In this document: positions 1 through 64,000 of the stretch, piece after piece
Position numbering within the stretch: the first letter of the stretch is position 1
Layout of the letters: every line of letters starts with the position of its first letter
DNA from: Mytilus galloprovincialis
Taxonomy: Eukaryota > Mollusca > Bivalvia > Mytilida > Mytilidae
DNA: 64,000 nucleotides
Direction of reading: 5' to 3'
Assembly (NCBI RefSeq): GCF_965363235.1
Contig: NC_134847.1
Location: 48,856,805 to 48,920,804 of the forward strand
Notes under the pieces: model-generated
The model's database searches: none
The model's input: only the letters and a program-made list of their open reading frames with translations
Told to the model about the DNA's origin: nothing
Program-made: the position numbers and the translations under genes

Positions 1-165
1 TAATTTTGGGGCCCTTTATAGTTTTTTGTTCGATGTGAGCCAGGGCTCCGTGTTGAAGGCCGCACATTGAACTATAATGATTTACTTTTATAAATTGTTA
101 TTTGGATGGAGAGTTGTCTCATTGGCACTCACACCACATCTTCCTATATCTATTATTAATAATAT
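1..165 (+). repeat. Bivalve interspersed repeat, 3' module A
   Basis: This stretch carries a module centred on GAGAGTTGTCTCATTGGCAC followed by a CACACCACATCTTCCTAT-like end. It is preceded by a GTGTTGAAGGCCG block. The same blocks recur in this window at about 1893-1960, 39478-39600 (reverse), 40438-40565, 61184-61266 (reverse) and 62270-62430. That recurrence identifies it as an interspersed repeat, possibly the 3' part of a SINE or of a longer element. The window edge cuts its 5' side. Confidence 0.7.
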
Positions 166-199
166 CTCGAATATATTTGAGTTTTTATTCTTTAGGTTT

Positions 200-1600
200 G
201 ATTTTTTTCCATACCCATTTAATATAACCATTTAATTTGATAGTTTCAATTCTATGTTTGTTTTTTAATTAGTTTCATTATCAATTTCTAAAATTTGTAA
301 GAAGTCGATTGATATTGAACTTTTACTCTTGAAAATTCTGATATAGAGTCTTCTCAAATATAGAACAACTGTAAAATTCGTGAGTTTCTTCATTCCATAT
401 GTCTTTGATATGTTTCGTGTTACTTTTTAGAAAGGAAGAAAAAAACAATGGCTTATTTTGAAATGATTTTTTTTAATTACCAAATAGTCTCGATATGGTT
501 CTTAGTTTAGGAATTATCTCTAATTTTCAGAAAATAAGATCATGCATAAATAATTTTCTGATAAAATAAAGGAATATGTTTTTAAGATTTAGTAACATTT
601 ACATAAAAAAATACCGATCATTATACTTGTCAAATTGTCGAAGCCAATACTTGCCAATCGCATTTCAGCTTTCTAACGGTTCATGAAAAATGCGATAATT
701 TTTTACTGTTAAGGTTTTACAACTAAATGAAATTTTCCTGCTTTTCCACACATGGACACAGTTTTTAATCTATTCTACAATACTTTGCCATATAGCATCA
801 TTATCAATTTCATATCCGTGATTTACTCCGAGTGTTTTTACATTACCTGTAATCAATTTAATTTTATTAAATTTTAGTTTTTTTCCTTTTTAAGAGATCT
901 TATAAGTAAACTTTTGGTTTTATCAAAATTAATTTCAGATCCCGAAGCTTTTTCATATATCGTTAGTACATCAAAAGAATTTTCTACTGATTTTTCATTT
1001 TTGTTAAAAAGCTAAGTGTCATCCGCAAACATGCATAATTTAGTTTCTACACTTTTACCCCCCTCACCAGGTATTTGAATCCCTTCAATTTCGTTTTTAC
1101 CTCGTATTGCACATGCCATTGGTTCTGCTTGCAAAATGTATATAAGGGGTGCTATTGGACAGCCCTGTCTGGCCGAAAGTGTTATAGAAAAATATTTTGA
1201 AACATGTTCATTTGTGTTTATACAAGTAATACGGTTATAGAGTAACACTTTGGTCCATTGTCTAAATTCCCCACCAAAATTAAACTTTTCTTATACAAAA
1301 TCCACCCAATCCCATTCAACTCTATCAAAGGCTTTTTGTTGATCAATTAATCTGTTAGCATCACTAATGTTTCTTCCTTTAACAAATCCTTTTTGATCTG
1401 GATGTATTATTTTCGGTAAGATTTTTTTTTCAGTCTCATTTCAAGAAGTTTGCTATGATTTTATAATCGGTGGTAAGTAATGTAAGAGGTCTCCAGTTTT
1501 TAATATTTTCTCTTTCATCACCCTTATGTAATAACGTAAGAACCCAAGATTTGATCTTGCTGATATAGGCCACCTTAATTTAAAGCGAATTTTGTTTTGC
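200..1600 (-). pseudogene. LINE reverse-transcriptase fragment
   Basis: Read on the minus strand this is the central part of a non-LTR retrotransposon reverse transcriptase. Visible blocks in order are NWRPLTLL-like near 1490, HPDQKGFVKGRNISDANRL near 1390-1340, KAFDRVEWDWVDFV near 1325-1290, ARQGCPIAPLIY near 1175-1140 and the catalytic FADDT near 1010-1030. Downstream follows a SGSEINFDKTKS block near 920. The frame is interrupted, for example by a stop straight after FADDT and one after WVDFV. No endonuclease or zinc-binding C-terminus is visible. The style of the RT motifs suggests an L1-like clade. It differs clearly from the LINE at 6.8-11.0 kb, so it is another, older family. It is a dead fragment. 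Confidence 0.85.
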
Positions 1601-1640
1601 CAGACTACATATATCACTGAATTACTTGCTATTATGATAA

Positions 1641-1666
1641 TGACTATATATATATATATATATATA
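1641..1666. repeat. TA microsatellite
   Basis: A run of about a dozen TA dinucleotides lies just upstream (in minus-strand sense) of the LINE fragment. Confidence 0.9.
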
Positions 1667-1724
1667 TTAAAAAAAACAATTGTTTTATAAACCAATCTGT
1701 CAGAGCAAAACTAGTCAATTACAA

Positions 1725-2035
1725 ACTAAGAGGCCATCAATACAAGATCATTATAAATGAATGGGGTCATAATGGGAAAACAGTGCCATTATAAATAAAC
1801 AGGCCTTCTATGAAAACACACCAGGACCATTATGAAAATAAACGTGGCTATCATCAATAACCAGGTCCACCATGGAAAACAGGGCCATTGTGAATAAGCA
1901 TTGTTATTTGGATTGAGAGTTGTCTCATTGGCACTCACACCACATTTTTCTATACCTTTTTAATTATAAAAAGAACAGGCTATTATGAAGAAGAAAAAAA
2001 CAGGATCATCATGAATAAACATGGCTATAGTGGAT
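1725..2035. repeat. Degenerate minisatellite, ~30-bp unit
   Basis: A loose unit of the form GGCCATTATGAATAAACA recurs at least seven times with variable spacing and substitutions (for example near 1780, 1830, 1890, 2010). A fragment of module A (GAGAGTTGTCTCATTGGCAC) sits within it at about 1913-1937. It has no coding sense. The unit length is estimated by eye. Confidence 0.5.
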
Positions 2036-2039
2036 TTTC

Positions 2040-3311
2040 AGTTGTTATCATATAATATTCCGTGATGTGTGTAAATCTTTTTAATCCTGAATTTTAAAGT
2101 CCAAAATGAAATCTTGTATGTTGTATGCCATCAAATACTTTCAATATAACAACGCTATTTAACTATATTTGCAGGACATGTTAATTCCATGCATCACTTT
2201 AAAATTTTCATTTTTATATTGCATGTTAAGTTAATAAAAGTGTTAAGAAAAAGGTGTTTTAAAATTTACCCTGTATTTTTTCTCGGTCAGTAATAATGGG
2301 CTTGGGGGGTGTTGTGTCTTCTGCATTGCCTTATGCAATTACAAACATCCTTTACCATTATAACAGACTTTTGATACATAACTATCGCATGGTGAAAACA
2401 TACATTTATTAGCACTCGTCTTTAATAGTGGAAGATATTAGCAAGCAAAATCAAGGGAATTGTGCAAATGATGATACAAGCATGAAAATTAGCACGAAGC
2501 ATCATTATTATATACATTTTAAGAAAAAACTGCTGGCTATGAAAAATTTCATTTTTTCAAGATGGCCACCACCTTTGCTGAAATGGCTGTTTTTTCAAGA
2601 TTGAAATACTTATTTTTCTGGAAAACGTTTTCTTTGACCTTCTTTCAGTAAAAAATATTATCAGGTTTGGTGAATACCTTCTTTACATGAGACGAATTTA
2701 CTAAAAATTAATATGTGACATGTTCTTGGTTTGCGCATGCGTGAAAATGTTACAACATTCACACACAAACTTTTTAACTATTTATTACATGCTTAGCGCT
2801 TTCGAGTTTTTAATGATGCTATGAATTTGTTTGATGACGTTTTTTAAGGTTATGATACACATGCTTAAAATAATTTTTCGCATGCGCAAACTATTCATAA
2901 ATAAAGAACGAATTACACGCACTACAGGGGCACAATGATTGAAATCGTAGTTCTTCTAACAGATAAGGATTTGAATTTCTTGAAAATATCTTGGTCGTCA
3001 TTCATTCTTCTAAGCATCTAGGCTCTTCTGTTCGAATATAAAGTGTTACTTCTTTGATGCCACTGTTTGAAAACACGCACTTTCAGTTGTAATGATCAAG
3101 CATTTGATTGATAAGGTGAAAAAGGTGTTTAAGTTTCTAAATATCGGGCAAACATCAATTATAGCTGCAGCTAAACCCTTTGGTATTGGCTAAGCAATTT
3201 CAGTTGGAATGGCAAGATTTGTACGGAGAACGTAAGTTTATCGTCATGTTTGTTGGATTGTCCATGGCTTGTTTTAAGGATAATAGTCATTATTATTATA
3301 ATTATTAGCAG
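2040..3311. other. No recognised gene upstream of the HSPA12-like exons
   Basis: The sequence is AT-rich and non-repetitive as far as I can see. It is where the missing 5' exons of the Hsp70-like gene would be expected if introns are short. A weak hint is a stretch at about 3160-3230 that translates as IIAAAKPFGIG followed by a stop and then ends near a GTAAGT-like site. It faintly recalls the first phosphate-binding loop of HSPA12 proteins, but I do not consider it proven. Confidence 0.4.
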
Positions 3312-4111
3312 GATCATTTACTAGATGACCAATTCATGCTTTATGATATTCGTAAGGAAAACGGGATGAAGGGGATAATCGTGATTTCTGAAATTATAAG
3401 ATACCTTAAAGAAGACTTTCTTAAACTTTTAAATCAACGACTGCCTGATTTTGACGAACATCTTGTCGATTGGATATTGACTGTTCCTGTTATTTGGGAT
3501 TCAACGACACGTGGATTTATCAGAAAAGCAGCAATTATGGTAATGAAAATAATAATGCAGTAGAGTATGCTTCCGTAATACTAAACAACATGTGGTTAAA
3601 TGTGGAGATCAATAATGTGATATTGGTAGGGATGATGTGAGGGCTTCCTGAAACCTACTTATACATTGCTATATCTGGTTTAAGGCAAACTAAAACAAAA
3701 GCATATTAAAAATCCTGAATAAACCATAATGACAGTCAAAACGGATAAGTCAAAGAGGGACCAACAAAACCAGAGTACGAAACATTATTAAAAAACAAGA
3801 ATCTACAAAACACTCATGACTCAAATATTAGTCATGACGACTCCCGAAATATTTAGGCACCTACAATAAACGATAAAAAGTTTTAAAAAAATCCAAACTC
3901 AAAAGGAAATTTAAAATTCAAATGACCAAATCTAAAGGTCAAACACATCAAACGCATGGGTAACAACTGCTATATTTCTGACTAGGTACAGTTATTATCT
4001 TTAGTTAAAAAAAATTGTGGATTAAACGGGGATTTATAGGTCACTTAAACATATTTTTTTTTTTAAGTAAATAAGACAATATCTTGTTGATAGTTACGCT
4101 ATGCATGTTTT

Positions 4112-4166
<55 letters not shown>

Positions 4167-6602
4167 GTAGCAGTTTTGTGAAATTGATTAAGATACGCAA
4201 ATGGTACGTTTGTTTGCACTTACAACATAGTATAACATATGTTTTCTGTACAAAGTCAAGCTGTCTGGGGTATGCATTGTTTGCTGTTGTCTGTATGTAT
4301 GTATGTGTTATTGTTGTATTTTTATAAATTATTTGTGCTGTACTGTCAATAAAAGAGGAACGAAGGATACCAACGGGACAGTCAAACTCATAAATCCAAA
4401 ACAAACTGACAACGCCATGGCTAAAAATGAAAAAGACAAACAGAAAAACAATAGTACACACGACACAACATAGAAAACTAAAGAATAAACAACACGAACC
4501 CCACCAAAAACTAGGGGTGATCTCAGGTGCTCCGGAAGGGTAAGCAGATCCTGCTCCACATGTGGCACCCGTCGTGTTGCTTATGTGATTACAACAGAAT
4601 TTCGTCAATAAATTACCCTAGCTGTATTTGGCAAAACTTTTCGGAATTTTTGTTCCTCAATGCTCTCCAGCTTCGTTCTGTATTTGGTCTTTTTATTATT
4701 CTTCGATTCGAGCATCACTGATGAGTCTTTTGTAAACGAAACGTGCGTCTGGCGTAAATATAAAATTTCAATCCTGGTATCTATGATGAGTTTATTTTAT
4801 GCATCATACACATGCAGCAATTAAACATGTCTCGAACTGCTCTATATCTTTACTTTAATTAAGATAATTTGATATCGGGATTTCAGGCTGGAATATCTAG
4901 CCATAAACAAACGATCATTCTTGAACCAGAGGCAGCTGCCTTTTACTGCGATACGAAAGAATTAGAAATCTCACAAGGAACAGATGGTTGTATGTCATTA
5001 CAACAGATGCCTTCGGGTGAAAAATACCTGGTTGTCGATCTTGGTGGTAATGAATGTTTATTTTCATTTATACTTATGCTCACGTTAAGTAAGATACGCA
5101 TGAGTTATTTAGAGACGAAAATGCAGTTAAACATGTATGTATTCCCATCAATTCATTTATATATACCGGTTCTTTGTTTGTTCTTTTTAAAATGCAAATA
5201 ACTGATATTGTATTATGGGATTTCAAACGATTAACACTGACGAAAGCCATTTTCTTGTGTCGATTTTATTTCATCTTATTCGTACACCATTATCTGTTTT
5301 TCATAAGCATCACAAGCAGAAGTATATATATTTTTTATAATTTTTATGATTTTGTTGTGTCAAATTTAGACAATGTGGGAGCAGTGCTAAGACATACTTA
5401 TGATGTTGAATGAAATCTAGACTATGAGTGAGCATCATATTAAGTTGCGACATGATCGCGAGTTGGTTCTTGAAGTTCATTCGAATGGTATGGATTCATT
5501 AATATTCGTGGGATACTAATTTTCGAGGATTTGGTGATAAGACTTTATGAACAACGGTATACTACTGTTGCCTTTATTTATACATTATCTATACACACAC
5601 ATGTATTTTTCCAAAATTTAACGTAACTGCATGACATGATATTTTACAGGTGGAACAATAGATATCACTGTACATAAGAGAGAACAAAAAAGAACTGATT
5701 CACATCAGAAAAAAACACTTGGGCTTAAATGGGGAGGCAAAAAGGTCAATGACTGTTTTGAGGAATATTGTGTAAAGATTTTTGGAGATCATTTTACAGA
5801 AGTCAAAGGAAAAAATCCCGAGGATTATTTGTATCTTATGGAAAACTTTGAACAAGAAAAAATGCAGTTTAACGTTGATAAAATGAATAAAAAGGAAACT
5901 GTAAGGGTCAGACTTCCTGTATCCCTTACAAAAAACAAATCAGGTAAATTATCCATTCCAGCAAAAAATTTTCGGAGGTTCTACAACATTCCAATAAATG
6001 AATTGATAGAAAAATTAAACCAGTTGTTACAATCTGATGTAAATGAAATGGAAGACATAAACTTAATGTTAGTCGTCGGTGGCTTTGCGGAATCCTCCAT
6101 CGTTATTAGTGAACTGAAGAAAAATTTCAGTAACTTTAATATAGTTGTTCCTGAAAACCCTGGATTGGCTGTTATGCGTGGAGCTGTTCTTTTTGGTTTT
6201 TTAAAAGATCTCGGGGATAACAAAGTCAATATAAAGAAGAGAAAACCAGAACGAGACATGAAACGGCAAGCCAATCCATTAAAGCATCGTTCCCGTAGTG
6301 ACGGAAAAAAAGTAAAGCATTTCCTCTCAGACATTGTTGGAAGAGAAGTTATAAAGGAAATGAGAAAGGAGCAATTAACTCAGTTGGTTGGACAATTTCA
6401 AGACAAGATTTATAAATTCAAAAACGAACATGTAGAAAGAGATAAAGTAATAGTCACACTTCCAATTGAGCTTCGTGAACTGTATACAAAAAAATATAAA
6501 AAAACATTGGAAGACGGCTTAAACACTTTCACAGATGACGTCAGCTGTAGAAGGGATAAATTAATAATTACGTCGTCATTTTTTCAAAAACACTTTCTTT
6601 AG
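3312..6602 (+). CDS. HSPA12-type Hsp70-like protein, 5' part missing, three exons visible
   Basis: The exons are 3312-3539, 4887-5046 and 5650-6602. All have AG/GT borders and phases that join. Exon 1 matches the HSPA12 ATPase block with RYLKEDFLKLL and LTVPVIWDSTTRGFIRKAA. Exon 2 holds ILEPEAAAFYC and leads into DLGGGTIDIT, the second phosphate-binding motif, which is split over the junction. Exon 3 carries the substrate-side subdomain, then LMLVVGGFAESS and PENPGLAVMRGAVLFGF, where family members normally end soon after. About 130 further residues follow. They include DKVIVTLPIELRELYTKKYKK and resemble a second, truncated copy of the region before VGGF. The first ATP-binding loop (family style AIDFGTTYSG) is not visible upstream, so the gene may be 5'-truncated or its early exons may be very diverged. 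HSPA12 genes are known to be expanded in bivalves and stress- or infection-responsive. Chaperone activity cannot be inferred here. Confidence 0.85.
4114..4162. repeat. TA microsatellite in HSPA12-like intron
   Basis: About 23 TA dinucleotides in intron 1 of the HSPA12-like gene, directly beside interspersed repeats. Confidence 0.95.
4330..4800. repeat. Bivalve interspersed repeats (two modules)
   Basis: The left part (about 4340-4570) is an A-rich module with GGGACAGTCAAACTCATAAA and a CCCCACCAAAAACTAGGGG block. The right part (about 4640-4790) contains CGAGCATCACTGATGAGTC and GAAACGTGCGTCTGGCGTA. This second module, here called module B, recurs near 14940-15000, 51000-51120, 55740-55850, 57986-58135, 58195-58360 and 59720-59830. 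Both lie inside intron 1 of the HSPA12-like gene. Confidence 0.7.
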
Positions 6603-6838
6603 TCTTGTGACTGGTCCGTGTGTACCTGTTTCTTTAAAATTGATTTTCTGTTCAATATATATTATGAGTTTGCCTATTTTTGTCTATTCGTCCTTTTATC
6701 ACGCTTATAGCATATATTTATTCTGTAATCCTTATGGTTTAGTCTCAGAGTAAGATGTGGTTGTTTAAATATATTGGATGGGAGTTTCATTTTTACCTTT
6801 TTATAACATGAATATGCATATACTCGTAACTAAGTGTG

Positions 6839-6850
6839 GTGTTTATGCTT
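6839..6850. repeat. LINE target-site duplication, left copy
   Basis: GTGTTTATGCTT directly abuts the T-run that is the poly(A) tail of the minus-strand LINE. An identical 12-mer lies at 10985-10996. Confidence 0.85.
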
Positions 6851-7090
6851 TTTTTTTTATTTTTTATTGATCTTTTTGGTGTTCAAACTACAGTGCATAC
6901 ATACATTTTTACAAGACATAAGTGAATGACATGACATGTATGGCATTGTTATACTATTGACATTATGCAAATAAGACATAGTGCAAAAATACAAGATAGT
7001 GGTGTGAATATTCAGTATATGATACGTCTTAAGAATACTTTGGAATACATTATACTACAAATGTATAACAATATTAAAAAATAAATTTAA

Positions 7091-7785
7091 TTAAATAGCT
7101 TTCATAAATTCCCCCCATCTGTTGGCAAATGACTCGTGTTTGTCTTTAGAAATATATAAATATTCTAATATCTCCAGACGTCTTTTCAAAAATTTAAGAA
7201 AACTTGCACAGATATGAACAGTCTGTCTAATTGTGTGTTCTTTACATAATAAATGTAATATTTTGCCTGTAGAATGCAATAATTTAGAACTAAGTTATCA
7301 GAACTCAATACACCAAAAATGACACTGTCTTTATTCAAGAATAGTTTTTCTCCAAAAACTGAATACCACCAATTTGAAAAATCTCTCCAAAATTGTTTTA
7401 TTTCTGTACATTCAAAAGAGTTATGCTCTATAGTTTCTATTTCTTTACAACTGGCACATTCATTAGTTAAGGAAAGTTTATATTTTTCAAGAAGATAATT
7501 ATGTGAGACTATTCTGTGTAGTAATTTATATTGAAAAGCTTGTAGTTTGCTTTCTATAGTACATTTGAAAGCTAATGAATAAATATTTTTCCATTGTTCG
7601 TCACTAATTTCTTTAAAACTTTCTTCCCATCTTTGTTGTGAAATAGGAGAAACACTTCCCCGATCGATAAAAAGTGAATATACATCTTTAGCAAATAATT
7701 TACTGATAGGCATTTTTTTATTCTCATGCTCAAAAACGAATTCAAATGAGTTGCTGTTAGGTAACATGTTTTGTTGTAATAACAA
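7091..7785 (-). pseudogene. LINE ORF2, C-terminal zinc-binding domain
   Basis: This encodes the domain that follows the reverse transcriptase in L1-like elements. The core is KLQAFQYKLLHRIV followed by CASCKEIETIEHNSFEC, a C-x2-C ... H-x4-C pattern of the RT-associated zinc-binding family. A frame slip near 7195 separates the main part from the last residues (KHESFANRWGEFMKAI, stop at 7091). An in-frame TAG near 7793 separates it from the upstream part. Confidence 0.85.
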
Positions 7786-7870
7786 ATCTTTCTAGTCACG
7801 TGGTATAGCAAGCTTAATAGATAGAATTTCTACAAAAGTGACATTCAGGTTATATTTTTTGTTAATAGCG

Positions 7871-9835
7871 TCATGAGACAAAAAAAATGCCTTTATCATC
7901 TACAATATCATTGATGAACCTTATGCCTTTCATGTACCAAGATCTGTAAAAAATACTCTTTTGATCAATTTTGATAAACGGATTGAACCAAATAAATTCT
8001 TTTCTAACATGAAATGCATTTAACGGGATGAAAATACCCTTGAAACGTTTCCAAGCAGATAGCACTTCTATATAAAAAAGAGGTGCTTTCAAATTCAAAA
8101 ACTCAAATTCACATCTGCTCATAAACAAGTCCTCTAAATCAAAAAGGGAGAAAAATGCTTTGGAAACATGTTTCCATTTGGAGTCATGTTCTGATAGAAA
8201 TCTTTTTACCCACATAATACGAAAGGATAACAGCTGTACTTCAAAAGTTGGAGCTTTCAGTCCCCCCTCGCTAGGAGACTTTTGAATAACTTCCGATTTA
8301 ACTTTCGGAGTACTACCATTCCATAAAAAACTATTAATATCACGTTGTATTTTAATTACATAAGATCTTGGTACATGTGTAGATGAAATGACATAAATAA
8401 GCTTCGATATTGCAAGTGATTTAAGAATTACAATTTTTCCGATCAAGGAAAGGTTTCTGATCCTCCATAGTTTAATTATTGATTCCATTTTTTCTATGCA
8501 TGTATCTAAATTAGAACAAACGATTTCTTCACAAGCATTAAATTTTAAACCTAAGGTTTTAAAACCATCTGTCCATTTAATAGGAAGGGAACCTTCTTTG
8601 TTAAACTTATTTCTTCCAATCCATGTTGCTTCGGTTTTAGAAAAATTTACTTTTAATCCTGAACACTTCTCAAAATCGTTAAAGGAATCTAATAAAATTT
8701 GCGCGGAGAAAACATCTTTCAAAAAACAAGTGGTATCATCAGCCAACTGTGAAATTTTGATTTCAGTACCCCAACTTTTTATACCAGATATCTGATTGTT
8801 CTTACGAATACTTATTGCTAGCAGTTCAACGGCCAAAATAAATAAAAAAGGAGACAAAGGACACCCTTGTCGAACACCCCTCTCAATTGTGAATGGACTA
8901 GAACTAAATCCATTATTAACGACAAGACTAGATATATTTGAGTATAAAGTTAAGACCCATTTCCGGAAATTGCTACCAAAATTAAAACAAACCAATGCTT
9001 TTTGAATAAATTTCCATTCTAGCGTATCAAACGCCTTTTCGAAATCGACCAGTAATATAATCCCTGGATAATTCTTTAAAGTAGTTAACAATATAATATC
9101 AGCAATGAGTCGTAGATTTTCACCAATATATCTACCAGCCACATATCCCGTTTGGTCCGGATCTATAAGCTTTGGAAGAAATAATTTCATTCTTTCCGCA
9201 ATAACTTTGGCTAATAATTTATAATCAAAATTTAAGATAGAGAGGGGACGCCAGTTCGACAAGAGTGTTCTATCTTTATCTTTCTTTTGAATAAGAGTAA
9301 GGATACCCCGTCTTTGGTCTATTGAGAGGGTTCCGGTTTCGAAGGAATATTCATAGCTTTCTAACACATATTTTTTTATATCAATCCAGAAAAATTTGTA
9401 AAACTCAGCAGTAAGCCCGTCTGTACCAGGGCTTTTATTATTTTTAAATGTTTTTAAAACTTTAACGCACTCAGATTCTGAAATATCTGCATCGCATATA
9501 TCTTTTTCCAGATCTGTAAGCTTAGGAATAAAATTTAAATCAAAAAAATTAGAATCGCCTGAATATTTATCAGGGTCCTCTTTAGATGCGTACAAATTTT
9601 CATAGAAATGTCTCTCTTCGTTTAGAATTTTTTCTTGTGACACAATTTCAATGTCGTTTACAACTAATTTGTTTATACATTTATTTTTATAATTGCGTTT
9701 TTCTAATGATAAGAAATATTTTGAATTTCTTTCATTGCCTTCACAGTGCTCGGCGTGTGATCGTATAATAGCCCCCCTTGTTTGATTATTTACTATTTGC
9801 TCTAAATCTTCTTTAACAGTGTCTAATTCAACCAA
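7871..9835 (-). pseudogene. LINE ORF2, reverse-transcriptase part
   Basis: A 654-codon open frame holding the whole palm and fingers. It shows WRPLSILNFDYKLLAKVIAER, DPDQTGYVAGRYIGENLRLI, LLVDFEKAFDTLEW, RGVRQGCPLSPFLFILA and the catalytic box LADDTT. The LADDTT form, the GYVAGR spacing and the thumb ending in LWNG (in INSFLWNG) fit the L1/Tx1 group. The frame closes at a T-run near 7880. The neighbouring frame then carries the expected continuation. The domain looks intact, although the element around it is broken. Confidence 0.92.
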
Positions 9836-9851
9836 AAGATTATTTATATCT

Positions 9852-10871
9852 TTATCTAAATATGTACAAGAGAGAGTTTTCTGAATTTCGTCTTGTCGTT
9901 TTTTTTAAATTGGACTCTCTTTCCCGTAATTTCATGTTTTTATATTTCGAATACTTGACGGTTGCACCTCTTATTTCACTTTTTATGGTATCCCATTTCA
10001 AGTTTTTATTTTCTAAATTGTGATATTTATTATTACATTCTGATAAAGTATTTTTTACTATATCCACATAATTTTTATCTGTCAGTAAACCCGAGTTGAA
10101 TTTCCAGAAACCGGGACCTCTCTTACTAAAGTTTTCGCCGGACAGTGTCAATTTGATTAGACTATGATCAGTTTTTATAGACGGGACAATGGATGTTTTG
10201 GTAACACTGCTAGACAAAAAATTCGATATCAACCAAAAATCTAAGCGACATTTTATAAGAGGGGTTCTTTGACGCCAAGTATATAATCTAGAATCAACAT
10301 GTTGTGTCCTCCAAATATCACATAACTCAAATTCTTCTATAAAATCTTCTAATTTACTCGTATATTTGGCAGGTGTGTTATATTTTGAACCACCCATTTT
10401 GTCTAAAAATGGATTAAGTATCGTATTAAAATCTCCACCCAAAACGAGATTTTGATCTAACCTTTCGTTTAATAAAACCTTGATTTTTTCAATATATACA
10501 ATTTGTTCATTTTCAAAATTTTTCGTGGGCGCATAATAATTTACAAAAACAAAATCTGTGTTATCAATTTCAACAGTTAGAATGAGATACCTTCCGTTTT
10601 CATCTGCTATTTTTTCCTTTAATATATAATCAGTTGAGCAGTTAAACAAAATAGCAACACCTCTAGAGTTCGTATCCCCGTGCGAAAAATAAATATCTCC
10701 ACCCCATTCCGTTTTCCATATAGTTTCATAGGATTCAATACTGTGTGTTTCTTGTAAGAAAATGATGTCGCTCTGAAATTTTTTCAACCAAAGAAACATG
10801 GATTTGCGTTTAAAATCGTTTCCAAAGCCATTTACATTAAGAGACGTTAAATTGATACAATAATTAGCCAT
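9852..10871 (-). pseudogene. LINE ORF2, endonuclease part
   Basis: The N-terminal apurinic-type endonuclease/exonuclease/phosphatase domain that nicks target DNA. The start reads MANYCINLTSLNVNGF, with the catalytic-family motifs FLQETHS, VNYYAPT, LGGDFNTI and, near its end, KTDHSLIKL. The reading frame leaves the reverse-transcriptase frame in an eight-base homopolymer at 9899-9906. One base fewer there would make the two frames continuous, so this was one polypeptide in the active ancestor. The start codon lies 113 bp inside the element's 5' end. Confidence 0.9.
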
Positions 10872-10984
10872 TATCTAGTTTTGGCTTTACAGTCTTATTA
10901 ATTTCATATGTAATACACGTAACGTAGTTGAACATTATATAACTAAGTAGAAAAAAAAATACAGAAAAACATATCAAAAATACA

Positions 10985-10996
10985 GTGTTTATGCTT
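10985..10996. repeat. LINE target-site duplication, right copy
   Basis: GTGTTTATGCTT, identical to 6839-6850, marks the 5' end of the minus-strand LINE. Confidence 0.85.
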
Positions 10997-11956
10997 GTCT
11001 TTGTAATTTTTTACGCAAGATTTTTATGCATCTGGATATTCTCATACATGTTTTTTCTATACAATTATTTGACTTACTTGTTATTTAGATGGTTGCAGAC
11101 CATTCTCATAACTATTCTATTGTTGATATATATTTAAAAACCTCTATTGTTGTATGTGTGTTTATATTTCTTAAAAAAACCAAACAACATATTTATAATG
11201 TTCTGTCAAACTTATTTATATTCAAGGCTTACGTTGTCCAAATTAAAACAAACTCTTAGACCATTAATGATAAAATTTTGAATGTCTAGATAAAACAGTG
11301 GAATTCAATCAAGCTTTTGATCTATGGTCAAACGCAGGAATATTTTAACGATGGCAAAGTTCATTATGTTGATATTATAAACAATACCTATAGACATTTA
11401 GATGGCATATTCTTTCAATATAGACTCATTATCGATATCATGCTGAAATCTGTGTAAGCCAGATGGACGCTCCAATAAAAAATATTTGAAGACCAAATAA
11501 ATTACGAAATTGAAGAGCATTATCTTGCAGAAAATTGAAGAGGACCCAAAGTACGGAAAAAATTCATAGTTTTTAATCATCCACCAAATTAACACACTTT
11601 TAATTTACTATTTGCAAACATTACCTACGTTAGTTGAATAATTTGTTTTTTCAGACTTGATGTTAGTATTTCTCAAAGCAATTTTATACCAAAGCCATGA
11701 TAAACTGTTCTTTCGGTTGTTAAATTCCCTCTTTCTTTCATTGTAATGTATGTTAGTTTCTATTTATGGAGTGTAAATCATTTCTCAGTCCAGGCGCCAT
11801 GAAGAATTTGTTGTCATGTCTGAGATTTTAAATATTACAAGTATATGATTTTCATGTTGATCGCATCTAATTCTAAAAATAATAAAGTTAACATTGATTG
11901 ATAAATTGATTAATTAATTGATGTTAATTTAACACTATAGTGTTGTTTCATGACTG
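10997..11956. other. Gene-free AT-rich spacer
   Basis: No exon, repeat module or RNA gene recognised. It lies between the LINE and the 3' end of the P2X7-like gene and may include that gene's 3' UTR. Confidence 0.5.
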
Positions 11957-13627
11957 TCAGTTATATTGGTGGTGGAAGTTGAAGTACCCAGAGACCCCAC
12001 CGACACTAATTTTTTTTCACAACACATGCAGGCAAGATCTTTCTGTTGTGACGTCCAAGGCGATGCCATATCCACTGAACAAATCTTCTATATGCCATAA
12101 ACCTATATTTCCTACAAAGCAAAACATCAATTATATTCATATACAACTTTCAGTACCATACTTTTAACTGATGTAAATATATTTACAAACATACAATGAA
12201 AGTTATAATGAAAAATTTCTTGTTGACCTTTTTTTTATTTTCGAAAGACCGAAACATTTTAAATCTGTTGTACCTGTCATTTTGTGTTGTATTTAGGTTA
12301 AAAAGAAATATTTAGGATTGATAAATATTACCTAAGGTGTACTGCCATGTACATATTTGCTACCTATGTATATTATTATAATGACACGAAAGAACTTGGG
12401 CCTTTCTACATGTTCAATACGGACTCTGTACAATTAAAAATATTGAAGTCACTAGTATTGTCTCGAAAACAGTGAATGAACATGGATTCAAAAACAATAA
12501 TTGATTTGAAATTGGTCCAACATGAACATGAACCTAGCCTACTACTATTTCAAAACTTACTCATTGATGGGTTCATTGTCGTCAAATGGACCAACATGCT
12601 CCATGTATGCATACATGCTGACTTGCAACACATGACAGTTTAAGCAGTTGGCAATAAAGACCTCATATTCTGTGATGCAGGTTAAGTCATCTGGTTGCAT
12701 TAAATAGCTTACAGCTGATATGTCTGAACAGCATACACATTCATCTGCTGTTGTCATGGAATTGCAGTTTCCACAATCACACCTATAACATGAAAAAAAC
12801 TTATTTATGTGAAACCAGCAGTACACAAAACACAATATAGAAAATATAACACAAGAGTAGGTTTCACAAATAAACTATTGGCCACGGTTGATCATAAGCA
12901 AGTGCAGATCCTAACCATGGATAAAGGTGGGACAGGGGCAACTATGTGTTCCCCATTCAAAATTATGAATTGATTGTGGAGGTATATTTATATATCTTGA
13001 ATTAAACTCTATAAAAAAATATCATAAATGTGGTGATGTCTTGTTCATATATACTATGTTCATCAAATCTAATAATATATATGGACATTTTTTTCTTCCC
13101 ATTGCCAAAATTTTATTACTGTCTCTAGTGACTGGCTAATTACCCCAATACTTCTTCAGGTGGTCTGTTTATACAATATAACATGATGGACAATTTTTTC
13201 TCCCCCCTGCCCATTTATTATATTTGACAGTTCGTAATTCTTTATATAAGTGAAGCTGAATCTGTATATCAGAAGAAGAAAAACGTCGAGGCTGTGCGTT
13301 GTTCCAGGGCAGAGGGAAACAAACTATTTTCGGTGGATAAATTAACCGTAAAAAAAAACAGAAATTTATATTTTCTTAACTGTTATACATGCATCTGCCA
13401 TTAATTAAACTCTGAAAGTGTTTGGTTACAAGTATATTTATCATACGAACCAGTTTGTGTTTTACAAGGCGATCGACATTGCTTGAAAGATCGTCAATGT
13501 CGGACTCTTCGGATGACGAATTTATATCTTCTTCTTGATTATTTTCCACAAGTAACGGCTCAAACTGATACGGTCGAATATCTAAACTTTGAGAATTGCC
13601 TTGTAAACTGCTGTCAACACCGTCCAT
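11957..13627 (-). CDS. Stand-alone P2X7 ballast-domain protein
   Basis: Minus-strand exons: first about 13627 to 13440, second 12782-12561, third from 12111 down. Exon 1 starts at ATG 13627 and has IRPYQFEPLL followed by an acidic serine-rich tract. Exon 2 holds CDCGNCNSMTTADECVCC and CITEYEVF...HVLQ, matching the cysteine-rich cytoplasmic 'ballast' of the P2X7 receptor (zinc- and guanine-nucleotide-binding in the mammalian protein). Exon 3 continues in frame across a GT/AG junction as EKYRFMAYRRFVQWIWHRLG then RKILPACVV. No P2X channel part (two membrane helices, ATP site) is present, so it would be a soluble protein of the kind widely duplicated in molluscs and cnidarians. The exon 1-2 junction could not be matched in phase, so a small exon may be missed. 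In exon 3 the frame stops at 12006-12008 after an A8 run. One base less would read on to 11957 with a family-like GGVSGYFNF end, so this is either a frameshift or an error. Confidence 0.75.
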
Positions 13628-13693
13628 TGTTTAATTACGCAGAAATGCGATGTACTTCGTCCATATTGAGACATTTTCTCAGCTTGTATCCAC

Positions 13694-13714
13694 TGACGTC
13701 ATCACGATCACGTG
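13694..13714. promoter_or_regulatory. CRE and E-box upstream of the P2X7-like gene
   Basis: A full palindromic CRE/ATF site TGACGTCA (13694-13701) and an E-box CACGTG in the context TCACGTGACC (13709-13714) lie 67-87 bp upstream of the start codon at 13627. The E-box flanks resemble USF/TFEB-type sites. Function is inferred from position and motif only. Confidence 0.45.
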
Positions 13715-13845
13715 ACCGGTATCTAATTAAAAATCAAACATTACGACAAGCGCTGGATTCTTTGACCATAAAAAGTCATTTTAATGAGGTTTTGACAAGA
13801 AAAATTAATTATAATATACTTTTTTTACCAGTTTAAATTGATTAA

Positions 13846-13872
13846 TTAAAAAAAAAAAAAAAAAAAAAAAAA
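13846..13872. repeat. Poly(A) run
   Basis: An uninterrupted run of about 26 A on the + strand at the edge of the SINE-like element that follows. Confidence 0.9.
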
Positions 13873-13876
13873 TGTG

Positions 13877-14034
13877 TCACGTCTCCTTTAAGGAAAACTG
13901 ACAATCCTAGTCAATTAGGATTAGAGTCGAGTGCAACTACCAAGTGCGGGATTAGAACTCCCAAGTTCGTTGCTAAATAAATAGTGATACAGCTAGTAGT
14001 TCGAACCCTAATACTACTTAGCTACCGAGGCCCT
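13877..14034 (-). mobile_element. tRNA-derived SINE-like element
   Basis: On the minus strand from about 14034 the sequence starts GGCCTCGGTAGCTAAGTAGT. It contains an A-box-like TAGCTAAGTAG and, about 70 bp on, a B-box-like GAGTTCTAATCCC. It therefore resembles a Pol III promoter of a tRNA-derived SINE head. An ordinary tRNA cloverleaf does not form because the distance is too long. The A-run lies at the far end but reads as poly(T) in this orientation, which is unusual. Confidence 0.4.
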
Positions 14035-14539
14035 TAATAAGATAGAGATCAGTATACTTTGTTACTTGCCCTCCATCTACCTACTTGCAGTGTTGTGAGA
14101 AAAAAATATCAACTGAAATGTCAGGTTTTAATGATGTGCGCAAAAGGCGCGTTGCATCTGCAATATACACAACAGTTTTGCTAAAATCTAAAAAAAAAAA
14201 GAGTAAAAAGCTAAATTTAAAAACACAAGAGCCCAGAAAAATTGAAAAAAAATGTTACAAATTTTGTTAAGCCATATATGCATAAGAAATGAAATACCGC
14301 GAGCGTTTCATTAGATTTTTTAAGATTTTAAAAACAGACAATTATATCATCCATGATAGTACAATTCTTCATAGAAAACTGCTTACATCTGAAACTTGTG
14401 ACATATTTGTTAGTTTTATAGTGAATAAAGTTATAACACAATGTAGACTGCTGTACCCTTTTTGACATTTTTACCTATTGTGTCTGTTTGCTTTGTTCAC
14501 ACATCGTGGTCAATATAATGTAATTTGATGCACCTGTCA

Positions 14540-15010
14540 TACACGTGAGAGGTTTACCAAGCTATAACACAAGGTTAATTTAATCAACCATTTTCTACAG
14601 AAGAAAAAGCCTGTACCCTGTCAGGAATGTGACATTTGTTATCTATTCGTTTGATGTCTTTGAGATTTTGGTTGTGCAATTTGATTAGGGGCTTTTCGTT
14701 TTGATTTTTCCTCGGAGTTCAGTATTGTTGCGACTATACTTTTTGGGGGTTTGTTACACTATCTGGGTCGAAACTTCAACCAGTAGTGGCTTCAAGTGGT
14801 TGACAAAAACTCACCAAAAATACCGTATGATGTTTGTTTTTTGTCGTTGGGCTAGCTTCTATCTTAAAGGTGTATACGTTTCTATGTACTTCCAAATACA
14901 TGTGTTAAGGGAGTCAGGAACATGCAATTTTCGTGAGTTCTGAGACGAAATGTGGTTCTTGCGTATAAAATTTTATCTTTGCATCTATAATGAGTTATTG
15001 AACCCTCGGT
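14540..15010 (+). repeat. Bivalve interspersed repeat ending in module B
   Basis: Blocks recognised as bivalve repeats include CTGTACC..GTCAGGAATGTGAC, TTTTCCTCGGAGTTCAGTAT and, at the right end, a diverged module B (GAGACGAAATGTGG ... ATCTATAATGAGTT). The first block also occurs within the 717-bp repeats at 51310 and 59490. A partial relative of its left end (GTCATACAAGTGGGAGGTATAT) is at 15724-15745. The open frames across it are not a gene. Confidence 0.6.
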
Positions 15011-15346
15011 AGAAATATCGACAAACATTATGCCTACTCATATTAAAATGTGCATAGAGGATGACATGAAGGAGCTATATCGATTCTGATAGGATAAAAA
15101 CGGCAAATTTAACTGCTGAAGCGTTCAAAAATTCCTGAGGAATGTTTGGTTGTTTCGGTTCCTCTCCGTGAATTATGTACACAAACAATACATTTTCATA
15201 TTTGATTATATAATTTTAAAAACTAATAGTAGTGTAAATACCGGATATTCTTACAACAATATATTAATAATTTTTTATAAAGCAGCTAAAATATGTATCT
15301 TTTATTACGATGAAATTGAAAATAACGAATCAGATTTATGTATATG

Positions 15347-15566
15347 AGGGGCGTAAAGGTGGTGGTGGGGGGGGGGGGTATCTGCATGGAAGAACGCGAG
15401 GTAAAATTGCCATTTCACGATGCACGAACAATTAAAAATGTCTTGCAAGTTGATCTGTTTACCGATTTCACGAAACACGGTGAATATCGACACTTTTTCA
15501 CGGCTGCACGTGAAATAAAAATGGCAAAACACGTTGCACGAAAATAACCCATTACCACCCTCGTAT
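15347..15566. repeat. MITE-like element with GGTGGT/ACCACC ends
   Basis: The left side AAAGGTGGTGGTGGGG is mirrored by CATTACCACCCTC at the right. The inside is rich in TTTCACG/CACGAA words in both orientations. Length is about 220 bp. A G-run of 13 lies at 15366-15378. It is probably a non-autonomous DNA transposon remnant. Confidence 0.4.
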
Positions 15567-15569
15567 ATG

Positions 15570-16188
15570 GTTGTTTGAATTCAGTATAAGGCGGTTGTGT
15601 TGTATGTCTGTAGTGTATGTTTACACAGTTGTGGCTGCTTATTGGCATATTAACATAAATTATGTCTGTTTGGGTTAATTTACCAATTTTTTCAATTAAA
15701 CTAAAATATAAATAAACACAACTGTCATACAAGTGGGAGGTATATAGCTAGCTAAATAATTAACTCACCATTTTCCTTGGATAATGCATGCACCAAGTCA
15801 AGTTTAAAATTTAATTGGTAACAAAACAAGTTCTTTATCCTTGGTTTGTTTTTAAATCGGGACTTAAACACGCCAAATGTTACAATTCTAGTTTAAACAC
15901 TTTTTATTAACAGAAAATTACAACTGTTACAATAAAGATTACATGTAACATGAAATTTAAATTTGGGATTCGGAAACAAGTTTGGAAATAGACATGAGCT
16001 ACACATTCACCTGGTTCCACAGAATATGCGTCCTCGTCAGACGTTTTACTAATATACATTGGATTCGTTTGTTTATCCAAGTTGACATTTTGAACAGATA
16101 TCAATACACATGCTCACTGTATTTCTTTATAATTAGTCATTACCAGAGTTGACTAAATGATCCATAACAAGCTGAGAAGGCAAATTCT
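15570..16188. other. Gene-free spacer
   Basis: Contains a fragment of an interspersed repeat at about 15720-15790. Otherwise nothing recognised. Confidence 0.5.
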
Positions 16189-16328
16189 AGTAGCAGATCC
16201 AGCTACATTTAAAAAGGGTGTTTTAAACCAGGATTTAGAGGGATTCCAACCACATGTCTCCATTCAAAAGTATTGATCGTCAATAAAAGGTGGTTCCAAT
16301 CCCGAGAAACTCTCCTGGATCTGCCACT
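16189..16328. mobile_element. MITE with AGTAGCAGATCCAG termini
   Basis: AGTAGCAGATCCAG at the left is matched by CTGGATCTGCCACT at the right (13 of 14 positions as inverted repeats), enclosing 140 bp. The same terminus appears as a lone end at about 46495 (AGTAGCGGATCCAG). It is non-coding and non-autonomous. Confidence 0.65.
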
Positions 16329-16329
16329 G

Positions 16330-17450
16330 AATTCTGGTTTATTTTCAACATGGTCTTTGTGATAACAAAAATTTCCTCTAACGGATTTAGCAGCAATATC
16401 ATCGGCCACAAGTCATTCAAGCAAAAAAAAGCCTTCAGTGTCCTTTGAACTCTTCTTTTACTTATGTGCAAACCCTTTTGGCAGACAATTGTTTGTTTTC
16501 TTCATGTTCTTGTTACAAAATCTTTTTCGTGAAATTGTATATAGACGGATTGTACGTTGTCTCATTGATGCATTTCATGTTTCAATTTTCAACTTTATTA
16601 TATTCAAAGAAAACAGATGACCCTATGATGATCTAGGATATTTTGAGAACCTTAATTTACTGAAGTTTTGTACAAGAATATAAAGTATATCACTAGCAAA
16701 ATGTCTTTAGAGCTGGTAAAATGACGAATTTAATAATACCTGAAATTGCAATTGTTTGGGATCTCATATAATCACTGAATATTGCATGGGATCAATTTTG
16801 TAAATCCTTGATTGCAAGCTTAAACTTGATATTAGATATATGTTTTCTTGATATCACTAAAATAGGGAGAAAAGGGCGTCTGCATGACAACTATATCGGT
16901 TACACACCTTTCCCACACACCCTCTTGAATATCAAAACAATTCCGAAACCTAGACCTATATATACATGATATAGGAGCAAGATCAACTTTATATTGATAA
17001 TGAGCAGACCAATGATTTTAAAATATTTTTGTATATTAAACACTTTTAGTTAAAACTATTGTACAGTTATAATGAACAAAATTGCATATATATACCGATA
17101 GATAATACTACAATTTTTACTTTATTTGCATATTAGTCTAGATCTCAGTGTCATCTACTTTTTTCACGATTTTTTCACACAGTCTTCACATTGAAGAACA
17201 TCATTCCTACATTAAACAAATATTTACCTTGAATTTGATTTGAATCTTAAGTTATGGAATTGTGGGAGGAAAATTAAGAAACGTGTTTAAAGATTTATCA
17301 CTTTGTGTAAGAATGAATGTATCTGATATATTATTAAACGGTATAAAGTGAAGCATATAAAAAGGGTCAAGTTGACCTATTTGTGCTTGGTTAGATACCT
17401 AGTCATAGAATATGACAAGCCGTTGTGGAATTTATTCCCTATTTATTAAT
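16330..17450. other. Gene-free AT-rich spacer
   Basis: Short overlapping open frames at 16438-16636 resemble no family known to me and are probably chance. No other structure recognised. Confidence 0.5.
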
Positions 17451-17454
17451 TATT

Positions 17455-17530
17455 AAAATTCGATTTATTAATATTAATAAATGATCATTTCTTAATATTA
17501 ATAAATCGATTTTTTAATATTAAATAATAC
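17455..17530. repeat. AT-rich palindrome
   Basis: TCGATTTATTAATATTAATA and its reverse complement flank TGATCA near 17485. The arms are about 22-25 bp and a third partial copy follows. It could extrude as a cruciform. Confidence 0.7.
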
Positions 17531-18017
17531 GCTATTTTTTAACATGCAAGCACAAATCAAAGTTTATCTGTTGTCCTTTTTGTTATTATTAGTAGAAGTA
17601 TTTTGTGGGTATAAATGTCTTTTTAAAGTATACGAAAAAATATCCAACCCTTCTATTTATATATCAATTTCCATGTCAAAATAATATATATGTAATAGTT
17701 CAGTGCCACTTGATCACATCGCCTAAACAAATGATCAATTTCTTACTCTTTCAATATGTGTTTTCTCCTCTAATGACGGCATTACTCTCAAGTACTGTCT
17801 TTATATTTGATAACAAAATTTGATATAATTTGTTTATTACTTTTGATCAGGAACTGTAGAAGCACTCTATGTCTTTTTTTTAAATTGATTTTTAATAAAA
17901 AAAAAAAAAAAAGAAAAAGAATCAATTCAAGTTAAATTATTGCATACAAATTCCCTTTTTTTTTAAGGGAATCTTTAAAAAAAAGAAGTGATTTTGCAAA
18001 ATCCTTAGTCAAAATCA

Positions 18018-18410
18018 GGGATTTTGTAATATCAGTGATCGGTTTAGTAATCATAGTATACAAAATCCCTGAAATTTCATGGATTTTACAAAATTCTAGA
18101 TTTTACATATTCACTGTAACATAATTATACAAATCCTTGCATAGATGCACATTTGTATATATGTCTCTGGAAAAAATGCAGCTAAAATAGCATTTTAATT
18201 TGAGTAAGATGATTTGGAATCCCTTAAAATGATTCCATTGCCGGGGATTTGTAATAGTATACTATCTATCATTATATACAAATCCTTGTGTTAAGTAACT
18301 AATGAGTATTGGTTTTGTTTATCTGTTTATTCTGTTAACTAATTTTAAACATACATGTAAACGTTAACAAGGATTTGTATAGTGATACACTTACTATACA
18401 AATCCTTCGC
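18018..18410. repeat. Cluster of ACAAATCCTTG inverted repeats
   Basis: Several inverted pairs lie together: AGGGATTTTGTA (18018) with TACAAAATCCCT (18059), and AAGGATTTGTATAG (18369) with CTATACAAATCCTT (18394). Single copies of ACAAATCCTTG occur near 18130 and 18283. The same word forms the ends of the MITE at 63654-63744, so these are probably ends of related small elements. Confidence 0.6.
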
Positions 18411-18419
18411 CAAAATATT

Positions 18420-19112
18420 CGCATATAAACGTGAAATAATATCTGGGACATTATTGACTATACTTATATAATCTATCGATTGGTACATTGTTATACCCAA
18501 AGAGTAACTTCCCTTGTTTCAAACTCTTCTCAATTTATTTCCTTGTGAAGATTTTTCATCGACAATCGCTGAATTAGTGATGCAATTTCACATAAATGAC
18601 GGTTTTAATCTAAAGAAGTGACAACATATGGATGATGCTGTTCTTATTTTTATCAATTTTGACAACCTGGTAATATTGAAAGACTTTAAACAGCCCCTGT
18701 TGAATAGATGAAGACAGAGAAGGGGTGTCATCCACCATCCATTCATAATTTTGTGTTTCAAAATTTAAAGTAGGATTGCAAAATCACATGATGACTAAGT
18801 TTTATGCGTTAATCAGCAAATTATCAAACCTGTATGTCTTTTGGCTGTTCAAATTCAGGAATGTCACATGATATGTATGCTTTTTATAGATTAAAACAAG
18901 AAGGCAAAAAAATTGTTATAATCACTTCTAATATTTGTATTTCTTCAGATAGAGTGGTCTTGAAAAAGGGAAGCGGTTCTGTTCACCCTGATTACATGTT
19001 TGCACTGGGTCTGTGCATATGCTGTGTGCCCTGAGTTTGTCCACCAATAGAGTCCTACCACCCTGGGTTTGTTCTCCCTACTTTTATTTAAAAAGACTGA
19101 AAAGTATTATAA
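18420..19112. other. Gene-free spacer
   Basis: Nothing recognised beyond short chance open frames. Confidence 0.5.
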
Positions 19113-19121
19113 TAATATTAA
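19113..19121. repeat. Target-site duplication of the SGNH/PHD element, left
   Basis: TAATATTAA precedes the inverted end. The identical 9-mer follows the other end at 22508-22516. Because it is AT-rich and partly palindromic, 8 bp cannot be excluded. Confidence 0.7.
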
Positions 19122-19395
19122 GGGTAACACGAATTACCGAATAACAGTGTTATTATCCGAATAACTCATGTAATTACCGAATAACTCTTCAAATATCAAT
19201 ATTAACACATTTAAGTGACTTTTAAACATATATTATTGAATAAAATTATATTAGAAGTGTATTTTATAACCTAAAAATAAAAAAAAAGTTGCAGGTAAGT
19301 TAATATTGATCATTATAAAATTATGGATATCGGTGTGTACTTCCAAGATGGCGACCAAGGAAAACGTAAGAAATGAAGAAAAGAAAGATTGCATA
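19122..19395 (+). repeat. Left terminal inverted repeat with promoter-like and exon-like signals
   Basis: The inward reading contains several copies of ATTACCGAATAAC near the tip. It then has a perfect splice donor CAG|GTAAGT (about 19291-19299), a CCAAGATGGCGACC start context with ATG at 19348-19350, and a second donor GTAAGA at 19366. The six codons MATKEN could be a first coding exon. The motif around the ATG matches the YY1 consensus core AAGATGGCG. Confidence 0.8.
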
Positions 19396-19634
19396 CAATC
19401 CCTCAACGTGTTCATCTTAGACCACCAAAGTGGAGCCCTCACGCCACGTCACGGCAATGAACAATGTGAGGGTGGGCATTTTTTAAAATAAAATATGGAA
19501 TAGTAAACTATTTAAATTAGTTTTTGTTTTAATTTTAGTTATTAAAAAAATATTATCTTTATCATATTTTTATATTTGTGATTTAGAAATGGATGTTAAC
19601 TAAGCCCCTTTAAATCTATAAAATTACAACTATT

Positions 19635-20025
19635 AAGATATCCTGCACAAGGCACGGGCTTATCTGTCATAGTCCGCGGAAATACTTTATTTATAATTTA
19701 TTGTAAAAAATTTATAACTACTATAAAGATATCCTGCACAAGGCACGGGCTTATCTGTCATAGTCCGCGGAAATACTTTATTTATAATTTATTGTAAAAA
19801 ATTTATAACTACTAAGATATCCTGCACAAGGCACGGGCTTATCTGTCATAGTCCGCGGAAATACTTTATTTAGAATTTATTGTAAAAAATTTATAACTAC
19901 TAAGATATCCTGCACAAGGCACGGGCTTATCTGTCATAGTCCGCGGAAATACTTTATTTAGAATTTATTGTAAAAAATTTATAACTACTAAGATATCCTG
20001 CACAAGGCACGGGCTTATCTGTCAT
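19635..20025. repeat. 88-bp tandem array, five copies
   Basis: Units beginning AAGATATCCTGCAC start at 19635, 19726, 19814, 19902 and 19990. Periods are 91, 88, 88 and 88, and the last unit is cut short. Each holds GGCACGGGCTTATC and a GTCCGCGG word, which makes it richer in G+C than the surroundings. It ends about 90 bp before the SGNH frame, so it could be an enhancer-like or transposase-binding subterminal array. Confidence 0.95.
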
Positions 20026-20116
20026 AAATACAAGTAGAATCTAATTTTGAAATAGATTAGTAGTTAGTTGGCAATCGTCAAGACTTATCTTATTCGAACG
20101 CACCTATACTTCATAT

Positions 20117-20746
20117 TTGCAAGACAATATTTGTTTACTGTGTTCTTCATATTTTACCGTAAATATGATGAACATTTTGGTACTTGGGCATAGCTATGTT
20201 GAGAATTTGAGACGTTTGTGTGAGAATAGGCGGAAACCCCATACCTGGGAGAACCCGTCTAATGCTCATGGGAAGGTCTCTGTTCAAATGCATGGTTATC
20301 CTGGTGCCACGTTCAAGAGATTAACTGAAGCAATTGAGGCTGGCTTGTTTGTGCATTATAGTCCACATGTGGTTATTTGTCAAATAGGTAGCAATGATTG
20401 TGACAGATATTCTTTTGATGAGACTGCCTTCAGATCAGACATGAATACTTTCATTTATGCTTGTCTTTCGAGAGGAGTATCAGTGGTATTCATGTCAGTT
20501 ATGAAGCGGTCCGGGCCTTGGTATTGCACTCCCGATGAGCATACAGTTCGCCGAGAGATAGTGAACAAAATGATGAAAAGCATAGCTTTTGAAAATCATT
20601 TTGTACATTATTTCAAGCCAACTAATGTTTATAGGGTGGAATACGAAGCTCGTGACGGGATACATTTCACTGAAGAGGGTTACCGTGCCTTCTTAGTAGC
20701 TTTGAGGAAGTCGGTCAGTTGGTTTATTAACAAAGTTAGGAAATGA
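20117..20746 (+). CDS. SGNH/GDSL-type hydrolase inside the TIR element
   Basis: A 209-codon frame (another start, Met17 or Met18, fits the domain edge better). The four SGNH blocks are visible. Block I is NILVLGHSYVENL with the nucleophile Ser26. Block II is GYPGAT with Gly63. Block III is IGSND with Asn93. Block V is DGIHFTEEGY with Asp180 and His183. All catalytic positions are kept, so it could act as an esterase or lipase. There is no signal peptide or membrane helix. Esterase domains of this kind are known in ORF1 of CR1-like LINEs and in some tyrosine-recombinase retroelements. Finding one inside a DNA-transposon-like inverted-repeat unit, with a PHD finger on the other strand, is unusual. 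It may be a captured gene or an accessory gene of the element. Confidence 0.85.
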   Translation: MQDNICLLCSSYFTVNMMNILVLGHSYVENLRRLCENRRKPHTWENPSNAHGKVSVQMHGYPGATFKRLTEAIEAGLFVHYSPHVVICQIGSNDCDRYSFDETAFRSDMNTFIYACLSRGVSVVFMSVMKRSGPWYCTPDEHTVRREIVNKMMKSIAFENHFVHYFKPTNVYRVEYEARDGIHFTEEGYRAFLVALRKSVSWFINKVRK

Positions 20747-21610
20747 ACTGAACTATTTTCTCAATGTCTACACGTGCAATGTATTTTGTTTAAGAAGAGG
20801 GTTTTTTTTAACATCGAATGACTAAAATAATCCAAAAGTTCTTACATATTTTATAATTTACAAATTAGAATTTGCCAGAAGAAAGCTTTTTTTAACAGGA
20901 AAACTCAAATTAACTTTATTAAAATATCTTTTTTTAATAATTTTTTATTTTAAATAATCAAAAATTATTGGTGAAACATTGAACATTATTACCCTTTGAC
21001 AGAAAACTAACATAGGATGTACATATTGTATATAGTTGTAAATATTTATTTGTGTTCTATTTTTCATTATTATAATTATTGGTGTTGGTAATGCAGCCTT
21101 GGTATACCAAGACAGTCACAAGCCTGTTTAATGCAGAGTGTCCATACTGTAATATAATTTCATTATCTCTTAATGATTAATTATGTAATGGGCACGTGTC
21201 AGTAAACAACAACCCAATTAACAATCTAACAGAAGTGTGAGGTAATGATTATTTTGTTTATTGGAACTAATTAACTCATTATCACTTTCAAATTATTCAA
21301 TGTATGAAAATAAATAAAAGTAGCAATAAAAAAAACGTAAATACTAACAATGACTAATTTTAGAAGAATATTAATTGAGTATTATTTTATTATTTTTAAT
21401 TCTGATTTTTTAGTAATTTAAATTAAGTAAATTAAATACATTTTAAATGAAATAAGAAATAAATGAAATATAATAAACTAGGTGAAAGATTGTCTTCTTT
21501 GAAATTAAATATTTTATTTTATTTTTCTTGTACCATGTTTCACTCTCTATTAATAATATAAAAAACCCAATTTCGCATTTGTATAGCTTATAATAAAAGG
21601 TATGTATGAA

Positions 21611-21856
21611 AATTACTTACCTTTCTAACGCCTTGGCCATGTCATACTTGTTGTCTGTAAAGCAACAGTCCTTACAAAGGAACTTTAGAGACACATCTGA
21701 CCAGGCCAATAACAATGCATCATCCATTGGGACACAAGCACTGTGAACCCAACGATCACAACTGCATTGAATGGTGCAATCAACACATTCTTCATCACAT
21801 TGAACACACGGATATAAAGCCATTTTGAAAATGGAAGACAGCACACATGTATTCAT
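21611..21856 (-). CDS. PHD-type zinc-finger exon inside the TIR element
   Basis: The minus-strand frame starts at ATG 21856 or, more naturally, at the internal ATG giving MALYPCVQC. Zinc ligands follow the C4HC3 order: CVQC, then CSC, then H in WVHSAC, then CKDC. The residues DRWVHSAC are typical of PHD fingers. The last codons (ALER) run into GAAAG|GTAAGT, a near-perfect splice donor at about 21618, so this is one exon of a spliced transcript. The downstream exon was not identified. It may be mostly untranslated. PHD fingers usually read histone H3 tails. In CR1-like LINEs a PHD domain accompanies an esterase domain in ORF1, the same pair seen here on opposite strands. Confidence 0.75.
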
Positions 21857-22233
21857 GGCTTTTTATACAAAATTAAAGTGACTTGTAAAAACATTTATAT
21901 TTGCCAATGAAAATCTTATATTTAGTTTTGAGAAAATTTTATTAGAATAAACATAAAAATCATCCATTCAGAAGCTTTGTTTTTATTAAAACAATCAATT
22001 ATAATAATTTTTTGATTAGATTTGAATTGAATATGTGAAAATTCTTAATTACATTTTATTTAATGTTGAGTAAATTGTTATGAAAAGTAATTAGTGATTG
22101 GAGTAATTGCATTGCTTTGATGTACTGGTTAAATTTTCAAATCCTTTCTGAAAAACAATTATTAGACAATTCTCTGTATATACAGTAAATTATTTAATAC
22201 TATATTTTCATAGCGTTTTCCTTTGAAGGCATA

Positions 22234-22507
22234 TATGCAATCTTTCTTTTCTTCATTTCTTACGTTTTCCTTGGTCGCCATCTTGGAAGTACACACCGAT
22301 ATCCATAATTTTATAATGACCAATATTAACTTACCTGCAACTTTTTTTTTATTTTTAGGTTATAAAATACACTTCTATTATAATTTTATTCAATAATATA
22401 TGTTTAAAAGTCACTTAAATGTGTTAATATTGATATTTGAAGAGTTATTCGGTAATTACATGAGTTATTCGGATAATAACACTGTTATTCGGTAATTCGA
22501 GGTACCG
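22234..22507 (-). repeat. Right terminal inverted repeat
   Basis: The reverse complement of 19122-19395, of the same 274-bp length, with the same splice donors, AAGATGGCG start context and MATKEN codons reading on the minus strand toward the PHD frame. Similarity stops sharply at GATTGCATA on both sides. Confidence 0.85.
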
Positions 22508-22516
22508 TAATATTAA
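22508..22516. repeat. Target-site duplication of the SGNH/PHD element, right
   Basis: TAATATTAA, identical to 19113-19121. Confidence 0.7.
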
Positions 22517-24123
22517 TTTTCATAAGAGGGGGCCCGCTCTAGTCATGCTTCAGTGATTCCTTATTTAATCAACCAAATGTTTCGTTCAAAAGGGGCAACC
22601 TGACCCCCTATCATGCCCATTGCCCCCCCCCCCCCCCCCGAAATCTACCTCTTGATATGGGTATTAAAAAGTTTAATATTAATAAACTTATAAAAGTATT
22701 TACACTTTTGGTATTTAGCTGAATCTTGCCTCCGAATGACCTTAGATCTACTCTGAATCACCTTTTGACTTCAAGCAACAATCATTTTTAAATTGTGACG
22801 TCAAATATTTTAAATTATGATGTCAAAGTTTATGGGAACCTGTGTGATTTTACATAATGGCGGACAAATTTGCATACAAGTGTAAATATGTCTATTCAGA
22901 TATGTCATGTATGTAAATGGTATAAATTCATAAAAACACAGGCATGACAGGGAAATACATACATGACATAATTTGGGATATATATAATATATATATTCAA
23001 AGCTTTTTTAGGGGCCACAATTGATTTATAATACCGAACTAACAGTGAAAGGGCGTTTTTAAAAAAGCATGTACATTTTTTAACTTACAAACACAAACAA
23101 AACATCACAACTTCAAACTTTTGAAAAATAAACGAGAAGTATTTTTTAAAGAAAATTAAAGTAATCTACTTTATGTGTACTTGAAGATGTGATATTCTTG
23201 TCATTATCCCAGATTCAGAACAGGTAGTTTTCAGCTGTCCAACAACTAATTAGCCTTGATTAAAATTAGAAGGTACTGAAGACCAAGTAGGTGTTGTTTT
23301 GATAATAATTAATCATCATGTCAATTTTATGACTGGAAATGTGTGGCTGTAAAAGGCAAAAGGTTGGGTCAAAAAGATCGTGAATTATGTTAAAATGATT
23401 GTAAAAGCCTTGAAAACTAAAATGTAGACGACTGTTTCATGCTTTGCCCAGCTGGACTTTTACTATAAACACAGACATGACAGACATCTGTTCTGATGAT
23501 TTCAGCACCATCATAATCATAATCATGATAATTAATCCCAGAATCATTTATATATATTACATGTATCATGATTATACAACAAACAATGTATACTTAAATC
23601 TACAATTAAACAAAATCATCTTGTCTATATCATGAAATTATATATAAACATGTAGCAAGTGATTTATGTGTACTCCTTAATCCTGTTAATTAGGTGTTTA
23701 TTAAAGATGAACACTCTTACTTGCAACATTTCTGAACAAAATATTACATGGATGAGTGATAACCTGATTGAAGAAATCACTAAGTACAAATGTAATTTCC
23801 CTTAAAAATGAAACAGCTGCATATTGAATTTTTTTTTTTAGTCCAAAGTCCCAAAAAAGTTTGTCCTGACAGCAAAAGAAACCATGCCTCCATCGTCCTT
23901 TTTTTCCCTCCTTCTCAAACACACAAAACATGCAAAAAAATTATGTTTATTTCTGAATCCTTCCATTTAAATAAGGCATGTAAGGAGAATTCTTTAATGT
24001 ACGGAGAAGAAAGAAAAAAAGAAGTTTTGCACATTGTTACAGTAGAATATAGATGTTTATTTGACATTTTACATGTTCTCTCTGTTTTCAAAGTTGATGA
24101 TTCTTTCAGGTGATTAAAAAGTA
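22517..24123. other. Region upstream of ATG5
   Basis: No exon recognised. It has a C-run of about 17 at 22624-22640, an AATGGCGGAC (YY1-like) word near 22857 and AT-rich remainder. The ATG5 promoter and any 5' noncoding exon should lie here. A polypyrimidine-AG (TTCTTTCAG) ending about 24111 could be the acceptor of a 5' UTR intron. Confidence 0.45.
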
Positions 24124-24132
24124 ATGTACTGA
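24124..24132 (+). promoter_or_regulatory. Two-codon upstream ORF before ATG5
   Basis: ATG TAC TGA lies four bases before the ATG5 start codon. If the mRNA includes it, it is a minimal uORF that would require reinitiation or leaky scanning. The ATG5 start itself has G at -3 and G at +4, a good context. Confidence 0.5.
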
Positions 24133-24136
24133 TGTC

Positions 24137-27100
24137 ATGGCAGACGATCGTGAGATTTTAAAGGAATTATGGGAAGGAAGAATCCCTGTAAGATTTTCAT
24201 TGCCTTTAGAGGAGGTTGATTCTGGTGAGGAACCAGAGTCAATTTATGTGAGTAACAGAACATGTAGATGAATATTAATTTGTATATTTTAAGTTTACAT
24301 TGTACAATTTAATGATTTTCAAGTACATTTGTATTTTTGTGTGGTTTTTATATACATAAATTTGTATACCATGTATACTAAACCTGTCCTCGAAACAGTA
24401 TGTGCAGTTAGCCACTAGTCCGATGCCCCAGACTAGTAAAATTTATCTGGACTAGTTAGTAAGTTTTTGCAAAAATTTATTAAGACTAATAACCATGAAC
24501 CAAAATAATTTTCTGAATATATATTGGTAGTTGAAAAGTTTAAAGTGCAGACTGCCTATTTAAAATGTGATAAACACAAATTTGAACATAGATGTATAAA
24601 TATTTATCAACATGATTAACCCACACATTATGTTACAACAGTATTTTTTTTTTCATTCATTAATGATACAGAATTTAACACTCATTTTCCATTGATTGAT
24701 AATAATTATCACCATGATCACTCTCTATCATGTCTATAGTTAAAATTTGAAAAATGCGTAAAAAACGAGTATTATTATGATTATATAGAATTCAGGCCCT
24801 GGCGCCATAAAACTATTTGAGTAAAGTTTTTTTACTCAGCCTGAGAATTTTCTCAATTTTTTTATTCTCAGCAAAATGCACCGCCATAAAAAAATTCTCA
24901 GATATTTTCTTACTCAAAGTTAAGAATATTCTTAAATATTTGAGTATAGCCAAAACCATAAAAAAATCTTAAATGTTTTTTTCCAAAAAAGGGGGGGGGG
25001 GCCGGGCTCGGGGCCCCCTGCCCCCCCCCCCCCTAAATCCGCCTCTGTCTTCCCCTACTCCCCTTTTCATGACCGTCATAAATTGGATAGTTTTGTTTGT
25101 TTCATCAAACTGTTTTTATTTTCGAAAATAATATTTGTACAAGGTGTTGTTAATAACTAATGGACATTAAATATATATGCCATGCCTTCTCACACGACAT
25201 CATACTTTGATTTTATCTTCCTGTGCAATATGATATTAAACTCATTATCAATTTTTAAATCGTATTAAACATGTTAAATTCTGTATCAGATTTATATTAA
25301 TATTAAAGTTACATATATCTTGAATATTGAAAACGGTTTCAAATTATTTACTGGCTTTCATATTGATTTAAAAATATTTGGTTTGTCGTTTTTGTTTGTT
25401 TTGTTTTTGTTTTCCATTGTAGATGTGAGAAAAAAAGCAGCTCTGTTTCTCTTAAAATTGTCACATGGTGTCTTATGTCGTCTGAATACATAATGTGTTT
25501 CTGATCCGTAATAATTATCTTTCAAAATGTTTATTTGGCACGCCATACTCGATAGAAGTGCGGACATGAAAGAAAACACTCTTCACGTAACCGTCAACGA
25601 AGATTGCATTTTATCTTTAAAAAAAATACAAAATATAGTTCTACATAAAGAAATGTAAGAAAAATATATATACATATTTATAAGAAGCTTAGGCGACTTG
25701 GGCGAAGAAGTCGCCTTCCCGACCGTCACTTCGCTTTCCCCGACCCCCAAAAACGAAAACAAGTCGCCCTGTTCTTGACGACACTCGCTTTCAGTCGCTT
25801 CCGTCATCGGACATTTCAATTTTTACCAAGTTGATGAAACATCAATTTTTTATTGATAATTAAAGAAATTCAGACATAAACGGTTCATTATCTTTAGAAA
25901 AGAGGTTGAAGCATTGTCTTCGCAGTGTGTAGCAGGTTATTTGATAAAAATACAACTTTTTATCACTTCGTGCATTTCCGCAAGTTCCGGTGCTTGTTAC
26001 TCAAAAACGTACATCAACCTAAATTTCGGCGGCAAAATAAGTTTGTTACTTTATTTAAACGTGATAAAAGTTGCCTCCAGAAAATGTTTAATCCATTTAT
26101 TGCATTAAAAACGTCATGTTCCTTTCCAAATAACTTGTCAAACATCGTTTATTTTTGTAAATTTTTCTTGCACAATCGGAACAACTCGGCCTTTCTGGTT
26201 GCACGAAGAAATAACTATTGTACTGCGTAGCGAGAATGGCCGAGTAGTTACGATTGTTTTCCTTCATTCGTCCGCCATTGGCCGATTTCTAAACTACAGA
26301 TCTGAACCGGACCAGCTATGACCGAAATCCGTACTTTTACAATAATTACTACGGACGCACGGATGGAACAGCTGACAGAAGAATATTGATCCCAAAGGGA
26401 AAAATTACACATTCCACACGCATTAAGAGACTTTTGGTTACATCTAATTGATTGGTGTATATAATTCCCTATATTTTTTATGAATTGTTTCAAACTATTG
26501 ATTAAAGTTGCTTACCTCTAAGACTATTACACTAATATCAATATATTATGGCCCAGCTTAATAACTTTTATATTTTTTTATGAGAAACACTGAATTTCAT
26601 ACACACGATAATTTTTAATTGAATTGTAATTGATATATATTATAATTTTCTTTACATTTTTTAAAATAAAAAAATATTTTTTTTTAGTACTAGATATTTA
26701 GTTGGTAGTTTCTCACAAGAACCTTAGTAAAACTTAAACAACTTTTAATTACAAATGTTACTTTAATTGTAATTTTTTTACTCAGATATGAATTGAACAA
26801 TATAAAAAGAACATTATTTACATATGGCCCTTTATACTATTGTAAAATCCAAACATTGTAGCGCACCACGCTAATGAGCACTTCTCTTTCAAATCTCACC
26901 ACTTCTCCCTATCAGTTTCAAAAAGAGAAGTCACTTCTCCCTATAATTCTGAAGTAGTGTGAGCCCTGAGCTGCTACGGGTAAATAACTCAAGTATTTCA
27001 AGATCTTTCTCTTATAATGTCTATTAGGTTCTATATTTCTTACAATAACACAAATTATTTGCTGACTTTATATTCTGTGACTTTTTGTCAGGACTTTTTT

Positions 27101-30100
27101 TTCTCAGCTGAGTATTTTTTTCTCAGTGATGTAAGTGGTAAAATAGTTGTTTGAAAACTAAAACATATACCAAACTTCTCTAAAACGCAGTTTTATCTCT
27201 TAAGAAATAATGTAAAACATAAAAAGAATCTATGATAGATAAGATGACAAGAAGCATTTATTAAGCATCTGTAACCACAGTCCTGACAAAAAGTCACAGA
27301 ATATAAAGTCAGCAAATAATTTCATGGTGTTATTATAAGAAATATAGAACCTAAGGCCAAATAAAAATATATGTGTGGTTCCAGTAACCCTACCGTCCCT
27401 ACTTTTTCGGCTTAAAAATAGTCTACCCTAAAGATTTTATTGTCATTTTTCATTAAGCACTGTTAAAGTCAGAATGTTGCTCCCATAGACTCAATGTAAA
27501 AAAAAAACATAAAATAAAAAAAAATCCCTACCTACCTACCCTAACTTTTTTTCAGATGTAACTGGAACCACACATACTTTTTTATTTGACCTAATAGATA
27601 TTATAAGAGAAAGATCTTGAAATACTTGAGTTATTTAGGGACGACATCAAAAGATCGATGAAGGATAAAAAACTTAAATCAAATAGTTTGGGGGTGGGGG
27701 GTTAAAATTCTACAAGTTTTGTATATCTAAAATCGATTTTTACATATATCTCTATTGGTAAATCAATTTTTCCCAAATTAAGTTAAGAGGGGGGTGGGGG
27801 TGTCAGTGAAAAAACTATGTGAATTAAGCTTTTCCCATCACTTGGCGTCCGTCGTCCGTCGTCCGTCGTCGTCGTCCGTCGTCGTTAACTTTTACAAAAA
27901 TCTTCTCCTCTGAAACTACTGGGCCAAATTAAACCAAACTTGGCCACAATCATCATTGGGGTATCTAGTTTAAAAAATGTGTGGCGTGACCCGGCCAACC
28001 AACCAAGATGGCCGCCATGGCTAAAAATAGAACATAGGGGTAAAATGCAGTTTTTGGCTTATATCTCAAAAACCAAAGCATTTAGAGCAAATCTGACATG
28101 GGGTAAAATTGTTTATTAGGTCAAGATCTATCTGCCCTGCAATTTTCAGATGAATCGAACAACCTGTTGATGGGTTGCTGCCCCTGAATTGGTAATTTTA
28201 AGGAAATTTTGCTGTTTTTGGTTATTATCTTGAATATTATTATAGATAGAGATAAACTGTAAACAGCAATAATGTTCAGCAAAGTAAGATTTACAAATAA
28301 GTCAACATGACCGAAATGGTCAGTTGACCCCTTTAGGAGTTATTGCCCTTTATAGTCAATTTTTAACCATTTTTCGTAAATCTTGTTATCTTTTACAAAA
28401 ATCTTCTCCTCTGAAACTACTGGGCCAAATTAAACCAAATTTGGCCACAATCACAATTGGGGTATCTAGTTTAAAAAATGTGTGGCGTGACCCGGCCAAC
28501 CAACCAAGATGGCCGCCACAGCTAAAAATAGAACATAGGGGTAAAATGCAGTTTTTGGCTTATAACTCAAAAACCAAAGCATTTAGAGCACATCTGACAT
28601 GAAGTAAAATTGATTATCAGGTCAAGATCTATCTGCCCTGAAATTTACAGATGAATCGGACAACTTGTTGTTGGATTGCTGCCCCTGAATTGGTAATTTT
28701 AAGGAAATTTTGATGTTTTTGGTTATTTATCTTGAATATTATTATAGATACAGATAAACTGTAAACAGCAATAATGTTCAGCAAAGTAAGATTTACAAAT
28801 AAGTCAACATGACCAAAATGGTCAGTTGACCCCTTTAGGAGTTATTGCCCTTTATAGTCAATTTTGAACCATTTTTCGTAAATCTTAGTAATCTATTACA
28901 AAAATCTTCTCCTCTGAAACCACTGGGCCAAATTAAACCAAACTTGGCCACAATCATCATTGAAGTATCTAGTTTAAAAAATGTTTGGCGTGACCTGGCC
29001 AACCAACCAAGATGGCCGCCACAGCTAAAAATAAAATATAGGGGTAAAATTCAGTTTTTGGCTTATAACTCAAAAACCAAAGCATTCAGAGCAAATCTGA
29101 CATGAAGTAAAATTGATTATCAGGTCAAGATCTATCTGCCCTGAAATTTTCAGATGAATCGGACAACCTGTTGTTGGGTTGCTGCCCCTGAATTGGTAAT
29201 TTTAAGGAAATTTTGCTGTTTTTGGTTATTATCTTGAATATTATTATAGATAGAGATAAACTGTAAACAGCAATAATGTTCAGTAAAGTAAGATTTACAA
29301 ATAAGTCAACATAACTGAAATGGTCAGTTGACCCCTTTAGGAGTTATTGCCCTTTATAGTCAATTTTGAACCATTTTTCGTAAATCTTAGTTATCTTTTA
29401 CAAAAATCTTCTCCTCTGAAACTACTGGGCCAAGTTCATTATAGATAGAGATAATTGTAAGTAGCAAGAATGTTCAGTAAAGTAAGATTTACAAACACAT
29501 CACCATCACCAAAACACAATTTTGTCATGAATCCATCTGCGTCCTTTGTTTAATATTCACATAGACCAAGGTGAGCGATACAGGCTCTTTAGAGCCTCTA
29601 GTTATCCTACATTGAACTTTTGATGTCGTCCCTTACCCGTAGCTTCTTATAAATATGTATATATATTTTTTTATATTTCTTTATTTAGATCTATATTTTG
29701 TATTATTTTAAAAGATAGGCCTACAATGCAATCTTCGTTGACGTTTACGTGTAGAGTGCTTTCTTTCACGTCCGCACTTCTATCGAGTATGGCGTGCCAA
29801 ATAAACATTTTGAAAAGATAATTATTACGGATCAATAACATACATTATGTATTCAGACGACATAAGACACCATGTGACAATTTTAAGAGAAACAGAGCTG
29901 CTTTTTTCTCACATCTACAACGGGAAAAAACAAACAAAAAAAAAACGACAAACCAAATATTTTTAAATCAATACGAAAGCCAGTAAATAATTTGAATCTG
30001 TTTTCAAAAATCAAGATATATGTAACTTTAATATTAATATAAATCTGATACAGAATTTAACATGTTTAATACGATTTAACAATTATGCAAGTAGTCATAA

Positions 30101-33100
30101 AAATTGCTCTGCATAATGAGTTTAATATCATACTGCACAGGAGAAAATAAAAGTACGACGTGTGAGAAGGTATGGCGTATATATTTAATGTCCATTACAG
30201 TTATTAACAACACCTTGTACAAATATTATTTTCGAAAATAAAACAGTTTAATAAAACAAACAAAACTATCCAATTTATGAGGGTCATGAAAAGGGGAGTA
30301 GGGGATCGAAAGATGTCCTTTTTTAGTTCACCTGGCCCAAAGGGCCAAGTGAGCTTTTCTCAGCACTTGGCGTCCGGCGTCCGTCGTCTGTCGTCCGGCG
30401 TCGTTAACTTTTACAAAAATCTTCTCCTCTGAAACTACTGGGCCAAATTTAACCAAACTTGGCCACAATCATCATTGGGGTATCTAGTTTAAAAAATGTG
30501 TCTGGTGACCTGGTCAACCAACCAAGATGGCCGCCATGGCTAAAAATAGAACATAGGGGTAAAATGCAGTTTTTGGCTTATAACTCAAAAACCAAAGCAT
30601 TTAGAGCAAATCTGACAGGGGGTAAAATTGTTCATCAGGTCAAGATCTATCTGCCCTGAAATTTTCAGATGAATCGGACAACCCGTTGTTGGGTTGCTGC
30701 CCCTGAATTGGTAATTTTAAGGAAATTTTACTGTTTTTAGTTATTATCTTGAATATTATTATAGATAGAGATAAACTGTAAACAGCAATAATGTTCAGCA
30801 AAGTAAGATTTACAAATAAGTCAACCTGACCAAAATGGTCAGTTGACCCCTTTAGGAGTTATTGCCCTTTATAGTCAATTTTTAACCATTTTTCGTAAAT
30901 CTTAGTTATCTTTTAGAAAAATCTTCTCCTCTGAAACTACTGGGCCAAATTAAACCAAACTTGGCCACAATCATCATTGGGGTATCTAGTTTAAAAAATG
31001 TGTCCGGTGACCCGGCCAACCAACCAAGATGGCCGCCATGGCTAAAAATAGAACATAGGGGTAAAATGCAGTTTTTGGCTTATTACTCAAAAACCAAAGC
31101 ATTTAGAGCAAATCTGCTGGGGTAAAATTGTTCATCAGGTCAAGATCTATCTGCCCTGAAATTTTCAGATGAATCGGACAACCCGTTGTTGGGTTGCTGC
31201 CCCTGAAATGGTAATTTTAAGAAAATTTTGCTGTTTTTGGTTATTATCTTGAATATTATTATAGATACAGATAAACTGTAAACAGCAATAATGTTCAGCA
31301 AAGTAAGATTTACAAATAAGTCAACATGACCAAAATGGTCAGTTGACCACTTTAGGAGTTATTGCCCTTTATAGTCAATTTTTAACCATTTTTCATAAAT
31401 CTTAGTAATCTTTTAGAAAAATCTTCTCCTCTGAAACTACAGGGCCAAATTTAACCAAACTTAGCCATAATCATCATTTGGGTATCTAGTTAACAAAATG
31501 TGTCCAGTGACTCGGCCAACAAACCAAGATGGCCACCATGGCTAAAAATAGAACATGGGGGTAAAATGCAGTTTTTGGCTTATAACTCAAAAACCAAAGC
31601 ATTAAGAGCAAATCTGACAGGAAGTAAAATTGTTGATCAGGTCACGATCTATCTGCCCATGAATTTTCAGATGAATTTGATAATCGGTTGTTAGGTTGCT
31701 GCCCCTGAATTGGTTATTTTGAGGAAATTTTGCTGTTTTTTTGTTATTATCTTGAATATTATTATAGATAGAGATAAACTGTAAACAGCAATAATGTACA
31801 GCAAAGTAAGAACTAAAAATAAGTCAGTATGACCAAAATAGTCAATTGACCCCCTAAGGAGTTATTGCCCTTCATAGTCAATTTTTAACAATTTAAGATT
31901 TTCAAGTACTGTTATAGATAGAGATAATTGTAAGCAGCAAGAATGTTTAGTGAAGTAAGATCTACAAACACATCACCATCACTAAAACACAATTTTGTCA
32001 TGAATCCATCTTTGTCCATTGTTTAATATTCACATAAACCAAGGTGAGCGACACAGGCTCTTTAGAGCCTCTAGTTTAGCTCACCTGGCCTAAAAGGCCA
32101 TGTGAGCTTTTCTAATCACTTGGCTTCCGTCGTCGTCGACGTTGTCGTCGTCGTCGTCGTCGTCTGTCGTCGTTAACAGTTTTTCAAACATCTTCTCCTC
32201 TGAAACTACTGAATGGATTTGAATGAAACTTAAGATGGTTGTTCCTTAGAATATCCTGCACAAAATGTGCGCTTCGATTTTTGAACCGTCAAAAAACATG
32301 GCCGCCGTTACTTAAAATAGAACATAGGGGTCAAATGCAGTTTTTGGCTTATATCTCAAAAACGAAAGCATTAAGAGCAAATCTGACAGGAGTAAAAATG
32401 TTCATTAGGTCAATATCTATCAGCCCTGAAATTTTCAGATGAATCAAACATCCAATTGTTGGGTTGCTGCCACTTAATTGGTAATTTTAAGGAAATTTTG
32501 CAGTTTTTGGTCATTATCTTGAATATTATTATAGATAAAGATAAACTGTAAACAGCAAATATGATCAGCAAAGTAAGATCTACAAATAAGTCAATTTGAC
32601 CAAAATTGTCAATTGACCTCTTTAGGAGTTATTGCCCTTTAAAGACTTTTTTCACAATTTGTTCATCATGTTGACTTACTTTAAAAAATCTTCTCTTATG
32701 AAACTGCTGTATCAATTTCAGCCAAACTTAGGCTAAATGATTTCAGAGTTTCAGAGTATCTAGTATAAATTTTATATTTCATTTCCTTGTATGTCAAGAA
32801 ACATAGCTCCTATGGCTAAAATAGAACATAGGAGAAAATGATTTTTTTTTTGCTTTTGAAGAAAATAGGACGATTCAAAGAACATTTAAATAAATTGAAA
32901 AGCCAAAATAATCATTGATGAGAGATTAAACCAAAAAAATTCAGGTGAGCGATTCAGGCTCTTGAGAACCTCTTGTTCTCTATTCAGTAAGAAATATTTT
33001 CTGTAAAATTCTTATTGTGCATATGCATATGGAAATTTCCTTCTGTATCATGATTTTGACATGATAAATGATTTGTCTGGATCAACGACATATGTATGAC

Positions 33101-36100
33101 AACAATACCCCCCCCCCCCGAATCTGTCACTGTACTACTGTATTGCACAAATGATACATTCCTGAATATCAAGATTTTAACTGATATCTGTTTAAAACCA
33201 AACAGGGAGGGGGGATTTTTTTTCTTTCTTTGTAAAACTTTTGATATCTAAGATAATAAATAGTAGATAGGATGACATAACATATGGGTATATTTGATTT
33301 ATACATGTATTTGGTTTAGTAGATATGAGGTACCTGTACTGTAATCTAAATGATGTACCAGTAGTAAATTGTAAAAATAGATTTAAGAGAGAAAAGACAT
33401 TGATAGGCCCAACTGTCCAACAAAATATAAAAAATTTCCTAAAATTCATCTATTTTGGAGCATATATTTAAAATTTATTCATGTTATTGGAAGTGAACAA
33501 AAAAAAACAAAAAAAATCGAAAACAATGTAATTATCTGTCCTCGAGTATCAGTCAAACAGCCCTTACCAAAAAATATTGTATTAAATAGCAACGAATTAT
33601 GGATCTTAATTCTTAATTCGTAGTAAGCATGCTGGCGAACGTGAGATCAGACTTTTTTTATTCTGTAATTCTATTTCAAAGTCATAATAAACAGGTGACC
33701 GGTGAAATATAAAGTTATTCCAATTCTTGAACCAATGCATACAACATCATAAACTAAGTCTCTCTGCACGATTTTATCATTTTTTTTGCATAAATTTTGT
33801 ATAAACGTCATTTTTTTTCAATCGGTCGATCAGTGTTGTGAAAATAAGGCAGGAAATTAAAGTTCGTGATTTTAAGCCGTAGTTTAACGATTGTCACCTG
33901 TTTGTCAACAATCCACCAAAAAGCATGGATATTGAGCACGTGTTTAACATGTACAATCAGATAATAGTTTATTTTAAGGACATCCATGCGTATTGCGATC
34001 ACCAGATTTTTACGAGATGGGTCACACGGAGGTCACTTTGCATACGGAAAATATGTCGGGGAATTGCTTCCTGGAACATTGTGGAAGGAAACAATTAGAA
34101 TAATGTAAACTTCTTCTTAATATGTACAACTTGAGGTGATAAGTGAAGTTCTTCATTGCAAATTTTAACAAAAACACTATCAACATTTGTAATTTTATAT
34201 CAAATTACATTCAAAAAAATTATTTAAGATTTTTTTTATATACTTAAGTATGGTTTTGGCTATACTCAAATATTTAAGAATATTCTTAACTTTGAGTAAG
34301 AAAATATCTGAGAATTTTTTTATGGCGGTGCATTTTGCTGAGAATAAAAAAATTGAGAAAATTCTCAGGCTGAGTAAAAAAACTTTACTCAAATAGTTTT
34401 ATGGCGCGGGGGCCAGAACCAATAAAAGGGAATTATTCAAAGAGTCAACAACCCGACTAAAGTGCTGAAAACAGCCTGATGTCTCAAATGCATCAATTCC
34501 AACAGGCCTAAAAACAATAATGTATACTAGTTCAGAAAAATTGACGCCACACTTACAAATGACTTATCTTCATTGATCTTGGAAACACATTATAAATGTA
34601 ACAGTAGTCATCATTAAAGAAACACACTAGACTAACAAAGGCTAGAGGTTACCAGGGTAGATGTATATCTATTTATTATTTGTTTGTGATCTTTTATATT
34701 TTTTTTTCAGCTGATGTTACCTAGACTAAGTTATTTCCCCTTGGTGACAGATAGAGTAAACAAGCATTTTTCAAAATATGTTAATCAGGAAGAGGCAACA
34801 GAGATGTGGCTAGCCTATTCAGAACAACCACTGAAATGGTAAAATCAATGATATCAAAAAACGTATTGTTGATTTTCATTTTTTATTTTTATTTTGATAT
34901 ACATTGTATAAAACTTCCAGTCTGATGATTTTGTGCAGAGTTATAGTCCTTTGACTAAGAAAATTCACTAAAATAATTATTCCACAATGTTTTTCTTCAT
35001 GCTTGAAGATATTAATTTGATATGTAGTAAATTGTTTCACCATGACAAGTTACTGATCAAGTTTGAATTTTGTTCCAGTTTGATGATTTTGTGCAGCGTT
35101 ACTGTAGTTGGACTTTTAATCCCAGTCATGATTAAGGATATATTGATTTGAGAATTGGTATATAGTCTTGTCATGACAAGTTACAGTTCAAGTTCCAATT
35201 TTGTTCCAGGCTGATGATTTTATGTAGAGTTATAACCCTTGGATTTAAAAAATTCACTTAAATTATCAGTTTTCCACACTTTTTCACATCATGCTTGAAA
35301 ATATTGACATCTGTTGTATAGTCATTTATAGTTATAAAGTTATAATTTAATTTTGGATGTAATGCGTCGTCTGATTGGCTGACGTTATTTTGTTATGAGC
35401 CCATAGACATAATTTAGTCATGAGACCGTGACGTCATCAACGTTTTTTCATGGTTTTCTACGGTTTGAAATGGAATTTAGAATTAAATTATAAGAAATGA
35501 CTAATATTTTTTCTGTCTATTCGAAATAACATAAAAAATGTGGTGCTCACTGTTAAATAACCTGCTACGCGCGTTATTCAGTGTGCACCAAATTTTTTAT
35601 GTTATTTCTTCATAGACAGAAAAAATATTACAGTCATTCCTTAAATAACCATGACAATTTATATATAGATTAAGTTCTAGTTTTATTCTAATACAAGGAT
35701 TTTTTAACCGTTAATGTTTTGCCTTGTAATACTCACAGAATGCTTGTTTACTTTTATTTTTCATTGTTTTACAGGCACTATCCAATAGGTGTATTATATG
35801 ATTTATATGGTGATAAAGACTCAACACCTTGGAATATTACTGTGCATTTTCAGGTAACAATATTTACAAATCACAAATCATCTGAAATTATAAATATGTA
35901 CATTGTATATAAAATGCTAGGCTTCCAAAATATATTTGAGCAAGCCAGGTTATTTTATATCCCTTAAAACTAAGTAACAAAAGGCAATTATAGTAATCGG
36001 TTTACCATCACAATGACAATAAAAACAACAATATTAAACTTTACTTTTGATATATAAATTCAATGTTCTGACGTAAATATTATAATTGGCAATGCATCAT

Positions 36101-39100
36101 TCAATGTTCTGACGTAAACATTATAATTGGCAATGCATCATTCAATGTTCTGACGTAAACATTATAATTGGCAATGCATTATTCAAAGTGTGTAACATCA
36201 GCAAACAAATATCTGCATTAGACTCTTTATTTAATATATGACTGTTTTGGAAGCCATGATAAATGATATCAAAATGGTAAGGCTGGATTGATTGCTGTTT
36301 CATGTCCAGATGCAATAAAATGCATATTCACACTGAAAAATTTATAATTAATATGGATAAAAACCCAGCTATTTACTAGACAGACATGTTGAGTTGAAAA
36401 TGTTCACATGCTAGATCACAACTTTATTGTTACATCACACATGAAGACAAAAGTTTGTTGAACATGTCTAAAATCTATTTAGATATCACTATGATAAAAA
36501 ATATAGCACCTACATGGTATCATGGTGCATTTAGGACCTAAGGGAAACAATGGTATGTAGTATCCTTGTCTAAACATTTAAAGAGAAGTCGACTAGATAA
36601 CTTTTATCTAATTTCAGGATTTTCCTGAGGATGAGATATTACATTGTCCCAGTAAAGAAGCAGTAGAGTCCCAGTTTATGTCTATGGTGAAGGAAGCAGA
36701 TTCTTTGAAACACCGAGCACAGATCATTAATAATATGCAGAAAAGAGACCACAAACAGTTATGGACAGCATTATTACATGGTAAATATACCAGGAAATTT
36801 ATCCTCATGTTTCAGTTTGGTTATAGATAATTTCATATCTTTAAGAGAATAAAAAAAAGTGTTTTGTGCCTTTTAAGCTTATCGGACCCAAAGGGAAATT
36901 ATAAGTGAACTTCTAAATTTCCACTATTACTGGTTGCACCATTTTCAAATAAACTTCCTTGGGAACCTTACATTTTTTTAATGGAACAAACCTTTGAGAA
37001 ATAAAGTGAAGCACTTACTTTTACTTTTCCAATAAAAAGTAATGAAAATATACTCTGAAAATAATGCAAAATAAGGAAAAACAAGAAAAGTATACTAATT
37101 TTGTAATGGTTAAATTTGCTGCCATGATGTTGATGTTCAAAACCTATCTGAGTCATCTCTCTGACATAACAGCTGTCTGTTCGTTCGTCCTTTCGTCCAT
37201 TCGTCCTCCAGTCTGTCCCGCTTCAGGTTAAAGTTTTTGGTTGAGATAGTTTTTGATGAAGTTGAAGTCCAACATGTCCAATCAACTTGAAACTTAGTAC
37301 ATATTTTCCCTATGATATGATCTTTCTAATTTTAATGCCAAACCCCATTTTCACCGTCCACTGAACATAGGAAATGATACATTGTAGTGTGGATGGTGAA
37401 TCCATGTACTATAGACACATTCTTGTTTTTCTTTATAAACAATGAACTTTAAAGAATTATCATGCTCATTATAACTTTAACCAAATAGTGCATTTATACA
37501 CATACAGTACCTAATCTTCTCAATTTTCACCACAAGAAGAATTGTCATGTTCAGATCTAGAATTTTAAAGAATTGTTGAAATTACCAATCTGTATGTAGC
37601 TTTCAGAGATGAAGATTTTCTAAACAACTATAAGGACCCTATTTCTAGCTTTACTTTCAAATATTAAAGAATGTATTGATCAAAATAGTAAACAAAATAA
37701 TGACTAGAAAGGAAACAGGTTCCCTGTTTGAGTATTTACACGTCTAAATCCTTTTCATGCACCATTTATACCTTAAATCTTTTTTTCCCAAAATTTTTTA
37801 ATGAAATCGGGTTGATTTATGACTAAAAACACAAAATCAAAACAGATATTTAGGCTTTATGTTTTATTAAATAAAATAACATACATCTGACTTTAATATT
37901 TATTTGATGAACTTTTATCGTGTAAAAAGTAAACAATTATGAAATACAGCCTTCAACATGGAGTCAAATAGCAAGCTTAGAAGGGTCCCAAAATGAAGAG
38001 TGTAAAACAATTCAAACCGTAAAAGCAACGGTTCAATCTATATAAAAAAACGAGGAACGAGAAACACTTATGATCCACATCAGTAAACTCATATGAAAAA
38101 ACTTCATACTCTGCTTTTGTTTTGAAAATGAAATAGTTATATATATTTTTTTTATTTACAGACAGATATGACCAATTTTGGTCAGTTAATAAAAAATTAA
38201 TGGAATCATCAGGTGACGACATGTTCAAATACATTCCTTTTAGAATATATCAGGTAAGTAAACAAACAATAGGTATACAATATATATATATAAGATGATA
38301 TAAGTAAAATTTACTCTTTCTGGTGTTAAGGTGGTACATACCAAACACCTTGACTAAAATTAATTTGACTTTTGAATTTTCATAAAATGTTGACAATAAT
38401 ATAATAATTTCACAATCTTTGAACATATTGAACTATCAACAAAAAATTTCATTGGAAGTATAGCAGTTTGACACACACAAATTTTGATCATTGAGAAGAT
38501 TAATGTTTCCTTAAAAATAGAGTGTGATTAAACATTGATTTTTACAAAGTTATCTCCCTGTAGTGTTATGTACCACATTAAGAAAACACATTGCTGATCT
38601 GGCTCAGCATGCAGGGGTCGAAATTAATGCTGGTCCGGTGGTCCGAGACCAGTAGAATTTGTGTAGAACCCCTGGCCTAGATACCAAGCATGCATCAATC
38701 ATTTGAATAGATATCTTGTCAGAGTTTTCTCCCTTATTTTAATGTTCAAAAAATATCATGTTACTTTTCTGCAGTTATAATGTTTTGTACTTCAAACTTC
38801 TAGTATCATAGATGTATGTGCTACTGGATGAACGCCAATCAATAACCAATCTCCCTTAAGCCAGATTCTCTAATTTGTTTCTTTTTAGATTGATATACCA
38901 AATATTCAAAAAATATTTAAACCATGCAATACAGAAGGAGAAGAACAAAATTTAGGAGAGTTACTACACGAATGTGTCCCACATTTGTGGGATGAAGGTA
39001 AGAAAGAATTATATTGATCAAACTATGCACACAAATATAGTTCTTTCAGAAGTTGAGGTAGCATATATATATATATAGGATATTATGGTTTATTAAAAAA

Positions 39101-39815
39101 AATAAGCAAAAATAAGTTTTGAAATTGTAACACATACCATAATTTCTAAAAAGAAATCAGCAAAACTTTTGATTAAAAAAAAAACAGGAAAATTACGAAT
39201 GCAATGAGGCATGATATATGATATAATTGGTTTAAAATATCAAATTAAAGTAGTAATTTACATTTACATTAGACATGTAAGAGGTGTTCTCATCATCTCT
39301 TATAACTGAAAAACATTTTGGTTTTTTTTCTACGTTTATTAACAAAACAATGGATTGCACTTATTTTATAGAATGAATCATCACAAATCATCTAAGAAAT
39401 GAACAGAAAGACCACCTTCTTATTTTATTCAGTTTTGAATGTTTCTGTTGGAATATAAATTAGATATTATACTAAGCAGATATGGTATGTTTACCAATGA
39501 GACTTAAACACATGGATGTCAATACCTATTTTGGTGGGGTCACTGTATAGCAGCCCTCAACAATGAGCTAAGGACCAATGTCCATAGGTTACTTTACCAA
39601 AAATTACAATTTGGATAAACATTTATTAGTTATGATTGTTGGTTGATTAATTAGTTTAACATTTTGTTTCTGTTTCAGATAAATTTACAAAGAGAGTAGT
39701 TACACACGGCATAGAAATGACATTAAATACTCCAGTATTGTGGTTGTCGCAGAATTTTAGTTACCCAGACAATTTTCTGCATATATGTTTATTAGACAAA
39801 ACGGACACAGGATGA
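24137..39815 (+). CDS. ATG5: Autophagy protein 5 (ATG5), complete, seven exons
   Basis: Exons: 24137-24247, 34711-34838, 35775-35853, 36618-36780, 38162-38253, 38889-38997, 39679-39815. Lengths 111, 128, 79, 163, 92, 109 and 137 sum to 819 nt, i.e. 272 codons plus stop, close to the 275 of human ATG5. All borders are GT/AG and phases join. Recognisable blocks are LKELWEGRIPVRF, LPRLSYFPLVTDRV, LKWHYPIGVLYDLYG, STPWNITVHF, LHCPSKEAVES, KRDHKQLW, FKYIPFRIYQ and, at the end, LSQNFSYPDNFLHI. The lysine that forms the isopeptide bond with ATG12 (human Lys130, context MKEAD) is Lys131 here in VKEAD. The ATG12-ATG5 conjugate with ATG16 directs LC3/GABARAP lipidation on growing autophagosome membranes. 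Intron 1 is 10,463 bp and full of repeats. The other introns are 635-1381 bp. The reading frame shows no damage. Confidence 0.97.
24791..24985 (+). repeat. Outer inverted repeat in ATG5 intron 1, left arm
   Basis: The core 24802-24960 (159 bp) is the reverse complement of 34249-34407, also 159 bp, with no difference seen by eye. Weaker similarity continues on both sides. It is rich in TTTACTCAG/CTGAGAATTTT words that are themselves partly palindromic. Confidence 0.9.
24986..25050. repeat. G/C homopolymer tract
   Basis: Runs of about 12 G and 14 C around CCGGGCTCGGGG. It is self-complementary and hard to sequence, so local assembly here is uncertain. Confidence 0.7.
25690..26972. mobile_element. 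Insertion into the left arm of the intron palindrome
   Basis: Compared with the right arm, the left arm is interrupted here between AAGCT and GCTACGGG, with a possible AGCT or GCT duplication at the edges. The left edge is GC-richer, with GTCGCC/GGCGAC words that are inverted within 25692-25803. Two overlapping open frames at 25914-26230 match no family known to me. Class unknown. Confidence 0.5.
27840..29605 (+). repeat. 502-bp repeat array, unit 1 (three and a half copies)
   Basis: It begins with a CGTCCGT minisatellite. Monomers starting CTTCTCCTCTGAAACTACTG then follow at 27902, 28403, 28906 and 29408 (periods 501, 503, 502). The end is the block AAGGTGAGCGATACAGGCTC then TTTAGAGCCTCTAG. 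Each full monomer carries CCAAGATGGCCGCC. Short open frames recur at the same monomer position, but they drift in frame between copies and are not genes. Confidence 0.9.
30323..32072 (+). repeat. 502-bp repeat array, unit 2
   Basis: It opens with TTCACCTGGCCCAAAGGGCC and AGTGAGCTTTTCTCAGCACT, then a CGTCCGGCGTC minisatellite. Monomers start at 30421, 30923 and 31423, followed by the closing block with CAAGGTGAGCGACACAGGC and TTTAGAGCCTCTAG. The ends are loosely inverted (CTCACCTGG and CCAAGGTGAG), which suggests a mobile unit with an internal tandem array. Confidence 0.9.
32073..32975 (+). repeat. 502-bp repeat array, unit 3, older
   Basis: It starts GCTCACCTGGCCTAAAAGGC, has a GTCGTC minisatellite (32128-32172), one clear monomer at 32192 and a degenerate one near 32690. 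It ends CAGGTGAGCGATTCAGGCTC. More diverged than units 1 and 2, and directly abutting unit 2. Confidence 0.85.
34215..34418 (-). repeat. Outer inverted repeat in ATG5 intron 1, right arm
   Basis: The reverse complement of the left arm. The core is 34249-34407. It lies 304 bp before ATG5 exon 2, so the outer pair encloses nearly the whole intron interior (about 9.6 kb). Confidence 0.9.
34913..35345 (+). repeat. Degenerate tandem repeat in ATG5 intron 2
   Basis: Three units begin TTCCAGTCTGATGATTTTGT-like at about 34916, 35075 and 35205. Each has TCACCATGACAAGTTAC-like and TTTTGTTCCAG words. Period about 130-160 bp. Confidence 0.75.
35492..35643. repeat. Imperfect palindrome in ATG5 intron 2
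   Basis: The arm with ATTTTTTCTGTCTATTCGAA then ATAACATAAAAAAT is mirrored by ATTTTTTATGTTATTTC then AGACAGAAAAAATATT. The loop is around CCTGCTACGCGCG near 35560. Arms are about 65 bp. MITE-like. Confidence 0.8.
36059..36181 (+). repeat. 41-bp tandem repeat, three copies
   Basis: Units starting TTCAATGTTCTGACGTAAA at 36059, 36100 and 36141 are almost identical. Located in ATG5 intron 3. Confidence 0.95.
37135..37432 (-). repeat. Bivalve repeat, module C, reverse orientation
   Basis: Contains the reverse complement of GGACTTCAACTTCATCAAAA, CAAAAACTTTAACCTGAAGC and a GGACGGACGAA-type minisatellite, plus GTCCATAGTAC. The same module is at 47128-47275, 47941-48140 and 48876-49030. Lies in ATG5 intron 4. 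Confidence 0.8.
38326..38581. mobile_element. TTAA-flanked MITE in ATG5 intron 5 region
   Basis: TTAAGGTGGTACAT at the left and ATGTACCACATTAA at the right form 10-bp inverted ends inside TTAA on both sides, enclosing 256 bp of non-coding DNA. TTAA target choice is typical of piggyBac-type elements, so it is probably a piggyBac-related MITE in intron 5. Confidence 0.6.
39478..39600 (-). repeat. Bivalve repeat, module A, reverse
   Basis: ACCAATGAGAC and CCTCAACAATGAGC are the reverse complement of the module A blocks. Lies in ATG5 intron 6. Confidence 0.65.
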
Positions 39816-40437
39816 TACAGAGAGTTCAAAAATCTAGGTCTATTTATTTTAATTCTTGTGATTTGAGTAATTTCTTGCAATTCTGCAAATGAATATATTG
39901 AACTGTATCAGTTAATGATATGTGACACATATGAAATGTGATTTTAAAATATGATGATAATGTACGATAGCAATTCAGAGTCAGTGGTTAGGCGTAAAGC
40001 CTGAATTTTTCCTGAATGTTAATTAAATGAAAATCACATAGATGGAAAACGCCAGATTTCTGAAAAAATAACACATAAGGACTGCTGGATTTCACATATA
40101 ATTTTGAACATTGGTGTGGATGTATCATGTCTCTTCCATTCTATGTAATTATCTTTATAAGACAGCAATGTTTTAGAAAGACAACAGATAGTAAGAGACA
40201 AATTGAGCTTTGATATAAAGGTTGCAGAATACACATTTGAATGTCAAGAAAAATCCAAAGATCATAGCATTTTTCATTTAATTTTTGTTTGCTTCTCATT
40301 TCAACAGCATATACAAAAATGTGCATCACCAATGTCCTGATTTTTTTAACCATAAACACTATTTTGATTGATAGATCTATGCCATTAAATTAAAAGTGTG
40401 ATGGTAGGAATATACTTTCAAGTTTCCATACAATCAA

Positions 40438-40565
40438 ACTATACTATGCAGTATGGGCTTTGCTCATTGTTGAAGGCCGTACTGTGACCTATAGTTGTTA
40501 ATTTCTGTGTCATTTTGGTCTCTTGTGGAGAGATGTCTCATTGGCAATTATACTACATTGTACAT
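40438..40565 (+). repeat. Bivalve repeat, module A
   Basis: CTCATTGTTGAAGGCCGTAC then GAGATGTCTCATTGGCAA, ending TACTACATTGTACATCTTC. Confidence 0.8.
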
Positions 40566-40798
40566 CTTCTTTATTATATTTAAGTTATTTTGCATACATC
40601 TTTTGTACATACAACCATCAATAACCTATGTCTCCATGAAAATAAACATCCTACCCTCCAACAACTTTCATAATGGAATACTGTGAACATGGTGAATATA
40701 TTTATTTTTCGTTGATACCAATTTTCATGGATGAGGGAAAACTTACATGTTCGTGGATATTTAATTTTGTAGTATGATAAAGTCTGCATATTACTCGA

Positions 40799-41049
40799 TT
40801 TATTTCACTTGACTGGGCAGAGTTTAACCGGTTCTCTCATACTAAACCTGTCCATCTATAGATAGGTGTTTTAGGATAAACTCATCAATGAGGTATCCAG
40901 TAATTCTTTTATAAGTTCCTTTGGTGACACTGATAGGTGATTAGAAATCAGTAATATTATAATGGCAATTATCCTTATCACACACATCTTCAAATAGACT
41001 GTCCTTGTGTAAATTAAAATGTAAGCTCTGCCCGATCAGTTGAAATAAC
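40799..41049. mobile_element. MITE with GGGCAGAG-containing inverted ends
   Basis: TATTTCACTTGACTGGGCAG at 40801 is mirrored by CTCTGCCCGATCAGTTGAAA near 41025-41044. The ends are about 26 bp with a few mismatches. 250 bp, non-coding. Confidence 0.65.
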
Positions 41050-44000
41050 ATTGGTAATACAAGCTTTAAGAAAATTGTTCATACATTGAACATTTAATTT
41101 CTTTCTTCAACTGTTCCCACGAAATCCACAAAAAATCGGTATCCAACAAATAGTGATGAATCCATAGTAGCACAAATTTACATAAATGATTGTGTAACTG
41201 AGACATGAGAATAAAAAGCATTAATTTGTACAGGCATGTAAGGCTAATAAATTTTTTCAGAGTAACTTCCCTTCATTTGATAGTTTAGTTCATTTCTCTA
41301 TCCTACATAAAAAAATGTTATTGTTTATAAATATTGATAGAGGAAGATGTGAAACTAAAAAACAACATCTAGACTTGTCAAGAAAGTAAAATGCATTTCT
41401 TGATAATATTATCTCAGTTAAAAAGTGATTCTTGAACATATAGTCTCAAACAATAGTCCTTATGATACATTGGCAAAGCACAGGTATTGCTGGTATATTT
41501 TCTTTTTTTTTCTTTTGAAAACTGACGTCTCTTTTAGTGAACAGGTTTGTCTTTATATCAAGTTAGAAGAACCTTTATTTTTAGCATTATTTGCTGATGA
41601 AATTCCTGTTAATAATTTTTTAATGAATCAGAATAAAGATCCCAAATTAGGCAATATTTTTTTTTCTTGTATTGCCTGCCTATGATAGTCTATAGTGAAG
41701 TCAGAGGTAATATTTTCACAAGTCATGTTTATTTACTAGAATAATATTAACTTGCAATTGTACAAGCAATTTGAAAGATATTAATTATCTTTTCAAGGTT
41801 TGAATTGTCTCCCTTGATAGTCTTAAAAATGATTTATCCACTTTTATTCTCAAGTTTTGACATTTCAAAATATGTAAAAACATTTTTTTTCTGGTTTTCT
41901 AATGCTTTTTTTTTTATAGAGTTCAACCTTCTTATAACATTTAAATCTATAAAAATAAGAATTACTACGCACACATGTTATGTACAATGGTAACCAGCAC
42001 AAGGCCTACAAAAATTGCTCCTTAGAGATCCAGAGATTTGTAAATGAGCAGTATTTTGAATCTAAAAGACCAAGAGATTTCCGTTATCAATAAAATTACA
42101 GTATTCTTTTATGAAAAGTAGAAAAGAGTATGAAAAACGCACAATTTAACACTATAAGCAGTGGTTAAACAGTGTTTTCAATAAAATATCAATAAATAAC
42201 AAGAGAATTTAACTATTTTACTTATATAATTAAAATAAATACATGTCAAATCCACTGTGGCTCCCAAATCTGTGTGTTCTTCAATCTCCATTTCTGTCCA
42301 TATATTCAAGTTTTGGCCACAGAGTTAAACTATAAACAACATGAACAACCTGAAACTTGGTTCACATGTTCATTATAAAATGGATGTTTTCAATTATATT
42401 CTAAATACAATTTTGAACCTGAATTCACTATTCACTAATCCATGAGATACAATGAAGTTTTTTCGTTAAACTAAATTGATTTTTTTCCTGGATTGATGCC
42501 CCACTTTACCAGTTGCCAATGTGGAATGAAAACTCCTTAGGAACATACATTTTTAAATCTCAGGGTTAGATAAAGACAAAGAGAGAAAAGCTAGTATGTA
42601 CATGTTTTACGTGATTGTTATTTTTGTTATAGTCGTGAAAGATTTCAAATAATTGCTACTTGACTCGCCATTCTGGGAGACCTGAACTATTGATCATGAT
42701 GTCATACAACAATGACTTTTGTATTGTTGCATCAGACATTTTCTATTATTATGTAAAATTTACTGGAATGCCATGGTCTGTGATTGCCAGTTATGTTGGA
42801 CAAATAGTAATACATTGTATTTAATCATGGCTCAATCGAAGAAAAGAGTAGGGACAGTAAGGCCAATACCTAGCTCAAATGTTTGTGCAAATTTAAGTAA
42901 TTATTCCCTAACTACACTAAGGTACAACAATTTTATAAAATAAAGAGCAATTTAACGAGTTATACTGACAAAATAGAAACATGACGAAATTGTATATTTT
43001 GTAAAAATGTTTCATTTTCCCAGTTTAACACCAACTAAAATAGATTTACAAAGTATGTGCAAAAACCCAAGAATCAATTTTATATTTGGTAGTAATATGT
43101 CAATAGTTATAATAAATCTTCTCATTTTTGAATAGTTTTTTTTCTACGCTGTGCATGATGCTTCCAGTTCTATGGAAATAAGGAATGAAACTGCATAAGT
43201 TCTGCAGTTTTCTTCATTTTCATGAAATTTGAGCAGCTAATGATATCATCAGATTTATAATGTTATGTCATTATATTTTTTAGTCATTTCTAAACATAAC
43301 AGGCAAATTTGAAATAGTTATCAAAAAGGTTATTTTTCAGGCTGAAACTGTGTCTTGGTACCCTTACTCCTTTGCATTGTTTATTAACTATATATTTGAA
43401 ATGTGTGATAGGGTACTGTGATGTATGTGTGTTGATTTATCATGTCTTTTAAAGTATGTGCAGCACTGCAATTTATTATTATTATATATATATCATGTAC
43501 ATGTTAAAAAAAGTGCTGTTGTTGTGTGCAATTGATTTCAAATAAAAAGAAAAATATCATATGGTTATTTATCATTACCAGTAACCGTGATAACCTGTAT
43601 ATGATTTATACGATCTACAAAAATAAGAAAATGTAATATTATGGCCAAAGAGCAAATTTTGTACCGCATAGTAAGCTATTGAAGGCCCTGAAATTAAAAG
43701 TGTCAAACAAGAAAAATGAAGACCTGATTTATATACAAAACAATTAACGAAAAGAAAAGATTAATAGCATTAAGCAACAGCAACTGAATTATGCGCTCCT
43801 TAATTGTGGTGGAGTTAAACATGGTTGAAACTCGAACCTTCCCCCGTTGTTTTAATTTAATTGTATAGTTGCTTTTGTATCTTTGTTTTGCCTCTATATG
43901 TTATACATGTACATATATTTACAAATATAAGGGCGTCTGGACCTTATGGAGAGCTGTAGTCAGTACAACTTCTGTTGTGATATTTGACAAACATTTGATG

Positions 44001-44204
44001 TCCTTTTTCAGGCAACTAAAACTTTGTCCAAATCTCATCTGAAATCATCACTGCATATTTTGGGCATATACCATTAATTGTGGTCCTCAAAAAATATCTG
44101 GTCAGCTTGGAATGCATCTAAAATGATAATATTACACATCAAACGAATAGAAAACATATTCCGGACATTTCCGGATGTAACAATTGGTGGATTCCAGGCA
44201 TGGG

Positions 44205-44390
44205 GTAATCGTAATCAGTAATCGTAACCAGCTGTAATCGATTACATTTTGCAGTGTAATCCTATGTAATCAGTAATCATGCCATTTATGATTACAAGAA
44301 ATCGTAATGTAATCGATTATATTGCAAAAAACAGGTGTAATCATGATTACTTTAAGATTACTTTATGATTACTTGCTGATTACAAATCTT
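44205..44390. repeat. GTAATC/GATTAC-rich block
   Basis: About 18 copies of TAATC or GATTA within 190 bp, including TGTAATCGATTACA-type palindromes at two places. It is made of one short word in both orientations, not a simple tandem array. Confidence 0.85.
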
Positions 44391-46490
44391 TTACACATAT
44401 GAAAATAGTCTTTGACAGACAATATGAAAATAAGAATATGAAAAGCATGAATGAAAAATCATTAAAACTAGTATTCACTATAATGGGACTTTGTTTAATG
44501 TGATAAATTGTATCATCTATATAAAAAGTTTTGTATAACCAAGGATTTGTAAAGTATATATAACCAAGTGTTTTATTTTGTTTACAGTTTACTAAAGGAA
44601 TTTGCCTTACCAATGTTTCGTCGTGGGATTGAGCTCTTCTGATACACGAATTTGCCTTGAAAGCATGTTTTGTTCTTTAATAACACTTCTGATATTTACT
44701 CCAATTTCATATAAACTTGCCATATATTTTGATAAAATTACATTGAAATTTAAAGAAATGTTGGCAGAAATTTACAGATTCATTTATAGAAATCAACAGC
44801 TGCTCAAGTTACAACGATTTTCTTACAGTAGACTAATATCAAGAATCCATTTCTAAATAAAAATAATTTCAGTTTATTCACAATGCAAACGATAATTAAA
44901 AACCAATTGTTCAGAGAACAATTGAAGGCCTTTTTACATCAAAGAAACTTTGAAAAGAAGCTAGTTTCTTCAGACTGATGCGATAAATAATGGTTTTGAT
45001 ATATTTAGAGTGAACTAAAGTAGATAATATGCTACTTGCGGTTAAGTAAATGTTACTTTTGGTTTCATATGATAGCTTCTTTCACACTGATTCCAAAAAT
45101 ATATAGTTTCTATATACTTTTGCCTGTAAACCGGGATATAATTGACCACTTCCGGTTTATAGAAAGTCACTTCTAGAGTATAGTGATTAGTAAATGTATT
45201 TAAATTACAAAATATATGGATTCTGAGTACTTTGATATGAAAAAAGTGCAAAAATAGCTACTTCCGGTTTTCTCAAGGTCACTTCCCGTTGTTATTTTTC
45301 AAGGTCATATGTCACCTAACCTTTTGTACAAGGTCATATGGCTTTATAATGAACTTAGTTGAAGTTATAATCAAATAACTATATATTGAGACATTTCAGG
45401 GGCACTTACTCCTATAAGATGCACTTTAATAGTATCAGATCAAATGTAACATATCTTCATTACAATAAAGCAAACATTTTGCGCTTGTTTTTTGGAAAGT
45501 TTGCTATAGCTTGCTATAGCTACTTTCCATAGGCGTCGGCCTCAACTTCCAGTGAGACAGACTATCGCAATGTTCTGCTCCAAGATAATGTAGTACTAGT
45601 GTTCGAATTCTGGTTCTTGGATATTTTGAGTTGCTACTCTTTTGCCTGAAAAGATTACAGCTTGAATAAAAAAGGAATAAATGTTTACCGACAATTCAGA
45701 TGAATTTAACTTAATTTTGCAAATAAGTATCACAAAACTACTTTGCGGATCGGCCATTGGCTGAAGAAAATCAAAAGAAATCTACGGCGAGGCAGCGTTT
45801 CATTCATGAATATTTCATGAATGAACATTTTCCCGCACTATTTTTTACTATGTACGATATTCACAACTGTTTATTATTGAATAAGTAAAAGCCCGAGAAT
45901 ATCGAAAGAGTCCGGTATGCGAGAACAAGTTGATATTTGACCAAGTTGTCGGATAATTGACAAGTGATAATGGTTTGATTTATTTTAAAACAATACACAG
46001 GTGATAGAATATAAAATAATCGATAATTATATGGCTTATGTCTCACGCCAAAAACATGTAAATAAGGTAAATACCGGCTTTAATAGAAAAGTGCATTGTT
46101 TTTGTCAAAACTGACATCGATCTGAAAGTTTTGATGCCAAACATCAGGAACATATATATTATTATGTTAGATATACTGAGAACTTCTGTTATTTGAATAC
46201 TAACTGTTTCACATTCCAATGTGGATATGAGGACCTTCACTTGTTCAGATGCTCAAGTGCATCAAACTGACAACAGACATCAGAAAAGACGTTTTAATGA
46301 CAATAAGTATCATAGCATCAGTACAATTTAAAAGCAACCGAGTCATCATCTACTTCTTAGAATATTATAGTTCAGTGTATCAAGACCGAGATCAAGCTAA
46401 AGACAAGTGCTGTAAAAAATGATTTAATAACATTTGTCACGGGCCATGTACATTGTACTAGCAAACTGACTTTCTTAGTGCTTAACAATG
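44391..46490. other. Gene-free region
   Basis: No exon recognised. Two ACTTCCGGTTT words with AAGGTCATATG words occur at 45120-45350, probably an old repeat. A lone MITE terminus (AGTAGCGGATCCAG) lies near 46495. Confidence 0.5.
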
Positions 46491-46778
46491 CAGTAGCGGA
46501 TCCAGAACTTTTTATCCTCACACTTTATTCCTGGGGCAGTAAAATTCTTTAAGATTGACCTACATGTATAATTAACAATGTGTCGTCCTAAGACTGATGC
46601 AATGATTACTAGTATATCAAATAAATGGCTCAAAACAAAAAATTCAAATAACATTGCCTCAATGGTGATTACACAGCAGAAACTAAAACGTGTTGTAGGG
46701 TTATAAGCACCTCAGATCAACATTGTATGAATCTAGTGTATATAAACTTTTTATTCCTGAGGTCACTACTATTGTTAT

Positions 46779-47035
46779 GCCCCCACCATAATGAGTTGTA
46801 TCCTTGTTTTTTTCTATAAGTATGTACGTCCCTTACTTGTACGTACATCCATACATCCCAAACTTGATTTCTGTTTTCTTTCTTTAGTTTGCCCTAACCA
46901 AATTTTATGAAACTTATACGCAATGCTTATAACCACAAAACACAAGTCAAGCTTGAATTTTGTTGGCGTCACTTTTACCATTCTAGGTGTAAAGGGGTGA
47001 AATTTTCAGTATACTCTATCAAGTATATATACCTT
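46779..47035 (+). repeat. Bivalve interspersed repeat, module D
   Basis: Blocks ATGCCCCCACCATAATGAG, TTTGCCCTAACCAAATTTTA, GAAACTTATACGCAATGC and CACTTTTACCATTCTAG belong to a repeat that I recognise as common in mollusc genomes. It is found once in this window, so its repeat status is from memory, not from internal evidence. Confidence 0.5.
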
Positions 47036-47127
47036 TATATATAAGTTTGACTTGTAGCTTTCTTCGGTTATACATTTATCAGGTGAAATTAAAACAGTCT
47101 TAAGATTTAGAAGTATAAACAAGAATG

Positions 47128-47275
47128 TGTCCATAGTACACGCATGCCCCATCTGCACTATCATTTTCTATGTTCAGTGGACCGTGTAAATGGAGTAAAC
47201 ACTGTAATTTGGCATTTAATTTAGAAAGATTAAATCATAGGGAACATCTGTAATACTAAAATAACGAGGCCCTAT
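47128..47275 (+). repeat. Bivalve repeat, module C (part)
   Basis: AAGAATGTGTCCATAGTACA followed by CATTTTCTATGTTCAGTGGA. The reverse complement of the second half of 37135-37432. Confidence 0.75.
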
Positions 47276-47432
47276 TTGTCAGCAGTAATTAATATTACCA
47301 ATAATTGATAAGATCCAGGTTGACGGATTCAAACAGAAAGATTTTGAAAGCAGAGAAAACTGTGCATCTTATATACTGCATGACTTTATCAGATGACAAT
47401 CCCAATACTAAAATAAGGCTTACGCATAGTTA

Positions 47433-48827
47433 TCTATACTATTAAACGAGAAGACCTCATTTTGTGTGTCGCTTCTCTTCCTTCCACGAGTTATTAATCA
47501 CCATGCCTCTGTGTTCTATACGTAACATGCATAGTCGCATTTGTCATCCATTCTTATGATTATTCAGATTGAGTTATTTTTGGAGAAAAACGACAAAAAA
47601 GGAGTCCGGATATTGATTCCGTCATCAGAGTGACTTTTAGTCATAGATAAGACTTCCGGTTTAAAACAACCAATCGTATGATAGATAACAAAAATCGAAA
47701 AATAAATAAGCCAATCAGAGCGTTCTCCATATCATGGTGTTTAGATCGCTAGAACCACAACTACTATACCTCCTTAGAGAGGACAATTATTTTACGCATT
47801 TTATCTACATGTAAACTACGATTATGCTACATGAATATATAGATCCTCTCTGTATTCTGTCTACTGTTTTCTTTGAAATGTTTACTATTTAAGGGGTCAT
47901 ACCAGTTGCATGTATATCAAAATAAGTAAAACATGTGGAAACAAGAATGTGTCCATAGTACAATGATGCCACCTCAGCACTGTATTTACTAAGTTTCGAG
48001 TTGATTGGACTTCAACTTCATCAAAAACTACCTCGACCAAAACTTTAACCTGAAGCGGGACAGACGGACGGACGTCACGAACGAACGAACGAACGCACGG
48101 ATGTACAGACTAGAAAACATAATGCACATAAATGAGCATAAAAATTTATTGTTGAAAGTGAAAGTAATAATTTGGCGAAAATGAAAGTAGGATAGAGACT
48201 AGAGGGAGGCAAGACCTTTTTCGGGACTTCTGGATCGGTTGTTTTTAAGCTCGGGATCTGGGGATTGATCAATACGGGATCCGGGAATATATTTTTCGAT
48301 TTTGGTATTTCGGGATATGAATTTCTTTCAATTCTGCATCTCGGGATTTCATGTTTTTAAGACCCGGATTTCGGGATCAGGACCTCTCCGACCATCCCTC
48401 AAATTAGCCTTAGTCGGCCTTAGTCATTTATACAAGATTCGTATCCTACCATTGGCATGTTAATAAGGCTCTCAAAAGAAAACGCACTGATGGATCTGAT
48501 TTTCCTAGAAGCATATTTTATTAGACTAATAATATAAGTAGTTACATTTATTTCATGTTTGAAGCGGTGCAAATTTTTAATTTAATTTGACTTTTACCAA
48601 AAGATGCATTGTAGCAAAGGAAAAGAATAATTGTGGTCTGAGGCCAGAAACACGAAAATAGTTGAATTTAACAGAAAGGAAACAAATATCGAACTTTGGA
48701 AAAAGGGAGAGGGCTTTTGATACTGGCTTTTCTGAAATTCTCCAGGATACATAATTATCTTTTATATACATAATCCTTCAACCGTTCACAAGCTGATTAT
48801 GCCCGCGATTTCGCGGGTGTGTTCTAG
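47433..48827 (+). mobile_element. Non-autonomous Helitron
   Basis: The 5' end is TCTATACTATTAAACGAGAAG, preceded by A. The 3' end is a CCCGCGATTTCGCGGG hairpin, eleven bases or fewer before a terminal CTAG followed by T. These are the diagnostic Helitron features: TC start, CTRR end, 3' hairpin, and insertion between A and T without a target duplication. Length 1395 bp. No Rep/helicase coding. A copy of repeat module C sits inside (47941-48140), so it has been hit by or has captured another repeat. Confidence 0.8.
47941..48140 (+). repeat. Bivalve repeat, module C, inside the Helitron
   Basis: Contains AAGAATGTGTCCATAGTACA, GGACTTCAACTTCATCAAAA and a GAACGAACGAACGAACG minisatellite. Confidence 0.8.
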
Positions 48828-48875
48828 TATACTTTAATTCAGTCACAGACCCACGATATCACGGGTGTGTTCTAG
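48828..48875 (+). mobile_element. Second Helitron 3' end next to the first
   Basis: ACCCACGATATCACGGG followed by TGTGTTCTAG and then T repeats the hairpin-plus-CTAG terminus of the Helitron that ends 48 bp before. The hairpin has decayed by a couple of bases. Only the 3' end is present. Confidence 0.7.
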
Positions 48876-49030
48876 TGTGTACTAAGTTTCAAATTGATTG
48901 GACTTCAACTTCATCAAAAACTACCTCGACCAAAAACTTTAACCTGAATGGGACAGACAGATGAATGGACGGACGGACGAACGGACGCACAGACCAGAAA
49001 ACATAATGCCCATAAATGGGGCCTAAAAAG
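48876..49030 (+). repeat. Bivalve repeat, module C
   Basis: Starts directly at the second Helitron end with TGTACTAAGTTTCAAATTG. Contains GGACTTCAACTTCATCAAAA and a GGACGGACGAACGGACG minisatellite. Confidence 0.8.
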
Positions 49031-49139
49031 TGAATTTTGGAAATTGCTGGCAAGACAATAGTTTAGTTTGAAAAATCAAAACTGTGATTAAATACATATT
49101 TGAAATAATACACGTCTATAACCTACATGACCTATTTGA

Positions 49140-49745
49140 AATAATACACATATATAGTTGCAAACTTTCCAGAGGTGCTATCCAGCACTTTGATTAATGT
49201 ATATCTTTAAAACTGTCCGAGAAAATTTCAAAACAAGGCAAAATCAAAATTTAGAACTTGACCTTGACCTTTGACCTTGACCTCATTTTCTAAGTTAAGA
49301 CCTATGGGCCTCAAATAAAAACATTACAGGGTAATATGGTTAATAGTTGATGAGTTGAAAACACATACCGACAAATTTATTTTGTAAAGGTAGATAACTC
49401 CTATAAAATTTCATCGAATCGCTTCGATCCAAATCAGCCAAAAATTCCTGAGGATGTAACGAACAATTTGTAAAAAGAATTTTGTAGTTATCTTTTTTTT
49501 GTTACGAAGGAGATGCACTCTGATGATAAACAGTAAATAGTGTAATAACTCTTACAAAGAAAATGGTTCGGCTTAGCAGGGTGAAATTTAAAAGCGCATA
49601 AACTATACGATACAATATAAGAAATATCTAAGCGACATATTGCGAAACAAACATTTATCGCAAGAACAAAATGTGGCGGAAAAAAAAATAATCAGAACAA
49701 ATACAATAGGTCTTTCCACAGAAAAGTGGAAAGACCTAATAATGT
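49140..49745 (+). repeat. Interspersed repeat with nuclear-receptor half-sites and 3' hairpin
   Basis: Contains four TGACCT half-sites in a row at 49259-49283 (two, a one-base spacer, two) and a perfect 13-bp-stem hairpin TAGGTCTTTCCAC / GTGGAAAGACCTA with a six-base loop at 49707-49738. The block TTTCATCGAATCGCTTCGAT and the hairpin end remind me of repeats seen in other molluscs. Only one copy is in this window. Confidence 0.5.
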
Positions 49746-50404
49746 TACACTTACCATACTGATTACCAGAACGTAAATATAAAATGCAAATTAAGTTCTG
49801 TAGAAACAGTCTCTTAAATAAAGATTTCTAAATACTGAATGATTTTTACCAATTGATTGCAAATATTTACGATATACAAAAGCATCAGCAAAACTGTGTA
49901 TTACAGGAACTAGGAATTATCTGATCCCAATTCATTTTTTCAAACAATGGAATAATCGTGTCAGCAGGACATATTCAAAACAGAAAACTGCATCAATATT
50001 AATATACATAGGAAGAGGTGGTACGAATTTCAATGATACACCTCTCCATCCAAGTCACGATCTATAAAAAGTTATCAATTATGAGTCAAAGTACGACCTT
50101 CAACACGCATCAATATATTATGTTCTCATAAATGAATTAATCAAGTACTTAGAAAATAATGATGAATCCTGTTGAAGAATAAAAAAAAAATGATCATACA
50201 AAAGAATAAAGAATTTGATTTTTGCAAGATGTCCATTAGCTTATTTTAATTGTAATAACTTCATCGGTTTGTTCTAGAGGTTTTTATTTGAAACGCCCAG
50301 ATATACGTAGCACTTGTACTCTAAGAATACAAGCTGAGAGGTCATTGCTTTGACAAATCAGTGTTTGACAAAAACACGATACAAACTATATACTGATAAC
50401 ATTA
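49746..50404. other. Gene-free spacer
   Basis: Nothing recognised. Confidence 0.5.
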
Positions 50405-50690
50405 AACATTGAAATACATTTTTATTCATCAGAGATATAAAAAAAAAATGCAATATGTTACTCTTATATTTCATTGTTCGTAGCGCTCTTTCTGGAACAG
50501 AAAAAAGCAGTAAAAATATGTTACTCGACAAAATTTTTTTTTAGAATTGTATATGTCATTGTTTGTACCGCTCTTTCTGGAACAAAAAAAAGCAGCAAAA
50601 ATATGTTACTCGAGAATTGTTTTTTTTTTAGAATTCCGTAGTGCTCCTTCTCGAACAAATAAAAAGAAGTAAAAATATGTTACACCTCTC
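50405..50690 (+). repeat. Tandem repeat, three diverged units
   Basis: The words CGCTCTTTCTGGAACA (50483, about 50570; TGCTCCTTCTCGAACA near 50642) and AAAAATATGTTAC recur with a period of about 72-90 bp, separated by T-runs. Confidence 0.75.
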
Positions 50691-50954
50691 CCGCATACGA
50701 AAATATCTGCGTTCACTTAAGCAATATACAGTCTTTGGAAGAAGCGATTCGATAAAAACTTTTCTTATATCAACGAGCGATATTGTCTTATATCAACGAG
50801 TTGCATTGTGGGAAATTTCAGACGAATGTTAGCATTTGTACGAAGAAAGACAGATTTCTCGGTATAAGGAAATGACTCTTTTCTTAAAAACAGGGTGACA
50901 TTTAACACGACATACGTCTGGTGTATAATTTCCATGAATTATTTTATATAATAA

Positions 50955-51671
50955 CTGGTAACTAACAGAAAACCCTGGCCGTTTTTGGCACAACTTTTTT
51001 GATCTTTTGGTCCTCGATGCTGTTCGACTTTGTGCTTGTTTCGGCTTTCAAACTTTTGTATCTGGGCATCACTAGTAGATCTTGTGTGGATAAAATGCAC
51101 TTCTGGCGTATTAAAATTTTCAACTTGTTGCCTTTTGTTGGCTGTTGTTCGTGTGTTTCTTTGTCAATTGTATTCTCCAATTTATTTATATTGTAGTCCT
51201 GTGGTGTTGAGTTGTCATCTTAATGTTATATTTCACATGGCTATAAAAGGGGAGGTTTGGCATGCCACAAAACCAGGTTCAACCCGCCATTTTTTTCTTT
51301 AAAAATGTCCTGTACCAAGTCAGGAATATGGCCATTGTCATATTATAGTTCGTTTCTGTATTTGTTACATTTTAACGTTGCGTCGTTTGTTTTCTCTTAT
51401 TTTTGAGTGTAAATTCACATTGCGATAAGACGTGTCACGGTACTTGTCTATCCCAAATTCATGTATTTGGTTTTGATGTTATATTTGTTATTCTCGTGGG
51501 ATTTTGTCTGTTGCTTGGTCCGTTTCTGTGTGTGTTACATTGTAGTGTTGTGTCGTTGTTCTTCTCTTATATTTAATGCGTTTCCCTCAGTTTTAGTTTG
51601 TTACCCCGATTTTGTTTTTTGTCCATGGATTTATGAGTTTGAACATCGGTATACTACTGTTGCCTTTATTT
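50955..51671 (+). repeat. 717-bp repeat, copy 1
   Basis: Same length as, and inverted relative to, 59135-59851, with 7 differences seen by eye (about 99% identity). It includes a module B core (about 51000-51120) and module CTGTACCAAGTCAGGAATATG. Open frames in it are shared by both copies because of the recent duplication, not because of selection. Confidence 0.92.
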
Positions 51672-52963
51672 GTATCTATGTGGATGCTGGCATATTAATA
51701 AAACATTTTCTCCTGATCACTTATGGTCATGGTAATGTTTCAGGATAAGAGTATCTCTATGCACTATGCTTATAATCCAATTCCGATTAAAGATATTAAA
51801 AAAAAAATTTGATTAAAGATACTAGTATTAAACCAATTTCGATTAAAGATATTACACCAATTTCAAATCCCGACGTGTCAAAAACATTAACTGTGCACCA
51901 TCAATAAGTCTATTAAATTAAGCAGATAATTAAAAAAAAAATACAGGTTTTTTCACGATACTTTCAACATAAGCTTGATTTGTTTTCGATTTGATTATTT
52001 TCTTCAAATTTGCATAGATATCGTACTTTTCAACATATTCCTATCACTGTAATAAGATTTAGCTAAATGTTTGGAAAAATATAAGATATCAGTATTTCTT
52101 ATAAGACATATTTAAAAAAAAAAGGGCGTGTCAACGGAAATTTGCAAATGTAATGTGAACGGTGGTTTTCTCCTATCATTATTTCTTCTTTTTTCCTGTC
52201 TAGTGTGACTTTTCCTCGAATCGTTGTTTGTGTCATCTAAATAAATTTTAAAAACGTTAGTAAAAGTAATTCATAATTTAGGAATGACAGCTACATGTTT
52301 ACATATCTTTCTTTTTTATTTTTACTATACAGGATGGAGAAGAATGTAAACAAGGAATTGGATAAAGAATTCTTATAGACGCCATCATTAATTACCACAA
52401 TTGAAAATGAAGATGTAGTAAATATTTTAATGTTGGAAATTCCTTCCACACAAAAAAAAAAGATTTTACGTCTAAAATATTTGTTTAAACTGTTCAAAGA
52501 GATATGTCATTATGTATAACAATGTATGTTTTAACGTGAAAATAAAAAATGCAATATTAATAGTTTTGTTCTATATGTATAGTTTTGTTTTTCTTCATAT
52601 TAAGAATTTTTATATGTATTACATGTATTATGTATTACATTTTAACGTTAAACTGTGAAAATGCAATTATGATTTTGTTTAATATATGTTCAAGGGGAAA
52701 TCTTTCCAGTTATGTTTTGTGTAGTGTTTTGACATGAAATTTGGGAAAATGTTATGATAATGATTATATATATGTTCAGAGTACCTAAAATCTCTCCCAG
52801 TTTTGTTTGTGTTGCTTATGTTTTCTATGTTGTTTGTAATGCACTTTTGTTTGTCTTTTCGTCGTTTCTTGTTTCTTCCCCGTGGCTATGTCCTAGAAAA
52901 AACAAAGGATATCCATCCATGACACAAAATCGGTACATGCACAGAAATACAACTCACAAAAAT
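51672..52963. other. Gene-free AT-rich region
   Basis: No exon recognised. Part of an interspersed repeat may lie at about 52770-52960 (TTTTCGTCGTTTCTTGTTTC ... CCGTGGCTATGTCC). Confidence 0.45.
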
Positions 52964-55900
52964 TAAAGGAACGGCGTTAATTGATGTTCATCATTTCAAA
53001 GTCATCTTGTAGGCGAGTGACATTCAGACCTAAAAAATATTTTTAATGCACCTATCTAACACACAGCTATATTGTATATCATTCGAACAGAAAAACTGTG
53101 TAGATTCCATTTTTCCCGGTCGTAAAAGTGAAATATGGTGCAATTTTTTCTAAATTGGGATTAAAGGTCATTCACAAAAAATTAAAAGATTAACACTAGT
53201 GTAGTATTATTGTCTTTTTTTAAGCAGCTAGTAATATAGCTAATTCAAATTTTACTTTACACGATACTATGATAACGTCTCTCTGATTCTTAGTTGCATA
53301 TATGGTTTGGCGATAATTGACGTCATTTTGACGTTTTCACTCTGCTATAGGTAAAACGGTACTTTCTACAAAAACGACGTATAATAACAAATATTTGACC
53401 TTAAATGTGTTAATATTTACTATATTTGATGGTGTGCCATGCAAAATAAAAAAATATGATGAAATATTTGTAAGTTGGACGAGTAAAAGGGAGAGAAAAC
53501 AACGCAATAAAGAGAGTAAAAAGTAGACGTCTTTGTCACATCAACAGTGACAATAGTGTCATGTTTATTAACAGCCTACAAACCATGTCAAGATCGGAAA
53601 TCACTATCTTACATGTTTAATACAACCACAAGCAAAGTTAAAGAGGATATACGAATCATATTTTAAGTCTGTTTGTCCGTCAGTCGCCACTTGTTTGCGG
53701 CCCGTGTCGAATTAAATCAGGTAACTTATACATGTATACAGTTCATCCAATAACCAATGATTTCAAATATAAAATGCATTGCCTTGAACTAAAGAACTGA
53801 TGTTAAACACACTTAGTTTAGAGATGTATTATGGGATGGCACGTGGTTCTTCATAGATTAAATCAGTTCATTTTGACATTGGCATTGACATTTGAGCCGT
53901 CAAGTTTTCAAACATTGTTTGATTCGTCATTGTCTGGTTTGTGTCCGGTCCATATCTTTTGGACCGTTGAACCTGGATTTTCCAAACTAAGTATGCATAC
54001 ACATCATATAATAGGGTATGGTCAAACCATCATCAACTAAAAACAAGTCACTATGATATGGATCCAATCATAACGGAATTCTGTCCGCGATATATATAGA
54101 TGCAAAACTAATATAAGGTTTACCAAACTTCAGATACAAAAGTCGGTTTCACAAAAAAACTTAAGACAAGATTAACCGTAAGTAATCTGAACTATTCATG
54201 ACTTACAACCAGCTTTAGTCGAAAGATTTGTAGTGAAACTGACCCAAAATGCAAAATTAGAATGCGGTGATTTATTAACTAAAGTTAGGTCCCGAGGTGC
54301 CCTACATTTTGACATTTGGGATTGCATACTTTACAAACACTTTAATTTCTTAACGTGTTTCTTTTATTAGGACTGCATTTATTTTCACTCACGTTTGTGC
54401 AGTCAAAAGTTTTGCAGTTAAAAATGCAAGAATTAATGTCTTACCAGTATTTAAAACTTAGATATATATAGATATTTATCAACTAATATGAATTTGCGGG
54501 ATATAGTTCGGCTTAATCTATATATAGTTTTTTTTTGTCATTCTGGAGGAGTTTTTGTGAATAATCTATTTCTTTACTATACGAAATAAATCTAATTTAT
54601 AACAAATAATGCAATTTTTTGTTTTGTGATTTTTAACAATATAAGAAAGTCGAAATTTATATTTTAAAACTGCGACTGTGAAACCTCTGCTAAACTGGAA
54701 CGATTCCTGATACTTCGCTGTTACTAATATAATTCTGTGTAACAGATGCTTACAATGATTTTAGTACATTTACAATTTCCCTAAATCATATATTTTTCCT
54801 TCACAAGAACAAATTTATCAAATCCTGAAGAAAGTATGACATATAAAGACCACCTTTGTCATCCGTATTCATATTTAAATAAACCTACTGCCGTATTTGT
54901 ATATTATGACGCCATGTCTTTGTTTGCCAGCTTTCAGAACATATAGTTTGAATGATGATGCACTCTGTGGTAGGCGTGACACGATGGCAATCTTTTTGGT
55001 TGGAAGTCTGATATTATGTAGCTTGCTCAAATCGTCTTGCTTAGACTTAAACATACTTTTAGACACTTTAAAGTTTTCTTGCAGCACCGATCTACGTGTC
55101 AATATGAATTTTGTTTAATTTGTGATAAACCCGTCATCTATTGATGATTTCGATAGCGTTAAAAGAGAGTTTTCTTAGGAACAAAGATAAATGATGAGCT
55201 ATAGAACCTGTAAGAGCATGAACTGCTGGTAAAGGTACATATATTTAATAAAAGAAACTATACATGCACAATAAACATGGTGCATCGCCAACCATAAGTT
55301 CAACTGGTTATAGAACTCGTAAACAGCCTACAGTTGTTCCATGTCTAGAATGCAACGAAGTTTCAGGTCATCGTTGATCCTCTGACATTACTCCTCTTAA
55401 ATTGTTAATCCGTACTTAGAATAAAAAGCCTGATGATATTATATTATAAGCCCGGTACCTTTGATAAGTATGATTAAAAGGACACTTTGATCTCTGTATA
55501 CCAGAGACTAAATGTTTTGAGGTAAACAACTAAAGCTTATCATATGGCCTAAAACAAGAAGCAATAGCCAACACTGTATAATAAGCTACAAAGGTTCTTA
55601 AACAATTAAAATTAGATACCCAAAAGCTTGATTCATGCTCAAAACTACAAACAAAAGCAAAAATCATAAAAAGCAACTAAAGACAACCATAATGAATAAC
55701 AAATCAATTTGAAAGATATTAGGCATATGATCGATTGTTTACGTTAGACACGCGTTTCGCCGACAGAAGACTCATTGGTGACGCTCTAACCAAGTAAAAC
55801 TTCGAAGAATATTTAAAAACACGTAATCCTATTTAAAATACGGCTTAGGTAATATATACCCCCTGAGGTAGAACATTTATTGTATTTCAAATATCTATAC

Positions 55901-57040
55901 GAAGAATTCAAAATTGTCAACTGAATGAATAATTATCCCAATATATTAAAGTATTTATAGTATGTCAACATACAGGCTCTTGGCGTGGCCCTAGCACATA
56001 CGCTATGCTTTCTCTAAAATATTGATCAAATTTGCACCATTAATAAGTCTACCGTATGCGATGATTAAAACAGTAGGAAATTTAAAAGGTGGACATATCT
56101 CACGTTCAAGTTCATGGGTAAAAAATATCAGATTTGACACATTTTTGCGTACTTTTAGTTGCACAACTTAAATGTGCATTGATCCAATTGAGAAAGAAGT
56201 GTTTTTCAATAGTTATTCATAATCTCTACTTTTTGTAAGTGCAAATTGACTAAGAACAATAAGATATTGGTTTTCTACCAAGAAAAAAAAACGTTGACAT
56301 TTCAGCTTCTATGGTCCTTTTAATTTTTTTTTATATACTGTGCATAATATTGTACCAAAAAAAAATGCCTTCATGGTTTATAATACTCTTTTCCGAAGCG
56401 TTTAGGTCCGTTAACTTGAGGGAAATTACCAGAGAAAGCGATTTCGGAAATTTGAATGAAAAGGGGGAGTGTGTAAAAATGTATAAAATCCAGAATAATA
56501 TAGTGATGATGATATGTATCAAACAAGTAATGAACTTTTGAATAATACGAACATCATATATTTGGGTTTCAAGCCGAAAATATCTAAGAAATGAAAAAAA
56601 AAAATGAAAATTGGCACCATTTTTATAAAAAAAAATTCCAAAATTGTTACAAAAAGCTTCTTTTTTTTTTTCGCAAAAATTACTTCTTTTATTTTTGAAA
56701 AGTATCTTTTTGTGCATTGACATGTTAAACGTACATAATTTTTGCATTGTGACAACAGAAAATAAATCTACATGTTAATTTTTCACTCTTCAATACTGTG
56801 GGTCATTTTTCAATTTGGAAATATTTCTCGATTTCAATTCAATTTTTACAAAAATTGCACTGTACGAATTTTTACGACCGACCAAAAAAGGAAGTTCAGA
56901 TATTATACTATAACATATAAAAAAATCAGCTGTGTGTTAGGTGGGTGCATTAAAGTCACTAACTAAGCGTCTTTTCTGAAAATGTCACTCGCCTATTGTT
57001 TTCATTTGATGAGATGGGATATCACTTTGGTGTCTTTCGC
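52964..57040. mobile_element. Eroded DNA-transposon-like unit with diverged inverted ends
   Basis: Left arm 53010-53150 and right arm 56851-56995 are collinear inverted matches: TAGGCGAGTGACATT with its inverse TGTCACTCGCCTA, TTTAATGCACC with GGTGCATTAAA, CTAACACACAGCT with AGCTGTGTGTTAG, GGTCGTAAAA with TTTTACGACC, and GTGCAATTTT with AAAATTGCAC. Substitutions between them are many, so the unit is old. The outer limits are uncertain. The 3.7-kb interior has no recognisable transposase. Confidence 0.55.
55740..55850 (-). repeat. Bivalve repeat, module B, diverged
   Basis: ACACGCGTTTCGCCGACAGA, AGACTCATTGGTGACGCTC and TACGGCTTAGGTAATATAT match the module B reverse form. It lies inside the eroded inverted-repeat unit. 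Confidence 0.75.
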
Positions 57041-57959
57041 CTCTCACTCATCCTGTTTACCAAAAAACAAAGAAATACAAACCATGTTCTAACATGATTC
57101 TAACAGTAAAAATAGTAATAGAGCGGCGATCATTAGCCCAGTCAAAAACTGCATCGGAATGGCGGAGTAGTTTTTGCTTCAGTAATGACAGCCATTTCAT
57201 TATTAAAATATTAACGTTTCATGACAATTTAATAAGACATTACCAGTTATTGGTACAAGTAAAGCTATGAAAGCCGTACACAAAATCATCTTTCCTGCTT
57301 TTTGCATGGACAAGCCCTCTACTGATAAATTAAAACAAAACAGACATAAAATAAAAACTAGAAAAAATTAAACACAGAAAATGACATATCCGGAAGATGA
57401 TAGAAGATTCAAAAGCCGTCCATCGATGAGCAACGCCTAGAACGAGAAGCGAGCTTTAAAAGGTTTCTCATGGTGTATGAAAAAAACGTGGGTTCGAACC
57501 CAATCATAACCCATAAATCAAAATGTACATGTAGAGCGCCTCTATAAGGGTTTGGTCCAGTTGTATATTATTAATCTACAGAAGAACAGATGTCTATAAT
57601 TAGGAAAAAGGGGGATACACAACAGAAGTTACCAAATTTAGAAAGCAGGTATACGTCTTAAAGATCGATTCATAGATAAAGAAACTGGTGAGACCGATTA
57701 AATTTATCCGAAATGTTCACTGTAGATAGCGATCTGTACTAGAGTAACAAAAGATATGAACTGTTTTAACACAATCGAATAAATAATGTCAAACTAAAAA
57801 AACACGTCCTTCTACATTGGAACAAATTAGTCTTTTCCGACACCAATCAAAATGCTTGATTTCCTAACAACCTGCGTAGATTAAAGGAATTCACTACGGC
57901 CTCAATCCATTTGTCATCTGAGTGGAAGTATTACATTCTTCGCTTGCACCTGCGTACTC
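56996..57959. other. Gene-free region
   Basis: No gene recognised. A perfect Pol III B-box-like GGTTCGAACCC lies at about 57491, but no A-box or cloverleaf fits around it. Confidence 0.45.
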
Positions 57960-58370
57960 TCGGGATAACTTAGTTATCAAAGGTACCAGAATTAAAATTT
58001 AGTACGCCGGACGCGCGTTTCGTCTACATAAGAATCATCAGTGACGTTCGTATAAAAAAGTTATAAAGTCAAACAAGCTCAAAGTTGAAAAGCATTGAGA
58101 ATCCAAAATTCCAAAAAGTTGTGCCAAATACGGCTTAGGTAATATATGCCTGGGATACGAACATCCTTAGTTTTTCGAAAAATTCAAAGTTTTGTAAATA
58201 GTGACTACTGGGCTGGTGATACCCTCGGGGACGAAACGTCCACCACGCTCATATAAAAAAAAGCTATAACGCCAAACAAGTACAAAGTTGAAGAGTATTG
58301 AGGATCCCAAATTCCAAAAAGTTGTTCCAAATACGGCATTAGGTGATATATGCCACCTTCTCCGTTTTTT
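57960..58370 (-). repeat. Bivalve repeat, module B, two consecutive copies
   Basis: Copy 1 (57986-58135) has GGACGCGCGTTTCGTCTACA and AATCATCAGTGACGTTCG. Copy 2 (58195-58360) has ACTGGGCTGGTGATACCCTC and GGACGAAACGTCCACCACGC. Both end CCAAATACGGC(A)TTAGGT. Confidence 0.85.
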
Positions 58371-59134
58371 TACACCGAAAAGCAGACGAAATATATGTTT
58401 GTGATGTTTAAAACCGACGAAAACGTAACATTGATGCTGGATTCTGTGAGGATTAGAATTGATCTTCATCATTTTATGTAACTACGAATAATGTTTCAAT
58501 AATTATCCCAAAATACATCTGGATAGATTAGGTTGTAATGGAACCATTAGTGGCACTTGAAAGCTTTTAAGCACACATAATATTTAATTGGTCTAGACCA
58601 GGAAGAAATGGGAATGAATATCACAACAAACTACAATAATTGAAATCACACTTATGATACTTAAAAGTATTGGGTTGCTAATTCTAACTAAAGACCCAGT
58701 ATTTGCATCTCCATGCGAACTGATATTTTTCTTGATTAAGTTTATCTGTTAACCCCGGTAGATGTAACTGATCGATTTGAATAAATCTAATTTGTACTTA
58801 ATTCATAATAACCAACCATAATTTAGTTCATCGATTATAAACCACAATAGAAAAACAAAGAAATTTTAATCCTTACAATTATACATCTATAGCTTAAACT
58901 GGAAGTCGTTAAAAATTAAATTGAGCTTTTTTTCTTCTCTTTTTTCTCCGGTGCATTGTTGCAATGTTCATGATATTGTCATTCGGAAAAAAAGCGCAGT
59001 CATGGATGTTGTTTTTTGTTTGAACATATATATCTAAGCACCTGGTGATTGCTGTCAGCAATAGTTGGAGAGTTCACAATTGTAAAAATGAAAACAGTAC
59101 GCTTGTCTCAGACCCTTGTTTGAAGTCGTTCTGT
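58371..59134. other. Gene-free region
   Basis: Nothing recognised. Confidence 0.5.
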
Positions 59135-59851
59135 AAATAAAGGCAACAGTAGTATACCGATGTTCAAACTCATGAATCCATGGACAAAAAACAAAATCGG
59201 GGTAACAAACTAAAACTGAGGGAAACGCATTAAATATAAGAGGAGAACAACGACACAACACTACAATGTAACACACACAGAAACGGACCAAGCAACAGAC
59301 AAAATCCCACGAGAATAACAAATATAACATCAAAACCAAATACATGAATTTGGGATAGACAAGTACCGTGACACGTCTTATCGCAATGTGAATTTACACT
59401 CAAAAATAAGAGAAAACAAACGACGCAACGTTAAAATGTAACACATACAGAAACGAACAATAATATAACAATGGCCATATTCCTGACTTGGTACAGGACA
59501 TTTTTAAAGAAAAAAATGGCGGGTTGAACCTGGTTTTGTGGCATGCCAAACCTCCCCTTTTATAGCCATGTGAAATATAACATTAAGATGACAACTCAAC
59601 ACTACAGGACTACAATATAAATAAATTGGAGAATACAATTGACAAAGAAACACACGAACAACAGCCAACAAAAGGCAACAAGTTGAAAATTTTAATACGC
59701 CAGAAGTGCATTTTATCCACACAAGATCTACTAGTGATGCCCAGATACAAAAGTTTGAAAGCCGAAACAAGCACAAAGACGAACAGCATCGAGGACCAAA
59801 AGATCAAAAAAGTTGTGCCAAAAACGGCCAGGGTTTTCTGTTAGTTACCAG
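59135..59851 (-). repeat. 717-bp repeat, copy 2 (inverted)
   Basis: The reverse complement of 50955-51671 with 7 mismatches and no net length change. The pair is 7.5 kb apart. Similarity ends abruptly at both edges and no target duplication was seen, so each may be a segment of a longer repeat family. Confidence 0.92.
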
Positions 59852-60039
59852 AACATCCTTATCATTTAGAATAATTTATACTTTTGCAAACAGTAAATTT
59901 ATAAAATTAATAAACAAAAGCTGTACATGATAGAACTGAAATATTAACTAATTACAGGAAACAACTGAAATACATTATATAACCAGACATTTGCAACACA
60001 ATATGTAGACACATCCGAATATGTTTAAACCTCAACGCC

Positions 60040-60140
60040 AAGTGATGTCATATTTGAAATTGTAAAGAATGACAAAAAATGATGACGTCATTTGAATTTG
60101 TAAAACAGATAATCAAAAAATGAAAAATGACGTCATTTGA
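60040..60140 (+). promoter_or_regulatory. Short tandem unit with CRE sites
   Basis: A ~45-bp loose unit holds TGATGTCA (60043), TGACGTCA (60083-60090) and TGACGTCA (60128-60135), each followed by a TTTGAA word. Full CRE palindromes in tandem are uncommon by chance, but no gene starts nearby. Confidence 0.4.
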
Positions 60141-60399
60141 ATGAATAAGATAGAACTAGGACTGACCCAAGATTACATTTGAACTAAATACTGATATTGC
60201 ACTTAATAACAATGCACATTTCAATATATATTAATAGCAAAGTAAGGCAGCAATTAACTATATTATAAAGCTATGTCCGGTTTGTTTTGAATCTCACTTC
60301 AAACGTATCGCACTGATTACGTTGAACAAAATAAAATCTAATAAATGAATGCGGTGATTAATATTATTTACCATAACACATAAATATAATAGAAAAGAA

Positions 60400-60496
60400 G
60401 TCAACACATTTGACAAAATCCGATAAGAACTACAAATAAAACATTAAACATTTAAACTAAATACATGAATTTGGGATAGACAAGTACCATTGTAAG
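60400..60496 (-). repeat. Fragment of the 717-bp repeat family
   Basis: ATACATGAATTTGGGATAGA then CAAGTACC matches about 59340-59367 (copy 2), with diverged sequence before it. Confidence 0.7.
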
Positions 60497-60989
60497 TGTC
60501 ATTCTGAATAATTCGTATTTCCAATATGATATGGGGGTTATTCTAAATAGTTTTTATAAAGCGAATGTTTTCTTCGAACACTATTCCACTTGTATCAATG
60601 AATCTAGAGGCCTATCATCTTGAATGATGAAATATTTTATCAAGTACATCGAAAGACATTTGATCTAGGTATGATAAACAGGAAAATAAGGAACACATTT
60701 GAAATTCGTAATAAGATATCACATACTTGAAACACGGTTCGAAAGCGTCCATCTTGTTTATAATAACTGTTTCACTTTACTTCCTGATTTACAGTTATAT
60801 AATGTATTTGGATTCAGAGAGGAGGCAAACGTAGCCAGCTAGAGATAGTTTCAACAACGTTAACCCTGCTACGTGATATAAGATATTTGTAAATTTATGT
60901 TATGTACCAATAATGGTATTAAGATTATTCATGCATGTATGTGATACATCGTAAACTCAAAATATGAAAATGTTAATACATATTTGTTT

Positions 60990-61120
60990 AGGGGCCATCT
61001 GAAGGATGCCTCCAGGTGCGAGAGTTTCTCGCTGCATTGAAGACCCATAGGTGGCATTCAGCTGTTGTCTGCTCTATGGTCAGATTATTATCTCTTTGAC
61101 ACATTCCTCATCTCTATTCT
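60990..61120 (+). repeat. Bivalve interspersed repeat, module E
   Basis: GGGGCCATCTGAAGGATGCC, GGTGCGAGAGTTTCTCGCTG and TATTATCTCTTTGACACATT form a module that I recognise as common in mussels. A reverse module A fragment follows at 61184-61266. Confidence 0.55.
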
Positions 61121-61269
61121 CAATTTTAAGTATTTAATAATGTTTGAATAAGAGTGTAAAGCACTAGCTTTATAACAATAAGAAGATGGGATATTTTTGT
61201 CAATGAGATAACTATCCACCAGAGATCAAATTACGTAGCAACAGGTCACTATGAGGCCTTAATAAATGA

Positions 61270-62000
61270 TTATAATCCCTATTGTGTTATAACTTATAAA
61301 AGTGTCTAGGCATGACAAAATGTGACACAATTTGAATAAGAAAATTAATAGCCCGATTTATGCCAAATTAATTAACACTAACAAAACAGATATATAAGCT
61401 ACTATATACATCCACGACTTCTTGATTTGTACAGGCCCATACAAAATGCGACGAGTATGATTTAAGTCCTTTCTGTTTGGTCAGATTGTTCATCATTGTT
61501 GAATTATGGTTACTTTTTTTAATGTTTTTAATGAAGCGGGCGGAGTAGCAATGTTATTTCATTTTGATAGTATTTATTGTTTGTTTTGCATAATTTTTAT
61601 GTTCATATTGTCCATTCTTTGTTTAAATTTCTTGTTCAAACTTGCTCAGGCTCAAGTTGGGACATATGCATTTGGTTAGTCTTTAAATGTCCGATATCAT
61701 GCTTATAGTCGTATATTACCTTATGTTTCGAAACATTCACACATCCCTTACTTTCAAATGGTCAGGTTTGCATTCCTTATAATGAAAGTAAATCCTTCAT
61801 AAGAAACGCAAACTGTATATATTATATTCTTGTCCTTTTTGTTATGTTTGATCAAGTAATAGCATATTATATACATACATACTAAAAACCTTCTTTATTT
61901 TTTTTTGTAAAAAAACAACCATATATATGCTTTTTAACTAAATTTTTGATACTCACTACAACTATACTTATCTCTTAGATCTGGTCTTAATGTCATTTTG
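61270..62000. other. Gene-free AT-rich region
   Basis: Nothing recognised beyond repeat edges. Confidence 0.5.
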
Positions 62001-62079
62001 TTTCAGGGGTGAGGGATAAATATTAGCTTTTTTTCCACGTTCTGCATGTGGTTTTTTTCATGTGTTGTTGGGTTTTTTT

Positions 62080-62430
62080 TTTTTTGTATCGATCTGATGA
62101 GTTTAGTCTTTTTCAACTGCTTTTATAGTGAGTATATAAGTTGTGCTGTAACACTACTGTCCCATGTTATTTGAAGAATTGAGCGCTAACAAACATGTCT
62201 AGTCCCATAACATTCTGTAAGTGCCTGTCTAAAGTCAGGAGACTGTAGTTAATTGTATGTTGTTGGTTCATTATTTTGTAAATTGTTGCCAACCATACGG
62301 AATGGGTATTATTTACATTACTGGAGGCCGTATGGTTCCCTATTATTGTTTATATCCACTTGAGTTTGAACTTTAGATGAAAGTTATTTCATTGGCAGTC
62401 ATACCACATCTACATTGAATAATATATCGA
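62080..62430 (+). repeat. Interspersed repeat with module A end, upstream of big defensin
   Basis: The right end (62270-62430) has ACTGGAGGCCGTATGGTTCC, TTATTTCATTGGCAGTC and ATACCACATCTACATTGA, a variant of module A. It ends only 13 bp before the splice acceptor of the big-defensin exon, so the intron end of that gene is repeat-derived. Confidence 0.7.
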
Positions 62431-62442
62431 CTTTCTCTTCAG

Positions 62443-62683
62443 CTATCGATTATGAACAAGATGGCTTTCCTCAGTTTGGTCTATACCATGCTGCTGATAA
62501 TACCAGGACCGATTTTAGGAAAAGCTTTGACTAAGAAAAATGTTAGAAAAGAAAGGCAAGCAGAAGCAGCTGCGCGTGCATTACTACCATTAGCCTCCTA
62601 CGCAGGAATGACAGTGTCAGCACCTGTTTTTCTTACATTGGTAGCGACCTATGGGATCTATGCTGTCATAAGTTATGCCATTA
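62443..62683 (+). CDS. Big defensin, N-terminal exon
   Basis: The exon is framed by CTCTTCAG (acceptor, 62441-62442) and GTACGT (donor, from 62684). The ATG is at 62452. Residues 1-23 (MNKMAFLSLVYTML then LIIPGPILG) form a signal peptide. A basic propeptide KALTKKNVRKERQ follows. Then comes the hallmark hydrophobic domain, with ALLPLASYAGMTVSAPVF and YGIYAVISYA, which closely follows oyster big defensin (ALLPIASYAGLTVSAPVF). In this family the N-terminal domain drives assembly into bacteria-trapping fibrils, and a separate exon adds a six-cysteine defensin domain. No such cysteine-rich exon was found up to 64000, so it lies beyond the window, is lost, or this gene makes only the short form by reading through to TAA at 62704-62706. 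Bivalve antimicrobial immunity is the likely role. Confidence 0.88.
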
Positions 62684-62706
62684 GTACGTACACTTATATA
62701 ATTTAA

Positions 62707-63347
62707 AGATTCTTGATGTTTGATACTGTGTTTTTGCAATGTACGAAATGGGCAATATTCTGGATTCCAGAAGACCCGACATGGCACCATAGTTGAACAA
62801 TATGTTTTAAAAATGAAGATGTGATATGTACATGGTCAACGACACATGATGGCAAAATACTATCACAAATACGAGAGCTTTTTGACAAACAGTGTCAGAG
62901 AATTACATTCGCATGTCGTACTATAGTGAATAAAAGTTGACAAAACGCCCGCAAAATATTTGAAACATACAGACGGTACAATAGTCAAAAAAACATAATC
63001 GTAAGGAATATTATGAAGTATCAGAGGTTTATGTTGAAGCATGGACGGATGAAGTCATTGCGTTTCTAGCTACTGGAAACTATAAACAAATACGTGTTAT
63101 AATTGAATCTTTGAGTCACTAAGGGACTTTAATAAAGAACTCTTTCACACGTTACAATGTTTTCAAAGTATAATATTGATATTATTTATTCCTTAGATCG
63201 TGCTTTTTTCGCCATTTTTTTTCTTTTTACTACATCTTTTATTTTTGTTTTCATTATTGTTCTTATGTGTTCAAATCATTTGTTATCTTTTGTTTGATTT
63301 ATTTTTGAAAGAATAAAGAATGTTATAGTATACCACAGATATTATTA
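62707..63347. other. Spacer or intron after the big-defensin exon
   Basis: No C-x6-C-x3-C type exon. The nearest is a chance CQRITFAC near 62893-62916 that lacks the other cysteines. Confidence 0.45.
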
Positions 63348-63485
63348 GTTACACAGTGTGCAATTGTCCTAATACGAGAATTTATCGGGTTAATAAAATT
63401 CATATCGGGTGAGGCGAAGCCAAACCCGATATGAATTTTATTGACCCGATAAATTCTGTATTAGGACAATTGAACACTGTGTAAC
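63348..63485. repeat. Long near-perfect palindrome
   Basis: The left arm 63348-63410 and right arm 63424-63485 are inverted copies with about four differences, around a 13-base loop GAGGCGAAGCCAA. The arms contain AATTCATATCGGGT / ACCCGATATGAATT. Hairpin-type MITE. Confidence 0.92.
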
Positions 63486-63653
63486 GAATTGATCCTGATT
63501 TTGTTCTATTACATATTATAATATTAAAATTCAATATTAGGACAATATCAACCAAATACAGTCTAGATAATTAAAAAAACTGTGAAAAATTAAAAATATT
63601 AGGACTTTATAGCAATTCAAATTTCATTTTTTTTATTAGGTCAATGGTATAAG

Positions 63654-63744
63654 CAAGGATTTGTATAGTAAGACATAAGACATTATACTACAGTCTATGC
63701 AAAAGCTCACGAGATTCCAATCCTTCTTACTATACAAATCCTTG
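63654..63744. mobile_element. 91-bp MITE with CAAGGATTTGTATAGTAAGA ends
   Basis: CAAGGATTTGTATAGTAAGA at the left and its exact reverse complement TCTTACTATACAAATCCTTG at the right. GTATAAG flanks both sides as a 7-bp (possibly 8) duplication, which points to hAT-like target use. The same end word is found at 18130-18410. Confidence 0.8.
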
Positions 63745-64000
63745 GTATAAGGGAGATAATTCCAATTGACGTAATAAAAAATTGTACTGAAATTTATTAG
63801 GACAATATCAGCCAATCAAATTGCGAGAAATTACTCTAAATCAGGATAAATGTTCTTGTTGGTGTGGTTTTCAAAAAGAAAAACAATTATTGACGATCAG
63901 CCTAAGGCTCTTTTCATTAAATAGTGTTACAACTTAAAAGTATAAACACAATAGAAATATTCACTGTAATGCTTGACAATAGTGTGATTTATAATGATGT

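What the first reader, a model, noticed from the sequence alone, without database searches (positions are those of the whole stretch)
19122..22507. Long-TIR DNA element carrying an SGNH hydrolase and a PHD finger on opposite strands
Seen directly: 274-bp inverted ends, TAATATTAA on both sides, an SGNH frame with all catalytic blocks (GHS, GSND, DGIHF) and a C4HC3 PHD exon, with no transposase. Known: esterase and PHD domains occur together in ORF1 of CR1-like LINEs. Inference: a DNA transposon (MULE-like by TSD and TIR length) has independently recruited the same domain pair, or transduplicated it. I know of no described element with this layout.
Basis: partly seen in the sequence, partly recalled or inferred. 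Interest (0 to 1): 0.85.

Follow-up and report, generated by a model that had tools for sequence, protein, structure and literature searches.

The report
Deleted MULE transposon with nested esterase
This stretch of a probable mussel genome is a shortened copy of a Mutator-type jumping gene; the enzyme gene and zinc finger in it are left over from a larger element whose transposase begins with that zinc finger and holds the enzyme gene, followed by a probable self-cutting RNA, on the opposite strand of an intron.

Summary
In detail: 19122-22507 is a 3,386-bp element with 274-bp inverted ends and a perfect 9-bp target duplication. All 16 complete copies tested have their own duplication of at least 9 bp at the same ends; a TIR core occurs 98 times. 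The transposase is missing by deletion. Two TIR-bounded copies, L010 and L067/L068, keep MULE transposase pieces on the PHD strand. Diverged copy L050/L052 reads TIR, minisatellite, MULE, OTU, NADAR, SGNH (opposite strand), PHD, TIR. Its PHD exon joins the OTU-MULE exon in frame; L051 and P0018 encode PHD-OTU-MULE as one protein (several scores below Pfam cut-offs). So PHD is the transposase N-terminus and SGNH a separate gene, antisense in its first intron. New: a twister-type ribozyme match (21085-21144) behind SGNH, below Rfam's cut-off, whose sequence recurs at 20 genomic places, all in or within 8 kb of parts of this family. Closest described kind: Rehavkus/MULE. Ribozyme activity and the esterase's role are inferred.

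The parts
19113..19121 (.). left copy of 9-bp target-site duplication TAATATTAA
   Evidence: perfect direct repeat abutting the left end
19122..19395 (+). left terminal inverted repeat, 274 bp (GGGTAACACGAATTACCG...)
   Evidence: a 36-base TIR core with up to 2 mismatches occurs 98 times genome-wide, reversed-pattern control 0
19348..19367 (+). ATG followed by a GTAAG splice-donor-like site inside the TIR, mirrored in the right TIR; possible first exon or leader
   Evidence: sequence; inference only
19620..20026 (.). 88-bp minisatellite, 4.6 copies, on the side of the former transposase 3' end
   Evidence: also downstream of the MULE frame in L049 and L050
20020..20026 (.). internal-deletion junction relative to L009: homology passes from the minisatellite side to the SGNH side within 7 shared bases; MULE, OTU and NADAR regions of long relatives are missing here
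   Evidence: element positions 899-905 match both sides in L009; layout of L050
20168..20746 (+). SGNH/GDSL hydrolase gene, 192 aa, Ser-Asn-Asp-His catalytic residues present
21085..21144 (+). twister-P1 ribozyme match about 340 nt downstream of the SGNH stop on the same strand
   Evidence: 50 bits, E 4e-8 over the window; gathering score 67.2 not reached; same motif at 20 genomic places, all in or within 8 kb of parts of this family
21621..21856 (-). PHD-finger exon, N-terminal coding exon of the lost transposase, ending at a GAAAG|GTAAGT splice donor
22234..22507 (-). right terminal inverted repeat (reading inward: CGGTACCTCGAATTACCG...)
22508..22516 (.). right copy of the target-site duplication TAATATTAA

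Best explanation
The element is a non-autonomous, internally deleted copy of a Mutator-like (MULE, Rehavkus-like) cut-and-paste transposon family in a probably Mytilus genome. Shown by sequence, from several copies together (no single copy shows everything): the long relatives read TIR, minisatellite, MULE, OTU, NADAR on the minus strand, SGNH on the plus strand, PHD on the minus strand, TIR; in the window's own family a twister match follows SGNH. PHD, OTU protease and MULE DDE domain belong to one transposase, made in L050/L052 by splicing the PHD exon over an intron that houses the SGNH gene (antisense) and a NADAR frame (sense). The window copy lost MULE, OTU and NADAR but kept both ends, SGNH, twister and the PHD exon, so it can be moved only by a transposase supplied in trans. 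Inferred: the twister cuts the SGNH transcript in its 3' part before it runs antisense through the PHD exon and the right TIR, giving the SGNH mRNA a defined end and limiting double-stranded RNA with the transposase mRNA. Inferred: PHD reads histone tails to guide or regulate the transposase, OTU removes ubiquitin, and SGNH is an esterase that helps the element in a way not yet known.
For: 16 of 16 complete copies with at least 9-bp TSDs at constant ends. Of 40 scored TIR matches, 30 are 97-100% identical, implying recent spread. MULE pieces inside TIR-bounded copies of the same family: L010 (PF10551 8.3e-6, 26.6 bits, just below its cut-off 27.6; 113 of 119 residues identical to P0036) and L067/L068 (92% over 101 residues of P0036). 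L050/L052: layout and Pfam Transposase_mut 1.1e-9, MULE 9.8e-8, OTU 1.4e-6, NADAR 4.5e-18, all over cut-off, between 75%-identical TIRs, PHD remains at L052:75-339. In-frame GT-AG join reading ..KSLK-R-LQAVVG..; PHD, OTU and MULE in one frame in L051 and P0018. Twister motif at 20 places, reversed control 0: 19 of 20 within 8 kb of a PHD, SGNH or TIR match, PHD on the opposite strand in 16 of 16 and SGNH on the same strand in 11 of 11 where listed; the 20th lies between two TIR ends. Twister changes at 5 of 240 sites against 107 of 1708 in flanking non-coding DNA over four older copies, Fisher p 0.007. PHD dN/dS 0.17-0.30, L010 against L053, L038, L054, L055.
Against: No intact autonomous copy of the window's own subfamily was found among the scored matches (97 of 97 candidates; L049's MULE frame has no family TIR in the 10 kb fetched); the mobilising transposase is unknown. 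In L051 only OTU, and in P0018 none, of the PHD/OTU/MULE scores reach Pfam cut-offs. Only 2 of 39 SGNH rows are full length and open. SGNH shows no clear selection among near copies: all 8 differences from L009, L013 and L018 change the protein; dN/dS is 0.72 to L010, 0.41 to L025, 0.58 to L053; to L050 it is 0.114 but dS is saturated. PHD dS is undefined or saturated against L052, L056 and L057. The twister scores 50 bits, below the curated 67.2; minimum-energy folding does not recover the twister shape (z 0.03; pseudoknots are outside that method). No twister was found in L050, L052, L038 (half deleted) or L051, nor in L062, L063 and L064. The Fisher test treats related copies as independent. 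The L050 TSD is unresolved.
Confidence: 0.83

Rival explanations
1. Pack-MULE-like transduplication: SGNH and PHD are host gene pieces captured between MULE ends.
For: MULEs in plants capture gene pieces (PMC6431247, passages). Foreign inserts do occur in other copies: an insert with weakly NHL-like frames in L010 and a LINE-type frame in L009.
Against: SGNH and PHD sit in the same order and strands in the diverged L050/L052; PHD continues in frame into OTU-MULE; SGNH is a whole frame with catalytic residues invariant in six aligned sequences.
Confidence: 0.06
2. Independent recruitment of an SGNH+PHD pair, convergent with ORF1 of CR1 LINEs.
For: Both domains are present; CR1 ORF1 esterase and PHD are recalled, not checked here.
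Against: They are on opposite strands and in two genes; PHD is part of the transposase. SGNH-like frames also occur without PHD in this genome, e.g. L060 beside a tyrosine-recombinase frame (SGNH score there below cut-off).
Confidence: 0.04
3. The twister came in with another element (for example an RTE-type retrotransposon) and has no role here.
For: Twisters are common in this genome (53 matches listed, 11 over cut-off, 62 of 82207 candidates scored); L009 holds a second, different one; truncated twisters at RTE 5' ends are mentioned as in preparation in PMC7761336 (passages); none found in L050/L052.
Against: This variant was found only in or close to this family, opposite to PHD and on the SGNH strand, and is less changed than its flanks.
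Confidence: 0.4
4. SGNH and the twister are passengers; only TIRs and the PHD-side sequences matter for mobility in trans.
For: Several short copies lack most or all of SGNH yet have good ends and TSDs; the 47%-identity lineage L066 has PHD and an OTU-side frame (by eye; no Pfam match) about 2.9 kb apart with no SGNH row there. SGNH differences among near copies show no constraint.
Against: Catalytic blocks stay invariant in proteins of 62-71% identity from other sources.
Confidence: 0.3

Closest known systems
Rehavkus (sister group or early branch of MULEs; PMC6446971, section 6 part 1 and section 8 read)
   Same: 9-bp TSD, TIR of 26-400 bp, PHD finger in the transposase, minisatellite before the 3' TIR
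   Different: Reported there only from arthropods and annelids with one ORF; no OTU, SGNH, NADAR or ribozyme listed. Clade membership of the catalytic domain not tested (no Rehavkus sequence at hand).
MULE groups MuDR-6_HM (Cnidaria) and MULE-Cg (Mollusca) in PMC6446971 Table 1
   Same: MuDR-6_HM has an Ovarian Tumour (OTU) domain; MULE-Cg is molluscan with TIRs of 48 and 296 bp
   Different: No PHD, SGNH, NADAR or twister listed for them
Ginger1 and Mutator elements with OTU, Ulp1 and PHD (PMC2836005, passages)
   Same: Protease and PHD domains joined to a transposase
   Different: Ginger1 uses a Gypsy-type integrase with the extra domains at the C-terminus; here PHD and OTU precede a MULE domain
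Maize MuDR (recalled)
   Same: Two oppositely oriented genes between long TIRs that hold promoters, 9-bp TSD
   Different: mudrB is no esterase; no gene nested in a transposase intron; no ribozyme
GDSL/SGNH esterases of CR1 LINEs, Ngaro/DIRS elements (recalled) and bdelloid Terminons (PMC6431247, passages)
   Same: An SGNH hydrolase carried by a transposable element
   Different: Those are retroelements; this is a cut-and-paste DNA transposon
NADAR in Ectocarpus Gypsy elements and oyster Tx1 LINEs (PMC12477816, passages)
   Same: NADAR domain in a transposable element
   Different: There in Pol or ORF1 of retroelements; here a frame inside a MULE element

Membership tests
Mutator-like element (MULE) | 8-11-bp target-site duplication | tested here: met
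   16 of 16 complete copies, 9 bp (L021 reads as 10)
Mutator-like element (MULE) | MULE/Mutator DDE transposase in long members | tested here: met
   L050 PF00872 1.1e-9 and PF10551 9.8e-8; pieces in family copies L010 (below cut-off) and L067; absent from the window copy
Mutator-like element (MULE) | long TIRs | tested here: met
   274 bp
Rehavkus | PHD finger in the transposase | tested here: met
   L051 and P0018 one-frame PHD-OTU-MULE; in-frame splice in L050/L052; the PHD profile scores are below Pfam cut-offs
Rehavkus | minisatellite before the 3' TIR | tested here: met
   88-bp unit, 4.6 copies; downstream of the MULE frame in L049 and L050
Rehavkus | catalytic domain groups with Rehavkus | not testable with these tools
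Pack-MULE | interior is captured host gene DNA, no transposase-derived part | tested here: not met
   PHD exon derives from the transposase, SGNH is shared with the long relative
SGNH/GDSL hydrolase | GDS/GHS serine, GxND and DxxH blocks | tested here: met
   invariant in six aligned sequences; Pfam
twister ribozyme (type P1) | conserved core and stems with score over the Rfam cut-off | tested here: inconclusive
   full-length match, one P1 pair non-standard, 50 bits against cut-off 67.2, E 4e-8
twister ribozyme (type P1) | self-cleavage | not testable with these tools
   bench assay needed

The most novel reading that the evidence does not exclude
A DNA transposon whose accessory esterase gene lies antisense in the intron of its own transposase and uses a self-cleaving twister ribozyme as its transcript terminator, so that the two overlapping genes do not make double-stranded RNA.
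Probability: 0.4. Interest if true: 0.82.

Novelty: new variant of a known kind. Interest (0 to 1): 0.62.

Why it matters
It explains the puzzling esterase plus PHD pair as leftovers of a multi-gene MULE, and shows that the features listed for Rehavkus (PHD, minisatellite, 9-bp TSD) occur together in a probable mollusc, with OTU in the same transposase. SGNH and NADAR, reported for retroelements in the papers seen, then occur in a cut-and-paste element too. If the twister is active it gives a self-cleaving ribozyme a clear and testable job in a DNA transposon: ending a transcript that runs antisense to the transposase gene. Roles of genomic twisters are called largely speculative in PMC5408937 (passage).

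Tried and rejected
Rejected: host-gene capture of SGNH/PHD; an SGNH-PHD fusion; the idea that the family lacks a transposase. Tried without gain: TSD of L050 (unresolved); RNA minimum-energy folding; NADAR search of the genome (3 matches, one of them L050); four loci fetched to find diverged twisters, of which only L065 had one, identical to the window's. CR1 ORF1 was not compared.

Paper searches, all ten: SGNH hydrolase + DNA transposon + PHD finger (0); MULE, bivalve, transposase, TIR, esterase, four of five (9); SGNH + transposon + transposase + terminal inverted (2); NADAR + transposon (246, the 20 listed mostly off topic); Mutator-like + OTU + transposase + PHD (2); twister + ribozyme + transposon (19); twister ribozyme + Mytilus (1); NADAR domain + transposable element (1); three of self-cleaving ribozyme, DNA transposon, MULE, Mutator, twister (158, 20 listed); Rehavkus (8). 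Papers opened: PMC6446971 (passages, section 6 part 1, section 8), and passages only of PMC2836005, PMC6431247, PMC5408937, PMC7761336, PMC12477816, PMC13359780, PMC10294476; the rest seen as listings. I saw no description of this element there; subscription papers and Repbase are not held.

Limits and dropped rows: I entered 30 of 41 PHD rows, 19 of 39 SGNH rows and all 40 TIR rows (the weakest rows left out). One search scored 40 of 253 TIR candidates; one search scored 62 of 82207 twister candidates. Copies with only one end inside the fetched stretch were not used for TSDs.
Full report
What is in the window. The element spans 19122-22507. Its ends are a 274-bp inverted pair and it is flanked by TAATATTAA on both sides, abutting the ends exactly. 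Inside lie an 88-bp minisatellite (19620-20026, 4.6 copies), an SGNH hydrolase frame on the plus strand (20168-20746; Pfam Lipase_GDSL_2 3.3e-13), a twister-P1 ribozyme match on the plus strand (21085-21144; 50 bits, E 2e-9 in the local scan and 4e-8 over the window) and a PHD-finger frame on the minus strand (21617-21862) that ends at a GAAAG|GTAAGT splice donor.

Other copies. The window lies in an unnamed 1.385-Gb genome. Mytilus edulis records match its loci closely: P0032 is 100% identical over 88% of the L050 MULE frame, P0021 100% over 22% of the L051 frame, P0006 92% over 62% of SGNH. A Mytilus is therefore likely (inference). A search with one TIR gave 253 candidates; 40 were scored, 30 of them 97-100% identical. 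A 36-base TIR core occurs 98 times (49 on each strand, up to 2 mismatches), with none for the reversed pattern. I fetched 20 copies; the 14 with both ends inside the stretch, plus the window and L067/L068, give 16 of 16 with a direct duplication of at least 9 bp abutting both ends. Their lengths run from 1.7 to 9.3 kb. This is a real DNA-transposon family with recent spread, not a chance arrangement.

The missing transposase. L010 (5.8 kb, both TIRs, 9-bp TSD) holds a MULE-domain piece on the PHD strand between minisatellite and SGNH. L067/L068 (9.3 kb with the stretch L054 between them; both TIRs, TSD CTCACAAAC) holds the transposase C-terminus, 92% identical to P0036 over 101 residues, on the PHD strand next to the twister. 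P0036, a Mytilus coruscus protein with NADAR and a MULE domain (the latter below cut-off), matches the L010 piece at 113 of 119 residues, and its first 11 residues are in L009. The diverged copy L050/L052 has the whole order between 75%-identical TIRs: minisatellite, MULE frame of 510 aa, OTU frame of 425 aa, NADAR frame of 143 aa, SGNH on the other strand (frameshifted), PHD remains. The window copy is therefore an internal deletion that lost MULE, OTU and NADAR. Relative to L009 the junction lies in seven shared bases at 20020-20026. An intact autonomous copy of this subfamily was not found: all 97 candidates of the MULE search were scored, and the closest other MULE frame, L049, has no family TIR in the 10 kb fetched.

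PHD belongs to the transposase. In L051 one uninterrupted 995-aa frame carries PHD, OTU and MULE, as does P0018 (1062 aa); of these scores only OTU in L051 reaches its Pfam cut-off, so the assignment also leans on position and on the zinc-ligand spacing. In L050/L052 the PHD exon (..AAAAG|GTAGGC) and the OTU exon (..TTGTAG|GTTACAA) join in frame as ..KSLK-R-LQAVVG... P0018 reads on through the same place (..EKALERLSVLT..), and the window exon ends ..AKALER there. The window PHD is one Cys shorter than 15 of the 17 full-length rows, so its own PHD may not fold well.

SGNH is a nested gene. It lies on the opposite strand inside the first intron of the transposase gene in L050/L052. Four database proteins of 62-71% identity keep the catalytic blocks. 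The AlphaFold model is of moderate confidence (pLDDT 66) and matches GDSL-type structures: three designed scaffolds first, then bacterial GDSL hydrolases, E. coli TesA and PAF acetylhydrolase. In the genome only 2 of 39 matches are full length and open. Selection on SGNH is unclear: the 8 differences from L009, L013 and L018 all change the protein, dN/dS is 0.72, 0.41 and 0.58 to L010, L025 and L053, and 0.114 to L050 with saturated dS. For PHD (L010 as reference) dN/dS is 0.17-0.30 to four older copies and undefined or saturated to three more diverged ones. In a 47%-identity MULE lineage (L066) PHD and an OTU-side frame (by eye; no Pfam match) are about 2.9 kb apart with no SGNH row, so SGNH was gained in, or lost outside, this clade; one locus was looked at.

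Twister. The match covers the whole model with one non-standard pair in P1. Its score is below the curated cut-off, and minimum-energy folding does not give the twister shape. Twisters are frequent in this genome, but this variant (up to 3 mismatches) occurs at 20 places, with none for the reversed pattern. Nineteen are within 8 kb of a PHD, SGNH or TIR match and the last lies between two TIR ends. PHD is on the opposite strand in 16 of 16 and SGNH on the same strand in 11 of 11 cases where the entered rows have one nearby. Against four older copies (L053, L025, L026, L065) the twister changes at 5 of 240 sites and the flanking non-coding DNA at 107 of 1708 (Fisher p 0.007, not corrected for kinship). 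L050, L052 and L051 show none, L038 has lost half of it, and L062, L063 and L064 show none in the stretches fetched. I take it as native to the younger clade and probably maintained.

How it works, as far as can be said. TSDs and many copies show transposition through the TIRs; a MULE transposase supplied in trans is the inferred agent for the window copy. That PHD, OTU and MULE form one protein is shown by relatives and splice frame. The roles of PHD (chromatin reading), OTU (deubiquitination), SGNH (esterase) and NADAR follow from domain families only. The twister as terminator of the SGNH transcript, ahead of the PHD exon on the other strand, is an inference from position and strand.

Comparison. 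Table 1 and section 8 of PMC6446971 list for Rehavkus a 9-bp TSD, TIRs of 26-400 bp, a PHD finger and a minisatellite before the 3' TIR, in arthropods and annelids. These features are met here, in a probable mollusc; the phylogenetic test could not be run. OTU is listed there for MuDR-6_HM. PHD and protease domains in Ginger1 and Mutator transposases are in PMC2836005 (passages). SGNH and NADAR in retroelements are in PMC6431247 and PMC12477816 (passages). The nested SGNH gene and the twister are what sets this family apart from what I saw described.

Noticed in passing
L010:3160-5110: A second inverted-repeat element (ends GGGTCTGGATGGGG by eye, 8-9-bp duplication gtactaga) sits inside the MULE piece and carries two frames, one weakly NHL-like (below Pfam cut-off); it looks like another gene-carrying TIR element.
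   Followed up: partly
L009:1745-1803: A second, different twister-P1 match (55 bits) lies in a 1.1-kb segment of L009 that the window element lacks.
   Followed up: no
L009:4432-5883: LINE-type frame with RNase H domain inserted in this 7.8-kb copy.
   Followed up: partly
L060:1358-2995: A weakly SGNH-like frame directly downstream of a tyrosine-recombinase (phage integrase family) frame: perhaps another SGNH-carrying mobile element in this genome.
   Followed up: partly
L050:6921-7352: NADAR frame inside the transposase intron, on the transposase strand, with AATAAA at its stop codon; NADAR in a MULE element was not reported in the passages seen.
   Followed up: partly
G000 C6:30781051-30781500, C7:30874395-30874849, C8:9985228-9985657: TIR pairs of this family only about 0.4 kb apart: very short, MITE-like derivatives.
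   Followed up: no
G000 genome-wide: Twister-P1 ribozymes are frequent (53 listed, 11 over the curated cut-off), several identical in score and so perhaps carried by other repeats.
   Followed up: no
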